From positions 62,001-126,000 of the forward strand of contig JAHDGK010000006.1 of NCBI GenBank assembly GCA_020627685.1: 64,000 bases of DNA, written 5' to 3'. The notes beneath the pieces were generated by a model. That model was not told the DNA's origin. It worked only from the letters and a program-made list of their open reading frames with translations, and did not search any database. Source of the stretch: Granulosicoccus sp. Its GTDB lineage: Bacteria; Pseudomonadota; Gammaproteobacteria; Granulosicoccales; Granulosicoccaceae. The position numbers were made by a program, and so were the translations under genes. Below, piece after piece: positions 1 through 64,000 of the stretch. The first letter of the stretch is position 1. Each line of letters opens with the position of its first letter.

Positions 1-166
1 GTAGTTTACTGTCATTCCTCACTTAGACCAGTTCTGATGTCTGATTACCGATGTTTTACCGGGTTACGTACGGTGAGGGCACCATACTGCTTTAGCCTTA
101 TGGTCCGATACATGCCCAGATAAAAGCTCAATCTCTCGAGCCTACTTAAGAACGGACTCTTAATCT

Positions 167-2551
167 ATGAACACGCGCACGCTCGTTATCTGTCACTCAT
201 TGCTTGTAGTTATGCTGCCTTCCAGTGCAGTGGCCCATGAGATGTGGGTGTTGACTGATGAGGTGATCGGGGCATGGCGCGATAGACCATGGCCAGCGAC
301 TTACACTAATTTTACACTGCCCACCGTTTTGACGTTATTGGTTGCCTTGGCGATCAATGGGATTTTGGTGCGCCTGCATTTCAATGGTGCAAATGAGCTT
401 TTTCCACATTTCAGAGCGCATATGCGAGCCCTGCGGCCTTATTCGGCGCTCGTACTACGCGTGTGTTTAAGCTGGGTATTGCTCTCATCTGCAATGGCTG
501 TTGAACCTCGTTTTGGGAATGATGTTTGGAGTAATCCGACGCTTTTGGCTCCCGACATCCTTATAAGTGACTTACCTGAGAGTTGGCGATGGCTACGTTG
601 GTTTGAATTTTCCATAGGCATTGCATTAGCTGCAGGTGTATATGTGCGTGGTGCTGCTGTAGCCTGTCTATTGCTAGTATGCAGTGCGTTATTCCTAACT
701 GGAATGGCCGCTGTGTCCTATGCACCTATTTATGCTGGTGTAGCTCTTTATCTATTGGTGTCGGGTGGTGGAGCATATTTTGTACCTCTGCCTGCGCCTC
801 TGCATATAAAACTGATAACAGATAAGTTCGAAAGTAGCAAATCAATAAGTCGTGCGCAGTTCATAGTCAGAGTTTTTGCAGGATTTAATTTTCTTTTTCT
901 AGCAATCTACTTTAAAGTTCTCCAGCCAAATCTGATGCTGGCTATCATTGAAGTGCATGAGCTACCTGTTATGGGGCTCAGCCCTGATGTTTTCGTGCTC
1001 ATTATTGCCGCTGTAGAAGTCTCGATTGGCTTTCTGGTCATATTCGGAATTCTATTGCGTTTCTTGTCTATCGTATTGATCGCAGCGTTTATATTTTTCG
1101 CAATCTGCTTATCTGATGCGGAAACGTTGACATCTCATATGTTGTACTACGGAGTAGCTGTCTCATTTTTATTTAATGGCAACGGGCAATGGAATAGAAG
1201 ACAGCCGACTGATGTTGCGTCGAACATTATCATTATTGGAAACTCAATCTCTGCTGTAGCAGCTGCTCAGCATCTGGAAAAAATACTTCCTAATCCAAGT
1301 AACATAAATTTAACGTTGCTGAGTCGACGAACTGATGTTCAGTTCAAGTCCCTACTGCCAGAGGTGGTGTCGGGTTCTGTTCAACCGAACACACTGATCA
1401 ATCCGTTATTGCGCGTTTTGAATAGAACAAACCTGCTGCTCGGCGAAATACGCTCTATTGACCTGAAATCAAGAGAAATTGCATACGCGCTGCCGGGAGG
1501 AGTCGTCAACACACTTTCGTATGATCAACTTATTGTGGCAAATGATTCAACGACTAATACGGAGATAGAAAGTCAGACCGGTTTTCAAGGTATTCATCAT
1601 TTGGATAGCGTCGTTGATGCGATGAAGCTAAAACAAAACCTACTTCGTTGTAGTTTCCGTAATTACGGTAATTCTACTCAGTCAAGCCAAACTCCAATCA
1701 GTATTGCTATATATGGTGGTGGAGAGCGAGGTTCCGCATTGGCGATGGAAATTCATAGGCTCACGGATGCCTTGAAAGTTGACCGAGTTATACCCTGGTG
1801 TACTAATAACAAGGTTATTCTGCTGGAGACTGTTGAAGAACGAAATAACATGGGCGGTGCCATCATCAGGCTTCGTGAAAGGCACTTCGAAAAGCGAAAT
1901 ATCAAAGTAATTGACGCTATCAGAGTTGGAACCTTATGTAGTGATTCAGTAAGGTTGAGAAATGGCAAAGCGGTACCTATGGACATTGTGGTGAACTTGT
2001 CCACACGTGACTCATTACCACCGTTTATCCATTTTGATAATTCGGTAACCCGTATACGGGAGGATGATTTATCGTTGCGCGGCGAATCCTGTGTTTGGAT
2101 GGCTACACATGAGAAAGAGCTTAAAGAGAATTCTCAAAGGCGAATGTCCATGCAACTTGAGCAAGCCCGGTTAGCAGCGTTTAATGCCTGGGCTAGTTCC
2201 CAGGGGCTAGAAGTTCGATCGTTGAGGTCTGTCCATAAGTCTCTCTATGAATGCTACATGGGCAGAAATTCTGTAGCTACGTGGCGCGGGATTGCGTTAC
2301 CGGGCGTCATCGGATGGCTGTTTAACCGTCGGCGTTATTTAAGCACTCTGCCGAGTCTTGATCGTAAATTGAGAATTATCATAGATTGGACGCTAGACTG
2401 TGTTTTTAACGCCGACTCAGTGAGCCCTCTGGAGCATGACTTTGAAGTAGGTGAGCGAGCACTCATGCGGTCTTTAGATTCGGGTAATATTGAAAAGCCA
2501 GACAAAACCAAATTCGAAGCGCAAATAGATTCGGTCAACAAAGCTGCTTAA
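167..2551 (+). CDS. DoxX-like membrane domain fused to degenerate NDH-2-like oxidoreductase
   Basis: The 794-residue protein has a signal-like N-terminus (about 1-23, ending AVA before HEMWVL) and then about eight hydrophobic segments between residues 49 and 338, resembling DoxX/DoxD-type membrane proteins. From about 350 it resembles type II NADH dehydrogenases: FKSLLPEVVSG at 393-403, a second nucleotide-binding loop GGGERG at 517-522, and the typical C-terminal segment around GIALPGVIGWLF at 708-719. The first glycine motif, which should hold FAD, reads GNSISA (358-363), with two glycines replaced. The usual late GD motif is also not evident near 640-650. The flavin site may therefore be lost or altered. 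By eye it is more AT-rich than its neighbours. It is convergent with fbpB, 17 nt apart. The domain calls are fairly firm; the function is unknown. Confidence 0.7.
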   Translation: MNTRTLVICHSLLVVMLPSSAVAHEMWVLTDEVIGAWRDRPWPATYTNFTLPTVLTLLVALAINGILVRLHFNGANELFPHFRAHMRALRPYSALVLRVCLSWVLLSSAMAVEPRFGNDVWSNPTLLAPDILISDLPESWRWLRWFEFSIGIALAAGVYVRGAAVACLLLVCSALFLTGMAAVSYAPIYAGVALYLLVSGGGAYFVPLPAPLHIKLITDKFESSKSISRAQFIVRVFAGFNFLFLAIYFKVLQPNLMLAIIEVHELPVMGLSPDVFVLIIAAVEVSIGFLVIFGILLRFLSIVLIAAFIFFAICLSDAETLTSHMLYYGVAVSFLFNGNGQWNRRQPTDVASNIIIIGNSISAVAAAQHLEKILPNPSNINLTLLSRRTDVQFKSLLPEVVSGSVQPNTLINPLLRVLNRTNLLLGEIRSIDLKSREIAYALPGGVVNTLSYDQLIVANDSTTNTEIESQTGFQGIHHLDSVVDAMKLKQNLLRCSFRNYGNSTQSSQTPISIAIYGGGERGSALAMEIHRLTDALKVDRVIPWCTNNKVILLETVEERNNMGGAIIRLRERHFEKRNIKVIDAIRVGTLCSDSVRLRNGKAVPMDIVVNLSTRDSLPPFIHFDNSVTRIREDDLSLRGESCVWMATHEKELKENSQRRMSMQLEQARLAAFNAWASSQGLEVRSLRSVHKSLYECYMGRNSVATWRGIALPGVIGWLFNRRRYLSTLPSLDRKLRIIIDWTLDCVFNADSVSPLEHDFEVGERALMRSLDSGNIEKPDKTKFEAQIDSVNKAA

Positions 2552-2568
2552 ACACGGTGTAATCATAG

Positions 2569-4614
2569 TTAAACAGCGTGTTTGGATGTCCCGACCGTAG
2601 TAATTCCGGCAGCTTTTAATTCCTGCGAACGGTCAATACTAACCGTGAGCAGAACAACTGGTACTAATCCGACCAATACAATAAGTAAAGAGCCAAGGGC
2701 GGCTTCACCAATCAGTTCATCGGATGCGTACTGATAAACGTGAGTGGCGAGCGTATCAAAATTGAAGGGTCTCAGTACCAGAGTAGCCGGAAGCTCTTTC
2801 ATACAATCTACAAACACAACCAAGGCTGCGGTTAGTACGCCGCTTTTCATTAAGGGCAGATGTATGCGGGAAAGTATGGTGAGGGAAGAGTGTCCTAATG
2901 ACCGTGCTGCATCGTCCATGTGGGGGCTGATTTTTTTCATACTGGCATCGACCGAACCGTATGCCACCGCCAGAAATCGAACCGTATACGCGAATACCAA
3001 TGCGAACACGGTGCCGCTGAGTAGCAAACCGGTAGAGATGTCGAAGTGACTACGCATTAACGCATCTATGGCATTGTCTATAGCAGCGAATGGAATAATA
3101 ACCCCAATGGCCAGTACGGCACCGGGAACAGCGTACCCGAGGCTTGAAATACTGACGCTGGTTTTTAACAATTTTGTTGGCCTTAGTCGCTGACTGTAAC
3201 TTAATAAAATACCAACACTGACTGCAGCAGCCGCTGCTGTGGCTGACAAGGCGATAGAATTCATCGCTATCTGTCGGAAGTCTTCTGTATACGACAGCTC
3301 GAAATATCGTATGGAGTAGTTAAGAAGAACCCATGCAGGAACCAGAAATCCCAAAAGAATAGGCAGTGCACAACTTGTCGTAGCCAAGGCTGCAGACTTG
3401 CCGGTGAGTCTTCTGCGATCCAGTTTGCGGAATCGAGATGCGGTGGGCTGAAAGTGTTCACGGTGACGCCGGCTGGTTTTCTCCAAGCCTATAAGCATCA
3501 TGACAAAGATGAGTAGTAAGGAGGCTATCTGCGCGCCACCTCCGAGATTGTTCATACCGAGCCACACATCATAGAGGCCCGCGGTGAGTGTTTGCACCGC
3601 AAAATAGTCAACGGTGCCGAAGTCGTTAAGCGTTTCCATTAAGGCCATGGCCAGTCCAACTGCAATGGCAGGCCTTGCCATAGGCAGAGCGATTTTAAAA
3701 AAACGACTTCTGGATCGACCGCCGAGAATTTTTGCGGCTTCCAATACAGAGGCTGATTGTTCCAAAAAGGCTGCTCGTGCCAGCAAATAGACATAGGGAT
3801 AGAGCACGAGAACCATCATGCTGATGGCGCCGGGTAATGAGCGAATACTGGGGAACCAATATTCGTTTGCCAGCTTCCAACCAAAGGCTGACCTTAGGGC
3901 GCTTTGCACCGGTCCAGCAAACTCCAGTAGGTCGGTATATATGTACGCAATAACGTAGGCTGGTACCGCGAAGGGCAACAGCAACGCCCAATTAAATATG
4001 CTGCGCCCGGGAAAATCGTAGCGGGTTACCAGCCACGCTGTGCTAACACCGATGCACAACGTTCCGAAAGCCACCCCGACCATAAGTATCACGGTATTGC
4101 TTATGTATCTCACCAGAACAGTATCGAGTAGGTGAGGCCAAATGTTCTCTTCGGGGTTAAACGCCAAATACAGAACAGACAGTATGGGCAAACAAACGAC
4201 AAAGGCAACAATCAAAGCCACCAGCGGCCAACCGCTAATTGATGCCCAGATGCCATTCGATAAAGACAAGTACCGGTGTCGTTGTCTGTCCTGATAAGTG
4301 GCTGCGCGATCCGCGTCGGTCAGTACTCTTTGCAGGCCGTGCGTCGGGGTGCCTGGTATGTGCTTTCGGTATTGAATTGTCGGGAACGGTACCGAATGTC
4401 TTTTAGGGTGAACCGCTGTGTTGCTAAGTTGGCGTGTGTTTGCAATTCTGCGGGCACTGAAACGGTAACTACCCCCTGGCCAACTCACGGCTGAGGGGGT
4501 AGCGGATTGATAGGATGTTGATGAGCCCCAGCTGGCTCTGACTCTGCCGGTAACCGCGCCACCCAGAGAGGGCAGCTTGGTTGCTGACAATTTATCCGGC
4601 TTATCAGCCGTCAT
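2569..4614 (-). CDS. fbpB: Ferric iron ABC transporter permease, FbpB type, with N-terminal extension
   Basis: This is the inner-membrane permease that passes ferric iron from the FbpA-type binding protein into the cytoplasm. It is a fused double permease: two six-helix halves, each with an EAA-type loop for ATPase contact (EAAKILGG near 291 and DAARSLGH near 567). The family is usually about 520-560 residues. Here about 120 Ser/Thr/Arg-rich residues precede the first membrane helix (about 128). The ATG used overlaps the fbpA end by 11 nt. A TTG at 4269 would give a family-sized 566-residue protein but has no clear ribosome site. An open frame of 115 codons would arise by chance with probability about 0.004 ((61/64)^115), which favours the long form. 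No ATPase gene follows. Confidence 0.82.
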   Translation of the reverse strand: MTADKPDKLSATKLPSLGGAVTGRVRASWGSSTSYQSATPSAVSWPGGSYRFSARRIANTRQLSNTAVHPKRHSVPFPTIQYRKHIPGTPTHGLQRVLTDADRAATYQDRQRHRYLSLSNGIWASISGWPLVALIVAFVVCLPILSVLYLAFNPEENIWPHLLDTVLVRYISNTVILMVGVAFGTLCIGVSTAWLVTRYDFPGRSIFNWALLLPFAVPAYVIAYIYTDLLEFAGPVQSALRSAFGWKLANEYWFPSIRSLPGAISMMVLVLYPYVYLLARAAFLEQSASVLEAAKILGGRSRSRFFKIALPMARPAIAVGLAMALMETLNDFGTVDYFAVQTLTAGLYDVWLGMNNLGGGAQIASLLLIFVMMLIGLEKTSRRHREHFQPTASRFRKLDRRRLTGKSAALATTSCALPILLGFLVPAWVLLNYSIRYFELSYTEDFRQIAMNSIALSATAAAAAVSVGILLSYSQRLRPTKLLKTSVSISSLGYAVPGAVLAIGVIIPFAAIDNAIDALMRSHFDISTGLLLSGTVFALVFAYTVRFLAVAYGSVDASMKKISPHMDDAARSLGHSSLTILSRIHLPLMKSGVLTAALVVFVDCMKELPATLVLRPFNFDTLATHVYQYASDELIGEAALGSLLIVLVGLVPVVLLTVSIDRSQELKAAGITTVGTSKHAV
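4469..4502. repeat. 9-bp inverted repeat inside the fbpB N-terminal extension
   Basis: CTACCCCCT and AGGGGGTAG form a perfect 9-bp stem around a 16-nt loop. It lies between the fbpA stop and the first fbpB membrane helix. No T-tract follows on either strand, so it is not a classical terminator. In the fbpAB transcript it could act as a processing or stability hairpin that lowers permease output relative to binding protein. That role is inference. Confidence 0.45.
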
Positions 4615-5638
4615 AATCGACCGTGTCTACTAAACGGCTGGCATTGGCTCTTTGGGCAGCTATTTCATTAAGAGATAGCGTGTCTTTTTTGAATTCTCCC
4701 CAGCTGCTAACCAACTCAGACGGTGCAACATCTGCCTTTATAGGATATTCGTGGTTATTAGTCGCATACATAGACTGTGCGCTGTCGCTGGCAAGAAATT
4801 CCAGCAATTTTATCGCGCTATCGCGGTTAGGTGAGGCTTTTGTCAAAACCACGCCGCTAATATTCATGTGGGTTCCGCGATCTGACTGATTTGGAAAGAC
4901 GACGTTAACGGAATCAGCCCATGCTTGCTGGTCCGGATTGGTCATCATAGCGCCCATGTAATAGGTGTTGATGATGGCAACATCGCATTCTCCTTGGGAT
5001 ATCGCTTTGACCTGGGCTCGGTCATTACCCTGAGGTTTTCTGGCCAGATTGCCTTTTACCGCAGTTAACCAGTCTTTGGTCGCCGCTTCACCCTCATGCG
5101 CCATGACAGACGCAATTAGTTCAACCATATAAGAGTGTTTGCCGCTTCGTGTGCAAATGCGACCATTCAATTCAGGTTTGGCAAGGTCTGCGTAATTTTC
5201 GATTAAACCGTCGCTCACTCTATCTTTGGAGGTGACGATAATACGCCCTCTAGATGTGAGGCCGTACCAGTGACCATCGACATCCCTAAAGCTTGCAGGA
5301 ATGTTGGCATTGAGCACATCGTTATCAACGCTTTGTGTCACACCTGCCTCAACAGCGGCAGCAAGGTTGCCAACATTTGTCACTAGTACAAGGTCAGCAG
5401 GGCTGTTAATGCCTTCGTTCTCAAGGCGCTCGATCAGCCCTGTTTTAGCGAAAACCGTATTGACTTTAATACCAGTTTCAGCGGTAAACGCGTCAAAGAT
5501 CGGATCGGTTAAAAACTGCTGTCTATAGGAGTACACATTGACTTCATCGGCGCTGGCTGCAAGCGGGGCTGTCAGTGTGGCGAACGGCAGCGCAACAAGA
5601 AGTGCAGTTTTAGAAAACATGTGTGTAATTTTTCGCAT
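4604..5638 (-). CDS. fbpA: Periplasmic ferric iron-binding protein of ABC transporter, FbpA/IdiA type
   Basis: This 344-residue solute-binding protein captures ferric iron in the periplasm and delivers it to the FbpB permease. A signal peptide covers residues 1-30 (hydrophobic core LLVALPFATL, cleavage after ASA). The mature protein starts DEVNVYSYRQ, as in Fbp/Fut/Idi proteins, and carries the iron-ligating tyrosine pair Y226-Y227 in INTYYMGA. The start at 5638 is preferred; an internal Met7 would also keep the signal peptide. It is first in the fbpAB operon and overlaps fbpB by 11 nt. A Fur-type operator lies about 45-65 nt upstream, so it should be repressed when iron is replete. Family and role are secure by motif and context. 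Confidence 0.9.
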   Translation of the reverse strand: MRKITHMFSKTALLVALPFATLTAPLAASADEVNVYSYRQQFLTDPIFDAFTAETGIKVNTVFAKTGLIERLENEGINSPADLVLVTNVGNLAAAVEAGVTQSVDNDVLNANIPASFRDVDGHWYGLTSRGRIIVTSKDRVSDGLIENYADLAKPELNGRICTRSGKHSYMVELIASVMAHEGEAATKDWLTAVKGNLARKPQGNDRAQVKAISQGECDVAIINTYYMGAMMTNPDQQAWADSVNVVFPNQSDRGTHMNISGVVLTKASPNRDSAIKLLEFLASDSAQSMYATNNHEYPIKADVAPSELVSSWGEFKKDTLSLNEIAAQRANASRLVDTVDYDG

Positions 5639-5680
5639 GGATGATCACATTTAAGTTAAACAGAAGTTGTTGGAGAGACT

Positions 5681-5702
5681 AATACGAATCATTCTCATTA
5701 TC
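5681..5702 (-). promoter_or_regulatory. Fur box upstream of fbpA
   Basis: Read on the minus strand the site is GATAATGAGAATGATTCGT followed by ATT, three consecutive NAT(A/T)AT-like hexamers close to the Fur consensus GATAATGATAATCATTATC. It sits 43-64 nt upstream of the fbpA start, where a promoter would be expected. A TTGATA element overlaps its left part. This indicates iron-Fur repression of fbpAB. The call rests on consensus match and gene context. Confidence 0.8.
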
Positions 5703-5736
5703 AACCATGCATTTAGTAAGGATATACCTGAGTAAA

Positions 5737-6597
5737 TTAGTCGGCTATTTCAGGTGACGGGTATACGCGCTTACGGAGCAAGCCCCGCTGAGGCGCAAAT
5801 AAAAACACCACGATAAAGATACAACTGAGTACGACAACAATGGTCGGGGCGGGGGCACTGTCTATGTGGTAGCTCAGCGTGATGCCAAATACGGTCGCAA
5901 CTACGCTGATGACTATTGACCACCACATCATGTGCTCAAAGCGTTTGGTGAGCAAAAAGCTGATAGCACCGGGCGCAATTAGTACGGCTATCACCAGGAT
6001 AATGCCAACAGCTTTTATCGAGGCCACGATGACCAACGATAAAATGCTGAGCAAGCCGTAGTGTAGAACCGTCGTGTTAAGGCCTACCACTTTTGCGTGT
6101 TGAGGATCGAACGCAAAGACCAGTAAGTCCCGTCGCTTAATAATGATTAAAAAGAACGCTGGCAGTGTGAGCGCAGCGGTTAGCCCTATGTCTTTCCATG
6201 AGACGCCAAGCATGTCCCCAAAGAGTATTTCGTCAAGATGAAGATCTGTACGGACCTTAGTAAATAATACAACTCCCAGAGCAAACAGGCCGCTGAACAC
6301 AACTCCCATTACGGTGTCTTCTTTAAGGCGGCTATTGTTAGTGAAATAGCCGGTTGATATCGCGCAAATCATACCGGTCACGAATGCCCCGATAATAATG
6401 GGAATATTCATAAGGTAGGCGATAACGACACCCGGTAGAACCGCATGAGATACGGCATCCCCCATCAGTGACCACCCCTTTAAAACCAGCAAGCAACTAA
6501 GTACTGAGGCAGATGTAGCCACCAATAAGGCGATCACCAGCGCTTGTTGCATGAAGTCAAACGTGAATGGTTCCAATAGTGTTTGAATAAAATTCAT
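5737..6597 (-). CDS. sitD: Manganese/iron ABC transporter permease, SitD type
   Basis: This 286-residue integral membrane protein of the ABC-3 (ZnuB/SitCD/MntB) family has about eight or nine hydrophobic helices. Family features are LKGWSLMGDAVSHAVLPGV near residues 40-59 and a late LVIAVLIAPGAISFLLT segment that faces the ATPase. It is last in the four-gene operon and overlaps the preceding permease by 4 nt, so translation is probably coupled. With its sister permease it would form a heterodimeric channel, as in SitABCD. Metal preference is inferred from the binding protein and the neighbouring MntR-like regulator. The 98-nt gap after it holds the fbpA promoter region. Confidence 0.85.
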   Translation of the reverse strand: MNFIQTLLEPFTFDFMQQALVIALLVATSASVLSCLLVLKGWSLMGDAVSHAVLPGVVIAYLMNIPIIIGAFVTGMICAISTGYFTNNSRLKEDTVMGVVFSGLFALGVVLFTKVRTDLHLDEILFGDMLGVSWKDIGLTAALTLPAFFLIIIKRRDLLVFAFDPQHAKVVGLNTTVLHYGLLSILSLVIVASIKAVGIILVIAVLIAPGAISFLLTKRFEHMMWWSIVISVVATVFGITLSYHIDSAPAPTIVVVLSCIFIVVFLFAPQRGLLRKRVYPSPEIAD

Positions 6598-7472
6598 TCA
6601 AGCGACTCGTGTGACTGCTGAGCCATCAAGCGCTGGGTAGCGCGACGACGATTTGCTAACACACCGTGTTTCGGGCCTGCAATAAAAGCGATTAAGAAAA
6701 TCGCAGTTTGTAGCAGAACAATAACTGCACCTGTAGCTCCGTCCAGAAAGTAACTGATGTATGCACCGACGCTACTGCTAAACAAGCCGATCAAAACGCT
6801 AATGACGATAAGCTTGCTGAACCTGTCGGTAAGTAGGTAGGCGGTTGCACCGGGAGTCACTACCATGGCAATCACTAAAAACGCGCCGACTGTCTGGAGT
6901 GCTGCAACAGTTGAGGCACTAAGGAGCGTAAAAAACAGCACTTTGAGTGATTTTACTTTGAGGCCGATGGAGTGAGCATGCGTTTCATCGAAGAAAACCA
7001 CCATAAAATCTTTCCAGAACGCCAACAAACAGCAAAGGGTGATGAGTCCGATAATCGCTAACTGAAGAGCATCAAACGGCGTTACCGCGAGTATGTTGCC
7101 GAACACGATGGTGTCTATTTTGACTGAGGTAGGGGACAACGAAGCCATGAACAGGCCCAGACCGAAAAAGCCGGTAAATATTAGCCCGATAACCGCATCG
7201 GTACGTAGTGCTGAACGTTGCGATATAAACAGCATAGATGCCGCAGCAAGACCACCTGAAATGAACGCACCTAAAGAGTAGGGAAGGCCCAGCATGTACG
7301 CCCCGGCAACACCCGGTACAACAGAATGTGACAGAGCATCTCCGATAAGCGACCAGCCTTTGAGCATCAGGTAGCTACTAAGGAATGCACAGATAACTCC
7401 CACCAAAGCACTACACCAAATGGCATTCACCATATAGGAATAGGAAAACGGCTCAAGCAGGTAGTCAATCAT
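6594..7472 (-). CDS. sitC: Manganese/iron ABC transporter permease, SitC type
   Basis: This 292-residue ABC-3 family permease is a paralogue of the downstream permease. It carries the same [19 protein letters not shown] block (about 38-56) and [17 protein letters not shown] near residue 220, with about eight or nine membrane helices. It overlaps the ATPase gene upstream and the second permease downstream by 4 nt each. Two different permeases, rather than one dimerising with itself, matches the Sit/Yfe-type layout A-B-C-D. The C-terminus is basic and cytosolic ([10 protein letters not shown]). Confidence 0.85.
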
Positions 7473-8395
7473 TCTTTAGGAGTTTCGCCGTCACCGTAAA
7501 GTACGAACGGCCGTTCGTCATCCGAAATGACGGTCACCTGTCTTTGATCATCATCATCGTGCAATTCGTTTCCACCCAGAACATGGAAACGCAAAGTGCC
7601 TCCAAAGGCCTGTTCTAAATTGGCTTGTGTAAAGACTTGTTCTGTTTGCCCGGCATCCAGGACGCGCCTGTTAACGAGTACAACCTGGTCGCAAAACTGA
7701 GGGACACTTCCCAGGTTGTGTGTTGATACAAGCATGACCCTACCTTCGTCGCGCAGGTTTCTAAGCAGCTCGATAATGGCATCTTCTGTGGTGACATCGA
7801 CACCGGTGAAGGGCTCGTCAAGTAAAATGACTTGTCCTTCCTGGGCAAGTGCTCGTGCCAGGAACACCCGCTTTTTCTGTCCACCGGACAATTCGCCAAT
7901 TTGTCGGTGCCGGTACTCTTGCATATTGACCCGGTCAAGGGCTTCATTAACTTTGCGTTTGTCAGTTTCTGACGGGCGACGTAAAAATCCCATGTGTCCG
8001 TACCGGCCCATCATGACAACATCTTCAACCAGTACCGGGAAATTCCAGTCGACCTCTTCGTTTTGTGGAACGTAGGCGACGGTATTTCTGTCGAGGGTGC
8101 GTCCGGCTTCCTGGCCTAGTATTTTAACGCTGCCGCTGGCCAACGGTACCAACCCCATAATGGCTTTAAACAGCGTTGATTTCCCAGAGCCGTTTATTCC
8201 TACCAATGCACAGATAGTGGAGGTAGGGATGGAGAAGGTTGCCTCAGAAAGTGCGACGTTTCCATTGCGGTATACCACGCTGACACCGTCAGCCTTGATA
8301 CCGCTGCCCGCAGGCTCGAGTGATTGTTTGTGGCGAAGCTGGCTACGCTCGTCAATGAGTACTTCACTACCTAGCGTGTGGTTGGCGGCATTCAC
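7469..8395 (-). CDS. sitB: Manganese/iron ABC transporter ATP-binding protein, SitB type
   Basis: This 308-residue ABC ATPase powers metal import. Walker A is GINGSGKST at 66-74. The signature LSGGQKKR, Walker B VILLDEPF and the H-loop STHN follow in order. The first ~35 residues and the acidic C-terminal tail (HDDDDQ, then a Glu/Asp-rich end) extend beyond the usual ~250-residue core; the tail might bind metal, but this is only suggested by composition. It overlaps the binding-protein gene upstream and the permease downstream by 4 nt, so the four-gene operon appears translationally coupled. Confidence 0.88.
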
Positions 8396-9345
8396 CGCTG
8401 CAACTCCATACCGGCTTCAATACCTAACACGAGTGTCTCTATAGTGACATTTAGTAAATCAATATACGTGGGCACCGGGCCATCAGACTGGCTAAGAGAA
8501 TCGACGTAAAGGATGCCACCATAGTGCGAACCGGTTTCGCGAGCTACTTGTTGTGCAGGCTTTGGCGAGACCGTACTTTCGCTGAAAATTGCTGGAATGT
8601 TTTCTTCGCGCATGGTGTCTATGACCTGCCTCACTTGCTGAGGCGTGCCTTGGGCATCTGCGTTGATAGGCCATAGAAAAAGTTCTTTCAGTCCAAAATC
8701 ACGCGCCAGATAGCTGAACGCTCCCTCGCTCGATACAAGCCATCGTTTCTCTTCGGGTATCGAGGCAATTCGCGCGCGTAGCGGTTCGGTAACCGCCATA
8801 ATCTCTTGTTTGTAGGTGGCCGCATTTTGCGCATAAAGGAGCGCGTTGTCAGGATCGGCTGCACTCAGGGCGCGTTCGATATTGTCGACATAGATCAGTG
8901 CATCGTTGGGACTCATCCACACGTGGGGGTTCGGTTTGCCATCGTAGGGGCCGGAGTTGATGCTCAGTGGCGTGACGCCTTCGCTCAGCACAACTTGCGG
9001 AACGCCCTTAAGCCTTGCTAGAAATTTTTCGAACCACAATTCAAGATTCAACCCGTTCCACAGGATGAGATCGGCGCTGCGTGTTCGACCAATATCTTTA
9101 GGAGTCGGACTGTAGTTATGTATTTCAGCCCCGGGTTTGGTCACAGAGACCACAGTTGCCGCGTCGCCAGCGACGTTGCTAGCCATGTCTGCGAGAATAG
9201 TGAAGGTGGTGGCGACTTTTAGTTTTTCGTCTGCGGAGGCAGTTTGCGCTGCGAAAACCGCAGAAAGGGTCATGAAGGCCAAAAATGCGCCTTTGTATAT
9301 CGGTCTGACCGTCACAATTTTCGTCCATGTCGTAAATTTAGCCAT
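8392..9345 (-). CDS. sitA: Manganese-binding periplasmic protein of ABC transporter, SitA type
   Basis: This 317-residue cluster A-I (ZnuA/PsaA/SitA) binding protein has a signal peptide over about residues 1-38 (ending TASA before DEKLKV). The four metal ligands align as H76 (EIHNYSP), H141 (NPHVWMSP), E207 (SSEGAF) and D282 (LYVDSL). His-His-Glu-Asp is the manganese/iron set, rather than the His-rich site of ZnuA, and no His-rich loop is present. It is the first gene of sitABCD and is divergent from mntR across an 82-nt shared control region. Manganese is the likelier substrate because of that neighbour; Fe(II) cannot be excluded. Confidence 0.88.
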
Positions 9346-9371
9346 GGCTTAGTTTATACAGCTGTAATAAA

Positions 9372-9398
9372 AAAACAAGATCGTGGCATAATTGTTTT
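9372..9398. promoter_or_regulatory. Candidate MntR operator between sitA and mntR
   Basis: The inverted repeat AAAACAA and TTGTTTT is separated by 13 nt in the short region between the divergent sitABCD and mntR starts. The location is right for autoregulation and repression of the transporter by Mn-MntR. The sequence is only a loose match to known MntR boxes, so this is a positional candidate. Confidence 0.4.
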
Positions 9399-9427
9399 AC
9401 GTTCTTTATCGACCTGTGTGAGAGCCA

Positions 9428-9889
9428 ATGCCCCCTATGAGTGCTGATTCCGCTAAAAGAGCGATGGAAAGACCCCTGCAGGAGCCCGATGCACAGGCTG
9501 AAGCCTTTGCTGTGGTACGTCAGGCCCATCAAATGGAGTCAACTGAGGACTATGTCGAGCTCATCGATGATCTCATCACCTCTCAAGGTGAGGCTCGTCT
9601 AGTTGAGGTTGCTGAGCGGCTTGGTATTTCTCAGCCCAGCGCCGGTAAAACCATCGCGCGTTTGCAGCGGGAGGGGTACGTCACCAGTGAGCCCTATCGC
9701 TCTATTTTCCTCACTGAAAAAGGTAAGTCTCTGGCAGATAAGAGTCGTGAGAGGCACGATGTTGTGTATAAATTTCTCTTAAAAATCGGTGTCAGTGATG
9801 CCACGGCAAAAATCGACTCCGAAGGCGTAGAACATCATGTGTCCGAAGAAACTTTGGATGCTTTTAGGCGCATAATCGACGCTGGTTAA
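9428..9889 (+). CDS. mntR: Manganese-responsive transcriptional regulator MntR (DtxR family)
   Basis: This 153-residue DtxR/MntR-family repressor senses cytosolic Mn(II) and represses manganese uptake. Residues ~38-100 form the winged helix (MESTEDYVELI, then VAERLGISQPSAGKTIARL as the recognition helix). Metal-site residues matching MntR are visible: D41/E44 in EDYVEL, H110 in RERHDVV, and the DSEGVEHHVS block with E132, E135 and H136. No SH3-like domain follows, as expected for MntR rather than DtxR. ATG at 9428 gives a ~35-residue leader, as in E. coli MntR; Met4 is an alternative. It is divergent from sitABCD, and pyrC follows 30 nt downstream. Confidence 0.9.
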   Translation: MPPMSADSAKRAMERPLQEPDAQAEAFAVVRQAHQMESTEDYVELIDDLITSQGEARLVEVAERLGISQPSAGKTIARLQREGYVTSEPYRSIFLTEKGKSLADKSRERHDVVYKFLLKIGVSDATAKIDSEGVEHHVSEETLDAFRRIIDAG

Positions 9890-9919
9890 TTTCATTCATC
9901 TCAAGTCCGAATCCCATTT

Positions 9920-10963
9920 ATGCAAATCACGCTCACTCAGCCTGATGATTGGCACCTGCACCTGCGCGATGGCGAAATGCTCAAAGCCGTAGTAGGCAGC
10001 ACAGCAGAACACTTCGGCCGCGCGCTGATCATGCCTAATCTGGTACCACCGGTGGTTACCGGCAATGATGCTCTGGATTACAAAAAGAGAATAGAACAGG
10101 CAATCAAAGACACCGGCGCTAACCCGGCGTTTAAACCCTTAATGACGCTATACCTGACTGAAACAACTCAAGCCGACGATGTTGTTGAAGCGGCAAAAGC
10201 CGGCATCATTATCGCGGTAAAGCTGTACCCGGCGGGTGCCACAACTAACTCGGCATCGGGTGTCACCGATATAAAAAACGTCATGCCGGTTCTGAGCGCG
10301 ATGGCCGAACACGGTGTCGTTCTTTGTGTGCATGGCGAAGTCACGGCAGGTGATATTGATATCTTTGACCGCGAAGCTCGATTTATAGAAACGGTACTCG
10401 AGCCTTTGCGATCAGAACTGCCCGAGCTTCGTATTGTAATGGAGCATGTCACCACTAAAGATGGCGTTGATTACGTCAAGTCTGCGAGTAAAAATCTAGC
10501 TGCAACGCTTACGACGCACCATCTGATGATCAATCGTAACCACCTACTGGTGGGTGGCATTAGGCCTCACTATTATTGCTTGCCCATTGCTAAACGAGAA
10601 GTACACCGACAGGCCCTAGTGTCGGCCGCCTGCAGTGGTGATGAAAGATACTTTTTAGGAACCGACAGTGCACCGCATACACGCAGTAGTAAAGAAAGTG
10701 AGTGTGGGTGTGCGGGCGTTTTTAATGCGGCCAACACGATGGTGTGTTTAGCCTCGGTTTTTGAAGAGGCTGATGCTTTGGATCATCTGGAAGCCTTTGC
10801 CTCATTAAACGGTCCTAAATGGTATGGACTGGAGCCCAACAGTGGCACGATAACACTGCAAAAAACATCGATGAAAACGCCGATTCCTGAGCGAATACCC
10901 GTTGAAGATGATTGGGTAATACCGTTTGATCCGGCTCGAGACATTTACTGGCAGGTACTTTAA
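9920..10963 (+). CDS. pyrC: Dihydroorotase (type II), pyrimidine biosynthesis
   Basis: The enzyme catalyses reversible cyclisation of N-carbamoyl-L-aspartate to dihydroorotate. At 347 residues it has the length of the class II, E. coli-like enzyme. The binuclear zinc site is visible: H12 and H14 in WHLHLRDG, the carbamylated lysine K101 in VKLYPAG, later histidines (CVHGE, MEHVTT) and the catalytic aspartate in GTDSAPH. The start follows from the conserved [17 protein letters not shown] opening. pyrE follows after 5 nt, so the two pyrimidine genes are probably co-transcribed, possibly from the mntR side. Confidence 0.95.
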
Positions 10964-10968
10964 AAAAC

Positions 10969-11664
10969 ATGTTTAACACTTCCTATGCATCCCGTGAAGA
11001 AATGGCCGCTATTGCTGCCAGAATGCTGCTGGAAATTAAAGCGGTTCACTTCCGCCCCGAAGAACCTTATATCTTTACATCCGGTCTTGCCAGTCCGGTA
11101 TATATCGATTGTCGAAAGCTTATTTCGTATCCACGTATTCGTTCAACCCTTATGGATTTTGCAGTGTCAGCGTTGGTGCGCGATACCGGTTACGAATCAT
11201 TTGATGCGATTGCCGGTGGAGAGACAGCCGGTATTCCGTTTGCGGCATGGATTGCCGACCGAATGCAACTACCTATGCAATACGTACGTAAGAAGCCGAA
11301 AGGGTTTGGCAGAGATGCACGTATAGAAGGTGATATTCAGGAAGGGCAGAGGGTTCTGTTGGTAGAAGATTTAACAACTGATGGAGGCTCCAAGCTCAGC
11401 TTTGCAGAAGCCATTCGCGAGGCGGGCGGAATCTGTGAACATACACTGGTTGTGTTTTATTACGATATCTTCAAGCAGACTCCTGAGAATTTGGATAAAG
11501 CGGGGCTGGACTTGCATTACTTGGTCACATGGTGGGATGTATTGGCAGCCTCCAGAGCAGCAAAGCATTTCCCTGAAGAATCGCACGTACAAGTCGAAGC
11601 ATTTTTAAACGACCCTATAGCGTGGTCTGCTGAGCACGGTGGCGACTACAAACCAAAGGCGTAA
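10969..11664 (+). CDS. pyrE: Orotate phosphoribosyltransferase
   Basis: The enzyme transfers the phosphoribosyl group of PRPP to orotate, giving OMP. The PRPP loop [13 protein letters not shown] at 129-141 and the catalytic loop [15 protein letters not shown] (107-121) are intact. At 231 residues it has the length of the alphaproteobacterial-type enzyme, slightly longer than the ~213 residues of E. coli. It lies 5 nt after pyrC and 3 nt before the amidohydrolase gene, forming a tight rightward operon. Confidence 0.94.
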
Positions 11665-11667
11665 TTT

Positions 11668-12843
11668 ATGAGAACTCCCGATCGTCTCGATAACTTGTTA
11701 CCAGAAATAACTGCCTGGCGACGCGATATCCACCAGAACCCCGAGTTAGGGTATGACGTTCATCGCACGGCTAAACTTGTCGCAGACAAACTACGAGAGT
11801 TTGGCCTTGACGAAGTTGTAGAGGGTATTGGCCAAACCGGTGTTGTCGGAGTCATCAAAGGGCGTTCTCAGCAATCTGGCAAAACGATCGGGCTTCGTGC
11901 CGATATGGATGCGCTGCCTATTTTGGAAGCCTCCGGTGCTGAATGGGCGTCAGAGACTCCGGGGAAAATGCATGCCTGTGGGCATGACGGTCACACTGCC
12001 ATGTTATTAGGTGCCGCTCGTGCACTTGCTGACTCACGGGATTTCGATGGCTCTGTCGTGGTTATTTTCCAACCTGCCGAGGAAGGTGGTGGTGGCGGTC
12101 AGGCCATGGTTCAAGACGGCATGATGGATCGCTTCGGAATCGACGAGGTGTACGGTATGCATAACATGCCCAATCTGCCTGTCGGAGAATTTGCCATCCG
12201 TCCGGGTCCGATTATGGCTGCCGCTGACGAATTCGAGATTATCGTTACGGGTATGGGTGGTCATGCGGCTATGCCTCACACTTGCATTGATCCTGTTGTC
12301 ATCTCATCCCATGTCGTTCTAGCGTTGCAAAGTATTACTTCACGAGGAATTCGTCCCATCGATCCACTCGTTATTTCAGTGACAACGCTTGAAGTAGAGG
12401 GCGATGCGTTTAACGTCATTCCTCAGTCAGTCAAGATGCGTGGGACGTTACGTGCTTTTGATGAAGATGTCAGAGTAGGAGCGAAAACAAGGCTGATCGA
12501 AATAGCTGAAAAAACGGCTGAAGTTTTCAACGGATCGGCACAGGTAACCTACCGAGATGGTTATCCGCCAACCGTTAACCATGAAGCTCAGACGGAGTTT
12601 GTTGTCGATGTAGCGCGACAGATTGTTGGAGAAGATAAGGTCGACGACGATCGTCCTCCAATGATGGGCGCAGAGGATTTCTCTTATATGTTGAATGAAC
12701 GTCCGGGTGCGTTCATATTCTTAGGTAATGGTGATTCAGCCAATCTTCATCACCCCGAATATGATTTTAACGATGATGCCATACGCTTCGGGTGTCAGTA
12801 TTGGGTTAACCTTGTGGACGCCTCCTTACCTCATTCTGGTTAA
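11668..12843 (+). CDS. M20D-family amidohydrolase (hippurate hydrolase-like)
   Basis: This 391-residue metallopeptidase-fold amidohydrolase cleaves N-acyl amino acids or related amides; the exact substrate cannot be read from sequence. It carries the M20D pattern with C104 and H106 in HACGHDGHT, the catalytic glutamates E138-E139 in QPAEEGGGGG, H162-region YGMHNMP, and the late GAEDFSYML block. Full length and no signal peptide point to a cytosolic enzyme. It lies 3 nt after pyrE and 20 nt before the antiporter gene. Alternatives are IAA-amino acid hydrolase or N-acetyl-diaminopimelate deacetylase-like members of the same family. Confidence 0.85.
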   Translation: MRTPDRLDNLLPEITAWRRDIHQNPELGYDVHRTAKLVADKLREFGLDEVVEGIGQTGVVGVIKGRSQQSGKTIGLRADMDALPILEASGAEWASETPGKMHACGHDGHTAMLLGAARALADSRDFDGSVVVIFQPAEEGGGGGQAMVQDGMMDRFGIDEVYGMHNMPNLPVGEFAIRPGPIMAAADEFEIIVTGMGGHAAMPHTCIDPVVISSHVVLALQSITSRGIRPIDPLVISVTTLEVEGDAFNVIPQSVKMRGTLRAFDEDVRVGAKTRLIEIAEKTAEVFNGSAQVTYRDGYPPTVNHEAQTEFVVDVARQIVGEDKVDDDRPPMMGAEDFSYMLNERPGAFIFLGNGDSANLHHPEYDFNDDAIRFGCQYWVNLVDASLPHSG

Positions 12844-12863
12844 GTAATTGCTGGGGGAGCTGT

Positions 12864-14447
12864 ATGGAACCCATAGTTGTAGCAGCAGCCTTTGCGGCTG
12901 GTTTGATCTTTAATCGGTTCGGATATCCTCCGTTACTGGGTTATTTGTTGGCTGGATTTTGTGCGAATGCTTTTGGTATAGGCTCCGCAGAAGCATTAGC
13001 GCCCTTGGCTGATGCTGGAATCCTGCTACTGCTATTTACTATTGGGCTTAAGCTCAACCCCCGAGACTTAAAACCCCGATACGTCTGGGGTTCTGCGTTG
13101 TTGCACATGGTGATTGCCATACCGTTGACAACTGCCGTGATCTATATCGTGGGTATGATGTACTCACCATTGTCGTTTGATCACGCGGCCGCGCCCTGGA
13201 CATTGGCTTTTGCCTTATCGTTTTCCAGTACGGTGCTGGCAGTTAAACTTTTTGAAGAGCGCGGTGAAACTACGTCGTTTTACGCCTCTATTGCCATTGG
13301 AATTTTGGTGGTTCAGGATGTTTTCGCAGTCATCTATTTAGTAGTAACCGCCGATTACTTGCCGACTCCGTGGGCCTTGTTACTCCTAGGCCTTCCACTG
13401 CTAATTCCGGCTATCCGCAAACTATTACCGCTCATCGGGCATGGGGAATTGCTAATTCTGTCCGGCATCGTGTTTGCGTTCGGCGCAGCAGAACTATTCC
13501 AGTTCGTCGATCTGAAAGCCGGACTTGGCGCTCTGATTATGGGTATGTTGCTTGAGCGTGCTGATAAAGCACGCGCGAAAGAGATTTACGATCGACTGTC
13601 TGGTTTGAAAAACTTATTGTTAATCGGCTTCTTTCTGCAAATAGGCTATTACGGTATACCGAGTATGGAATTGGTATACGTCGCAATTGTTCTTGGCATA
13701 TTAATCACGTTAAGACCCATCATCTATTTCGGATTACTGACGGCGTTTGGACTGCGTGCCCGTACCGCATGGCTGGCAGGTTTAAGCTTATTCAGTTATA
13801 GCGAGTTCGGTCTTATTGTCACCGTTATTGCGCAAGAAGCTGGAATTTTGGGTGATCAATGGTTAACAACAATCGCTCTTGCCATGGCGTTTTCTTATGT
13901 GCTGGCAACGCCAATCAATCGCAAGGCTCACGAGTTGTATATTGAATACTCTGATAGCTTGCGTAAGCATGAGCGTGAAGAGCGATTGCCCGAGGAAATA
14001 ATTGGAACCTTAGGTGATGCGACAATCGCCATCATGGGAATGGGACGAGTTGGCCGAGGTGCGTTTAATGCGCTAAGAGATGCGGGACACGATCGCATCG
14101 TAGGCATTGAAGAGAAATTTAATGTGGCGAAGGAGAGATCTGAAAACGGCTGGCCTTGTGTACACGGTGACGCGGCCGACCGGGATTTCTGGGAACACTC
14201 GAAACTTACCAACTGCGAACTCATCATGGTGAGTTTGAGTAACCACTCCGAGAACATACAAGTCGCCAAATTAGCGAAACAACTCAATTATCAAAACACC
14301 TTAGCCGTTGCGGCCAGATTCCCTGATGAAGCTGCCGAATTGGAGGAGCTGGGTTGTATTTCTTTCTATCTGTATCAGGATGTAGGCCGCGATTTCGCAA
14401 CCCACACCCTGAACGAAATTAGCGACAAGCTAAGCGCAAAGACTTAA
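12864..14447 (+). CDS. CPA2-family cation:proton antiporter with TrkA-N (RCK) domain
   Basis: Residues ~1-370 form about 12 membrane helices of the Na/H-exchanger fold, and residues ~385-515 form an RCK/TrkA-N regulatory domain with nucleotide loop GMGRVGRG near 391-398. The layout matches YbaL/KefB-type monovalent cation (probably K+):H+ antiporters gated by a nucleotide. A strong ribosome site GGGGGAG precedes the ATG. The last codons overlap by 4 nt the end of the convergent SDR gene. Ion specificity cannot be told. Confidence 0.87.
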
Positions 14448-15190
14448 CCGCGACCTATAAACGGCATTGCGGTTGCCATGATAGTCATGAATTGCACATT
14501 GGCATTCAGCGGTAGCTCTGCCATGTTAACAACAGCATCAGCAACATGACTCGTGTCCATAGTCGGCTCAGGCTTAATGGACCCGTCCGCTTGAGGTACA
14601 CCGGCGTTCATTTGTTCAGTCATATCTGAAGCAGTATTGCCGATGTCTATCTGTCCGCAAGCAATGTTAAACGCCCTGCCATCTAAGGATAATGTACGGG
14701 TCAGCCCCGTGATTGCGTGCTTAGAAACTGTATACGGAACTGAGCCAGGCCGCGGCACATACGCTGAAATAGAACCGTTGTTAATAATTCTGCCGCCTTG
14801 AGGGTCTTGTTTGCGCATGAGTGCAAAAGCTCCGCGGGCACATAGAAAGGCACCGGTTAAGTTGACGTCTATGACCTGCTTCCATTGTTCAACACTCAGT
14901 TCATCAATGGGCATAGCAGGTACGTTAGTGCCGGCATTGTTAAAGAGTACGTCCAGGCGGCCGTGTTGTTTCTCTATCGCTGAAAATAAGGCATCGACAG
15001 ACTCGCTTTGAGTCACATCACTGCTGATAGCAGTCATTTTGTCTGCCGTGCCTGACAATTCAATCGTCTCATTCAGTGCAGATTCTCGTCTTCCTGTGAG
15101 AACGACATGAAATCCAGCTGTGGCCAGCGCAAGCGCACTTTGTCGTCCTATTCCTGAACCTGCACCTGTAACTAGAGCGATTTTTGTCAT
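14444..15190 (-). CDS. SDR-family oxidoreductase
   Basis: This is a classical short-chain dehydrogenase/reductase of 248 residues: the cofactor motif TGAGSGIG (8-15), NNAG, catalytic Ser in NGSIS and the Y-x-x-x-K pair in YTVSK. R-rich GRRES after the second strand suggests NADP(H). The C-terminal [15 protein letters not shown] end is typical of a common uncharacterised SDR branch. The substrate is unknown. The oxygenase gene lies 50 nt upstream on the same strand, so the two may be co-transcribed. Confidence 0.85.
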
Positions 15191-15240
15191 AGCGATTTTG
15201 TTTCCTGTGTTAGGGGTGATATGGAAGGTAAGTCTTCGTG

Positions 15241-16092
15241 TTAAGACTTGTCTGAACTTCTTAGTTCTGCGAGCCTCTCCTGTAGATAGGTTCCGGCAGT
15301 GTGACGCTCTGATAGAACGACATCCGGTCTAGGGTGTAAAAACAAAGGCAGGCTGATGCGGGCACGTCGGCAATCATGCCCTTCAGGATTGATGACTCTA
15401 TGCGTTGTAGACGGAAAATATCCACCTGAAGCCTCTTGCAACATGTCGCCAATGTTAATGATCAGATTGCCGAAATCACAAGGCACGTCTAGCCAGCTAC
15501 CGTCTTTCGCTTTCACTTGCAGTCCGGGTTCATTAGCCGCTGGTAAGAGGGTTAATAAATTAATATCTTCGTGCGCACCAGCGCGGATTGCACCGGGTTC
15601 AACATCATCGCTGATGGGCGGATAGTGCAAGACACGGAGTAGCGATTGGTCGCTTCCCTTAATCATGTTCGACAAGGGTTCGTTGAAGTTACTAGACACT
15701 TCTACGGGTGTTTGTCTTTCCACCCAGGCTAATAAGGTTGAAGCAAACTCAACGGTTGAGGCGTAGTAATTATCCAGTTCTGTTTTCAGATGCTCCGGGC
15801 ATCGTCCCCAAGGGTAGAAATGAAAGTACTCTTTTATGTCGCGAACGCTATGACCTTTGGCGGTTTCGGCTAATGCACACGGGAAAAAACCATCGTATTT
15901 TTCCGGATCGAAGATAAAGTTATCTTTTTCCGTTCCGTTGAAGAACCCTGACCAGTTTTCATAAATACCTGTAACGGTCGATTCGGCTATTGGATGGTTT
16001 TTAAGCACACCGAAGCCAGTATCCCGTAAGGATTGGACAAATTTTTCCTCGGCATCGGGAGCGGTATAGTCAACGGCTATTAGTGCTTGCAT
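15241..16092 (-). CDS. Isopenicillin N synthase-family Fe(II)/2-oxoglutarate-type oxygenase
   Basis: This 283-residue protein has the two-part IPNS-like layout: an N-terminal DIOX_N-type region ([18 protein letters not shown]) and a C-terminal double-stranded beta-helix core. The iron triad is visible as H and D in [10 protein letters not shown] and the second H in [21 protein letters not shown] supplies the R-x-S that binds 2-oxoglutarate in most members. Bacterial homologues are widespread and mostly of unknown substrate; a role in hydroxylation or ring closure is inference. The start is divergent from the cyclase gene (76 nt apart). Confidence 0.85.
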
Positions 16093-16168
16093 AGGGTCTA
16101 CCGTAAAAGCGTGCTGCGGACTATTGATGATAACAGCCTAGACGCTCAAGCTGCGCTACCATTGTCAC

Positions 16169-17053
16169 ATGAGTGGAACCTCGCAATCTTTGACTATTCT
16201 GTTCGCTGATATCGGCAGCAGCGCGCAGCTATACGATACGGTGGGTGATGCACAAGCGCACCGTCTTGTCGCTGATAGTCTGGCTAGGATGAAATGGGCT
16301 GTGTCTGCAAACGGCGGCACGGTGCTCAGAACGGTGGGCGATTCGGTTCTAGCCAGTTTCCCAAGCTCAGATCAGGCGTTTCAGGGAGCCCGCGCCATTC
16401 AACAAAACCATCAGGACCAGAAAGTGTCGGTGCGCGTCGGGTTCCACACGGGCTCCGTTATTCCTGACGATGGTGATGTGTACGGGCATGCGGTAAATCT
16501 GGCTGCCCGGGTGGCTGCATTTGCGCGAGAGGACGAGATAGTCGCCACTGCAGAATCCGTTAATCAGTTATCTGCTGAATACTCGCAATTTGTGTCCAGC
16601 GTGTTTTCGATAGACGTGAAGGGCGTACCTGAATCAGTAGCTGTTCATAGGATGCTATGGCGCGATGAAAGCGCTGCTACCCGATTATCGTCCAGTGAAG
16701 ATTTTCTCGCGGCCGTACCTTCGGGTAACCGGATGCGGCTGGAATATGGTTCGACCCGTCTAAATGCCGGGCAACGCTGCGTTGACGTGTACATGGGCCG
16801 ATCTGAAGACAATCAAATTGCCGTACTCAATGACGAAGCTAGCCGCAAGCATGCGCATATTCAATTTCGGCACGGCCAGTTTATTTTGCGTGACCTGAGT
16901 ACAAACGGCACCTATGTCAAAAAGCAGGGGCTCCAGGCTTTCTTTGTCCATCGTGACTCCATTGTTTTGGACGGACAGGGCGTAATCAGTCTTGGCGTGA
17001 GTCCAGAATTGTCGAAAAATGAAGTGATCGCGTTTGAGTTGATACAGGAGTAA
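16169..17053 (+). CDS. Class III nucleotide cyclase domain with C-terminal FHA domain
   Basis: Residues ~7-165 form a class III adenylate/guanylate cyclase domain with the two metal aspartates D14 (LFADIGSS) and D58 (RTVGDSV) and the transition-state pair N110/R114 in GHAVNLAAR, so it looks catalytically competent. Residues ~200-290 form a forkhead-associated domain (MGRS, SRKHAHI, DLSTNGTYV), which binds phosphothreonine peptides. There is no membrane segment. Coupling suggests cyclic nucleotide production controlled by Ser/Thr phosphorylation; no kinase gene is nearby. Most family members make cAMP, but specificity is not certain. Length (294) is complete for a two-domain protein. Confidence 0.88.
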   Translation: MSGTSQSLTILFADIGSSAQLYDTVGDAQAHRLVADSLARMKWAVSANGGTVLRTVGDSVLASFPSSDQAFQGARAIQQNHQDQKVSVRVGFHTGSVIPDDGDVYGHAVNLAARVAAFAREDEIVATAESVNQLSAEYSQFVSSVFSIDVKGVPESVAVHRMLWRDESAATRLSSSEDFLAAVPSGNRMRLEYGSTRLNAGQRCVDVYMGRSEDNQIAVLNDEASRKHAHIQFRHGQFILRDLSTNGTYVKKQGLQAFFVHRDSIVLDGQGVISLGVSPELSKNEVIAFELIQE

Positions 17054-17142
17054 GCCAATGGAGTACCGATGGCAAGGTACCCGGCTTGATATACTCACAG
17101 AAGCGGTACAAACTCACTTTTAAATCTTAACGAGTAAATCCT

Positions 17143-18093
17143 GTGTTCATTAGCTGCGGTGACATTCTGGTCGACTTATTTCACTCACCTTCAGACTCAG
17201 TGGGTGATGTTGGCCTCAATGGTCACGTAGGAGGCTCTCCGCTGAATGTCGCGGTGGGTTTGTCTCGATTGGGCAACAAGGCTGGCTACTTGTGCAAAAA
17301 CTCCACCGATGTCATCGGCCAGGGCATCAGCCGATATATAGAAGCTAATGGCATCCTCAGCGATTGGGTAGTCCCTTCGGACTTGAACAGTACGCTAGCC
17401 ATGATTCGAAAAAATGCTGATGGATCGGCTAACTACGCGTTTTACACAAGCAATACCGCTGATGTGTCGCTAACCCCGGATGAGCTTCCTGAGCAATTCC
17501 CCGATGAGCTTGCTGTTCTGCATTTCGGTTCGTATTCAACAGCCGTTGCGCCAACAAGCACAGCGCTGCTAGCGTTAGCCAAACGAGAGGCGTCACGCCG
17601 AGTAATTTCCTACGATCCAAATCTTCGCACAGGTGTTCAACCTGATTTAGACGTATGGCAAGAGACGTTCTCAACGTTGGGGTCTGTTGCTGACTTTGTC
17701 AAAGCCAGTGATGAAGACATAGCCACACTGTTTGGGAATGAAAAGTCGTATGAGTCGTTTGCGGCTGACACCATAGCCATGGGGGCGTCAGCTGTTGCTG
17801 TGACTGAAGGAGGCAATGGTGCAACGATCTATACGGCAGATGGCCGTATTGCTAAGTCAACTCCACCTGCCATAACAGTCGCTGATACCGTCGGTGCGGG
17901 CGATACGTTTCAAGCGGCAAGTTTGCATTGGTTGTACGCTAATGGATGTGTCGCAAATGGCAGCTTGACACTCAAAGATGCCGACATTCAACAGTGGGTA
18001 GATTTTGCGACTAAGGCGGCTGCGATAACCTGCACGCGACTAGGCGCAGACTTACCGACGTTAGCAGATATAAACAATTGGGCGGGTAGTTAA
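17143..18093 (+). CDS. PfkB-family carbohydrate kinase (fructokinase-like)
   Basis: This 316-residue ribokinase-fold sugar kinase carries both family signatures: GGSPLNVAVGLSRLG near 29-43 and DTVGAGDTF with catalytic D254. The overall look (DILVDLF, SYDPNLR) is that of fructokinases. It starts at GTG. The 89-nt gap after the cyclase gene leaves room for its own promoter. It would phosphorylate a hexose for glycolysis; fructose is the best guess, and 2-keto-3-deoxygluconate is an alternative. Confidence 0.82.
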   Translation: MFISCGDILVDLFHSPSDSVGDVGLNGHVGGSPLNVAVGLSRLGNKAGYLCKNSTDVIGQGISRYIEANGILSDWVVPSDLNSTLAMIRKNADGSANYAFYTSNTADVSLTPDELPEQFPDELAVLHFGSYSTAVAPTSTALLALAKREASRRVISYDPNLRTGVQPDLDVWQETFSTLGSVADFVKASDEDIATLFGNEKSYESFAADTIAMGASAVAVTEGGNGATIYTADGRIAKSTPPAITVADTVGAGDTFQAASLHWLYANGCVANGSLTLKDADIQQWVDFATKAAAITCTRLGADLPTLADINNWAGS

Positions 18094-18135
18094 GCGTCTC
18101 TAGGGAGCAATGCTGGCAGCAGGCCAACCCCGGTT

Positions 18136-18753
18136 TTATACAAGTGTCACACCGGCAGATGCCATAGCCTGCCTGGCATCGTCGTTCGAGCCCTCAATAT
18201 CGATGCCTCGACAACCGGCCTCAACGACAACTGTCTCAAAGCCCTCACGTCGTGCATCCAATGCTGAAAATCGTACGCAATAATCCAGCGCTAGACCAAC
18301 ACAAAAAACACGACTGATAGAACGCTCACGCAGATAACCTGCAAGGCCTGTGGTGGTTGAGTGGTCGTTTTCATAGAAGGCTGAATACGAATCTATTTCG
18401 TGTCTAAACCCTTTACGAATAATGAGTTGGGCTTGGTTGGTCAGAAGCTCATCATGAAATTCGGCCCCGTTGCTTCCCTGCACACAGTGATCCGGCCACA
18501 GAGTTTGTGCTCCGTAGGGCATTGAGATTGACTCAAATGGCGCATGACCTTCATGGACACTGGCAAAGCTTGAGTGGCCGGCAGGGTGCCAGTCTTGGGT
18601 CAAAACGATGTTCTTGAACTGACTACTATTGTCATTGATCCAGGGCAAAATGCTTTCTGCATCTGGAACAGCCAGTGACCCGCCGGTGCAAAAATCCTTT
18701 TGCACATCGATGATGATCAGACAATCAGTGTCTTTAATGTCCGGCAGAGTCAT
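18136..18753 (-). CDS. pncA: Nicotinamidase
   Basis: The enzyme deamidates nicotinamide to nicotinate in NAD salvage (and pyrazinamide in homologues). At 205 residues it has the catalytic triad D16 (IIIDVQKDF), K114 (IRKGF) and C159 (ALDYCVRF), and metal-site residues D54/H56 in DWHPAGH plus H89 in WPDHCVQG. It is convergent with the PfkB gene and lies 21 nt after the OmpA-family gene on the same strand. Confidence 0.93.
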   Translation of the reverse strand: MTLPDIKDTDCLIIIDVQKDFCTGGSLAVPDAESILPWINDNSSQFKNIVLTQDWHPAGHSSFASVHEGHAPFESISMPYGAQTLWPDHCVQGSNGAEFHDELLTNQAQLIIRKGFRHEIDSYSAFYENDHSTTTGLAGYLRERSISRVFCVGLALDYCVRFSALDARREGFETVVVEAGCRGIDIEGSNDDARQAMASAGVTLV

Positions 18754-18774
18754 GGCTAGTAGTTTGTTATGGTC

Positions 18775-20475
18775 TTAAGGTTGTTCCGAATACAACACTA
18801 CAACACGTTGTTGTGAGTCCTTCGCATTGTCAGGGAGAACAGCTGCAGCAGCATCTTCACCCAGGCCTGTCAGGGCTTTGATCTTGGTGTAGTCCATGCC
18901 ATTTTGAATCAGGTATGAACGCACATTAGTCGCTCGCAATTCAGCGAGCTTTTGATTATAGAAAGCAGAACCGCTTCGATCTGTAAATCCGAATATGGAT
19001 ACACCAATCGTGCGATTTTTTTCCTGAGCGATAAATGAGTTCAGGACCTTCGCCGCATCGGCAGTGATATCAGAACTGTTGGTATCAAAGTAGATTTTGT
19101 ATTCGACTTTGCGACCTTCGCTACGAGCGCGAAGCTCTTCTTTGGTCACGAAGCTCTGTGACGCCAGTTGCTCTACTTTCTCCTGCACGTTTGACAGGGT
19201 GTTTACCAAATCAGGATCGGTTCGGTTAACCGATTCGAGACGACGCTCAAGCGCGCTGATTTGAGACTCTAAAGCACTCTGAATTTTTAGGGCATTGTCT
19301 GCTTCGGTTGAAGAGGCCGGTAGTTCCTGCACGCGCTGCTCCAGCGTTCTGATTCGATCTTTCGTCGTGTCTATCAACGCCTCAAGCTCGGATGAATTCT
19401 GGTCTTCGCGCGTGTTCTCAAGTTGAGTCTGTGCTCGAGCCAGTTGATCTCTGATTTCTGCCTGAACAGTTTCTATCGACAATGATTCGCTGGTGGTTTT
19501 CAGCTTCTCGATATCACTGGTGATACCCGCAAGTACTCGATTGCTCTCATCGTTTTGCGATTTGATGCTGGCGATATCGGTGCTTAAAGATTGCAGTTGG
19601 TCGTTCAGGCTTCCGATGCGTCTGGAGTCGGTATTAACAGTTTGTAGCTTCTCTTCTAATGAGCCGAAACGCTCGTCAATGCCGGCACTCAAGGATGCCA
19701 GTGCAGCACCTGTTGGTGCGGATGCTGATCCTTCAGCAGCTGCCGAAGACTCCTGCGTCTGCTGGGCCAGGGCCGCCAGGGTATCCAAACGACTATCCAG
19801 TGAATTGCTTCGTTCATCGACGCTGGCGATGTCGCTGGCAATCTTGGCTTGCTGCTCAGAAACACTGCTTTGTAACGCCAGAACATCTGCGCCAAGAGTC
19901 TGTAAGCCCTCTTGAATGCCCGCGATGTCACCGCCAAACGTTTGCTCGTCCAGTCGACGCATGAGCAAGTCGAGGCGCTTATCAATGGCATCGATTCGCG
20001 CCAGCTTCTCGTCTTCGCTGTCGACAATCGATTGAATAGATGCCTCAGTAGAAGCCAGAGAGCTCTGAACGGTACTTAACGAGGCCTGCAAACCTTCTTG
20101 TTGTGCAATGGCTTCAGCCAGTTTTGAACCGGTATCCGCACGAAGTTCATCGGTGGCCGTTGTCAGCGCAATGATTTCGTCACCTGATTCATCGTCATTA
20201 GGTGACAGGACCATTTCTTCCAGCTTCGCCAGTCGCGACGTCAGGGCGGCAGTGGCCTCAGCCTGGCGATTTTCCTGTTCGACCGCCAGGTCAGCTTTTT
20301 CTTCGATTAATACGGGGTTGGATTCGCGGATGGCGTTGAAACCCACTTTCAGTCGATCCACGGTTGACACTGCCTGGGACTGCAAATCGTCCAAAGTGCC
20401 TTCCGGGTTCTGATATTTCCAAGCACCGCCGCCTAGTCCTAAGGCCACGACTGCGGTCAATAAGAGTTTTTTCAT
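18775..20475 (-). CDS. Long coiled-coil protein with C-terminal OmpA (peptidoglycan-binding) domain
   Basis: Starting at the internal ATG at 20475 gives MKKLLLTAVVALGLGGGAW, a clear signal peptide or membrane anchor. The upstream ATG at 20532 would add 19 residues ahead of it and is less likely. About 420 residues of heptad-rich, Gln/Ser/Asp/Leu-rich coiled coil follow. The last ~115 residues are an OmpA_C domain (YKIYFDTNSSDI, FGFTDRSG, NQKLAELRA), which binds peptidoglycan. The protein would span part of the periplasm and tether cell wall to membrane. The specific role is unknown. It follows glgB by 109 nt and precedes pncA by 21 nt. Confidence 0.8.
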   Translation of the reverse strand: MKKLLLTAVVALGLGGGAWKYQNPEGTLDDLQSQAVSTVDRLKVGFNAIRESNPVLIEEKADLAVEQENRQAEATAALTSRLAKLEEMVLSPNDDESGDEIIALTTATDELRADTGSKLAEAIAQQEGLQASLSTVQSSLASTEASIQSIVDSEDEKLARIDAIDKRLDLLMRRLDEQTFGGDIAGIQEGLQTLGADVLALQSSVSEQQAKIASDIASVDERSNSLDSRLDTLAALAQQTQESSAAAEGSASAPTGAALASLSAGIDERFGSLEEKLQTVNTDSRRIGSLNDQLQSLSTDIASIKSQNDESNRVLAGITSDIEKLKTTSESLSIETVQAEIRDQLARAQTQLENTREDQNSSELEALIDTTKDRIRTLEQRVQELPASSTEADNALKIQSALESQISALERRLESVNRTDPDLVNTLSNVQEKVEQLASQSFVTKEELRARSEGRKVEYKIYFDTNSSDITADAAKVLNSFIAQEKNRTIGVSIFGFTDRSGSAFYNQKLAELRATNVRSYLIQNGMDYTKIKALTGLGEDAAAAVLPDNAKDSQQRVVVLYSEQP

Positions 20476-20584
20476 AGTATTGAGGGACCCATCTTCTATA
20501 TTTTGCGTGTGCCCAAACGTCATGCAGGGCACTTTGGAGCCGGATTAACTACCGGCCAATTTCATAAGATGGGCGAAGTGTATC

Positions 20585-22798
20585 TCAGGCTTCGGTCGGG
20601 TTGCCAGTCCACTCGAGAATCAATACACCTAAAGGCGGTAAAGTCAGGGCCAAAGAAGCGGGCCGTGAGTGCGCTCCCGTGGAATTTGCGGTCAAATTTG
20701 CGCCGTTTGACGCATGATTGCCCTGACCGCTGCCGCCGTAGCGTTCATCGTCGCTATTGAGTATTTCGCGGTAGTTTCCTATCTCATTGACGCCAATGAC
20801 GTAGGAGTTGCGGATGACCGGGGTGAAATTGCACACAGTAATGCAGTGTCTGGCGCGGTCACTGGAATAGCGATAAAAAGACACTACGCTTTGTTCGACG
20901 TCATCGCAATCAATCCATTCGAAGCCAGCGGCCTCACAATCGGTCTCATGAAGTGCTGGATGTTCTTTATAGAGGGTATTTAAATCTCGTACGAGTAATT
21001 GCAGCCCTTGATGTTTCGCTTCTTCCAGAAGGTGCCATTGAATGCTGCCGTCATGCTGCCATTCGCTGTACTGACCAATTTCACCACCCATAAAGTTAAG
21101 CTTCTTACCCGGGTAGCTGAACATCATGGCGTACAGGGCGCGAAGGTTAGCGAATTTCTGCCAATCATCTCCCGGCATTTTATTGATCATCGATCCCTTT
21201 CCATACACGACTTCGTCGTGCGAGAAGGGCAACGTAAAGTTTTCGCTAAACGCGTAGATCATGCCGAAGGTCAGGTTATTGTGGTGGTACTTGCGGTAAG
21301 CGGCATCTTTACTCATGTAGTCAAGGGTGTCGTGCATCCACCCCATATTCCATTTAAAGGTAAAACCCAGGCCGTTGTTATAGGTCGGGTGACTGACACC
21401 TGGGAAGGAGGTTGATTCTTCTGCCATAGTGATTCCCCCTTCGGCGTGAACAAGAATGTTCATGCGCTTGAGAAAATCGATGGCCTCAAGATTCTCGCGT
21501 CCTCCGTGCCGGTTCGGAATCCACTGGCCTTGTTCGCGTGAGTAATCCAGATAGAGCATGGAAGCCACAGCATCTACTCGCAGACCGTCAAGGTGAAACT
21601 CTCTGATCCAATACAGTGCATTGCTCAGGAGGTAATTGGAAACCTCGCGGCGTCCGAAGTTATAAATGAGAGTTTGCCAGTCTTGGTGCATGCCCTGGCG
21701 AGGATCGGCATGTTCGTAAAGATGCGTACCGTCGAATTGCCCCAGACCGTGTTCATCTGTGGGGAAGTGCGCCGGGACCCAATCCATAATGACACCGATA
21801 TCCGCTGCATGGCAGGCATCGACAAAGTGCCGGAAATCATCAGGGCTGCCGAAGCGGGAGGTCGGTGCAAACAAACCGATAGGTTGGTAGCCCCATGAAC
21901 CTTCGAATGGATGTTCGGTGATCGGCATAAGCTCTATGTGAGTAAATCCGTTCTCCAGCACATAGGGAATGAGGGTCTTCGCCAGCTCTACGTAGGTCAG
22001 TGAGTTTCCGTGCAAGTTCAGTTGCCATGAACCTGCGTGAACCTCGTAAATTGAGATGGGTTGTGAGCGCATATCCAGGCCTTTTTTGCGGCTTTGATAA
22101 TCGTCGTCACTCCAGATAAATTTACTGTCGAAAACGATGGATGCATTTCCGGGAGGTTGCTCAAAGTAGGGGGCATAGGGGTCGTGTTTCAACGGTAACA
22201 AGTTGCCCGTGCTGTCACTTATTTCGAACTTATAGAGTGTGCCGTTATCCACACCCGGAATAAAAATATCCCATACGCCACTGCCCGGATGGGCGCGCAT
22301 GACATGGCGTCTGCCATCCCACTCGTTAAAGTTGCCGACAACACTGACCCGGCTGGCATTGGGTGCCCATACAGCGAAATGGGTTCCTCTTACGGATTGC
22401 CATTCCATAAGGTGTGAGCCCAATGTTTTGTATAGCCATTCGTGGGTGCCTTCATTAAACAAGTGCCTGTCCATTTCGCCAATGGGCGAATCCATGCAAT
22501 AGGCATCGACAATGTCCCAGCTGTGCTCACCTTGAGTCAGTTCCAGATGGTAGGACTCAGGAAAGTCTTTGAGCGTGACCTCAAACAAACCTTTGTCGTG
22601 GGTTTTCGACATAGGGCTTTTGACGCCGTTGCTGTCCACCAACACTGCAGTATGTGCATGCGGTTGAAAACTTCGAACCACACAAGTTTTATCTGACTGA
22701 GAATCTGCAACACTGTGCGGGCCAAGCACAGAAAAAATATCTCTGTGTTGTCCTTCTACAATGGCGTCAGCCGTGTCGTTGTCTAGCGTAGGGTTCAT
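20585..22798 (-). CDS. glgB: 1,4-alpha-glucan branching enzyme
   Basis: The enzyme creates alpha-1,6 branches in glycogen. The 737-residue GH13 protein has an N-terminal CBM48-type region (~25-240, including GNFNEWDGRRH), the catalytic barrel with nucleophile D409 (DGLRVDA), acid E460 (TMAEEST) and D528 (FSHDEVVYGKGS), and a C-terminal beta domain. Length matches E. coli GlgB (728). It overlaps glgA by 4 nt and is therefore translationally coupled to it. It is the last enzyme gene of the leftward glgC-glgA-glgB run. Confidence 0.96.
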   Translation of the reverse strand: MNPTLDNDTADAIVEGQHRDIFSVLGPHSVADSQSDKTCVVRSFQPHAHTAVLVDSNGVKSPMSKTHDKGLFEVTLKDFPESYHLELTQGEHSWDIVDAYCMDSPIGEMDRHLFNEGTHEWLYKTLGSHLMEWQSVRGTHFAVWAPNASRVSVVGNFNEWDGRRHVMRAHPGSGVWDIFIPGVDNGTLYKFEISDSTGNLLPLKHDPYAPYFEQPPGNASIVFDSKFIWSDDDYQSRKKGLDMRSQPISIYEVHAGSWQLNLHGNSLTYVELAKTLIPYVLENGFTHIELMPITEHPFEGSWGYQPIGLFAPTSRFGSPDDFRHFVDACHAADIGVIMDWVPAHFPTDEHGLGQFDGTHLYEHADPRQGMHQDWQTLIYNFGRREVSNYLLSNALYWIREFHLDGLRVDAVASMLYLDYSREQGQWIPNRHGGRENLEAIDFLKRMNILVHAEGGITMAEESTSFPGVSHPTYNNGLGFTFKWNMGWMHDTLDYMSKDAAYRKYHHNNLTFGMIYAFSENFTLPFSHDEVVYGKGSMINKMPGDDWQKFANLRALYAMMFSYPGKKLNFMGGEIGQYSEWQHDGSIQWHLLEEAKHQGLQLLVRDLNTLYKEHPALHETDCEAAGFEWIDCDDVEQSVVSFYRYSSDRARHCITVCNFTPVIRNSYVIGVNEIGNYREILNSDDERYGGSGQGNHASNGANLTANSTGAHSRPASLALTLPPLGVLILEWTGNPTEA

Positions 22799-24369
22799 GT
22801 ATAGAGTTCTGATAAGTAGCGCTGTGCGCTGTCATGCCACTGGAATTTTTCTGCACTGGCAGCTTGGGAAATCGCAGTAAATGCGGCGGCTTGTGTTTCC
22901 CGTTGAGTTAAAACATCGTTAAAGCGTTGGACCAAGGCAGTTGCCTGTTCGGTCATGGAGTTTCCTGAAAACAAATAACCGGTATCGTTATCGCGAATCG
23001 TATCTTTAAGTCCGCCGACTGCATGGGCCAGGCAGGGTTGTCCATGACGCATAGACAGCATTTGGCTGATACCACAGGGTTCGAAGGAACTGGGCATTAA
23101 AAACACATCGCCGTTGCTAAATAAAAGGTCTGACAGGCGCTCTGAATATTGTTTGAAAAATAAGAAATGCGGGTATTTGGCTGCCAGATTTTGACACTGC
23201 TGTTCCAGCGCTTTGTCTCCGGTGCCTAGCATCATTAACAAGCCTCGTCCTTGTAAGGATTCAAGCATGGCTTCCAAAGGAAGTTGACCATCGGGCAAGG
23301 CATGTAGCAATAGGGCCATTTTTTGTTCGGTCAGTCTGCCGACACTGGTGATGATGTGGTTTGGCGTTGACTGTGTTTGCCAGCGCAGCAATCGTTGATG
23401 GGCCATATAGTCTGCAGTCGTCAGCGTACTTTGCAGGCCAATCATGCGTAGCATCTCATCACTGGTGTCAGCGATAAAACGATGCCAGTCTTTAGCATTC
23501 TGTTCGTTGGGTTTTGCCTCTTCGGGATAATCGATACCGTTGATGATTCCCACAAGGCGATGCTCTTCAGCTGCGATTTGTAAATCTTGTTCTAGTCCTT
23601 CGCCACCGTGGAAACCTCGGGAAGGATCATTAGCCTGAATAATTTCTGTCGCGTAGGTGGGTGACACCGTATGCACTCTATCTGCATAGCGAACTGCTGC
23701 GGCTATTGGATTGATGCAGTGCGGCCAACGAGGATCTGCCAGCTGTGAGCGATCATAGTGCAAATGGGGATACCAGGCTTCAAGTGATGAGGCGCTTTGT
23801 GAAAAAGGACGTATCCCTTGCAGCGCCAGATTGTGAATACTGAAAACGCAATGCAGCGATTGCAGTGACTGGAATTCAGGATCGAACTGAATCAGTACGG
23901 TGGCAAGAGCGCTGTGCCAATCGTGGAGGTGCAACACTTCTATTGGGTCGAGTAGACCAACCTTTATTGCTCGTAAGCTGGCAATACAAAACAAAGCAAA
24001 CTTATTGGCATCGGTAGCAAACGGCTGACTTGCATCATCGTCGCAATAAACGGCGCCCGGACCGCCCGCCGCAAACAACGGGTGGTGCAATACCAGATAG
24101 CGTACCCCTGCATCACGGTTGGCGAACACTTCATAGAGTTCTATGCGTTCTGGTCGGCCGCGGAATCCTGCAGTAAAAGCACCCACCAAACTCGCTTCGG
24201 GTAACAAGTGAAACGCACCGTAAGCGGGAATGACAACGGAGACTTGGGCACCTTGTTGCGCAAGTGCTTTGGGAATGTCCCTGACCACATCGCCAATACC
24301 GCCCACCTTGCCACCCGGGATAACATCGTTCTCGGACGCAAGCATACAAATGTGGGTTGGGGAAGACAT
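22795..24369 (-). CDS. glgA: Glycogen synthase (ADP-glucose)
   Basis: This GT5 glycosyltransferase of 524 residues elongates alpha-1,4-glucan from ADP-glucose. The N-terminal nucleotide-sugar motif reads KVGGIGDV (21-28), a variant of the usual KTGGLADV. GRLTEQK and the C-terminal SSFEPCGISQM acceptor region are present, with the catalytic-type glutamate in FEPCG. It lies 134 nt after glgC and overlaps glgB by 4 nt. A start at 24369 agrees with the conserved MxxxICMLASE opening. Confidence 0.94.
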   Translation of the reverse strand: MSSPTHICMLASENDVIPGGKVGGIGDVVRDIPKALAQQGAQVSVVIPAYGAFHLLPEASLVGAFTAGFRGRPERIELYEVFANRDAGVRYLVLHHPLFAAGGPGAVYCDDDASQPFATDANKFALFCIASLRAIKVGLLDPIEVLHLHDWHSALATVLIQFDPEFQSLQSLHCVFSIHNLALQGIRPFSQSASSLEAWYPHLHYDRSQLADPRWPHCINPIAAAVRYADRVHTVSPTYATEIIQANDPSRGFHGGEGLEQDLQIAAEEHRLVGIINGIDYPEEAKPNEQNAKDWHRFIADTSDEMLRMIGLQSTLTTADYMAHQRLLRWQTQSTPNHIITSVGRLTEQKMALLLHALPDGQLPLEAMLESLQGRGLLMMLGTGDKALEQQCQNLAAKYPHFLFFKQYSERLSDLLFSNGDVFLMPSSFEPCGISQMLSMRHGQPCLAHAVGGLKDTIRDNDTGYLFSGNSMTEQATALVQRFNDVLTQRETQAAAFTAISQAASAEKFQWHDSAQRYLSELYT

Positions 24370-24484
24370 ATTAATTGGCGCTTTTATGTGGCTTTAGACA
24401 ATAAATACTGGGCAATAATCGGCCCGATTGCAGCCTGAGACACCTCGTTTATTCTGAATAAGGTGCCCTGCAGGATGTTGATAG

Positions 24485-24517
24485 ACCGTGTAACACGAAG
24501 GTTTTATCGTACACGGT
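24485..24517. repeat. 8-bp inverted repeat spanning the glgC stop codon
   Basis: ACCGTGTA and TACACGGT flank a 17-nt loop, and the arms straddle the glgC termination region at 24504. It is the only symmetric element in the 134-nt glgC-glgA gap. No T-run follows in the transcription direction, so it would be at most a partial terminator or a processing hairpin. Confidence 0.35.
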
Positions 24518-25775
24518 GTAACATTTGCCCGAAATCACTGGGTGTCACAAGCGTTATGCCACTCTCGGTAACTCGGAACCCGCGTTCACGATCCGCATCG
24601 GGATCAATTCCGATCTCAGTCCCTTCTTCAAGAATGGTACCTGAATCGACGATAGCCTTACGAATTCTGCAATTTCTACCGACGTCAACATCAGGAAGAA
24701 TGACAGAGTCTTCTACTTTACTGTAGGAGCGGACTCTGACGTTGCTGAACAAGAGTGAACGACTCACTGTGCCGCCTGACACGATGCAACCGCCAGAGAC
24801 AATACAATTGAGCGCCATACCCCGTCTGTCACCAACATCGTGAACAAATTTTGCCGACGGAAGTTGCATTTGATAGGTGTATACGGGCCAATCCTGATCG
24901 TATAAGTTGAGTTCGGGTTCGGAACCAACCAGTTCCATATTGGCTTCCCAAAACGCATCGATGGTACCGACGTCACGCCAGTAGGGTTGGCCTTCAGGTT
25001 GATCGTCACCGAGTCGAAACGCGTAAACGGATCCGGACGCTACGATGCGTGGAAGGATATCTTTACCAAAATCGTGCGAGCTTCCTTCGGCATCTGCATC
25101 GTGAATTAATTCGTCGTAAAGGAACTCTGTATTGAATACATAGTTACCCATGGAGGCTAAGACTCGACCCGGTTTTCCCGGTATTTCTGCAGGCACAGCA
25201 GGTTTTTCCTGAAACTCGAGTACTTTGCCGTTCTCGTCCACCTTAACGACTCCGAAGGCACCTGCAGCCTCTTCAGCTGAGACTTCTACGCAGCATAAGG
25301 TCATTGCGGCTTGACGTTGATCGTGTGCGGCAACAAGCGGACCGTAGTCCATTTTATAGATGTGATCGCCACCGAGTACGAGTACAAACTTGGGTTTGTG
25401 GGTGCGAATAATATCCAGATTCTGGAAGACCGCATCGGCTGTACCTTTGTACCAACCTTCATCGACCCGTTTAGACGCGGGCAGAATTTCGACAAACTCT
25501 CCAAACTCCGCTTTGAAGCCTGACCATCCCCGGCTGATATGCCTGACCAGCGAGTGCGCTTTATATTGCGTAGCCACCCCGACTCTGCGAATGCCTGAAT
25601 TTATACAGTTGGAAAGAACAAAATCAATGATGCGAAATTTTCCGCCGAAAGGCACAGCCGGTTTGGCTCTCCAATGGGTTAACTCGTGAAGTCGACTGCC
25701 TTGTCCGCCAGCGAGTATCAGTGCGAGCGTGTCACGTGTTAGTCGGGATATGTGTCTTTCGTCTATAGTGCTCAA
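24504..25775 (-). CDS. glgC: Glucose-1-phosphate adenylyltransferase
   Basis: The enzyme makes ADP-glucose from ATP and glucose-1-phosphate, the committed and allosterically controlled step of glycogen synthesis. The 423-residue protein has the nucleotidyltransferase loop [10 protein letters not shown] (20-29), the [15 protein letters not shown] substrate block (38-52), HIYKMDY, and a C-terminal left-handed beta-helix ([21 protein letters not shown]). It starts the leftward glg operon and is divergent from glgP across 167 nt. Confidence 0.96.
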
Positions 25776-25942
25776 GTGGTCACCTTTTTTTTGACTCTAT
25801 GCCTCCAGCTTAACGTTGTTTGGGGTGATAAGGCAAAGGACTTGTGACAGTAATCGAATAATTTGTGACTTGCTTGCATGGTCTTTGCGTCCTGTTACTT
25901 TCATTGACACTCTATACTTACCGATTATCGAAAAAATCAGGC

Positions 25943-28480
25943 ATGGCTAATTCAAATTCAATCCGTGGTACTGCGGAAAGCTCGGTATCAAAAACAATGC
26001 GGGCCGGAGAAAAGGCGTGGGGTGATGCTTTGCCTGAATTAGGTAACGACAGCACAGCCCTCAAGCAATCCATCGCCCAGCATTATTCACAAACCTATGG
26101 TCGTGACATAGATGCGGCGCCTGCTCACTATTTGTATAAAGCAGCTGCACTGAGTGTCCGCGATCGCTTAATGGATGACTGGCGCTTTACACGTCAGGCG
26201 TCAGAGCAATCGGACGTGCGTCGAACCTGCTATCTGTCAATGGAGTTTTTGATGGGTAGGGCGTTTGGTAACGCCGTGCAGAATCTGGATTTATCAACAC
26301 AGCTACGTCGGGCTCTGGAAGATCTCGGCGTTGCAATGGAAGATATCGCAGAGCTTGAGCATGATGCCGGCTTGGGCAATGGTGGTCTGGGTAGACTGGC
26401 TGCGTGTTTTCTAGATAGCTGCGCCTCCTTGGCTCTGCCGGTAACCGGTTATGGCCTGCATTATCGCTACGGCATGTTCAGACAGTCTATCGAGAATGGT
26501 TGGCAGGTCGAGAGCCCTGATAACTGGCTGAGCGAAGGGCACGTGTGGGAACTCGAACGCCCTGAGATCGCCTGTCGCGTTCGTTTCGGCGGCCATGTAG
26601 AACTTATTCCAAGCTTACGTGGAGAAGTGACGCATCGTTGGGTCAACACCGATGACGTACTAGCCGTACCGTGCGATGTTCCTGTTCCGGGTCACAACAA
26701 TGGCATTGTCAATACCCTGAGATTATGGCGATCGGCCGCGACCGATGAATTCAACCTGAACGAATTTAATGCCGGTGGCTACACCGAGGCTGTGTCAGCT
26801 AAGAATGCAGCAGAGAACATCACCATGGTTCTCTATCCAAACGACAGTAGCGAAAACGGTAAGGTGCTGCGATTGCGGCAGCAGTACTTTCTTGTCTCTG
26901 CCAGCCTGCAAGATGCTATTAGAATCTGGTTGAGTAAGAACGATGATTTTTCAGGCTTTGCCAAAGCGCATTGTTTTCAATTAAACGATACGCATCCCAG
27001 CTTGGCTGTGCCGGAGCTCATGCGCTTACTGATCGATGAACACGACCTTGCCTGGGATGATGCCTGGGAAATTACTACGTCGGTTATGGCGTATACAAAC
27101 CACACCTTGTTGCCAGAAGCCTTAGAGTGTTGGTCGTTGAATATGATCGGCGCTTTGTTACCTCGACCCACGGAAATCATTCAGGAAATTAACCGGCGCT
27201 TCATGTTGCAGGTTACCGAAAGCCTGCCAGACAGGATGGAAGTGCAAGCACAGATGTCCATCATCTCCTTTGATTCCGTACCCGTTGTTCGCATGGCCCA
27301 TTTAGCTATCGTGGGAAGTTTTTCTGTCAATGGGGTTGCAGCATTGCATTCAGAATTACTTAAAACCGGGTTGTTCCGAAATTTTTATGATCTGTGGCCA
27401 GAGCGATTTAACAATAAAACGAATGGCGTTACTCAACGCCGGTGGCTAGCCAACTGTAATTTGCCCCTGCGTCAGTTGCTGGATGACACCATAGGCCAGA
27501 ATTGGATTAGTGACTTCGATGAACTAGAGAAGCTTGCCCCGTTGGCTGATGACTCCCAGATGCAAAAAAGTTGGAGAGAAATCAAACACACCAATAAGCA
27601 ACGCCTGGCCGATCTTATTTTTGATAAGACAGGAATTGAAGTAGACGCCTCTATGCTTTTCGATGTTCAGGTTAAGCGTATGCACGAATACAAGCGCCAG
27701 CTACTATGTGTTTTACACGCGGTGCATGTCTATCTTGAATTGCTTGACGGGAAATCTCACCCGGGGCGTTTAGTGCTTATTGCAGGTAAAGCGGCTCCTG
27801 GTTATCACATGGCAAAAGCTATCATTAAGCTGATTAATAACGTCGCGTCCGTTATCAACAATGACGTTAGGACTCGTGGAAAATTGCGCTTGGTTTTTCT
27901 TCCCGATTACAACGTCTCGGCGATGGAAGTCATTTGTCCGGCAGCAGATTTATCAGAACAAATCTCAACCGCGGGTAAAGAGGCCTCTGGTACCGGCAAT
28001 ATGAAGTTCATGATGAACGGTGCTGTCACTGTCGGCACACTCGATGGTGCGAACGTTGAGATTCTCGAAGCAGTCGGAGATGACAATTTCTTTTTGTTTG
28101 GTCTGAGCGTTGACGAGGTGGATTCGGTTCGTAACGGGTATGCTCCGTCTACGTTTATTGCTGCAGACAGTCGTTTACAGAAAATCTTTGATGCCTTCGA
28201 TTCCGGTTTGTTTGACGGTGGAGAAGCTGAGGTTATTAGAAGTGTGATCGATGCTGCGCGCAGCTCTGATGATCCGTGGTTAACCGTTGCTGATTTAGCG
28301 TCCTATCTTGATGCTCAGTTAGATGTTGAGAATGCGTGGTCTGATGAAGCATTGTGGACGCAGATGAGTATTCTGAATACGGCTAACAGTGCACGCTTCT
28401 CGACCGATAGAACGATGCGTGACTACAACCGTGATATCTGGAAGTTAGAATCCATTCCTTTACGGAACACGACCGGGTAG
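25943..28480 (+). CDS. glgP: Glycogen phosphorylase
   Basis: This GT35 enzyme releases glucose-1-phosphate from glycogen. The ATG at 25943 (MANSNSIRG) gives 845 residues, close to other bacterial enzymes. An in-frame GTG at 25865 would add a 26-residue hydrophobic leader and is thought not to be used. PLP binds K688 in GTGNMKFMMNG. VQVKRMHEYKRQLL and the N-terminal RTCYLSMEFLMGR block are intact. glgX follows after 7 nt, forming a degradative pair divergent from the biosynthetic operon. Confidence 0.95.
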   Translation: MANSNSIRGTAESSVSKTMRAGEKAWGDALPELGNDSTALKQSIAQHYSQTYGRDIDAAPAHYLYKAAALSVRDRLMDDWRFTRQASEQSDVRRTCYLSMEFLMGRAFGNAVQNLDLSTQLRRALEDLGVAMEDIAELEHDAGLGNGGLGRLAACFLDSCASLALPVTGYGLHYRYGMFRQSIENGWQVESPDNWLSEGHVWELERPEIACRVRFGGHVELIPSLRGEVTHRWVNTDDVLAVPCDVPVPGHNNGIVNTLRLWRSAATDEFNLNEFNAGGYTEAVSAKNAAENITMVLYPNDSSENGKVLRLRQQYFLVSASLQDAIRIWLSKNDDFSGFAKAHCFQLNDTHPSLAVPELMRLLIDEHDLAWDDAWEITTSVMAYTNHTLLPEALECWSLNMIGALLPRPTEIIQEINRRFMLQVTESLPDRMEVQAQMSIISFDSVPVVRMAHLAIVGSFSVNGVAALHSELLKTGLFRNFYDLWPERFNNKTNGVTQRRWLANCNLPLRQLLDDTIGQNWISDFDELEKLAPLADDSQMQKSWREIKHTNKQRLADLIFDKTGIEVDASMLFDVQVKRMHEYKRQLLCVLHAVHVYLELLDGKSHPGRLVLIAGKAAPGYHMAKAIIKLINNVASVINNDVRTRGKLRLVFLPDYNVSAMEVICPAADLSEQISTAGKEASGTGNMKFMMNGAVTVGTLDGANVEILEAVGDDNFFLFGLSVDEVDSVRNGYAPSTFIAADSRLQKIFDAFDSGLFDGGEAEVIRSVIDAARSSDDPWLTVADLASYLDAQLDVENAWSDEALWTQMSILNTANSARFSTDRTMRDYNRDIWKLESIPLRNTTG

Positions 28481-28487
28481 ACCCATT

Positions 28488-30608
28488 ATGCTGTCGGAGG
28501 GGCGAAGCTGGCCGCTAGGTGCTCACGCAGAAAAGGCCGGTGTTAACTTTGCGTTGTTCTCACAACACGCGACTGCCGTTGAACTGTGCGTGTTCGACGA
28601 CAAAGGTGTTAAAGAGCTGCATCGTTATCCATTACCTAAGAAAACCGACAGCGTCTGGCACGGCTTCTTGCCGGGTGCAAAAGCAGGGTTAATCTACGGC
28701 TATCGGGTGCATGGTCCTTACACCCCGGAAGAAGGGCATCGGTTCAATGCACATAAACTGCTAATCGATCCATACACGAAGGAATTGCACGGCAACTTAG
28801 TCTGGAACGATGCGAACTACGGGCATATTCGTGGGCACGTCGATAGGGATTTATCTTTCGATACCAGAGATAGTGCTCCGTATGTTCCCAAAAGCATTGT
28901 CGGCAAACACCAATCCAGAATCCCCGATGCTCATGCGCCTCACCGCCGGAGTTCCCCGCCTGCAGAGCGGCCTTCATTGAGCGACAAAGTCGTATTTGAA
29001 GGGCACGTGAAAGGACTGACAGCTCTGAACAAGGCAATTCCGGCCGCTAGACGTGGAACGTATCGTGCGCTCTCATCAAAAGCCATGACAGATTACTTTC
29101 ATCAGATGGGAGTGACGGCGTTAGAGCTTTTGCCAGTGCATCATTTTCTGGATGATGACTTTCTTGTCGAGAAAAATCTCAAAAACTATTGGGGCTATCA
29201 GTCCTTGTGCTTTTTCGTGCCTGCTGCCCGATACGCAGCCACTGACAATGCTTCAAAAGAATTTCGGGATATGGTTAAAGCGTTGCATAAAGCGGATATA
29301 GAAGTTTTGCTGGATGTCGTTTACAACCATTCCGCTGAAGGAAATGAAATGGGGCCAACCTTGTGTTATCGGGGAATTGACAACTTATCGTATTATCGCC
29401 TGGAAACCAATAAGCGTTATTATGTCAACGATAGCGGTACGGGAAATACCTTTGCTTTAGAGCATCCCAGAGTGTTGCAGCTAGTGCTCGATAGCTTACG
29501 CTTCTGGGCCAAAGATATGCAGGTCGATGGTTTTCGATTCGATTTAGCCAGCATTCTAGGTCGTGAAAGCTATGGCTTTGATCGAGGCGCCGGCTTCTTT
29601 GACGCAATTGCGCAAGACCCGGATTTACACGACACCAGAATGATTGCGGAGCCATGGGATTTGGGTCCCGGTGGTTATCAACTAGGACAGTATCCTTCTC
29701 GTTGGTCAGAATGGAACGATCAGTTCAGAGATACCGCCCGAAGGTTCTGGAACTCCGATGCTCCCTCATTACAAGATTTTTCAGACAAGTTGTTAGGCAG
29801 TAGTTCCTTGTTTGAGTGGCAGGGACGCGAACCGAGTGCCAGTGTGAATTTTATAACGGCTCACGACGGCTTTACGCTTCGCGATTTAGTCAGTTACGAA
29901 ACGAAACATAATTTACAAAACGGTGAAGACAATCGTGACGGGCATGATGGGAACCATTCACACAACCATGGTGTTGAGGGTGACACTGACGACTTAGAAA
30001 TAATCGAGCTGCGATTGCGTCAACAGCGTAACTTTCTATGCACCTTGTTTTTGGCTCAGGGGACGCCAATGCTGTTGGCCGGTGATGAGCGTAATCGTAC
30101 ACAAGGCGGTAATAACAACGCCTACTGCCAGGACAATGAAATTGCCTGGATTGATTGGGAAAAATCCGCTCAGGCGGAGTCGCTCGCAGAATTTACTCAC
30201 GCCCTCGCGGTCATACGTAAAACACAACCTGTTCTTCGACGATCTTGGTATCTGCACGGCCGACATATGTCGAAAAGCACCGGCTTACCTGATGTCAGTT
30301 GGCTAAATGACGGCGCCGAATTAATGCTGGATCAGGATTGGCATAAAACAGATGGCGGTTTTGTAGCGCTGCAGTTAATGGGGGATGCGATACCGGAAGG
30401 GCAAAACGTTGACGCGTCCGATACCTTGCTGATATTGATCAATGGAAGCAAGAGTGAAATTGTGTTTCCGCTGCGGTCGACTCAATTGGCCGGGGAAAAA
30501 TGGCAATTACTGGTCGATACAGCCAACCCGGTTCACACAAATCCCACTGTAAGCGGTGAAAAACTGTGTCACTGGAAATCTGTGCAGGTGCTAAAACTGC
30601 TGGTGTGA
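28488..30608 (+). CDS. glgX: Glycogen debranching enzyme GlgX
   Basis: This GH13_11 enzyme removes alpha-1,6 branches from phosphorylase-limited glycogen. The 706 residues comprise an N-terminal CBM48 (GAHAEKAGVNFALFSQHA), the barrel with nucleophile D352 (DGFRFDLAS), acid E388 (IAEPWDLG) and the TAHDGFTLRDLV block with the third aspartate, then a C-terminal beta domain. A short low-complexity insertion around residues 140-165 (HAPHRRSSPPAERPS) is unusual but in frame. It lies 7 nt after glgP. Confidence 0.94.
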   Translation: MLSEGRSWPLGAHAEKAGVNFALFSQHATAVELCVFDDKGVKELHRYPLPKKTDSVWHGFLPGAKAGLIYGYRVHGPYTPEEGHRFNAHKLLIDPYTKELHGNLVWNDANYGHIRGHVDRDLSFDTRDSAPYVPKSIVGKHQSRIPDAHAPHRRSSPPAERPSLSDKVVFEGHVKGLTALNKAIPAARRGTYRALSSKAMTDYFHQMGVTALELLPVHHFLDDDFLVEKNLKNYWGYQSLCFFVPAARYAATDNASKEFRDMVKALHKADIEVLLDVVYNHSAEGNEMGPTLCYRGIDNLSYYRLETNKRYYVNDSGTGNTFALEHPRVLQLVLDSLRFWAKDMQVDGFRFDLASILGRESYGFDRGAGFFDAIAQDPDLHDTRMIAEPWDLGPGGYQLGQYPSRWSEWNDQFRDTARRFWNSDAPSLQDFSDKLLGSSSLFEWQGREPSASVNFITAHDGFTLRDLVSYETKHNLQNGEDNRDGHDGNHSHNHGVEGDTDDLEIIELRLRQQRNFLCTLFLAQGTPMLLAGDERNRTQGGNNNAYCQDNEIAWIDWEKSAQAESLAEFTHALAVIRKTQPVLRRSWYLHGRHMSKSTGLPDVSWLNDGAELMLDQDWHKTDGGFVALQLMGDAIPEGQNVDASDTLLILINGSKSEIVFPLRSTQLAGEKWQLLVDTANPVHTNPTVSGEKLCHWKSVQVLKLLV

Positions 30609-30622
30609 ACAGCTGAGGTATA

Positions 30623-30653
30623 CTTCGACGCAACGTTGGTTCTACCGTCGAAG
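30623..30653. promoter_or_regulatory. Hairpin abutting the start of the LtaS-like gene
   Basis: CTTCGACG and CGTCGAAG form a perfect 8-bp stem around a 15-nt loop that itself contains the palindrome CAACGTTG. It begins 14 nt after the glgX stop and ends 3 nt before the ATG at 30657, where the ribosome site should be. It could attenuate read-through from glgX or mask translation start. The role is inference. Confidence 0.4.
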
Positions 30654-30656
30654 AAT

Positions 30657-31385
30657 ATGAAGTCCATAATTCCTGCAAGAAATTTGTTGCGTCATTTTTT
30701 ATTGTTTGCGCTGACAGCGTTGTTCTTACTCACGGTTATGCGTGCAGCCTATGGTCTTTGGCAGTTCCCTAAGGTCATGGAAGCCAACGCGGTCCTACCG
30801 CTTTTCGTGCAGGGGTTGCGCTTTGACCTCGCGTTAATTGGCATCATCAGCCTCGTGCCAGTCGTTTTTGGCTCTTTGTTCTCGGTATCAAAGTACACCC
30901 GTAGTTTTGCCAAATTTCTGGTTCTATTTTTCTTCACCTTAGGATTGTTGCTCATTCTTGTGCTTGAGCTAATTACCCCTTGGTTTATTCAAAACGTAGG
31001 AATGCGCCCCGACATTAACCTGATTGCAGACGTTAGCAATCCAATGGCAGAGATTTCCGCAGCGTTCAGTGAATACACGGTTCCACTGATCATCGGCATC
31101 GTTGTATCCGTATTGATCTTCATTGCATTTTGCTTGCGCATGGAACTCAACCGATTTCTACGATTCAGAGTATTTGCTCCGACGGGCATCATGCTTGGCC
31201 TTGTGGGCGGGCTGCTATGCCTGATGGCCATATGGTCAACGTTTGATTTGTCCCAAAAAGCTTTGTCGCCCGGAGACTCTTTGATAAGCCGGGATGTCAT
31301 GGTAAATGACTTAGCCATGAACACCACGTACAAGACAATCTATTCCTTGGTGCTCCCGATTTTTAACAAAAGCGAACCGGAATAA
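30657..31385 (+). CDS. Membrane protein resembling only the N-terminal domain of LtaS-type phosphoglycerol transferases
   Basis: About five membrane helices (roughly 10-30, 45-65, 80-105, 130-155, 175-200) and phrases such as LRFDLALIG and the terminal NDLAMNTTYKTIYSLV resemble the membrane part of LtaS/OpgB/EptA-like enzymes. The protein stops after 242 residues, where the ~350-residue sulfatase-fold catalytic domain normally begins. No catalytic Thr or metal ligands exist, and the next gene is convergent, so the missing half is not downstream. ATG at 30657 is preferred over TTG at 30636, which lies in a hairpin loop. It may be a truncated relic or an accessory membrane protein. Confidence 0.6.
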   Translation: MKSIIPARNLLRHFLLFALTALFLLTVMRAAYGLWQFPKVMEANAVLPLFVQGLRFDLALIGIISLVPVVFGSLFSVSKYTRSFAKFLVLFFFTLGLLLILVLELITPWFIQNVGMRPDINLIADVSNPMAEISAAFSEYTVPLIIGIVVSVLIFIAFCLRMELNRFLRFRVFAPTGIMLGLVGGLLCLMAIWSTFDLSQKALSPGDSLISRDVMVNDLAMNTTYKTIYSLVLPIFNKSEPE

Positions 31386-31414
31386 AAAATAGTCTTGTAA
31401 AAACGTCTCAACGT

Positions 31415-32287
31415 TTAAGAGCAGTTTCCTTTATCGGTCCAGGCCCTAACGTAATCAATCTGGTACTTGGCAGGGAAGTCTGTGCTGCCGTCTGGTGAGC
31501 CAGGCCAGTTTCCACCGACGGCTAAATTAAGTAGGAAGTGAACCGGGCGGGTAAAGTCTTTGGGTGTTCGGTGTCGAACCTTAAATTCCCCATCCAAGTA
31601 CCAATTAACATACTCTGGCGTCCATACAACGCTATAGGTATGAAAGGCTTTGGTTAAATCGGTCCGGGTGCGGTGATCGTAAGGGTGTGACGTTAGCTTG
31701 CCGGTTTGATTTGTATGCAGCGTGGTGTGGTAAGTATTTCTCTCGTGCCCCAAGTGTTCCATGACATCTATCTCAGGCAACACGGCTATGCCCGCTGGCC
31801 ATTGATCGAAGCTTGGCAGCAACCAGAACGCAGACCAGAGACCTTGACCCGCGGGTACCTTGGCGCGAATATCGAAGCGTCCGTACTTTTGTGAGAACGA
31901 CTTTTCGGTGGTTAAAACACCGGATACGTAGGGTTGTCCGTGCACGACACCCCGTAGAGCACGCGGTGTTGGTACAGCCGCAATAGTCAGTACGCTGTCG
32001 TCAACAGAAAAAACCGAGTACCCGTGTTCATCCGGGTCGACATAAAATTGCTGCTCGTTGTTAATGATGACATCGCGTCCCCAGATATACCGGGTGTGCC
32101 AGAGACCGTCAGGTGACGCGGCATTGCGCAAAGAAAGCTCATCAAAGGTTTCTTCAAAACTCATACTCCAGCAACTATCTACCAGAGGCTTCTTTGATTG
32201 AGCCAAAGAAGAGCCGGGCAGCCCGCACAGTAGCGCCAGTGCTGATGCAACTGCTACCGAATACCGAGTGGTTATTGTCTTTTTCAT
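31415..32287 (-). CDS. Secreted glycoside hydrolase family 16 (beta-glucanase-like)
   Basis: The 290-residue protein has a signal peptide (about 1-30, ending SLAQ) and a complete GH16 jelly-roll. The catalytic signature E-x-D-x-x-E is intact as E172-I-D174-V-M-E177, with the acid/base and nucleophile glutamates. WSAFWLLPS and the late NLAVGGNWPG also fit GH16 beta-1,3-glucanases and ExoK/ExsH-type polysaccharide depolymerases. It is last in the leftward exopolysaccharide cluster, 57 nt after galE, so trimming or releasing the polymer made by that cluster is the likeliest job. Substrate is inferred from position. Confidence 0.9.
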   Translation of the reverse strand: MKKTITTRYSVAVASALALLCGLPGSSLAQSKKPLVDSCWSMSFEETFDELSLRNAASPDGLWHTRYIWGRDVIINNEQQFYVDPDEHGYSVFSVDDSVLTIAAVPTPRALRGVVHGQPYVSGVLTTEKSFSQKYGRFDIRAKVPAGQGLWSAFWLLPSFDQWPAGIAVLPEIDVMEHLGHERNTYHTTLHTNQTGKLTSHPYDHRTRTDLTKAFHTYSVVWTPEYVNWYLDGEFKVRHRTPKDFTRPVHFLLNLAVGGNWPGSPDGSTDFPAKYQIDYVRAWTDKGNCS

Positions 32288-32344
32288 CAGCTCTAGTATC
32301 GTCTTTTTGTGCGTTTGGCGGGTGCCTGCTGAGTTACCAACTGT

Positions 32345-33355
32345 TCAGCTAGGCGGGTTGTCGGTAAACCATTGCCATGCGTGACGGATGCTGTCTTTGA
32401 CATCCGCATGCTTGGGTTGCCATTCCAGGTTTGTCATGGCTGCAGTGGCATCTGCGACAAGCTCCGGTGGATCGCCTGCACGACGATCAACACTGTTGTA
32501 GGTAAAATCTACCCCCGTGATCTCACGGCAGGCGTCAATGACTTCTAAAACGGTATAACCCCGATTGACACCTAAATTAAACTGCTCTGCGCCGAGTTCG
32601 GGTAGGCGGTTCATTCGATTGAAGGCTGCGATATGTGCGCTGCATAAATCGTTGACATGGATATAGTCACGCACACAAGTACCGTCGCGAGTATCAAAGT
32701 CGCTGCCAAATACCATAAGGTTTGTGTCTGCAGGATCGCCGCCGGCTTGAACCCGTAACGCTTCAAACAAAATCAACGGCAACAAGTGAGTTTCAGGGTC
32801 ATGGCGTTCACCGATACTGCCGTCTTCCGCACAGCCGGCCGCATTGAAGTAGCGCAGCGCTACACTGCGCAAATCATAAGCTGTGCTGTAGTCTTTTAGA
32901 ATTTGCTCAACCATGAGCTTCGATTGTCCATACGGATTAATCGGATTTTGTGGTGTGCTTTCAGTAATAGGAAGACTTTCCGGTACACCGTAGGTTGCAC
33001 ACGTTGACGAAAACACAAGCTTCTTAACGTCGTGCGAAATCATGGTGTCTAGTAGGCACTGAGTGCCGGTCACGTTATTGCGATAGTACATCGCCGGTTC
33101 ATGTACCGATTCTCCGACATAGGCCAGGGCTGCGAAATGCATGACAGCCTGAATGTCGTGTGCCTTAAACACACCCGACAACATATCGGTATCGTGGAGA
33201 TCTCCCACGACTAGTTCGCCGGCGGTAACAGCATCTCTATTGCCACGTTCAAGGTTGTCGTAAACAACCACTTTATAGCCTTGTTGATCGAGAAGGCGAA
33301 CCATGTGCGAACCAATATAGCCTGCACCACCGGTAACCAGTATTGTATTTGTCAC
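32345..33355 (-). CDS. galE: UDP-glucose 4-epimerase
   Basis: This extended SDR enzyme interconverts UDP-glucose and UDP-galactose, supplying a sugar for the polymer. The NAD loop is TGGAGYIGSH near the N-terminus, and the catalytic S and Y-x-x-x-K are in SSTCATYG and NPYGQSK. The GTG start at 33355 gives 336 residues, the usual length, and is preceded by a GAGGA ribosome site. An upstream ATG at 33442 would add 29 residues inside the preceding gene and is rejected. It lies 10 nt after the polymerase gene. Confidence 0.93.
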   Translation of the reverse strand: MTNTILVTGGAGYIGSHMVRLLDQQGYKVVVYDNLERGNRDAVTAGELVVGDLHDTDMLSGVFKAHDIQAVMHFAALAYVGESVHEPAMYYRNNVTGTQCLLDTMISHDVKKLVFSSTCATYGVPESLPITESTPQNPINPYGQSKLMVEQILKDYSTAYDLRSVALRYFNAAGCAEDGSIGERHDPETHLLPLILFEALRVQAGGDPADTNLMVFGSDFDTRDGTCVRDYIHVNDLCSAHIAAFNRMNRLPELGAEQFNLGVNRGYTVLEVIDACREITGVDFTYNSVDRRAGDPPELVADATAAMTNLEWQPKHADVKDSIRHAWQWFTDNPPS

Positions 33356-33360
33356 GTCTT

Positions 33361-33369
33361 TTTCCTCAG
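33361..33369 (-). promoter_or_regulatory. Ribosome binding site deciding the galE GTG start
   Basis: On the minus strand GAGGA sits about 7 nt before the GTG codon and directly precedes VTNTILVTGG, where GalE proteins normally begin. It overlaps the stop of the upstream polymerase gene, consistent with coupled translation. Confidence 0.55.
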
Positions 33370-34958
33370 CCTGCCTTGCGTTGTCGCCGGGCGAGCTTTC
33401 GTTGCATTGTCGTTTGATCGCTTTTATTAATAAAGCGGCCATTAATGGTAATTCCTTTTCGAGCGTTGCTTCCTGCGGCCTTGTTGCCTGCGGCCTTTGC
33501 CGGAGTCGTCTCTTGCGAATCGGTTTTCGCGTTGATGACAGTAATGTCGCGTCGCTTGAGCAACCGCTTCTTTAAAACACGTCTGTGTTCTAGTCTTTCG
33601 CGAGCCAGTTTTACTCTTTCACTGTTGTATGCCGGTAGCGCTGCTGGTAAACCGAACACACCGGAGCGAGATTGAACCAAGGTTACTTGCTGCAGCATGC
33701 TGATCGGTAGCGCTATAAAAAATACCCAATACAAGTCTCTATTAATGAGAAGACGCGCTTCAGAATAATTACTGAGCAACAACGCGATGGTGAAGCCTAA
33801 GACGAACAGTACACCCGGCTGCTGTCGCTGATACTGGCAATACACTATTTCTATGACTTGTTGGATTATCCAGAAAACAGTGATGGCTGTGAGTGGCAGA
33901 CCAATTTCAGATGCCACTTGTAAGATGCCGTTGTGTGCGTGGTAGACGGTCCACGTAAATTCAGTGAGTGAGCGTTGAATCCAGGCGCTTGCATCTGTAG
34001 GGAACCAAATGGTGCCGTATCCATAACCCGTCAGCGGCCGTTCTAAAATGAGAGCCCACGTCTGTGCCCAGACTTCACCGCGACCCGTCAGGTCACCTGA
34101 ACGGCCGATAAGTTCGGCGGTATCGATGAAGTGAAATGCGACACCTGCCATGCCTGTGAACAATATGCCGAGTACGATCATTGAGATCATGCCAAGACGT
34201 AAGCTAAAGGCAATATGCAGATAAATCATAACGGAGGCGGCCGTTATCAGTGCCAATAGTGATGTGGCAGATTGACTGAAGACCAAACAAACCAGCGATG
34301 CTGCTGTCAGCGCAATATAAAACGCTTTCATAAACGGTGTGGTGTGCCAGAACGTCAAACTCACGAGCAGTAAAATAGTGACCGCAGACCAAAACCCTAA
34401 GGTGTTTTTAGAGGTTAGAACTCCGGCCCATACAATGGTGCCCTCATACTCAACCAACCCAAGAGAGGGCAGAGCAAGTGCCGCAACGATTGATACGACC
34501 ATTAACAAACCCAGAACAATTGCACTGGTTCGTAAAATACGGGTAAGCGGTAAGGTGAAGCCTAAGTAGAACGCAACCAATGTGGTACCGACAAGGTGTA
34601 TGGACCTTTCAAAAGTGAGACCACTGTCCATCGACCATAGCGCAGAAAAACACGTACCTGCTATGACCAATGTTAATGGTAGGCGATAACGAACAATCCA
34701 CGTGGCCCAATTAAGCCCTGAGGAAAGCAGTAAGCCCAGCGTTGCTACCAGATACATCAACAGCCAAATCACAGTAACCAGAGCACTTGCAGTTCCACTG
34801 GCGAACGGTGAGCGCATGGCCATGGTGAGCGTAAAGCTACTACCTTGCAATAGCGTCAGTACCAACATTAATGTTGGTATCAGTGAGGCTCGGTATGGCG
34901 CGTGAAGCGTGTTCAGCATCGGCGCATCAACCGCTTGCGCGTTCCTGTGCACGCGCAT
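33366..34958 (-). CDS. O-antigen ligase/polymerase-like membrane protein (Wzy/ExoQ type)
   Basis: About ten to twelve membrane helices span residues ~25-420, with a periplasmic loop carrying GRGEVWAQTWALILERPLTGYGYG, the Wzy_C/O-antigen-ligase hallmark. In a Wzx/Wzy pathway this protein polymerises lipid-linked repeat units in the periplasm. The last ~90 residues form a very basic Lys/Arg-rich tail (ERLEHRRVLKKRLLKRR, then RKLARRQRKAG), unusual for the family and probably cytosolic. The ATG at 34958 overlaps the preceding gene by 32 nt; ATG at 34919 (Met14) would leave a 7-nt gap and is as plausible. Confidence 0.82.
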   Translation of the reverse strand: MRVHRNAQAVDAPMLNTLHAPYRASLIPTLMLVLTLLQGSSFTLTMAMRSPFASGTASALVTVIWLLMYLVATLGLLLSSGLNWATWIVRYRLPLTLVIAGTCFSALWSMDSGLTFERSIHLVGTTLVAFYLGFTLPLTRILRTSAIVLGLLMVVSIVAALALPSLGLVEYEGTIVWAGVLTSKNTLGFWSAVTILLLVSLTFWHTTPFMKAFYIALTAASLVCLVFSQSATSLLALITAASVMIYLHIAFSLRLGMISMIVLGILFTGMAGVAFHFIDTAELIGRSGDLTGRGEVWAQTWALILERPLTGYGYGTIWFPTDASAWIQRSLTEFTWTVYHAHNGILQVASEIGLPLTAITVFWIIQQVIEIVYCQYQRQQPGVLFVLGFTIALLLSNYSEARLLINRDLYWVFFIALPISMLQQVTLVQSRSGVFGLPAALPAYNSERVKLARERLEHRRVLKKRLLKRRDITVINAKTDSQETTPAKAAGNKAAGSNARKGITINGRFINKSDQTTMQRKLARRQRKAG

Positions 34959-35886
34959 CTTCTATGGATAAGCCACGCACGCGTACGTATTGATCGACAA
35001 GTCGCCGATACGCACGGGGGAACAAGTTTTGGATGGTTTGTCGTACGATGCCTAGTGGACCTATAGCACCGGCTTTATAGCCTTGCCAAAGTAGAGAAAA
35101 ACTTTCCAAGGGTGCTTTTCGCGCTAGCCCGACGCTCTCAAAGCCTGCGCGAAACCCAGCCCATGCTTGAGGAGACATTGCTGATTTCTGCGTTGCCATC
35201 CAGCTGAAAAAGTTCGTATATTTTTCAGATGTACCTGCATAAATGGGCAGCTGGGATAAGGCATCGGCACTGATGATATCGGCGTACAGTGTGTACGGGC
35301 GAGGCATCATGTGAAATCCGATTCCCGTGTTCCAACAGTCAATGGCAAATTGATCGTTATCACCAAACGTGACATTTTCGTCCCATTGAACGCGTTCAGA
35401 GAGAGACCTGGGAATGATCATCGTGCTGGTCTGTATGAATCCACCATAGACGTATAAAAAGTCATATATGGATTCTTCATAGCCTAATGCTCGCCCCGGT
35501 TTAACCCAATAACGACCGACACCTCTGTCAACAATAATTTGACCGTAAAGGAGAACATCGCCGTGGGTTTCAAGTTCTTTTTGCGCAGCCTCTAGAAAGT
35601 CCGGATACCAGGAATCGTCGGAATCGAGGAACGCGATGTAATCACCGGTGGCTACACGCATACCATGATTACGTGCGGCTGCAGGGCCTGCATTTTCCTG
35701 ATGGACAACTACCAGCCGTGGGTCGTCTATGCCGGCAAGCACGTCAAGCGTGTCATCAGCGGAGCCGTCATCAACCACGACCACTTCCAGATTGCTATAG
35801 GTCTGTTCAAAACAAGACTTTAAGGTATCAAGAACCGATGTAGATCGGTTGTATGTTGGAATGACAACTGAGAAACGTGGCTGCAT
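34927..35886 (-). CDS. Family 2 glycosyltransferase
   Basis: This 319-residue GT-A fold enzyme opens with SVVIPTYNRS and carries VVVDDGSADDT and AFLDSDDSW, the last holding the D-x-D metal/nucleotide site. There are no membrane helices. It would add one sugar to the lipid-linked repeat unit; donor and linkage cannot be told. Its start abuts the end of the next upstream glycosyltransferase gene (1-nt overlap), so they form one operon with the flippase. Confidence 0.88.
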   Translation of the reverse strand: MQPRFSVVIPTYNRSTSVLDTLKSCFEQTYSNLEVVVVDDGSADDTLDVLAGIDDPRLVVVHQENAGPAAARNHGMRVATGDYIAFLDSDDSWYPDFLEAAQKELETHGDVLLYGQIIVDRGVGRYWVKPGRALGYEESIYDFLYVYGGFIQTSTMIIPRSLSERVQWDENVTFGDNDQFAIDCWNTGIGFHMMPRPYTLYADIISADALSQLPIYAGTSEKYTNFFSWMATQKSAMSPQAWAGFRAGFESVGLARKAPLESFSLLWQGYKAGAIGPLGIVRQTIQNLFPRAYRRLVDQYVRVRGLSIEDARAQERASG

Positions 35887-36812
35887 TAGTAGGTCTCGCT
35901 ACGTAATGTAATACGACCCAGATGGGCAGTGAGTTTGCCTTCAAATTTCCAGCGAAGCGCTTGCGATTTCTCTGCAATGGCGGGTGATAACATTGAAAAC
36001 GCGCTCAAGACATAGGCCACAACACCCAGCCCGACGGTCTTGGTACAGCGCACCAGACTAGCTCCCAGACCGGGTTCCAATAGCTGGGTAACGCGGACGC
36101 GTGAGTTGTGAATGGTCACTACTCTGTGCTTTAGCCAATCAGGTTTCAGCCGGGATGGCGGCACCGGTTCGTGAACAATAGCGTTGGCTGCCCAGTACAT
36201 CGAGTGACCGAGTTTAGCCAGCTGCATAAAGAAAGCGAGATCTTCGCCCCCCGAGTGAGCAAACTCCGGACGAAAGAAAGTAGGGGCTAGTGGTTTAAGG
36301 ATGTCGGCTCGAAGTAAAAAATTACCGCCAGCCTGAAGCTCACATTGACTGGCATCACTGAGCCCCATATCAGCGCCATAATACGGATTATTTAACAGCT
36401 CGGCGGGTGCGCCTTCGGGAAAAACCGGGCGAGTAGGGCCACCGACAACATCGGCAGACTGTTCTGTCTGCACTCGGAGTAATTCAGAAAGCCATTGTGG
36501 TTCCGGCCATTCGTCGTCATCTAAAAACGCTATAAAATCTGGTTTGTGCTTCAGCGCTTCGTTAGTCGCCGTGTTTCGTGCCGCGGATATTCCGGCTTGT
36601 GTTTCGTTCAACGCAATTACTTTGAACGGGTAGTCCTCAGGTAATGCTTCGCAAACGGTGACGCCTTCTTTGCCAGCATCGTTGTCACTGACGACCACAA
36701 TCATGTCGTCAGAGGCGTGAAGCGCAGGGAGTGCGTTTAGTAATTTTGCAAGACCGTCCGGACGTCGGTAGGTACAAATGCACAAGACTATTTGCGGCTT
36801 GAGATGACTCAT
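35886..36812 (-). CDS. Family 2 glycosyltransferase
   Basis: This 308-residue GT-A enzyme has the N-terminal ICTYRRPDGLAKLL, AFLDDDEWPEPQW with the metal-binding aspartates, and SGGEDLAFFMQLAKLG, the likely catalytic-base region. The C-terminal ~60 residues contain one hydrophobic stretch (VGLGVVAYVLSAFSML) that may attach it to the membrane. It overlaps the flippase gene by 4 nt and the next transferase by 1 nt. Confidence 0.88.
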   Translation of the reverse strand: MSHLKPQIVLCICTYRRPDGLAKLLNALPALHASDDMIVVVSDNDAGKEGVTVCEALPEDYPFKVIALNETQAGISAARNTATNEALKHKPDFIAFLDDDEWPEPQWLSELLRVQTEQSADVVGGPTRPVFPEGAPAELLNNPYYGADMGLSDASQCELQAGGNFLLRADILKPLAPTFFRPEFAHSGGEDLAFFMQLAKLGHSMYWAANAIVHEPVPPSRLKPDWLKHRVVTIHNSRVRVTQLLEPGLGASLVRCTKTVGLGVVAYVLSAFSMLSPAIAEKSQALRWKFEGKLTAHLGRITLRSETY

Positions 36813-38188
36813 GATTCAGTCGTCTCCGATACGGCTTTCAACCTCGAATAGAGCGTATGCGTTAAGTAAAATGCCATGAATACTTCTGCAGCTAGAATGC
36901 CGAACAGTGTTGTTTCTGGCTTGAAGTAATACAAGGTCAGGCTCACCATGACACCACTCAACAAAGCTCCATAGATACTGGCAATAGCCAGCACTTTAAA
37001 GTCACGCATAGCTTGCAGTGCAGCGGCAGGTGCGTTGTAACTTGCGGCAAACAGTGTGATGACAGACCACAGGCCAACGATTAGAGCCATTGGCTGATCT
37101 GCATATTGCTCTGCATATAAAAATTGAAAAATCAGCGGCCACGCCAGCCATAGAAACAGGCCCATACACAGAACTGCACCTGCCATCAGGAAGGTAGTGG
37201 TTCGAATTTGTGATCGCACTGCCAGTTGTCTGGATTCGGATATGGCAACAGCAAGCTCAGGTTTAACCATATTCTGCCAAGTTAATAGGGCTACCCGGAC
37301 GGGTCCGAATAAGACAAAACCGGCTGCCAACGGAGCGTATGCATTAGGCCCGTTGGTTGAAGTAATAATGACGCTATGAGCTTGAGCAAGAAAGAGAGTC
37401 GTTAACGAGCCGGCCAATGCCCAGCGCGATTGCAACCAGACTTCGCCGTATTGAGTGATTTTGCCTAAAGATAACCAGCCACGGTTTCTACCGTGCAGCC
37501 TGATTCTTTCGACAATCATCGCAGCGAGGTTGGCACCGGCCAATGCATAAAGCACCATGCTGACGTTGAGCTCATCGTTGGTCAGTACAAGTGCCACGAC
37601 GATAATCACGCCGGATAGAACGTATACGGTATCACCGGTTGCTGTAACGAGCGGCTTCATGCGTGCATAACCGGCACTTCGACTGAAATGTCTGGCCGAA
37701 TAAACTGCCACGAATGTCGTCACTGCCATGGAGATGCCCCCATCCAAACCAGAGAGCTTCGCGTAAATAAGCCCCGCAGCTATCAGTAGGCCAAAGAGCA
37801 GTAAGTTGAGCGTGCTAAACATGGCTTCTTGAGCTGCGCGCTCAGACTCGTCTTTGATAACGGGGGTGTACACCGTTAGCGGCGTTGAGATAAGCGCATT
37901 GTTAACCGCTGATGCAAACATTGCTAAAACAAAAGCGAAGGCGAAAACGCCGTAATCGTAGGGTGTAACTAATCTTAAGAGCAATAGATTCAGTGCGAAA
38001 TGAAATCCGCTGACCAAGCCTTGAGCGCCAACAGAGAGAAACAAACGCGATGTCAAAAGTCCGAAGGCCTTATGGGTGATTTTTGACAAAGGGTTCATAA
38101 CAACGGGCGCATCTGCGATGCCCTCGCCAATGCCATTGGCAGGCAGCGGGCTGGCCGCATTTTGCTTGAGTGGATCAACGTCCGTCAC
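36809..38188 (-). CDS. Polysaccharide flippase (Wzx/MATE-like)
   Basis: The 459-residue protein has about 12 predicted membrane helices in the PST/MOP-flippase style, with a ~35-residue polar N-terminus before the first helix. It would flip undecaprenyl-linked repeat units to the periplasmic face for the downstream polymerase. Sequence is poorly conserved in this family, so the call rests on topology, length and position between a WecG-type transferase (5 nt) and two GT2 genes (4-nt overlap). Confidence 0.8.
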   Translation of the reverse strand: MTDVDPLKQNAASPLPANGIGEGIADAPVVMNPLSKITHKAFGLLTSRLFLSVGAQGLVSGFHFALNLLLLRLVTPYDYGVFAFAFVLAMFASAVNNALISTPLTVYTPVIKDESERAAQEAMFSTLNLLLFGLLIAAGLIYAKLSGLDGGISMAVTTFVAVYSARHFSRSAGYARMKPLVTATGDTVYVLSGVIIVVALVLTNDELNVSMVLYALAGANLAAMIVERIRLHGRNRGWLSLGKITQYGEVWLQSRWALAGSLTTLFLAQAHSVIITSTNGPNAYAPLAAGFVLFGPVRVALLTWQNMVKPELAVAISESRQLAVRSQIRTTTFLMAGAVLCMGLFLWLAWPLIFQFLYAEQYADQPMALIVGLWSVITLFAASYNAPAAALQAMRDFKVLAIASIYGALLSGVMVSLTLYYFKPETTLFGILAAEVFMAFYLTHTLYSRLKAVSETTES

Positions 38189-38193
38189 ACCAC

Positions 38194-39009
38194 TTAGGCC
38201 CGGTTACCGCGGACAAGATTACCGACACCATTAAAAAATAAAATGGCTCCGAGCAAAACCGGTTCGACCAGGTACCTGAACGCAAATCGCTTCGGATTCT
38301 CAATTAATCGAAAGCTCCACTCGAGGCCCATGCGTCCCATCCAGCGAGGAGGGGTTTTGACGGCACCTGCCACGTATTCCATACACGCACCGCACGTGAA
38401 AACGATCGAGGCATTGATCAGGTGTCGGTGCGCATGAAGCCAAGCTTCCTGTTTGGGGGCGCCGAAGCCAATGAGGACGATGTCGCTGTTGGCAGCGTTG
38501 ATTTGATCTATGACAGCCAGACTTTCTTCATGCTGGGCTTCTTGATTGAAATAACCATCGTGCCCGTCAATCTCGATTCCCTGAACACGCTCGCGGATAA
38601 TCTCCATCGCATTTTGTTGAATTTCCGCTTTTTGACCCACATGGAAAACTTTCCACTGATTGTCACGGGCTAATTCCATGAGTGGGAAAATGAAATCGAC
38701 GTAGGTAATCCGGTGGCTGCGTGTCACTGGAATTCTGAATAGCTGCATCAGCCAGACCAACGGCATGCCGTCTACCAGCACAGTCGTGCCCTGATAGTGC
38801 TCCTTTAGGGTCTTGTCCGTGAAGTAGCTGTAGAGCGAGTGTAAATTGTGATACAGCACAGTATTTTGCTGTGACTGCTCTATGCTCGCACGCGTCAGCG
38901 CCAGATAGTCTTCGATAGTTCCCGGATGGGCAAAGAAGCCGAGTAGGGTGCGCTTTTGCAGCCCCACGTCCGAGTTCGAATTGGGTGAATCTGTATCACT
39001 CATAGCCAT
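38194..39009 (-). CDS. WecG/TagA/CpsF-family (GT26) glycosyltransferase
   Basis: This 271-residue GT26 enzyme is of the type that transfers N-acetylmannosamine(uronic acid) or similar sugars to a lipid-linked primer. Family blocks are LVDGMPLVW, the conserved GFGAPKQEAWL, FTCGACMEYVAGAVKTPPRWM and GLEWSFRLIENPKRFAFRYL. A C-terminal hydrophobic helix (LLGAILFFNGVGNLV) may anchor it. It begins the second transcription block of the cluster, after a 226-nt gap with a strong hairpin. Confidence 0.9.
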   Translation of the reverse strand: MAMSDTDSPNSNSDVGLQKRTLLGFFAHPGTIEDYLALTRASIEQSQQNTVLYHNLHSLYSYFTDKTLKEHYQGTTVLVDGMPLVWLMQLFRIPVTRSHRITYVDFIFPLMELARDNQWKVFHVGQKAEIQQNAMEIIRERVQGIEIDGHDGYFNQEAQHEESLAVIDQINAANSDIVLIGFGAPKQEAWLHAHRHLINASIVFTCGACMEYVAGAVKTPPRWMGRMGLEWSFRLIENPKRFAFRYLVEPVLLGAILFFNGVGNLVRGNRA

Positions 39010-39180
39010 AATCTGGAAATGGTTTTCTCAAGTTAGACGCTATGGCACCGAACCCAGAGCTGAAACACTCATTTCTGGAGCAACATCCTGCCGTATTTAT
39101 CACTTAGGATAGCGGCAGATTGTGAGAATTCCTGCAGAGCGCATGCGCTGTTATCGCGACTAGATTCCCTGTTTTAGAAA

Positions 39181-39209
39181 CAATTAAGGCCCTCAAAGGG
39201 CCTTAATTG
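39181..39209 (-). terminator. Strong 13-bp hairpin after the priming transferase gene
   Basis: CAATTAAGGCCCT and AGGGCCTTAATTG pair perfectly around a 3-nt loop. It lies 27 nt after the stop of the priming glycosyltransferase on the minus strand and runs into a short TTGTTTC stretch. It probably ends the kinase-priming transferase transcript, or trims it, so the WecG-type gene onward needs its own promoter in 39010-39180. Confidence 0.65.
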
Positions 39210-39235
39210 TCGTCCGAATACTGTTTTGTTAAAGC

Positions 39236-39982
39236 TTAGTAGGCGTTTTTGTGTGTCCAGCCTTTGAAAACTGTCATAACCAGGATTTTGATATCCAGGA
39301 AAATGCTCCAGTTTTTGACGTAATGGCGGTCATGCTCGATTCTGGAAACCATATCGCTAACTAAGCGCGTCTCGCCGCGAAATCCATTGATCTGAGCCCA
39401 TCCCGTGATACCGGGTTTCACACTGTAACGTGAGCTGAGTGCCGGGATAACGTATTTGAAATCTTCATCCAGCTTCAACGGATGAGGACGAGGACCGACC
39501 AGTGACATGGTGCCCTGAATAACGTTGAACAGTTGTGGAAGCTCATCGAGACTGGTACGACGAAGGAAAGCACCGATTCGTGTGATTCGGGGGTCGTCCT
39601 TCTGGGCTTGTTTGAATTCTGCGGGGCCGCCCTGATACATAGTGCGGAATTTGTACACTTTGATGATCGATTTATTTCGACCGCTTCGTGCCTGACAGAA
39701 CAAAGCCGGGCCTGTGCTGTCCAACTTGATAGCAATCGAAATGAGGGCCATCAAAGGAAACAGAATAACTAATGCGATAGATCCAAAAACGAAATCTTCG
39801 AGTCTTTTGAGTGCTGCACCGACACCTGCGATGGGCTCCAGGGTCTCGGTGTCACCACTAACAACCAGTGACGTCCAATGTTTTGCATCAACGGGGCCGA
39901 CATCCATGGTCGCTGCGTTGGCACTTACTTGGTCGACTACCGTCTTGCCTTTATTATTATTGACTACGTTGGCGCTCGGCAC
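39236..39982 (-). CDS. Undecaprenyl-phosphate sugar phosphotransferase (ExoY/WcaJ catalytic type)
   Basis: This initiating transferase loads the first sugar-1-phosphate on undecaprenyl phosphate. The 248-residue protein is a short ExoY-like form: one membrane helix ([20 protein letters not shown] near 90-110) and then the bacterial sugar transferase domain with [22 protein letters not shown] and VGPRPHPL. The four-helix N-terminal part of WcaJ-type enzymes is absent. It starts at GTG with AGGAG 7 nt upstream. The ~80-residue polar N-terminus is unusual for ExoY and may be regulatory. Confidence 0.92.
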
Positions 39983-40225
39983 CGTACTTCTCCTATGTCT
40001 TGTGGTTCTTCGTTGAGCATTCGTGCTTTTGACACTTTGCTCAGGTGGCGTACATCTATGTACTGATTAAGTCGTACCTATATTACCGTAACGAGAACTT
40101 TGAACTAGTGACGTTCATCTCATTTGGTAATTGTAACGCGACAAACCTTTCCAAAGTGGTACAGAACCTATTCAAACATGACCAATTCACGCTTGTTGAC
40201 AGTTAAATGCCTGCCGGCAAGGCGG

Positions 40226-42532
40226 TCAATCGAGCTTTTCTTGGTAGTACGTGTAGTGCTTTGGAGTCGGTGACGAAGAGCTATTCATAATGCAACCGCT
40301 GACCCGAACGCCTGAAAATGTCAGCCGTTTCAATGCTTCACCGAGTTGTGGCTCTTTAACTTCTCCTTCCTTCACTACCATGATAGTAGATCCAGCGTGT
40401 TTGCCCAGTGATGCAGCTGTGGAAACACTCAAGACCGGAGGCGTATCGATGATGGCAATGTCGAAACGTGGGGCAACCACATCGAGAAATGCGCCAAATT
40501 CTTTATCACTCGGAATTTCAGAACCATTTCCGCCGGTGTAACCCCTGGCGATGCAGTATAGGTTAGGGACTGAGGTGGGCTTCACAGTTTCTTTCAGCTC
40601 GCTCTTTCCCCGAACGACTTCGGGAAGGCCGGGGCCGGAAGGCAGGCCAAGCGATTTGTGAAGTTGTCCACGCTGGTAATCGGCATCGATAAGCAGAACC
40701 TTCTTGCCAGTCTGGGCCACCAGAACAGCCAGGTTCAAACTGAGAAACGATTTGCCCATGCTAGGCAATGGGCTCGTAAACATCAGCACGTTGTTGTTGG
40801 CTTCAGCCATGACATCCTCAAGCATGCTTCGCAGACCACGAAGATTCTCGATGGAATAGTCCTCGGGTTTGGATAAAGCCAGGACATTCCCGGAAATAGC
40901 TTTTGAGCCGTCATCGTCATCTCCGCCAGAGCCCGGTAATAACCGTCTTGGGTCAACGGTGACAGGACTGCCAAGGCGACGTTGCGCCGAGCTTTTCGGG
41001 ATATTCATGTACACAGGCAAACCTGAGGCCCGCTCAAGTGATTCTTGATCACTGATGACTGTCGAAAGTGCTGAGCGTAGTGTCAGGTACAGCGTGTATA
41101 GGAACAGTGTGGCAAGCGTGCCACCGGCTACGGCAAGCAGCGTACTTGGCGATACTGGCTTGCGTGGAGGCAATGCGTCATCGATGATTTGAACCTCACC
41201 GACATTACCGACATTGGCTAGCTGTAATTTTTGTAGCTTTTCACTGATCTCGATAAACAAATTGCGTTTAGTCTCGAGTTCATCTTCAAGGATGGCCAAT
41301 TCTCGCTGAGTATTCGGCGCACTACGAATTGTGCCGCGAACCTGCCTGATCTTGTCTTCGAGTACGTCAATGGCTTTCTGCAGACGCTTTGGCGTTGGGT
41401 GGTTCACGGTATAGCGTTTCAGAAGATCGTCACGCTCAACTTCTTTTTCCAATAGCTCAGTTTCAAGCTTGTCTAGCTGAGCCAGTTTGAAATTAACCTG
41501 AGCATCTTGATTAAACGAATTTGCACTTCGACGGAATTCGGATAAGGCCACTTCTGCCGCACGCAGTTCAGCTTCAACGCGGGGGAGTTGCTCCTGGAAA
41601 ACCAGCAATTCAGCGTCAGAGGAACGATTCTGAGAGCCGAGCTTGACGCTGGTGTACTCTTCAAGGATTGCGTTGGTGAGGTTGGCGATGTGCTCTGGAT
41701 CGTTACCGCGCAGTTTCACGGTGATCATTCGAGATTTACTATCGGTCGTCTCTGTTGCCAGATCTTGTCTTAAGTTAGTCACGGTCGCCTGCAAGGATCC
41801 GCGTACAACCGAAAACTGAACGCCTGCGGGGGCTTCTAACTCTGAGAGCTGGATAACGAGGGGGCCTTGGTTGCTAAATTCAACCGCCACGCGATCGCCC
41901 ACTCTTGCCTGCTCTATGAGCACTTGCTCTTCACTACTCAAGCTGTATTCACCGTCAGCCAGGACAGTGACGAGTAATTCTTCATCTTCCATGCGACGTG
42001 GAACAGACAGCTCAGCGACGTCAATGGAGGCATCGCTCCAGGCAAACTTCTGCGCAAAACTGAAGCTTTCGATCATGTCAGCCATGACCGGTATGCGCTG
42101 GGACACCGCTCCGAGAACCGGGACGCGCTTGGGTTCAGCTGTCGTTCGCAGGCCGAAGGCATCAACGACCGGGCTGAGTACCCGTCGTGAGGCCAACAGA
42201 TTTGCTTCTTCCTTGATCGTCGGTGCGTTCCAGTCTGTCTGGTTCGCGCTTCCGTCAGAATTAAAATAGTTCTTGGGTTTATTCACTTCAACGAGAGCTG
42301 CTGTCTCGTAGGTTTTCTCAGTGCTGATCAAATAAAGCCAGGCCAGGCCCAAACCCAGCAGCAACGTGATCAGAAGACCAAATTTGTGGCGAAGCAGGAG
42401 CCTGAGGTATTCCTTTGCGTCACTGGTTGCTGGAACAGTTGCGTATCCCTGCATGGGTGCTCCGGCGTGTGGGTAATTCAAAGTTTTCATCAAAACGTGG
42501 TCCGTCGTCGTTGGCCGTGCCGTTAGACGCAT
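40226..42532 (-). CDS. Polysaccharide co-polymerase / tyrosine autokinase (Wzc type)
   Basis: The 768-residue PCP-2a protein controls chain length and export. A first membrane helix (about 53-72) and a Wzz-type periplasmic region with coiled coil (about 300-430) precede a second helix (VSPSTLLAVAGGTLATLFLYTL). The cytosolic BY-kinase follows: Walker A around SMGKS with K594, A' motif LLIDADYQRG, and Walker B IIDTPPVL. The C-terminal tail ends HYTYYQEKLD, three tyrosines for autophosphorylation. No Wzb phosphatase or Wza exporter gene is in the window. A start at 42490 (Met15) is possible. It heads the exopolysaccharide cluster. Confidence 0.9.
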   Translation of the reverse strand: MRLTARPTTTDHVLMKTLNYPHAGAPMQGYATVPATSDAKEYLRLLLRHKFGLLITLLLGLGLAWLYLISTEKTYETAALVEVNKPKNYFNSDGSANQTDWNAPTIKEEANLLASRRVLSPVVDAFGLRTTAEPKRVPVLGAVSQRIPVMADMIESFSFAQKFAWSDASIDVAELSVPRRMEDEELLVTVLADGEYSLSSEEQVLIEQARVGDRVAVEFSNQGPLVIQLSELEAPAGVQFSVVRGSLQATVTNLRQDLATETTDSKSRMITVKLRGNDPEHIANLTNAILEEYTSVKLGSQNRSSDAELLVFQEQLPRVEAELRAAEVALSEFRRSANSFNQDAQVNFKLAQLDKLETELLEKEVERDDLLKRYTVNHPTPKRLQKAIDVLEDKIRQVRGTIRSAPNTQRELAILEDELETKRNLFIEISEKLQKLQLANVGNVGEVQIIDDALPPRKPVSPSTLLAVAGGTLATLFLYTLYLTLRSALSTVISDQESLERASGLPVYMNIPKSSAQRRLGSPVTVDPRRLLPGSGGDDDDGSKAISGNVLALSKPEDYSIENLRGLRSMLEDVMAEANNNVLMFTSPLPSMGKSFLSLNLAVLVAQTGKKVLLIDADYQRGQLHKSLGLPSGPGLPEVVRGKSELKETVKPTSVPNLYCIARGYTGGNGSEIPSDKEFGAFLDVVAPRFDIAIIDTPPVLSVSTAASLGKHAGSTIMVVKEGEVKEPQLGEALKRLTFSGVRVSGCIMNSSSSPTPKHYTYYQEKLD

Positions 42533-42785
42533 TGAGTATAGAGCGTGTCTCAGTTACTGCTGAGCTTAGGCTTGTCACAATTCGTTCACAGTTCGCCGTG
42601 CTTTTTATTGTTATGTGCAGTTGCAAGGTCTAATAGTTATTTGACGGAAAGTTCAGCTAAAACCTGAATAATCCGGCAAACCTATTCGTCCCGTTCTATG
42701 TAACTACGGGGTGGCGCGATTGTATCAATTCACCCGGCTCGAATTGTGACGTAGTTTTAATTCAGCGAAAGTAGGAGGTCGTTAA
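42533..42785. other. Divergent control region between the Wzc-type kinase and PLD-fold genes
   Basis: These 253 nt hold the leader of the exopolysaccharide cluster (leftward) and of the PLD/AttH/cytochrome trio (rightward). Apart from the ribosome site at its right end, no clear inverted repeat, operator or promoter could be read with confidence. Confidence 0.5.
42773..42778 (+). promoter_or_regulatory. Ribosome binding site fixing a TTG start
   Basis: A full AGGAGG lies 7 nt before the TTG at 42786. No ATG lies at a suitable distance, so this site decides the non-standard start of the PLD-fold gene. Confidence 0.75.
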
Positions 42786-44276
42786 TTGGGCTTTTTCAAG
42801 ACTGGACATCGAATTCGAAAGACAGGTTTATTTGTGACTCTCGTCATGCTTTTCTATGTGATGGGTTCAATGATTATTCGAGGGCTAGTACCGCCGCCCA
42901 GTGCTGTGTCAATCGACTTTCCAACACGCGTTGCAGGCTCTGTCCAATTTTTTAATGACGAAAGCTGGGTCGATGATGCAGGGCAAAGGCGACTTTCGCA
43001 AAGTTTGTTTAGTGCTCTATTTGACGGTATTAGGGCGGCAAAAAGCGTCATCGTCGTCGATATGTTCCTGTTTAACGCATGGCAGGGGCCTGTGCCTGAG
43101 ACCCATCGACCGCTTGCTTCCGAACTCACCGATGTGTTGATCGAGCAACAACAGCGTTTTCCCGAGTTAGACATCATCGTCATCAGCGACCCCATTAATA
43201 CGGTGTATGGCGGCCTGCCGTCTGTTCATTTTGAGCGATTGAAATCTGCAGGCATTCACGTCGTGCTAACCGAACTGAATAAGTTGCAAGACAGTAACCC
43301 TCTTTGGTCGGGTGTTTGGCGCTGGCTAATCCGGCCCTGGGGTAACAGTAACGGCAGCCTTTTGCCGAATCCGTTCGGTGAAGGAAAAGTATCTGTTCGC
43401 AGTTATCTATCACTTCTCAATTTCAAAGCAAACCATCGAAAGCTGATGATTGCCGATGACGGGGGTAATGGGGTTTTCGGGTGGGTAAGTTCTGCTAATC
43501 CCCACGATGGGAGTAGTGCACACAGAAATATTGCTGTTCAATTTGATGGTCCAGCGGTGTTGGATCTGTTGGAGAGCGAACGGGCTTTGTTGGAATTGAG
43601 TGAAGCTCATGACGTGCTGCCTATCGTAGATAAGGCTATTGCCACTGCGAAACAGGCTTTGGCCAATGTTGCCACTGAGGACAAGCCGCAGAACCTGGGC
43701 GTTCAAATCCTGAGTGAATCTAAAATTCACGCAGCGCTTATCGATGCAATTGATAGCGCAGCAGCAGGCTCCGACATCAATATGGCTATGTTTTATTTAA
43801 GTGAGCGAGGCATCATCGAATCTTTGAAAAAAGCCGTGAGTAGAGGTGTCCGCGTCAGAATTCTGCTTGATGTTAATAACGATGCGTTCGGGCGTCGTAA
43901 AAATGGAGTCCCGAACCGCCCGGTTGCAGCAGAATTAGCCAAGGCGGGAGCCAGTGTGCGTTGGTGTGCCACCCTAGGCGAGCAATGTCACGCGAAGTGG
44001 CTGCACATAGCCGGTTCCGATGCTCATGATTTTTTTATTGGTTCTGCAAATTTCACGAGACGGAATCTAAAAGACCTGAATTTGGAGACCGATATTCGAT
44101 TGACGGCACTGCCGACTGAACCAGTAGCTCAAGAGATGATCAGCTTTTTCAACCGTCAGTGGAACAATGAGGATGGTAAAAAGTTCTCTGTGCCCTATGA
44201 GCAATACGCTAACGATAGTGTTTGGTTAAAGCTCCAATACCGAATCATGGAGTACACGGGGCTGAGTACCTTTTAG
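42786..44276 (+). CDS. Phospholipase D-fold protein, cardiolipin synthase-like
   Basis: The 496-residue protein starts at TTG behind a perfect AGGAGG. One N-terminal membrane helix (about 12-34) is followed by two PLD halves. The first HKD motif is canonical: H217-x-K219-x4-D224. The second has H402 and K404 but alanine where aspartate is expected (409), with GSANF following after a short insertion. The pair still could form one active site, since H and K dominate catalysis. It has ordinary length for ClsA/ClsB-like enzymes but only one helix. It is first of a rightward trio with two lipoproteins, so a phospholipid or envelope role is likely. Confidence 0.82.
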   Translation: MGFFKTGHRIRKTGLFVTLVMLFYVMGSMIIRGLVPPPSAVSIDFPTRVAGSVQFFNDESWVDDAGQRRLSQSLFSALFDGIRAAKSVIVVDMFLFNAWQGPVPETHRPLASELTDVLIEQQQRFPELDIIVISDPINTVYGGLPSVHFERLKSAGIHVVLTELNKLQDSNPLWSGVWRWLIRPWGNSNGSLLPNPFGEGKVSVRSYLSLLNFKANHRKLMIADDGGNGVFGWVSSANPHDGSSAHRNIAVQFDGPAVLDLLESERALLELSEAHDVLPIVDKAIATAKQALANVATEDKPQNLGVQILSESKIHAALIDAIDSAAAGSDINMAMFYLSERGIIESLKKAVSRGVRVRILLDVNNDAFGRRKNGVPNRPVAAELAKAGASVRWCATLGEQCHAKWLHIAGSDAHDFFIGSANFTRRNLKDLNLETDIRLTALPTEPVAQEMISFFNRQWNNEDGKKFSVPYEQYANDSVWLKLQYRIMEYTGLSTF

Positions 44277-44296
44277 TGATTGCTGCCACGTCTAAA

Positions 44297-45412
44297 ATGT
44301 CCTTTGACAAAGGCCCAGCTCGACTGTTGTCGTTATTAATGCTTTTGCTTGTCTCGGCATGTAATGACAACAGTAACTCTGCTGACACAGACAACATGGG
44401 TACTCAGGGTATGCAATGGCAAAGCGTACTCGATGCACTGGAATTACCGGATGAACCGCTCGCAGACGTAAGCATTCCTGAGGACTTAAGAGCTCACCCT
44501 GAGTCACCGTTTGAATCTTTCGAGATGCGTGCGGTGTTAAGAAATGAAGCTGGACAGTGGCTTAGTTTGTCCACGCAAATAGATCGTTTGCAAATCACTA
44601 AGACATCAAACGCGCAGTCAGCTTGGGCGTTTGACAGTATCGCTAGAGCGCGTATCTCCGGGGCCGATAAATCGAAGGCGATCTTATCAACAAGGGAAGA
44701 ACTTTCCAGGGTCGCTTTGAATTTGGCGAACAGCACACCTGCAGAAATCCACGTAAGAGATACGAGTTTTACCTTTAGTGATGTGGGTGCCTGTACCGGA
44801 TCGATTCACGCTCAAGGGCGTGATGCGCTTAATGAAAATTATTCGCTCGTCGCTAAGCCTTCCGCTTGCCCACAAGCGATTTCAAGTGGTTTCCTGAATC
44901 AATGGGAAATCCCTGCCATGGCAATTCAAGGTAACTATGCGTCTGAATCCGTACGTGGCCAAATGTGGCTAACACATCGCTGGGGAAATGCCGTATTGCC
45001 TGGAGGTGCTGTGCTGCTTGATCAGGTGCGTATCCAGTTATTGATTGAAAATAAACGGTTGTGGTTAACGGTTAATAGAACCAAACGCGCAAGTGGGCGG
45101 GGGCCTCGGGCCGTTGAAGCATTCATCTCAGAAGATCAAGCAACCTTTAAGAGCGTCGATGTTGAATGGCAAGATCAAGGGCTACACTTATCTTCGACCA
45201 CCGAGTTGTCCTATCCTAAGACAGTGGTGCTAAAAATTCCGTCGAGAGGCTACGAGTTGACGCTTCAACCGGTTGTTGAACTCTCTGAAGTGCAAGACTC
45301 CATGGGGAGCCGTTGGTCTGGTGGCGTCGTAGTGAGCGGGGCCGGTGCAACAACCGGCACACTGTCAGGAACAGGTTTTCTTGATTATCAACCTCTCTCT
45401 TTAAAGGAATAA
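44297..45412 (+). CDS. Lipoprotein with AttH/CrtC-like lipocalin fold
   Basis: With ATG at 44297 the product has a clean lipoprotein signal (LLSLLMLLLVSAC, lipidated Cys around 22). An upstream GTG frame beginning at 44222 would place 25 extra residues before it and overlap the PLD gene. The rest resembles AttH/carotenoid 1,2-hydratase-like proteins: HPESPFESFEMRAVLRNE early, GQMWLTHRWGN mid-protein, and the late YPKTVVLKIPSRGYELTLQP, WSGGVVVSG and GTGFLDY. Such proteins bind or modify lipophilic molecules. The match is by pattern and is moderate; the substrate is unknown. The next gene follows after 1 nt. Confidence 0.62.
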   Translation: MSFDKGPARLLSLLMLLLVSACNDNSNSADTDNMGTQGMQWQSVLDALELPDEPLADVSIPEDLRAHPESPFESFEMRAVLRNEAGQWLSLSTQIDRLQITKTSNAQSAWAFDSIARARISGADKSKAILSTREELSRVALNLANSTPAEIHVRDTSFTFSDVGACTGSIHAQGRDALNENYSLVAKPSACPQAISSGFLNQWEIPAMAIQGNYASESVRGQMWLTHRWGNAVLPGGAVLLDQVRIQLLIENKRLWLTVNRTKRASGRGPRAVEAFISEDQATFKSVDVEWQDQGLHLSSTTELSYPKTVVLKIPSRGYELTLQPVVELSEVQDSMGSRWSGGVVVSGAGATTGTLSGTGFLDYQPLSLKE

Positions 45413-45413
45413 G

Positions 45414-46952
45414 ATGATGAAGTTAAAACTTGCGTTGATGTTGACTGTGATGTTTCTGGTTTCATGTGGAGATAATCCAGAACGCGCAGCGGGTATGACC
45501 CCAACAGATGGCAATGATAATAAGCCTGCCACCGACACTGAACTTAAAACTGATGCCGGAGAAAACAGTCGAATAGTTGATCAGTTGGATAATGCGCAAG
45601 TGGACCCAACACGCCAGTGGGCATTTGCAAAGTACGCTACCGCAGGGTTAATAGAGGCAACGCAACAGCGCGAAGGCGATACAGCGCGAGGCTATCAGGC
45701 CTTGCTCGAAGAACCGTATGTGAGTTGTGGTTTACCAGAGCGGGTTTTTCGGCGTTTACTTGGCGATGCGCCCGTCGTTGAAGCCCCTAACCGGACGGAA
45801 AAGGCTGATGGCTTGCCCTTTAGTGTTAACGTTTTTACGAATGACTTCGGCGTTTCGACAGTCAGTAATAATTGCTTGACCTGTCATGGCACCCAGTTGT
45901 TTGGCGAGCTAGTGATCGGACTCGGTAATGAGTTTCAAGATTTTACCGCCGACGCATCTGCTCTAGTAGAACGAGCGGGGTTTCTGGTTCGGGGAGAGGA
46001 GGAAACAAAATCATGGGAACAATACGCTGATCGGGTTGCCGCAATTGCACCGTACTCGCGAATGCACACCCTAGGTGTGAATCCGGCAAACAATCTAACC
46101 TTCGCACTGATCGCTCACCGTGATGCAACGAGCAATGAATGGTCAGATACGCCGTTGCTGAAAATGCCTCCTACCGATCCGCCACCAGTTAGCGTACCGC
46201 CTTGGTGGAGAATGAGTAAAAAGCCTGCCATGTTCTGGTTGGGTGAGGGGCGAGGGGATCACGCTCGCATCATGATGGCGGCCTCTATGCTGTGCACGGA
46301 TTCCCTGGATGCTTTGAAAGTTATCGATGAGTATGCTCCGGATATCCGCGCCTTTATTGCCGATATTGAACCGCCGAGCTGGCCGTTTCCTGTAGACGAC
46401 TCCCTGGCTGAAACCGGACAGGGCATCTTTGAGCAAAACTGTTCAAGCTGCCACGGAACCTACGGAGAAACGCCGGAATACCTGAGCCGACTTGTTCCAA
46501 TAGAAACCGTTGCCACAGACGCTACGCTCGTGGACTTTGCACTAAACGAAGGAGCACCGTACATCGATTGGTTTAACCGCTCCTTCTTCGGGGAAATGTC
46601 GATGGCCGCCCCGGGCCCTGGATATGTAGCACCGCCATTGGACGGCGTCTGGGCCACAGCTCCGTTTTTACATAATGGTTCAGTGCCCTCTCTTAGGGCT
46701 TTGCTCGACAGTAAACTGCGTCCGAAGGTTTGGCGACATCGAGTGCAAGATTCATCTGATCCGGAAAGTTATAATCAATCCGACATCGGTTGGCACTATG
46801 ACGCTCTGGATGCCGCCGTTTATATGGGGCAGAAGCCCGTCGAAATCTACGATACAACGCTCTCCGGCTACAGTAATTCGGGGCATATCTTCGGGGATCA
46901 TTTGGACGAAGAGCAAAGGAACGCGGTGTTGGAATACATCAAAACCCTTTGA
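45414..46952 (+). CDS. Di-heme cytochrome c lipoprotein
   Basis: The 512-residue protein begins with a lipoprotein signal (VMFLVSC, lipidated C18) and a Thr/Asp-rich linker. It carries two heme c sites, C154-x-x-C157-H158 (NNCLTCHG) and C343-x-x-C346-H347 (NCSSCHG). The C-terminal block APPLDGVWATAPFLHNGSVPSLRALL is shared with RoxA-like and di-heme peroxidase-related cytochromes. It would be held in the periplasm on a membrane and take part in electron transfer or oxidation of a lipophilic or organic substrate. It starts 1 nt after the AttH-like gene. No cytochrome maturation genes are nearby. Confidence 0.82.
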   Translation: MMKLKLALMLTVMFLVSCGDNPERAAGMTPTDGNDNKPATDTELKTDAGENSRIVDQLDNAQVDPTRQWAFAKYATAGLIEATQQREGDTARGYQALLEEPYVSCGLPERVFRRLLGDAPVVEAPNRTEKADGLPFSVNVFTNDFGVSTVSNNCLTCHGTQLFGELVIGLGNEFQDFTADASALVERAGFLVRGEEETKSWEQYADRVAAIAPYSRMHTLGVNPANNLTFALIAHRDATSNEWSDTPLLKMPPTDPPPVSVPPWWRMSKKPAMFWLGEGRGDHARIMMAASMLCTDSLDALKVIDEYAPDIRAFIADIEPPSWPFPVDDSLAETGQGIFEQNCSSCHGTYGETPEYLSRLVPIETVATDATLVDFALNEGAPYIDWFNRSFFGEMSMAAPGPGYVAPPLDGVWATAPFLHNGSVPSLRALLDSKLRPKVWRHRVQDSSDPESYNQSDIGWHYDALDAAVYMGQKPVEIYDTTLSGYSNSGHIFGDHLDEEQRNAVLEYIKTL

Positions 46953-47059
46953 TATCACTGGTTAAATAGCGTCTCAATTCAGTGTAGGGTCGACGCTGGC
47001 GCCTATTAGAACCCTCAGCTGGTCCCCAGCTATGGGACGCTCGCCGCAGCGTACACATG

Positions 47060-47101
47060 ATTCTCGCTATAAAATCGTCGCGAGAATGTTCTGCACAGAA
47101 C
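47060..47101. promoter_or_regulatory. Two adjacent inverted repeats upstream of dgcNA (candidate operator)
   Basis: ATTCTCGC ... GCGAGAAT (8-bp arms, 12-nt spacer) is followed at once by GTTCTG-CA-CAGAAC (6-bp arms). Both lie 68-110 nt before the dgcN start in a 216-nt gap. Tandem symmetric sites in that position suggest a regulator binding site for the D-glutamate operon. No regulator gene is adjacent. Confidence 0.45.
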
Positions 47102-47168
47102 AGTTTGTCGTGGCTTTTTGCTCGTCAAATAGCCGTACAGTTACGTTATATACCCTGGAAGATTTGTC

Positions 47169-48164
47169 ATGTTGAATACCCCTTATCTATTATTTCTGGG
47201 CGATGCTCCCGATGCTTTGTCTGCAAAAGTAGCGCAAGGCGTAAAGGACTGGCGTCCTGAGAATTGTGTGGGTCAGTTTCGCCAGGAAGGTTGTCAGGCC
47301 GATATGGGCTTACCGGATATGACGATCCAGGAAGCCGTGGATGCAGGTGCAAAGACGCTGATCGTTGGTGTCGCAAACCGCGGTGGACACATCAGTGATA
47401 GCTGGAACTCAGTTTTTGAAGAAGCACTAGCTGCCGGAATGGACATCGCCTCTGGTTTGCATAATCTATTAACCGATAATGCAAAGCTGGTTGAGTTAGC
47501 CGAGCAGCATAATCAGTCTCTATTCGACGTGCGTATACCGCAGGTAGAGTTTCCTATTGCAACCGGTAAGAAGCGTAGCGGTAAGCGATGCCTCGCCGTG
47601 GGTACTGATTGCTCTGTTGGAAAAATGTACACGGCCATGGCAATGGAAAAAACCATGCTGGAAAGAGGCATGAACGCCACATTTCGGGCCACGGGTCAGA
47701 CAGGCATATTAATTACTGGAGGTGGAATTCCTCTGGATGCGGTCATCGCCGACTTCATGGCTGGAGCGGTTGAGTGGCTCACGCCCGACAACGACGCTGA
47801 CCACTGGGATCTCATTGAAGGTCAGGGAAGTCTTTTCCATGCGTCTTACTCCGGTGTGACCATGGCTTTGGTTCATGGTGGGGCCCCTGATGCGCTGGTT
47901 CTATGTCATGAACCCACACGTGAGCACATGCGTGGCCTTCCTGACTATCAATTACCCAGCTTAGAGTTATTGCGCGATACCGCATTGACGCTAGCTCGAT
48001 TTGTTAATCCTGACTGCCAGGTCGTTGGAATTTCAGTCAATACAGCAGCGCTGAATGAAGACGAAGCTGTTGCCTTGCTGAAAGAAATTGAAGATCGAAT
48101 GCAGTTACCGTGTGTTGATCCATTCCGTCACGGTGCCGATCGCTTGGTAGACGCGCTATCGTGA
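47169..48164 (+). CDS. dgcN: D-glutamate N-acetyltransferase DgcN (DUF1611 family)
   Basis: This 331-residue DUF1611 protein has an N-terminal Rossmann-like part and a C-terminal P-loop-like part with GTDCSVGKMYTA near 145-156. In characterised systems DgcN acetylates D-glutamate with acetyl-CoA; the product is then converted to N-acetyl-L-glutamate by DgcA. The pairing with an enolase-superfamily epimerase, overlapping by 4 nt (ATGA-like junction with a GTG start), supports the assignment. Older annotations call it a NAD-dependent epimerase or a hypothetical protein. Confidence 0.85.
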   Translation: MLNTPYLLFLGDAPDALSAKVAQGVKDWRPENCVGQFRQEGCQADMGLPDMTIQEAVDAGAKTLIVGVANRGGHISDSWNSVFEEALAAGMDIASGLHNLLTDNAKLVELAEQHNQSLFDVRIPQVEFPIATGKKRSGKRCLAVGTDCSVGKMYTAMAMEKTMLERGMNATFRATGQTGILITGGGIPLDAVIADFMAGAVEWLTPDNDADHWDLIEGQGSLFHASYSGVTMALVHGGAPDALVLCHEPTREHMRGLPDYQLPSLELLRDTALTLARFVNPDCQVVGISVNTAALNEDEAVALLKEIEDRMQLPCVDPFRHGADRLVDALS

Positions 48165-49150
48165 GCGGTGGCGTGAAGCTGTCCGTCAGCCAGGACACGT
48201 TTGCGATGGACGGCACGTTCACCATCTCGCGTGGTTCCAGAACTGAGGCTCACGTAGTCACTGTCAGCTTGGAAAAAGACGGCGCAGTGGGCATGGGCGA
48301 ATGTGTGCCCTATGCTCGCTATGGTGAGTCGCTGGATAGCGTCTGCGAACAGATCCAATCGCTGACAGATGCCCTCGCTCAGGGAATGGATAGAATTGCG
48401 TTGCAAACTGCACTCGCGCCGGGTGCTGCCCGAAATGCGGTTGATTGTGCCTTCTGGGATCTTGAAGCCAAGTTAGCTGGCAAACCGGCGTGGCAGCTGG
48501 CAGGTCTAAATTCATTGTCGTCGGTTGTAACAGCCTACACGCTGTCGTTGGACACACCTGAGAAGATGCAACAAGCGGCTGAGGAAAACGCGGCCAGACC
48601 ACTCCTAAAAATAAAATTGGGTGGTGAGGGTGATCTTGAGCGTCTGCGTGCGGTTCGAGCCGGTGCGCCTAACAGTCGTCTGATCGTCGACGCTAATGAA
48701 GGCTGGTCGGCTACCGATTACGATGCCTTGGCGCCAGTCATGTTGGAGTTAGGGGTGGACTTGGTCGAACAGCCATTACCGGCATCCGATGATGCTGCTT
48801 TAGAAGGAAGAGCACGTCCATTACCCGTCTGTGCCGATGAGGCTTGTCACGATAGAGATAGCCTGGCAAACCTAAAAGGTAAATACGATGTCATTAACAT
48901 TAAGCTCGACAAGACGGGCGGTTTGACAGAAGCATTAGCGCTGAAACAAGCCGCTGTTGAGCAAGGCTTTTCCATTATGGTGGGCTGCATGGTAGGCAGC
49001 TCTCTGGCGATGGCACCCGCGCTTCTCTTGGCGCAAGATGTCGGCTTTGTCGATTTAGACGGGCCCTTATTGTTAGCAGAAGATCGCGACACGCCTATTG
49101 AATTCAAAGGCAGTGATATGTATCCGGCTCCACCGGCACTCTGGGGATAG
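48161..49150 (+). CDS. dgcA: N-acetyl-D-glutamate racemase DgcA (enolase superfamily)
   Basis: This 329-residue enolase-superfamily protein is of the dipeptide-epimerase/MLE branch. The acid-base lysines are in LLKIKLGG and NIKLDKTGG, and metal ligands are in IVDANEGW, LVEQPLP and VCADEAC. Taken alone it would be called L-Ala-D/L-Glu epimerase; directly behind dgcN it is better read as the second enzyme of D-glutamate degradation. It starts at GTG in a 4-nt overlap with dgcN. A strong terminator follows 35 nt after the stop. Confidence 0.83.
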   Translation: MSGGVKLSVSQDTFAMDGTFTISRGSRTEAHVVTVSLEKDGAVGMGECVPYARYGESLDSVCEQIQSLTDALAQGMDRIALQTALAPGAARNAVDCAFWDLEAKLAGKPAWQLAGLNSLSSVVTAYTLSLDTPEKMQQAAEENAARPLLKIKLGGEGDLERLRAVRAGAPNSRLIVDANEGWSATDYDALAPVMLELGVDLVEQPLPASDDAALEGRARPLPVCADEACHDRDSLANLKGKYDVINIKLDKTGGLTEALALKQAAVEQGFSIMVGCMVGSSLAMAPALLLAQDVGFVDLDGPLLLAEDRDTPIEFKGSDMYPAPPALWG

Positions 49151-49184
49151 TCAAACGTAAATTCTGACAACCTCTCGTTCCAGA

Positions 49185-49220
49185 CACAAAAAAGCCGGCG
49201 TAGTAGCCGGCTTTTTTGTG
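49185..49220. terminator. Bidirectional rho-independent terminator
   Basis: A perfect 15-bp stem (CACAAAAAAGCCGGC and its complement) around a 6-nt loop has A-tracts and T-tracts inside the arms, so it ends transcription from both sides. It lies between convergent dgcA and the LEA-like gene, 35 and 30 nt from their stops. Confidence 0.92.
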
Positions 49221-49249
49221 TTCTTAACGCCGCTTGGCGACGTTCGGTA

Positions 49250-50011
49250 TTACGATTGTTTCGTTGTATCGACAACCTTGTCGTTAACTGCTGCATTAAC
49301 TTCAGAGCTCACCTTAGCTGACGCCTCGTTAACCAGATTGTCGGTGGAGGCCTGTGAGTTTCTATTAGCTGCAACCTTCTCCATTTTATGCTCAACCGCG
49401 TGCATACCTGATGATACTTTTCCAGCAACCTTGCTAATGATGCTTTCATCACCGGCTGCGTTGGTTTTACCGGTTAAGCCGTCAGCTGAATCAGCTACTT
49501 TCTTAGCAACTTTATGGGTTAGGTCACCAGAGGTGGCCGCAGCTTTTTGCAAGAAGGATTGATCGCCGTTCTCACCAGAGCCTGTTGTCAGACTGGATGC
49601 TGACTTCATTTTCTCATCCAGTTTCTGATTGAGTTTGCTGGCTTGCTCACGGGCTTTGCCTGCAGCACGACCCACTGGTGAGTCTTCACCCAGCACGCCA
49701 TTGGGCTCTTTCGCTTTCTCATACATCTGAGCAGCAGACTGTTTTGCAGTTTTGAGTTGCTCTCCGAGCTTTCCACTGCCTTCCTGTAATTTCGCAGCAG
49801 CGCGCGTCATGGCAGTTTCCTGTCCGTCAGCTGGAGTGCCGCCAGCCGTGGCAGCAGTGCCGGTCAGGGCCGTCAAGCTGGGGAGAAGCCCCTCGTCACT
49901 AGCGACTGTTTCGTCATGGCTATGCGCCTCTACCCATCGGCGTTCATTCAAAGCGTTGAAAAACAGCCATAAAGCGACTGCCAGCAAGCATAGCGTTGTA
50001 ATCCAGATCAT
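49250..50011 (-). CDS. Membrane-anchored Ala/Lys/Gly-rich LEA-like protein
   Basis: ATG at 50011 with GGAG about 8 nt upstream gives 253 residues starting MIWITTLCLLAVALWLFF, a single N-terminal membrane anchor. An upstream ATG at 50041 lacks such a site. The rest is hydrophilic and low in aromatics, with repeating blocks around GEDSPVGRAAGKA, GENGDQSFLQKAA and AAGDESIISKVAGKV, each followed by an amphipathic Lys/Ala/Val helix. That resembles late-embryogenesis-abundant or apolipoprotein-like helices, which protect or coat membranes under stress. No family was recognised; the function is unknown. Confidence 0.68.
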   Translation of the reverse strand: MIWITTLCLLAVALWLFFNALNERRWVEAHSHDETVASDEGLLPSLTALTGTAATAGGTPADGQETAMTRAAAKLQEGSGKLGEQLKTAKQSAAQMYEKAKEPNGVLGEDSPVGRAAGKAREQASKLNQKLDEKMKSASSLTTGSGENGDQSFLQKAAATSGDLTHKVAKKVADSADGLTGKTNAAGDESIISKVAGKVSSGMHAVEHKMEKVAANRNSQASTDNLVNEASAKVSSEVNAAVNDKVVDTTKQS

Positions 50012-50406
50012 CGAGCACTCCAAAAGTAGGGTGTTGGTCAAAAAACTGTGGCTCAGTGCAAATTTGAGCCTTTGGCGTATGGTACGCCATTAGATCGATC
50101 AGTCTCAACAGATCACTAGCGTGATACGCGATTCGATCGGATGTATTGCAATAATTTGCAATGCTGACGCGCGAATATCGGCAGGCAGGGCCGTGAAATG
50201 CATTGTTCGAGGAAATATCCTGATTGCAATTCAGCACACTATTGGGGCAATCAAGTCGCCTTCGTCACACCCCTATGAGTCTCCTTCACGCAAAAACGTA
50301 TTATCCTTGTGCGACTGAGTACTAGACTTCTCTCTCTTAGTGCAATGTCTGGCTTATGCCCCGCGATGGCATTTGACGCTCATTTTTAATTCATAAAGCC
50401 AATTGA
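50012..50406. other. 395-nt intergenic region between the LEA-like gene and hemC
   Basis: This divergent region has no convincing gene. It contains a 7-bp inverted repeat TGGCGTA-TGG-TACGCCA at 50073-50089, about 60 nt upstream of the LEA-like start, and a short repeat of TTGCAAT around 50145-50162. The promoters for both genes must lie here but could not be placed with confidence. Confidence 0.5.
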
Positions 50407-51384
50407 ATGAACACATTAAAAATTGCGACGCGTAATAGCCCCCTGGCACTTTGGCAAGCTGAAGACGTTAAGGCGCGGGTCGAAGCCCTGGATTTGGGTG
50501 TCAACGTAGAATTGATTACGATGACGACGCGTGGCGATCAGCTTCTCGATAGCCCGCTGGCCAAAATTGGCGGCAAGGGGCTGTTTGTAAAAGAGTTAGA
50601 GACTGCCATTCTGGATGGCATTGCCCATATAGCGGTGCATTCTATTAAGGACGTTCCCGCGGTAGTCCCTGAAGGTCTTCAGGTTGTACACATCCTGGAG
50701 CGTGAGAATCCGTACGACGCTTTCGTCTCAAATAATTTTCAAGACCTGGCCTCATTGCCTGAGCGCGCTATTGTGGGGACCTGCAGTTTGCGCCGCCAGG
50801 CGCAGGTTTTGGCGGCGTACCCGCACCTTGAAGTGCACAATTTGCGTGGCAACGTGAACACACGATTACGCAAATTGGATGATGGAGAATATGACGCCAT
50901 TATTCTTGCGGCAGCTGGCCTCATACGATTAGGGATGCAGGACAGAATTGCGTCCGAGTTGACGGTTCAGCAAAGCCTACCGGCAGCCGGTCAAGGTATT
51001 GTGGGGATAGAAACCCGTATTGATGATGAGGACACTATTGCATTAATGGATAAGCTGCATCATCAGGAAACCAGCTATCGTGTCATGGCTGAAAGAGCGC
51101 TAAGTGCAAGATTGGATGGTGGGTGCCAGGTACCCATAGCGGCATTTTCAGAACTGGAAGGTGAACAGATTTGGTTAAGGGGCCTGGTCGCCAGCCCTGA
51201 TGGAAAGTCAGTGATTACAGCAGACGCCAGAGCACATATAAATGAGGCTGTTGATTTAGGTGTCAAGGTTGCAGAAATGTTGCTGTATCGGGGTGCGAAC
51301 GACATCCTTAAATCATTGGGACTAAAACCCGCGCCACTGGATGAAGTCGCTGCCAGTGCCGCCAAATATGTGCGTCGCTCTTAA
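50407..51384 (+). CDS. hemC: Porphobilinogen deaminase (hydroxymethylbilane synthase)
   Basis: The enzyme assembles four porphobilinogens into hydroxymethylbilane in heme biosynthesis. The 325-residue protein has the catalytic aspartate region GIAHIAVHSIKDVP, the substrate-binding GTCSLRRQAQ and NLRGNVNTRLRKL, and the dipyrromethane cofactor cysteine C240 in DGGCQVPIAAF. hemD does not follow; instead pntA begins 166 nt downstream, so hemC is separated from the common hemCDXY order. Confidence 0.96.
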   Translation: MNTLKIATRNSPLALWQAEDVKARVEALDLGVNVELITMTTRGDQLLDSPLAKIGGKGLFVKELETAILDGIAHIAVHSIKDVPAVVPEGLQVVHILERENPYDAFVSNNFQDLASLPERAIVGTCSLRRQAQVLAAYPHLEVHNLRGNVNTRLRKLDDGEYDAIILAAAGLIRLGMQDRIASELTVQQSLPAAGQGIVGIETRIDDEDTIALMDKLHHQETSYRVMAERALSARLDGGCQVPIAAFSELEGEQIWLRGLVASPDGKSVITADARAHINEAVDLGVKVAEMLLYRGANDILKSLGLKPAPLDEVAASAAKYVRRS

Positions 51385-51540
51385 GCACATAGTGATGAGT
51401 CGCCCAGTTAGCGCTCTTATAGTAAGTATTTATGGGCACCTCGGGGCTTGTCCAGTATAAAAGGTAATCCTGCGTTTTCGCGTTACTACGGCGACAACCA
51501 TTTGCAGCGGGCTTATGAATCGAATAATTAGTCGTTAATT

Positions 51541-51545
51541 GGAGG
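51541..51545 (+). promoter_or_regulatory. Ribosome binding site for the pntA GTG start
   Basis: GGAGG lies 5 nt before the GTG at 51551. A TTG at 51539 that would extend the frame overlaps this site and is therefore unlikely to be the start. Confidence 0.75.
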
Positions 51546-51550
51546 CAACT

Positions 51551-53110
51551 GTGCTGATAGGAGTTCCTAAAGAGACGTTCGCAGGTGAGAAACGTGTCGC
51601 AATGACGCCGGAAACGGCGGCGCACGTTATCAAACTTGGACACACCCTCTGTGTTGAAAGTGGCGCTGGAGAAGCCGCCAATATCTCGGATGATTTGTAT
51701 CGGGCAGCTGATGTCGAAGTACTTCCCGATGCGGCGTCTGTATACAGTCAGGCCGATGTCATTTTAAAAGTCAGAGCACCGCAAATAGACGCAAGTGTTG
51801 GAAACGAAGTTGAGTTTCTAAAACCGGGCACGGCACTTATCGGTTTTATATGGCCTGCTCAAAACGAAGAATTAATGAATGCATTAGCGGCGAGAGACGT
51901 CACTGTACTGGCAATGGATTCTGTACCAAGAATGTCACGCGCACAGAAAATGGATGCGTTGAGTTCTATGGCAAACATCGGCGGCTATCGGGCGGTCGTT
52001 GAAGCAGCTAATCAGTTTGGCAGGTTTTTTACCGGACAGATAACAGCCGCTGGAAAAGTACCGCCTGCCAAGGTCTTGGTCATCGGGGCAGGGGTTGCAG
52101 GACTCGCTGCAATTGGTGCTGCTAAAGGTATGGGTGCGATCGTCAGAGCCTTTGATACTCGTCCGGAGGCGGCCGAGCAGGTTGAAAGTATGGGGGCAGA
52201 GTTCCTCATGCTGGAATTTGAAGAGGAAGAAGACGGCGCAGGTGAAGGCGGCTATGCAAAGGTGATGAGTAAAGAATTCATCGACGCCGAAATGGCCTTG
52301 TTTCGTGAGCAAGCGAAAGAGGTCGATATCATCATAACCACCGCTTTGATTCCCGGGCGTCCTGCACCAGAGCTCATTACCACGGACATGGTTGAATCAA
52401 TGAAACCGGGTAGTGTTATTGTCGATCTCGCTGCTGAACGCGGTGGCAATTGCAAGCTTACGCAAGCTGACAAAGTTATTAAGCACGGTGACGTGACATT
52501 GATTGGATACACCGATCTACCCAGTAGGATGGCTGCACAATCGAGCCAGCTTTACAGTACAAACCTGCGTCATTTACTGGCTGATCTTACCCCTGAAAAA
52601 GACGGTCAGTTAAACGTCAATATGGAAGATGAGGTCATACGCGGAGCAACGGTTATTAATCAAGGTGAGATTACCTGGCCACCACCACCGCCTAAATTAT
52701 CAGCGGCGCCCAAGCCAGCTGCATCTACGCCTGTTGCTGTTGCGGCACCGGTTGAGGTCGAGACTGGTGGCATGGGTGGCACACTGATAGCAGCCGGAGT
52801 GGCTGCGATAGCTCTGTTAGCAGTAGGAAGTGTCGCACCGCCCGATTTCATGAGTCACTTTACGGTGTTCGTTCTGGCTTGTTTTATCGGGTATCAAGTG
52901 ATTTGGAGTGTGACACCTGCATTGCACACGCCGCTCATGAGTGTCACTAACGCTATCAGCGGCATTATTGTCGTGGGGGCACTCTTGCAGATTTCCTCTT
53001 CGTCCGGATTTGTCGTTTTTCTCGCAGCCGTTGCGACGTTAATCGCAAGTATCAATATTGCCGGTGGTTTTTTAGTGACTCAGCGAATGCTGAAAATGTT
53101 CAGGAAATAA
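51551..53110 (+). CDS. pntA: NAD(P) transhydrogenase subunit alpha
   Basis: PntA carries the NAD(H)-binding domain I and part of the membrane domain of the proton-translocating transhydrogenase. GTG at 51551 begins [17 protein letters not shown], the conserved opening, and gives 519 residues. The NAD loop is [21 protein letters not shown] Pro/Ala linker (about 375-405) leads to four membrane helices, so this is the fused alpha1-alpha2 form as in E. coli. pntB follows after 1 nt. Confidence 0.95.
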
Positions 53111-53111
53111 A

Positions 53112-54536
53112 ATGATGAATAGTGGAATGGTTACAGCTGCTTACATCATTGCGGCAGTGTTATTTATTTTAAGTCTTGCTGGTTTATCAAAGCAGGAAAC
53201 GGCTAGACGCGGTAATCAAGCGGGTATTGCCGGCATGGCAATCGCGGTGTTGGCGACCATCATTGGCGATGGGGTTCAAAGCTATGGCGTTCTGTTAGTC
53301 ATGGTCGGCATCGGTGGTGCTATCGGTGCGTACTTGGCTCGCCGAGTTGAGATGACCGAAATGCCGGAGCTCGTGGCTATCCTTCATAGCTTTGTTGGTT
53401 TGGCCGCGGTACTGGTTGGTTTTGCCAGTTACCTTACGCCCGAGGCGCATCACGTTGGTACTGAAAGAACCATTCATGATGTTGAGATCTACCTGGGTAT
53501 CCTGATTGGGGCCTTGACGTTTACGGGTTCGGTAATAGCTTTTGGAAAGCTCAGCGGTAAAGTGGGTAGCAAGCCCCTGATTCTGCCCGGCCGGCATATG
53601 ATCAATCTGGGTATTGGTGTGGTTTGTTTGGTTTTGTTGTTTCTGTTTATCGGTCAGGCACCGGAAGCAGGTGCTGTCGAAACTGGCAAGGGTTGGGGCA
53701 CCTTCATCCTTGTCGTCATGACCTTGCTTGCGTTTGCTTTCGGAGTACACATGGTTATGGCTATCGGTGGTGCCGATATGCCTGTCGTAATTTCCATGCT
53801 TAACAGCTACTCCGGTTGGGCGGCAGCAGCAACAGGGTTCATGTTGTCAAATGATCTACTGATTGTTGTGGGTGCGTTAGTGGGTTCCAGTGGCGCTATC
53901 CTCAGCTATATCATGTGTCGGGCTATGAACAGAAAGTTCTTTAGCGTCATTATGGGTGGCTGGGGTGATGCAAGCCCAAGCTCTGGTGACGGTGGATCTG
54001 ATGAACCTCAAGGCGAAGCCGTTGCTATCACAGCAGATGAAGTCGCTGCTTTGTGTAAAGATTCAGAATCCGTCGTTATTGTCCCGGGTTACGGCATGGC
54101 GGTAGCGCATGCGCAACACCCGGTTTCAGAACTGACTACCCAACTCAAAAAAGCAGGCATCAATGTTCGATTTGCCATTCATCCTGTTGCAGGGCGTATG
54201 CCCGGTCATATGAATGTACTGTTGGCTGAAGCGAATGTTCCCTACGACCTAGTGCTTGAGATGGATGAAATTAACGAGGACCTATCCGATACCGATGTTG
54301 TGATTGTCATCGGTGCTAACGATATTGTTAATCCATCGGCGCTGGACAATCCTAATAGTCCCATTGCAGGTATGCCAGTACTTGAGGTGTGGAATGCAAA
54401 GACCGTTATCGTTTCAAAACGTTCTATGGCGACAGGCTATGCCGGTGTAGAAAACCCGCTGTTCTTTAAAGAAAATACACGCATGCTCTTTGGTGATGCC
54501 AAGGAGAGTGTCAACGGGATTCTAACCAATCTTTAA
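53112..54536 (+). CDS. pntB: NAD(P) transhydrogenase subunit beta
   Basis: PntB supplies the remaining membrane helices and the NADP(H)-binding domain III. Residues ~1-270 contain about eight or nine helices ([23 protein letters not shown] is the well-conserved cytosolic loop). After a Gly/Ser/Asp linker, domain III shows [34 protein letters not shown] and the [15 protein letters not shown] lid. At 474 residues it is slightly longer than E. coli PntB (462). It is coupled to pntA with a 1-nt gap and converges on putA. Confidence 0.95.
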
Positions 54537-54555
54537 AAATGCATTGAAGGTCTGA

Positions 54556-54589
54556 AACGCTAGTCTGTGTCACCCAGCAGACTAGCGTT
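54556..54589. terminator. 12-bp hairpin at the pntB/putA convergent ends
   Basis: AACGCTAGTCTG and CAGACTAGCGTT pair perfectly around a 10-nt loop. The element begins 20 nt after the pntB stop and spans the putA stop codon. No T-run follows on either strand, so it may block opposing transcription or protect 3' ends rather than act as a classical terminator. Confidence 0.6.
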
Positions 54590-57500
54590 ACCACCGGCAG
54601 CAGTTGTGTCAATGCAGACATGACGTTCCATAAGCAAACGGCTAGGGTCATCAGCTGAATCGAGCAGAGGAATTAAAGCGCCATTTCCCTGTGACATCTG
54701 TGTTCGATAAATCAATCGATCCAGCGCTGAAGATTTTGGAGCAATAACTGCCTCGGCTTTGTCGCTGTCTATGGCGCTAAGTAGATCTGTCTGCGCTTTT
54801 GCCACCTCGATGAGCAGAGTCTTGCAGCCCAAAGCCTTAGACGCTTGCTCTACGTTTTTAACCTCTGGTGATCCGTTGTCAATGATTAACACCGGGGAGC
54901 GTGGGGCAGTTCGCCAATGATTGCTCTCGCCGGTCGGGCCGGGGAGTACTAAGCCTGTGTTTTCAGTATTTGAAGCATCGGGCAAGGTCGCTTCCGGTAC
55001 GCCGATGTTCATCAGGCGGGGCACGTACCAAGGTCCCCCGGCTTTTGGCCCGGTACCCGATAAGCCTTCACCGCCGAAGGGTTGAGAGCCAACGACCGCA
55101 CCTATCTGATTGCGATTGACATAGACATTTCCAGCGTGAATGGTTTCCACAACCTGTTGTACGCGATCATCAATGCGAGTGTGAAGGCCAAACGTTAAGC
55201 CGTATCCACTGCGATTAATACTTTCAACCACACGACTGAGTTCGTTGGCCTCGTACGTTGCGATATGCAAAACCGGACCAAAAATCTCGCGGTCCATATC
55301 TTCAATGCCGGATACTTTGACGAGTGTGGGTTTAATCCACAGGTTGATCGTTTCGGCAGCTGTGGGGAGAGGGCTTGTAGACTCATGGATCAATGTGCCC
55401 GCCTGTCTGTGCCCATCGATGTATTGTGAAATCATGGTATGGGCATTGGTATCGATCACAGGCCCAACATCTGTTGAAATGTCCCAGGGGTTGCCAAGCG
55501 TTAGGCAATCCATCGCACCACTAAGCATTGTGACAAGGCGTTCTTCGGCTTCCCGTTGAACATACAGAACCCGTAAAGCAGAACAGCGTTGCCCGGCGCT
55601 TTGGAAGGCAGAGATGAGGCAATCTCGAACAACCTGCTCAGTGAGCGCAGAGCTGTCGACTATCATGGCATTGATGCCGCCAGTTTCGGCCATCAGAAAA
55701 GGATTTTCGTTAGCGCCCTCGGTAATGTCATTTGAGGTTCGGTTGGCCAAGGCTCGTTCTATACGACGACTTGTCAGTGTGGAACCGGTAAAGCAGACGC
55801 CGTCAACGTCATTAGATTCTGTGAGTGCTTGTCCGATTGTGGCGCCCTCGCCAAGTAATAGTTGTAAGGCTTCAGTGGGAATTCCTGCCCTGTGGAGAAG
55901 CGCAACGGCTCTGGTCGCAATTAGCGGTGTTTGTTCCGCGGGTTTGGCGAGTACCACATTGCCGCCCACCAGTGCTCCTGCTATTTGACCGGTGAATATG
56001 GCCAGTGGAAAATTCCAAGGGCTGATACAAACAACAACACCATGAGAGTGCGTTGAATCTTCAGGAAGCGAGGGTTCCAATTCTTCGGCACTCGCTGCGT
56101 AGTAGCGCAAAAAATCTACCGCTTCGCGAACTTCTGAGATGGCATCGTTAATCGTTTTTCCCGCTTCGCGGCAAAGCAGGGCGCAGAATTCCGCAATGTG
56201 CTCTTCATAGGCATCAGAGGCTGCACGTAATGCATTCGCTTTTTGACTAATGGGCGTAGATGCCCAGGTGTTTTTATAATCCTTGGCCACGCTGAGCGCA
56301 TGAACCACACCTCTATCGCTAGCCAACCGAACTTCACCCACTTTATCGGTGGAGTCGTTTGGTGAAAAAACGGGTTTCAATTCGGTTTTGCAATCGATGC
56401 CATGAATAATGGAGGATGCGAACCAACGGGTTGTTTGATAGGTGTTTCTTTCGGTTATTAAAGGCGTAATCGATGCCGGGTCGTTTATTCGAAAGCCTTT
56501 CGAGTTTTGACGTTGTGGTTGATATAGATCCAGCGGGTGCGCAATATTAGGGTGTACAAGCGTATTCGTATTCCGTGCTTCTCTCACGGGACACTGCGCA
56601 ACTTCCTCGGGAGTGATTCGATGATCAACTATTTGATTAACAAACGAGCTGTTTGCACCGTTTTCGAGTAAGCGTCTAACCAGGTAGGCCAGTAGATCCT
56701 GGTGCGCACCGACCGGCGCGTATATTCGACAGCGAGTCTGGTATTGCTTTTTAAAGGACTCGTGCAGTGATTCCCCCATGCCATGTAGTCGCTGGAATTC
56801 ATAGGTATCGTTGTCGGCCCCGGCTAGATAGCGAATCGCGCAAACACTATGGGCGTTGTGTGTTGCAAATTGAGGGTAAATACGATCACGATTCTCAAGG
56901 AGGCGCTCTGCACAGGCGAGATAGCTGACATCGGTATTTATTTTTCGGGTAAACACCGGAAATGACGCTAAGCCCAACTCTTGAGCCTGTTTAATTTCAC
57001 TATCCCAGTAGGCGCCTTTTACCAGGCGTACCATAATCTTTCTATCGTATTTGTTCGCCGCAGCTATGAGCCAGTCAATAACAGGCATTGCTCTTCGGCT
57101 ATAGGCTTGTACAACGATTCCTAATCCTTCCCAGTGGGCAAATTTGGGGTTTTGTAGCAGGGCTTCGATGATATCGAGTGACAGATCCAGCCTGTCCGCT
57201 TCCTCCGCATCAATGTTGAATCCGATGTCTGCTTCAGCAGCTTGTTCTGCAAGAGAGCTCACCGATGCAACCAACTCTTCCATCACACTGGCATATTGAC
57301 TGTGTTCATAACGTGGATGTAGTGCTGAGAGCTTGACTGAAATTCCCGGTTTATCTCTGACAGACTTGCCCGGTACTTGCCTAAGGTTTTCAATAGCAAC
57401 TGAATACGCCTGCTTATAACGTTCGGCGTCTGCGCGAGTGTGTGCGGCTTCACCCAGCATGTCGTATGAATAGGTATACCCGTTTGATTCAAGTTGGCGA

Positions 57501-58063
57501 GCCTCATCAATCGCCTGCTGGATGTTCTGTCCCAGTACAAACTGTTTTCCGAGCATCTTCATTGCCTGCGCAACAGCCGTACGAATGACAGGTTCACCCA
57601 CGCGTTTGAGTAGTGAGGACAATGAGCGAGTAGGGTGCTCGGAGCTGTCGAGAAGTCGTCCGGTAAGTAATAGGGCCCAGGTGGATGCGTTGACAAGAGG
57701 GGAGCTTGATTGTCCTAGATGCGCGGCCCAATCAGAAGACTCCAGTTTGTCTGCAATAAGCTCGTCGATCGTCTGTGCATCAGGAACCCGGAGCAAAGCT
57801 TCGGCAAGGCACATCAATCCAACACCTTCCGGCGTGGAAAGGCCATACTCAGACAGGAAGCTCTCCATCATTGTAGGATTGTTGCTGGTACGGAGTTGCT
57901 TAACCAAATCGGCTGCCCTTTCTTGTATCAGGTCCAGCTCGGCGTTGGTGGGTGATATACGGGCTAGCAGCTCAGTGACAACCTGAGATTCCTCCTGTCC
58001 GTATCTGGCACGCAGTTGTTCTCTCAGTGGGCCCAGGTCGATAAAAGAGTGGGAATTATTCAT
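54560..58063 (-). CDS. putA: Bifunctional proline dehydrogenase / P5C dehydrogenase
   Basis: PutA oxidises proline to glutamate in two steps at the inner membrane face. Of 1167 residues, ~70-490 form the FAD proline dehydrogenase barrel (IMVRLVKGAYWDSEIKQAQ, TRCRIYAPVGAH), and ~540-1010 the aldehyde dehydrogenase with nucleophile C827 (GQRCSALRV) and the dimerisation-type QPFGGEGLSGTGPKAGG. A ~130-residue C-terminal domain ends CIDTTAAGGNASLL, typical of long (type B) PutA. The N-terminus has no ribbon-helix-helix DNA-binding domain, so unlike E. coli PutA it should not repress its own gene. Confidence 0.95.
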   Translation of the reverse strand: MNNSHSFIDLGPLREQLRARYGQEESQVVTELLARISPTNAELDLIQERAADLVKQLRTSNNPTMMESFLSEYGLSTPEGVGLMCLAEALLRVPDAQTIDELIADKLESSDWAAHLGQSSSPLVNASTWALLLTGRLLDSSEHPTRSLSSLLKRVGEPVIRTAVAQAMKMLGKQFVLGQNIQQAIDEARQLESNGYTYSYDMLGEAAHTRADAERYKQAYSVAIENLRQVPGKSVRDKPGISVKLSALHPRYEHSQYASVMEELVASVSSLAEQAAEADIGFNIDAEEADRLDLSLDIIEALLQNPKFAHWEGLGIVVQAYSRRAMPVIDWLIAAANKYDRKIMVRLVKGAYWDSEIKQAQELGLASFPVFTRKINTDVSYLACAERLLENRDRIYPQFATHNAHSVCAIRYLAGADNDTYEFQRLHGMGESLHESFKKQYQTRCRIYAPVGAHQDLLAYLVRRLLENGANSSFVNQIVDHRITPEEVAQCPVREARNTNTLVHPNIAHPLDLYQPQRQNSKGFRINDPASITPLITERNTYQTTRWFASSIIHGIDCKTELKPVFSPNDSTDKVGEVRLASDRGVVHALSVAKDYKNTWASTPISQKANALRAASDAYEEHIAEFCALLCREAGKTINDAISEVREAVDFLRYYAASAEELEPSLPEDSTHSHGVVVCISPWNFPLAIFTGQIAGALVGGNVVLAKPAEQTPLIATRAVALLHRAGIPTEALQLLLGEGATIGQALTESNDVDGVCFTGSTLTSRRIERALANRTSNDITEGANENPFLMAETGGINAMIVDSSALTEQVVRDCLISAFQSAGQRCSALRVLYVQREAEERLVTMLSGAMDCLTLGNPWDISTDVGPVIDTNAHTMISQYIDGHRQAGTLIHESTSPLPTAAETINLWIKPTLVKVSGIEDMDREIFGPVLHIATYEANELSRVVESINRSGYGLTFGLHTRIDDRVQQVVETIHAGNVYVNRNQIGAVVGSQPFGGEGLSGTGPKAGGPWYVPRLMNIGVPEATLPDASNTENTGLVLPGPTGESNHWRTAPRSPVLIIDNGSPEVKNVEQASKALGCKTLLIEVAKAQTDLLSAIDSDKAEAVIAPKSSALDRLIYRTQMSQGNGALIPLLDSADDPSRLLMERHVCIDTTAAGGNASLLGDTD

Positions 58064-58279
58064 GGCGGTGCCTTGGGTGAAAGGAACGTTGGCGAAACAG
58101 GAGGTGCTGAAAAAAGCGTTCTGCGTGAGTATGAATAGATTTGAGAAGACTAATTGTCTTTTTTATGTAGTTTTTTAATCTTTATTTACTGAAATTTGTG
58201 TGAATAAGGAGAAATATATCTTATATATTTCAATATTTAGTGAATAAGACTAACTCTAAGCCGTTCTCCACGAAAATTT
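58064..58279. promoter_or_regulatory. AT-rich region upstream of putA with short repeats
   Basis: This 216-nt divergent region between putA and a glycosyltransferase gene is markedly AT-rich. It contains the inverted repeats AAGAC-TAATT-GTCTT (58146-58160) and AAATATA-TCTTA-TATATTT (58212-58230), and a direct repeat GTGAATAAG at 58200 and 58240, 40 bp (about four helix turns) apart. Such an arrangement suits an activator or repressor of putA; no cognate regulator was identified. Confidence 0.45.
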
Positions 58280-59194
58280 ATGAAAATTCTGTATCTGGCG
58301 GTCCACAGGCACAAAGGCTGGGGGGCCGAGCATTGGCTTTCACGGGCCTTCGAACGTTCTGATTGCTCCGTTTATCGTTATGATTATCGGCAGAAACGTC
58401 GGCAGTTTTTACCTTGGTGGTACATCAAACGGGAGCTGTCGGCAGTAAACACGCAATTTAAGCCTGACATCGTACTGTTGCAGCGGGCGGAAAAAATGCC
58501 ACCGAGCGTTGTCGAGCATTTTTCAGCGCCTGTGGTTTTCTGGAGTACAGAACAACTCGTTAGACGTCGAGATGTCGATCAACTCCTTCAGGCTAACAAA
58601 CTTTTCCAGTGGGTATATGTGCATACCTATACGTGCCTTGACTATGTTGAAAGCCGTTTTAAAAATCTGCTTCCAGCTGTGTCTGTCATGCACAACGCGA
58701 CAGGTGTGGAGACTCTTATCGACAACGATGATCGTCCCAGAACCGCAATATTCAATCGCAACGTGTCGGCGCGCCGAAGAGAATGGCTAGATACCTGTGG
58801 AGATCTCGTCGAGGTCATCGAAGGGCGGTACGGTGACGGCTACTTTGAAGATCTGCGCGAATCTAAAATTGCGCTGAATATTCATTTTTCCGGTGAAAGC
58901 CTGGATGATTTTGAAACCGGTATTTATGAGGCGCTTGCAAGTGGATGCGCCGTGATAACAGAACGGTTAAATCCCCGAACGGTCGCAGATTTAAATATGG
59001 AAAACGCCGTGCTTCAGGTAGACACGCCAGAGCAAATGCGTGATGCCATAAAACAGCTGTCATCGAACCCAGAGCAGCTATCACAGCTGGTAGAAAATGG
59101 TAAGGCGGCAATTAAAAGTAATCTATGGGATGCACGAGCCGAGCAGATGCTCTCAAAATTTACCGAGCTGTTAGCGCAACCCTTGGCTCGTTAG
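58280..59194 (+). CDS. GT-B-type glycosyltransferase (group 1/CgeB-like)
   Basis: The 304-residue protein has a GT-B outline: N-terminal MKILYLAVHRHKGWG, a central SVMHNATGVETL with the inter-domain turn, and a C-terminal donor-binding region LNIHFSGESLDDFETGIYEALASGCAVITERL with the usual E-x7-E-like pattern. No membrane segment is present. It resembles CgeB/DUF3880-type or family 4 transferases that decorate envelope glycans; donor and acceptor are unknown. It stands alone between putA and the response regulator, with ends 2 nt from the convergent regulator gene. Confidence 0.78.
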   Translation: MKILYLAVHRHKGWGAEHWLSRAFERSDCSVYRYDYRQKRRQFLPWWYIKRELSAVNTQFKPDIVLLQRAEKMPPSVVEHFSAPVVFWSTEQLVRRRDVDQLLQANKLFQWVYVHTYTCLDYVESRFKNLLPAVSVMHNATGVETLIDNDDRPRTAIFNRNVSARRREWLDTCGDLVEVIEGRYGDGYFEDLRESKIALNIHFSGESLDDFETGIYEALASGCAVITERLNPRTVADLNMENAVLQVDTPEQMRDAIKQLSSNPEQLSQLVENGKAAIKSNLWDARAEQMLSKFTELLAQPLAR

Positions 59195-59196
59195 TA

Positions 59197-59955
59197 TCAA
59201 TCTTTGTTTTTTCCGAGGGTTTTGATCACTTTAGCAGCAAACAAATACCCAGACCCGCGCACTGTTTTTATCCATTCAAATTCGTCATCAGATTCCAATT
59301 TTTTTCGCAGCTGCACAACATGGTTGTCGATGACTCTATCGCTGGGATGCCAATTGCGTCCAGTGAGAGTTTCCATCAGGTGGTCGCGTGTGAGTACACG
59401 TTGAGGGCTGTTCAGGAATATTTCCAGCAGGTCGAACTCTGTGGATGTTAAAGAGACCAATTCGTTTTCAGCATTTCTAAGCTCGCGCGAACCGGGTGTA
59501 AGATTCCATTCACCAAATCTCAGAACTTCCTGGCTTGGGGCGATAGTTTGCTCATGCGTATCCGGTGCGGCTTCGGAATTTGAAATTCGCGCCCGTCGCA
59601 ACACCGAACGAACCCTGGCGACCAGCTCCCGAATTAAAAACGGCTTGGTGATGTAGTCGTCCGCACCCAGCTCAAGTCCAAGAACTGTGTCGATAAGATC
59701 AACGCGGCCCGTCACTAAAATAATAGGGATTTCGCTGTTTTTCCGAATGTCTCTGACCAGATCGAGTCCATTTTCACGATCCAGAAGAATATCCATGGTG
59801 ATCAGATCGATGGATTGTTCTTCGAGTTGTTTGTAAAGCTCTTCACTGGAGTGTGCTTCAAAGACGATGAAGCGTTCAGCTTCGAGTGACGATCGCAGTA
59901 ATTCTCTTATGCGAGGATCATCGTCTACGACTAATACTGTGGCCGAATTATTCAC
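59197..59955 (-). CDS. OmpR/PhoB-family response regulator
   Basis: Residues 1-120 form a receiver domain with the acidic pocket D11-D13, phospho-acceptor D55 (ITMDILLD) and K in YITKPF. Residues ~150-245 form a winged-helix output domain (VSLTSTEFDLLEIFLNSPQRVLTRDHLM, DNHVVQLRKKLE, VRGSGYLF). The look is TorR/OmpR-like. No ordinary histidine kinase gene is adjacent, so it is an orphan here unless it works with the kinase-like protein 0.9 kb away. A 344-nt region separates its start from the next rightward gene. Confidence 0.92.
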   Translation of the reverse strand: MNNSATVLVVDDDPRIRELLRSSLEAERFIVFEAHSSEELYKQLEEQSIDLITMDILLDRENGLDLVRDIRKNSEIPIILVTGRVDLIDTVLGLELGADDYITKPFLIRELVARVRSVLRRARISNSEAAPDTHEQTIAPSQEVLRFGEWNLTPGSRELRNAENELVSLTSTEFDLLEIFLNSPQRVLTRDHLMETLTGRNWHPSDRVIDNHVVQLRKKLESDDEFEWIKTVRGSGYLFAAKVIKTLGKNKD

Positions 59956-60299
59956 TCTGGTTCAAGAAGCTGCGTTAAAACAATGGCATATGGCGCCAAT
60001 CTTGGCGTTACAGTACTAGAACGACATCGTGACAGTCATCTGCTGAAGACTCAAGAAATAGTTACCGTAATTGAGATGTTTTTTTAAAACAAAGGCTGAG
60101 TTGCTCACACTTTTGCCTCTCTTTACATATTCCTGACCAAATCTTACAAATCACCTCTAGATCTGGGTCATACGCATACAAAAGACCGCAATACTCCAAG
60201 ACGTTAGAAAGGTCTCACCAATCAAGCCTCAGGTAGGCAGTGCGTTTAGCTAAGCCCTTGGTGAGTTGTATAAAGGAGTTATTCGGGACCTATACTTAA
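59956..60299. other. 344-nt divergent intergenic region with an inverted repeat
   Basis: No gene is seen. Close to the response-regulator start lies CGCCAA-TC-TTGGCG (59994-60007) next to the 8-bp palindrome TGGCGCCA (59991-59998), a candidate operator. At the right end TTGTAT (60267) and TATACT (60291) are 18 nt apart and resemble a promoter whose -10 sits only 3-4 nt before the next ATG. This could mean a leaderless transcript. An AAGGAG at 60273 is too far from the ATG for a normal ribosome site. Confidence 0.4.
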
Positions 60300-60854
60300 A
60301 TGAACTCAGATGCCAGCAAGCAGTTTCCACTTGAGACAGACGAACACACCATAAGAGCTGAACTCGATCGCGTATTAGGGTTGCGACGATTTTCCGGCGC
60401 GCCTCAAATGTCCGCCTTTTTACGGTACATAGTGACTGAAACGCTTAACGGACACGCCGACCGCATTAAAGCATTCTCAGTCGGTGTGGATGCACTGGGT
60501 AAACCGGATACGTTTGATGCGCAAACCGATCCCTCTGTTCGTGTTTTGGCTCTGCGTCTTAGGAAAACTTTGGCAGAGGTCTATGAAGATTTACAAGGCT
60601 GCATTGCCATCATCGATTTAAGAGTTGGTACTTATGTACCATCTTTTTATAGAGTTGCGACTTCAACCGACATCAAGGATGCTGATGATGCGGTATCGGG
60701 GCTTCTGGCGCCAAATGCGAAGGAGCCCTGCGTTAGTGCAAGAGTGGCGGCCATGAGTCCGTCTAGTTCGCCTGTCGCTCAGGAGTCGGCTTACAAACCG
60801 TTACCACCCGCAGCATCCACTCATGCCGATAATACATCGCTCGGTGCAAAGTGA
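60300..60854 (+). CDS. Stand-alone regulatory N-domain of the TPR/adenylate-cyclase-like type
   Basis: Residues ~14-115 match a domain commonly found ahead of TPR repeats in proteins annotated as adenylate cyclases or transcriptional regulators: IRAELDRVLGLRRFSGAPQMSAFLRYIV, RIKAFSVGVDALGKPDTFDAQTDPSVRVLALRLRKTL and a final VGTYVPSFYRV. In most such proteins several hundred residues follow. Here only a ~65-residue Pro/Ser/Ala-rich tail does. It lies 43 nt before a kinase-like membrane protein, so they may form one module. Molecular function is not established. Confidence 0.68.
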   Translation: MNSDASKQFPLETDEHTIRAELDRVLGLRRFSGAPQMSAFLRYIVTETLNGHADRIKAFSVGVDALGKPDTFDAQTDPSVRVLALRLRKTLAEVYEDLQGCIAIIDLRVGTYVPSFYRVATSTDIKDADDAVSGLLAPNAKEPCVSARVAAMSPSSSPVAQESAYKPLPPAASTHADNTSLGAK

Positions 60855-60897
60855 TTCAGGCACCAACACGGTTGCATAGAAAACACACCACTTCACA

Positions 60898-62163
60898 ATG
60901 AATTCGCTGTTCACAACTAACGCAGGATCAGGCAACTCCCTCGTGTTGCACATGCTTGCAATTGCCTTGTGTCTGGTCATTGCGTTCAAGGTCAGAGGCC
61001 AGCCAGGCGGGTTGTTTATTATGGTTGGCGTGGGATTGACGCTGGTTCGCCAGCTATTTTCATTGTCTATTCCCTTAGACTACACCTCATTTTTAGCAGA
61101 CTTTATCTCCCCTAGAGCGAATATACTGTTGTCGTTCGGCAGCCTTGTGCTGGCGTTTGGGTTGATCGGAATTGGCATCATGCGGCAAAATCAGGTGGCA
61201 AACGGGGCGGTATCTCATGTTCATCGTTGGATGAACATTGCCTTATTTAGTGTCATAACGATCGAGCTGTGTCTGATTGTCGATCAACTTGTCATGACGC
61301 CCAACAACTACATCTCAGGATTACTGTACGAGTTTGCTCACGTAGTGTCCTTGTCGCTGCTGGCTCTGATCGTAATTCTCAGACACATCCATCAGTCCTA
61401 TTTAAAACAGACTAACGAACTGGTCGATCGCCAGACCGACGCCATGATTTCCATGTTCACGTCAGTCAAACACGAACTGAACAATGATATGCAAGTTGTC
61501 GTGGGCAACGCGGAGTTGGCGGAGATCATGACGGCATCCGGCGCCGATGTTAGTAAGCCTTTAGGCAATATCGCAAAGGCTGCAAATGCTGCTGTTTCCC
61601 GAATAGAGCAGTTGTCAGTTTTTAGTGCCGTAAACGAGTTAGCCAAGGTGCCTGTTGATGTCAACGCAATGTTCAGACAATGCGCAGCCGAACTCAACGA
61701 ACTCCTCCCCGATAACATCACTATTCGACTGGAGTTAGAAAGGATTCCTTTCAGAGTCATTGCCGATCGCTACTTGCTGGCACTCACTCTCAGTAATTTA
61801 GTCAGGCAAAGTTTGCCGTTCATGCATTCAGGTGGTGAGATCGTATTCTTAACGCGCGATGTTTCGGGTAACAGACCCACCGCAGGTACTGCCGCCATTT
61901 CGGCAGATGTGTCGTTCGTTTACTCGACAGATACAGCGTCTGCTGAGAACCATGAACCCGATGACAAGAACGCCAAGCGCGATAAAGAACAAGGTATGAA
62001 GGTTCTTCTGGCAACCACTTCCGCTCTCGTTGAGTTGGGTGGTGGTGTGAGCGTCAGCGTGCATAGCTCAGCGCTACAGGCGCGCATTCAAATGGGCTTT
62101 GTAAACGAAGTGCCTAACGAGCCGCCGATACGTGCGGGCATCGCCAGCGCTCGGGTGAGTTAG
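60898..62163 (+). CDS. Membrane histidine kinase-like protein with degenerate ATPase domain
   Basis: The 421-residue protein has about five to six N-terminal membrane helices (14-163) and then a HisKA-like helix with H192 in SVKHELNNDMQVVVGNAEL. The ATPase part starts normally (DRYLLALTLSNLVRQSL with N300) but the second N-box asparagine is Q304. No D-x-G-x-G or GxGxG lid is visible; instead there is a charged Asp/Lys insertion (351-366) and LVELGGGVSVSV. It is probably unable to bind ATP normally and may act as a phosphotransfer or sensory protein. Partnership with the regulator at 59197-59955 is inference. Confidence 0.66.
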   Translation: MNSLFTTNAGSGNSLVLHMLAIALCLVIAFKVRGQPGGLFIMVGVGLTLVRQLFSLSIPLDYTSFLADFISPRANILLSFGSLVLAFGLIGIGIMRQNQVANGAVSHVHRWMNIALFSVITIELCLIVDQLVMTPNNYISGLLYEFAHVVSLSLLALIVILRHIHQSYLKQTNELVDRQTDAMISMFTSVKHELNNDMQVVVGNAELAEIMTASGADVSKPLGNIAKAANAAVSRIEQLSVFSAVNELAKVPVDVNAMFRQCAAELNELLPDNITIRLELERIPFRVIADRYLLALTLSNLVRQSLPFMHSGGEIVFLTRDVSGNRPTAGTAAISADVSFVYSTDTASAENHEPDDKNAKRDKEQGMKVLLATTSALVELGGGVSVSVHSSALQARIQMGFVNEVPNEPPIRAGIASARVS

Positions 62164-62189
62164 ACGGTTCTCGGCGGTAGCAGCGTTTG

Positions 62190-63173
62190 TTAAGCAACGC
62201 CAATTAAGATACCCGCTGCCAACACCAACGATCCCCCTAGGATGACTTGAAACATAGCTCTTCCCCAGGGCGTTTCCATGTACTTGTGTTGTATCCAGGT
62301 TATTGCCCACAGCTCAATAAACACCACTGCGATGGCAATGGTGGTTGCCGTGTTGAAATCGGGGATAAGGTAGGGCAGAGCGTGACCCAAGCCGCCGATG
62401 GTGGTCATTATTCCTGAGGCCAGACCGCGCTTAAGTGGGGAGCCTCGTCCTGTTAGGACACCGTCATCGTGCGCAGCTTCAGTGAAGCCCATAGATATAC
62501 CGGCGCCAATAGAGGCTGATAAACCGATGAGAAACGTATTCCAGGTGTCACCCGTTGCAAACGCTGCTGCAAATATCGGCGCCAATGTGGATATTGAGCC
62601 ATCCATGAGACCGGCTAGTCCGGGTTGCACATAGGTCAGGAGAAATTGCTTGCGCTCCGTTTCGTCTTCTTTATCTTTAACGTCTTCGGGTACGAGTTGC
62701 TCTTCGAGCCGCGCAGCTACCTCGTTGTGCCGCGCTTCGGCAAATGCCAGATCACCTAGAAGCTTTCGAGTATCGGCATCTTTAGCTCGGGAGGCGGCAA
62801 CGCGGTAGAAGCGCTCGGCTTGCGACTCCATATTCGCCGCCATCTCGCGAGTTTTTTCTATCGATAGTGGGCGCACCAGCCAGTCAGGCTTCCGCTCGTA
62901 ATATCCTTTGACATGCTCTCGGCGAATGAGAGGAATAACATCCCCGAATCGTTTCTTGTGCAAAGCAATGAGCTGCGATCGATGGACATTCTCTTCGTCT
63001 GCCATCGCATCGAACATGCGCGCAGAGTCAGGGTAGCTTTCACGCAACCCGTCTGCATAAGCTTGGTAGATGCGCATGTCATCTTCTTCTGAAGAGATGG
63101 CTAAAGCCAACACTTCCTGTTCACTAAGATCATTAAACGATCGCTTTGATCCAGAAAAAAACCGAGTCAACAT
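62190..63173 (-). CDS. mbfA: Membrane-bound ferritin-like iron exporter MbfA
   Basis: This 327-residue protein of the erythrin-VIT1 type has residues ~15-165 as a ferritin-like four-helix domain with di-iron ligands in SSEEDDMRIY, DEENVHRSQL and AFAEARHNEV. Residues ~180-327 form a VIT1/CCC1-type membrane part (LAGLMDGSISTLAPIFAAAFA, ASIGAGISMGFTEAAHDDG) with about five helices. MbfA proteins export iron and protect against peroxide and acid stress. It lies 7 nt after an ABC ATPase gene on the same strand. The iron responsiveness seen in other species is not visible in the short upstream gap. Confidence 0.9.
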   Translation of the reverse strand: MLTRFFSGSKRSFNDLSEQEVLALAISSEEDDMRIYQAYADGLRESYPDSARMFDAMADEENVHRSQLIALHKKRFGDVIPLIRREHVKGYYERKPDWLVRPLSIEKTREMAANMESQAERFYRVAASRAKDADTRKLLGDLAFAEARHNEVAARLEEQLVPEDVKDKEDETERKQFLLTYVQPGLAGLMDGSISTLAPIFAAAFATGDTWNTFLIGLSASIGAGISMGFTEAAHDDGVLTGRGSPLKRGLASGIMTTIGGLGHALPYLIPDFNTATTIAIAVVFIELWAITWIQHKYMETPWGRAMFQVILGGSLVLAAGILIGVA

Positions 63174-63180
63174 TGTGTCG

Positions 63181-64000
63181 TTACATTGAGTGTGTATCGT
63201 TAATAGCTAATATACCAGAGCGTCGAATATTCACGCTAATCGGGCTACCGGCTGCTACGTGGCTAGAACTGAGCAAGTGTTGGGGTACGCGAAATCGTAG
63301 TGATTTGGTTACGGTGTGTAGGTGCACGGTGATCGACCACTCATCCCCCATGCTGACGGCATCTCTAACTACACCATGTAGTACATTGTGTTCGGCGTTA
63401 TCGTGAGAAGAGTTGTCTGCCAAAGAGATTGCGCTGGGTGCGATAAGTAATGTCACGCGTGTACCCGGTGCTAAATCTGATGGCTCTCCGTGAAGAGTTT
63501 CAGTACCGCCCAACTCGTAACTCGTATGCGTTGAGTCCTGATTGGATACGCTCGCTGCAAACAAGTTTTGGTGTCCCAGCAATTTTGCAATCGCCTTACT
63601 TTCGGGGGCGCTGATAACCTCATGTACAGAGCCTTGTTGAAGCGTTTGGCCTTTGTGGATTAAACACATGCTGTCAGCCAGCTGCTGAACTTCACCAACA
63701 TCATGCGTCACTAGAACCATGGGGATATCCAAACCGCGACGAAGTTTTGCTAGCTCTCGGTAGAGCTTGCGTCGAGTTTGTTGATCAACCGCAGAGAAGG
63801 GTTCGTCGAGAAGTAGCACCGACGGGTTGGATGCCAATGCTCGGGCCAGTGCAACACGTTGTTTCTGTCCACCGGATAGTTGGCCGGGTTTGCGTTTTTC
63901 CAAACCGGTCATGTTGGTCCGTTCCAACCAGCTTGCGGCAATCTGTTTTTTCTCGGCACGCGTTGAGCCGCGTATGGCCAGAGAAACGTTTTCTTCCACG
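63181..64000 (-). CDS. ABC transporter ATP-binding protein, 5' end beyond the window
   Basis: The visible 272 residues contain the signature LSGGQKQRVALARAL, Walker B VLLLDEPFSAVD and the H-loop VTHD, followed by an extended C-terminal TOBE-like domain (PGTRVTLLIAPSAISLAD and the final strands). Walker A is missing because the gene starts past position 64000, so the Met near 63999 is not the true start. C-terminal TOBE domains occur in ModC, PotA, CysA and FbpC-type import ATPases. An Fbp-type role is possible because fbpAB at the left edge lacks an ATPase, but ModC is as likely. It is coupled to mbfA by 7 nt. Confidence 0.85.
   Translation of the reverse strand, partial: VEENVSLAIRGSTRAEKKQIAASWLERTNMTGLEKRKPGQLSGGQKQRVALARALASNPSVLLLDEPFSAVDQQTRRKLYRELAKLRRGLDIPMVLVTHDVGEVQQLADSMCLIHKGQTLQQGSVHEVISAPESKAIAKLLGHQNLFAASVSNQDSTHTSYELGGTETLHGEPSDLAPGTRVTLLIAPSAISLADNSSHDNAEHNVLHGVVRDAVSMGDEWSITVHLHTVTKSLRFRVPQHLLSSSHVAAGSPISVNIRRSGILAINDTHSM

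Follow-up and report, generated by a model that had tools for sequence, protein, structure and literature searches.

A DoxX–NDH-2-like fusion protein of Granulosicoccaceae with a degenerate flavin site and a retained NAD-type glycine motif

Introduction

In the sections of PMC5299459 drawn on here, NDH-2 enzymes are marked by a first glycine motif of the form GxGxxG or GxGxxA (the latter in 9% of NDH-2s), a GD motif, a quinone motif reading AQxAxQ, AQxAxR or APxAxQ, and a GxGxxGxE motif; the data set described there was chosen by the presence of a C-terminal extension and the absence of a fused domain. The same sections report that Glu172 of the S. aureus enzyme is conserved in 97% of 1762 NDH-2s and propose it to be key to proton transfer. 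Among the open-licence papers listed, none appears from its title and abstract to treat the fusion described here.

The gene described here lies in a stretch of 64,000 nucleotides from Granulosicoccus sp. (assembly GCA_020627685.1, contig JAHDGK010000006.1, positions 62,001 to 126,000), which is referred to as the window.

Methods

The NDH-2-like halves of four degenerate fusions (from the window genome and the genomes coded G006, G029 and G057) were compared with 28 other NDH-2-like rows, comprising eight intact DoxX–NDH-2 fusions and 20 single-domain proteins, many of which came from the same genus. The intact fusions aligned were L004–L010 and L012 (L007 starts at a contig edge), and L011 was left out. 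For the comparison of GC content, 49 window open reading frames of at least 150 amino acids were picked by a script. No dN/dS values are given because dS was mostly saturated; pN and pS are reported.

Structural models were calculated with AlphaFold2 from the four sequences and had a mean pLDDT of 41 at full length and 52 for the C-terminal half, so that no claim was made to rest on them.

Results

The fusion gene and its occurrence

The window gene is a single intact frame with an ATG start and zero internal stops (Table 1), and its product consists of a probable signal peptide, a tandem DoxX-like membrane half (residues 1–345) and an NDH-2/Pyr_redox_2-like half (residues 346–755). In Pfam scans Pyr_redox_2 (PF07992) matched residues 353–609 (E = 8.8e-10, 38.9 bits against a cutoff of 26.1) over profile positions 2–232 of 291, a partial match, and scored above the gathering cutoff in all four degenerate fusions. 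The DoxX (E = 0.0027) and MauE (E = 0.0013) matches at residues 231–315 were both under the Pfam cutoffs; DoxX (PF07681, cutoff 23.6 bits) scored 18.7 bits in the window protein, 17.2 in G006 and 21.4 in G057, and exceeded the cutoff in G029 (24.1).

A search over 57 relatives found full-length fusions in G006 (63% identity) and G029 (45%), and G057 was added when 48 genomes of the order were searched with a profile, bringing the degenerate fusion to four of the 48; a fifth match, in G025, was an intact-type fusion. In a sample of 369 genomes of the class (E 1e-20) the window's own fusion was the sole one, the other four matches being one lone membrane half (G179) and three lone NDH-2-like proteins, and a plasmid search with the whole window protein gave one weak NDH-2-like match and no fusion. 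The degenerate fusion is so far known from one bacterial family, Granulosicoccaceae, and from four members, two of which are near relatives.

The earlier note on this DNA had described DoxX-type helices and an NDH-2-like region in one 794-residue chain, which the intact frame and the orthologues confirm, and had allowed for two separate genes having been merged through a sequencing error at about residues 340–350. The membrane half does occur as a gene of its own in other Proteobacteria, but the junction aligns in four genomes of two genera, which come from different public records, and the frame is open through to the end in each of them. Since the fusion recurs in four of the 48 genomes of the order and both halves are under purifying selection (see below), the fusion is no artefact, and an assembly error retains a negligible probability. 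Of the further claims made for the locus, that of a gene AT-richer than its surroundings held: its GC content (0.451) is the minimum of the 49 long window frames (mean 0.500, s.d. 0.017), as is its GC3. The orthologues in G006 (0.460 against 0.484 for the locus) and G057 (0.467 against 0.494) are also low, and that in G029 is not AT-rich (0.528 against 0.527).

Table 1. Coordinates of the fusion gene, of sites in its product and of genes at related loci (window positions unless a locus is named; residue numbers refer to the window protein).
Feature	Position	Strand	Basis
Fusion gene, 794 amino acids	167..2551	+	Frame, Pfam, orthologues
Probable signal peptide, residues 1–23, cleavage A23/H24	167..235	+	Assigned by eye; Ala/Ser before His in 8/8 of the eight-protein alignment
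HExW motif, residues 24–27; presumed mature N-terminus His	236..247	+	H, E and W invariant in 8/8
First DoxX-like repeat, residues 86–225, approximate boundaries	422..841	+	Hydropathy; sub-cutoff DoxX match at 103–183 in G057
Second DoxX-like repeat, residues 226–345	842..1201	+	Sub-cutoff DoxX/MauE matches at 231–315; DoxX just over cutoff in G029
NDH-2-like half, residues 346–755	1202..2431	+	Pyr_redox_2; PDB matches led by NDH-2 9mqy
Degenerate FAD motif GNSISA, residues 358–363	1238..1255	+	Alignment with relatives
Kept LPEVVSG element, residues 397–403	1355..1375	+	L397 and E399 clade-invariant, also in at least 80% of the 28 others
Glycine lost after YDQL strand (D460)	1544..1546	+	Gly in 28/28 others, 0/4
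Kept NAD-type GGGERG, residues 517–522	1715..1732	+	Three glycines in 4/4
A524, where GxGxxGxE has its catalytic Glu (S. aureus NDH-2 E172)	1736..1738	+	Ala in 4/4; Glu in 27/28 others
E554, acid ending the second strand of the NAD-type fold	1826..1828	+	Glu in 4/4; acid in 18/28 others
Glycine lost from STIGT/WAAG strand (T613)	2003..2005	+	Gly in 28/28 others, 0/4
Site of lost GD motif (T647 H648)	2105..2110	+	G and D in 28/28 others, 0/4
C-terminal segment, residues 691–755, with clade-specific YMG and W706 and amphipathic stretch	2237..2431	+	Alignment
ABC permease and binding protein, ZnuA-type set, DtxR-type regulator, downstream of the fusion	2569-8395; L031:18393-19890		Order identical in G006
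GHAH gene beside HExW-DoxX gene	L042:12343-12783		
GHAH gene beside HExW-DoxX gene	L061:9182-9637	-	
GHAH gene beside HExW-DoxX gene	L062:9405-9872	-	
GHAH gene beside HExW-DoxX gene	L064:10745-11269		
GHAH gene beside HExW-DoxX gene	L073:7992-8420		
YHYH-domain and secreted AHAH proteins (G029)	L033:6873-8485		
Phaeobacter-type locus	L062:9405-12319		
Phaeobacter-type locus	L073:5499-8420		

Loss of the flavin site and retention of the NAD-type motif

The first motif reads GNSISA at the place of GxGxxG, as had been noticed from the sequence, and its third glycine is replaced in all four degenerate fusions (by Ala in three and Ser in one) and kept in all 28 other rows. The same division, none of four against 28 of 28, applies to the glycine after the YDQL strand, the glycine of the STIGT/WAAG strand and each residue of GD, where the alignment spans very divergent sequences; the late GD motif had likewise been described before as not evident, and GD as a dipeptide is absent from the whole window protein and from the NDH-2-like half of all four members. 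The second glycine of the first motif, invariant in the others, is gone in the window protein and G006 and kept in the remaining two. The first Ala of the AQxA quinone motif is present in none of the four and in 28 of 28, and the Gln in none and in 25 of 28. The acidic residue that ends the second FAD strand was found in one of four against 26 of 28 others with two columns allowed, and counts for little here, as this column shifts from group to group.

By comparison with the first motif, the NAD-type GGGxxG keeps its three glycines in all four members and the strand that follows ends in Glu in all four. The glutamate that should follow this motif in GxGxxGxE is Ala throughout the clade and Glu in 27 of the 28 others (the exception being L005). 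Overall, 26 columns are fixed in 27 or all of the 28 others; the clade keeps nine of these (in three or four rows) and not the remaining 17. Measured against the marks listed in PMC5299459, as given in the sections used, the window protein lacks the FAD motif, GD, the quinone motif and the complete GxGxxGxE, and it carries a fused domain.

Conservation of GNSISA among homologues had been proposed as support for a new function, and this did not hold: the motif is GNSIGS in G006 and GNGLAA in G029 and G057, G358-N359 being its sole invariant part. GNGLAA would pass as GxGxxA and the motifs of the window protein and G006 would not, and the first motif of the window lineage has decayed further than that of the GNGLAA members. 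The claim that the NDH-2-specific C-terminal segment is kept stood in part: an amphipathic R/K-rich stretch remains in the window protein (RYLSTLPSLDRKLRIIIDW), but NDH2_C (PF22366) matched none of the four members at E 0.01. The intact fusion L004 does match this profile.

In sequence searches of the PDB, run with the protein by itself and with a profile built from four relatives, NDH-2 enzymes came out on top, led by 9mqy (E = 7.7e-14 with the four-row profile). With the half model (pLDDT 52) Foldseek returned mycobacterial NDH-2 first (TM-score 0.28) and VIA-align S. aureus NDH-2 first (Z = 11.2, r.m.s.d. 7.9 Å), both lists also containing many other two-domain flavoproteins.

The clade-wide loss of the flavin site speaks for a function different from NDH-2 catalysis, and because the flavin-binding residues, the catalytic Glu and the quinone motif are all lost the half may be described as a putative pseudo-oxidoreductase. 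The NAD(H)-type site is the sole cofactor site with a surviving glycine motif, and the NDH-2-like half is probably no longer an enzyme but a binding or control domain. On balance we favour, with a modest degree of confidence, a pseudo-NDH-2 that lacks flavin and probably binds NAD(H), fused to a DoxX-like membrane protein facing the periplasm. The earlier suggestion of a move from redox catalysis to another role is upheld to this extent; of the roles then named, flavin sensing is disfavoured, as is quinone sensing because AQxA is gone in all four.

Some flavoproteins bind FAD through altered motifs. The window protein might accordingly still hold FAD in an unusual manner and act as an NADH-dependent reductase whose electrons would go to the membrane half or a partner. 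Its overall kinship to NDH-2 and the kept NAD-type glycines would suit such an enzyme, and the GxGxxA retained in G029 and G057, a form tolerated in NDH-2, together with G358, L397 and E399, which persist across the clade, would speak against a flavin-less protein. Set against them is the loss in all four members of five flavin-associated positions, the catalytic Glu and the AQxA quinone motif, joined in the window protein and G006 by the second glycine, and we consider a working flavoenzyme distinctly unlikely.

Selection and conservation

Both halves are under purifying selection. Between the window gene and its G006 orthologue pN/pS was 0.191/0.796 for residues 1–345 and 0.300/0.788 (a ratio of ∼0.38) for residues 346–755; the pN of the whole gene (0.264) exceeded that of four flanking genes (0.088–0.184), so that the fusion gene evolves faster than its neighbours. 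The membrane half was the more conserved in all six pairs of members (71% against 57% between the window protein and G006), its second DoxX-like repeat being the best conserved part of the window protein (86% identity to G006). Within the NDH-2-like half the NAD-type part is not better conserved than the FAD-type part, the identities being 58% and 53% between the window protein and G006, and 32% and 36–37% between the window protein and G029 or G057; this, like the pace of the whole gene, counts against the preferred flavin-less, NAD(H)-binding reading.

The better conservation of the membrane half is also compatible with constraint having been relaxed in the NDH-2-like half. The membrane half might then work alone, as its separate occurrence elsewhere and the higher pN of the NDH-2-like half would allow, the latter being a remnant in slow decay or a mere extension for folding and anchoring in a gene that as a whole outpaces its neighbours. 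Yet the frame remains open in all four genomes, the pN/pS ratio of the NDH-2-like half is ∼0.38, and 86 of its 422 positions are invariant in the clade. Of these, 27 are clade-specific (present in at most 5% of the other 28 rows), among them Y697-M698-G699, W706, and A674-W675 with S678-Q679, and they argue for new constraint and against plain decay. A remnant is for these reasons judged unlikely.

Intact DoxX–NDH-2 fusions

The search for other DoxX–NDH-2 fusions that had been proposed yielded, besides the three further degenerate ones, intact fusions in nine other genomes of the family (L004–L010, L012 and L084); the ninth (G032, L084) was confirmed to be full length and lies outside the alignment. 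The eight aligned are of ∼670–730 residues and all keep the flavin motifs. Homologues with an intact GxGxxG and ordinary NDH-2 activity had been named as evidence against a change of function; fusions with intact motifs do exist, but form a clade separate from the degenerate group (support 100/100). The membrane halves of the two types are weakly comparable (hhalign probability 23%, E = 0.0009) and a common origin of the two fusion types was not rejected (AU p = 0.111); the branch to the degenerate clade measures 3.62 changes per column, a length at which long-branch effects are possible.

No intact type was found in the four degenerate-type genomes at 1e-15 and no degenerate type in the nine intact-type genomes at 1e-25, a mutual exclusion that may be chance at such numbers. 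In a class sample of 321 genomes five matches were obtained at 1e-60, each over the NDH-2-like half only, and of 326 plasmid records matching an intact fusion none did so over 80% of the query. In L004 the DoxX part also matches the HvfX Cu-RiPP maturation model, at 32.3 bits against a cutoff of 80.

The membrane half, its relatives and their neighbours

Lone homologues of the membrane half were found in G179 and in the alphaproteobacterial genomes G498, G512 and G851 (three of the 149 genomes in their family); a phylum sample of 398 genomes held two lone membrane halves besides the window. A further 58 Phaeobacter plasmid records match the membrane half, and the 20 of them listed are annotated as hypothetical protein. 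In the alignment of eight proteins Ala or Ser closes the likely signal peptide immediately before the invariant HExW. Hydropathy and loop charges weakly fit an N-terminus outside and an NDH-2-like half inside. In the Phaeobacter-type loci the HExW-DoxX gene follows an annotated vanadium-dependent haloperoxidase (VCPO/PAP2 matches just sub-cutoff).

In G057, G498, G512, G851 and a P. gallaeciensis plasmid the adjacent gene is for a small, secreted protein bearing GHAH and DH motifs; among five standalone membrane halves examined it adjoins four (that of G179 being the exception). Pfam scans of three of the five GHAH proteins gave zero matches. A related GHAH protein adjoins a multicopper oxidase in G020 (L071), and at three of four further loci (L080–L082) one adjoins a membrane protein with a His near the presumed mature start. 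The GHAH protein was not found in the window genome or G006 (1e-5) or in G179 (0.001), and the G029 match is located elsewhere in the genome and contains a stop. Near the G029 fusion gene lie genes for a YHYH-domain protein and a 178-residue secreted protein with AHAH at the presumed end of the signal peptide.

The flanks shared by the window and G006 hold a divergent S15-type hydrolase, two ABC uptake sets, of which one is ZnuA-type and the first after the fusion gene is presumably iron-type, and a DtxR-type regulator. These shared flanks were not seen in the neighbour lists of G029 and G057, for which reason function was not drawn from the neighbourhood.

An N-terminal His can serve as a copper ligand, as in histidine-brace proteins. 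The window protein might by analogy act in periplasmic copper handling, the His of HExW being a metal ligand and the NDH-2-like half setting the redox state. The invariance of HExW would agree with this, as would the GHAH genes beside the membrane half at five loci and the relative beside the G020 multicopper oxidase. DoxX genes are moreover part of the core of copper-binding bufferin clusters in the portion of PMC12452194 consulted, and the Gig system of Cupriavidus includes a DoxX-like protein in that of PMC10304878. The GHAH gene is, however, missing at the above thresholds from the window genome, G006 and G179, and the fusion gene of the window is flanked by ABC uptake genes, a ZnuA-type set among them, and not by copper genes. 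We regard the GHAH, bufferin and Gig facts as leads to a possible metal role and not as evidence for the window protein, and copper handling itself as very improbable.

Discussion

In the flavin-less reading that we prefer, the fusion would reside in the inner membrane, where the exported membrane half would place a short segment beginning with the His of HExW in the periplasm. The cytoplasmic half, which derives from an NDH-2-like flavoenzyme, would now be a flavin-less pseudo-oxidoreductase; most likely it would bind NAD(H) and relay to the membrane half either the redox state of the cytoplasm or a structural contact. Taken further, it could be an NAD(H) sensor fused to a possibly metal-binding DoxX-like domain, through which cytoplasmic redox would control a periplasmic process; this extension is tentative and we think it rather doubtful.

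The clade-wide loss of the flavin site next to a kept NAD-type motif offers a natural test case for the possible conversion of a respiratory flavoenzyme into a nucleotide-sensing domain, and the occurrence of both fusion types in one family makes an apparently active and a degenerate version directly comparable. The standalone membrane half and its GHAH neighbour constitute a gene pair to which Pfam gives no confident name and which the fusion brought to light.

Comparison with known systems

NDH-2 enzymes (such as 9mqy, 5na1 and 4nwz) match the C-terminal half best in both sequence and fold. The window protein has in common with them the NAD-type GxGxxG, the L397/E399 element and the amphipathic C-terminal stretch, and differs in having a fused membrane domain and in lacking the FAD glycines, GD, AQxAxQ and the catalytic Glu (E172); the NDH-2 data set, in the sections of PMC5299459 cited, excludes fused domains, whereas the window protein has a 345-residue N-terminal membrane half. 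The best NCBIfam match of the C-terminal half was TIGR03169 (Nterm_to_SelD pyridine nucleotide-disulfide oxidoreductase, E = 1.5e-07), but with 31.1 bits against a cutoff of 310, and the window protein is without the SelD part.

The membrane half resembles membrane proteins of the DoxX (PF07681), MauE and HvfX types in its helical repeat and weak Pfam matches, and differs from them in the tandem repeat and the presumed periplasmic HExW segment. The features of the unnamed HExW-DoxX family are all found in the window protein (a signal peptide assigned by eye, HExW and tandem DoxX-like repeats); the standalone members from G179, G498, G512, G851 and the Phaeobacter plasmids are homologous to residues 1–345, including HExW and K..QP.L, but are without an NDH-2-like half. 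The intact fusions of the same family share the arrangement, with a tandem DoxX-like half in front of an NDH-2-like half; in the eight aligned the FAD-site features are intact and the alignment contains no HExW segment.
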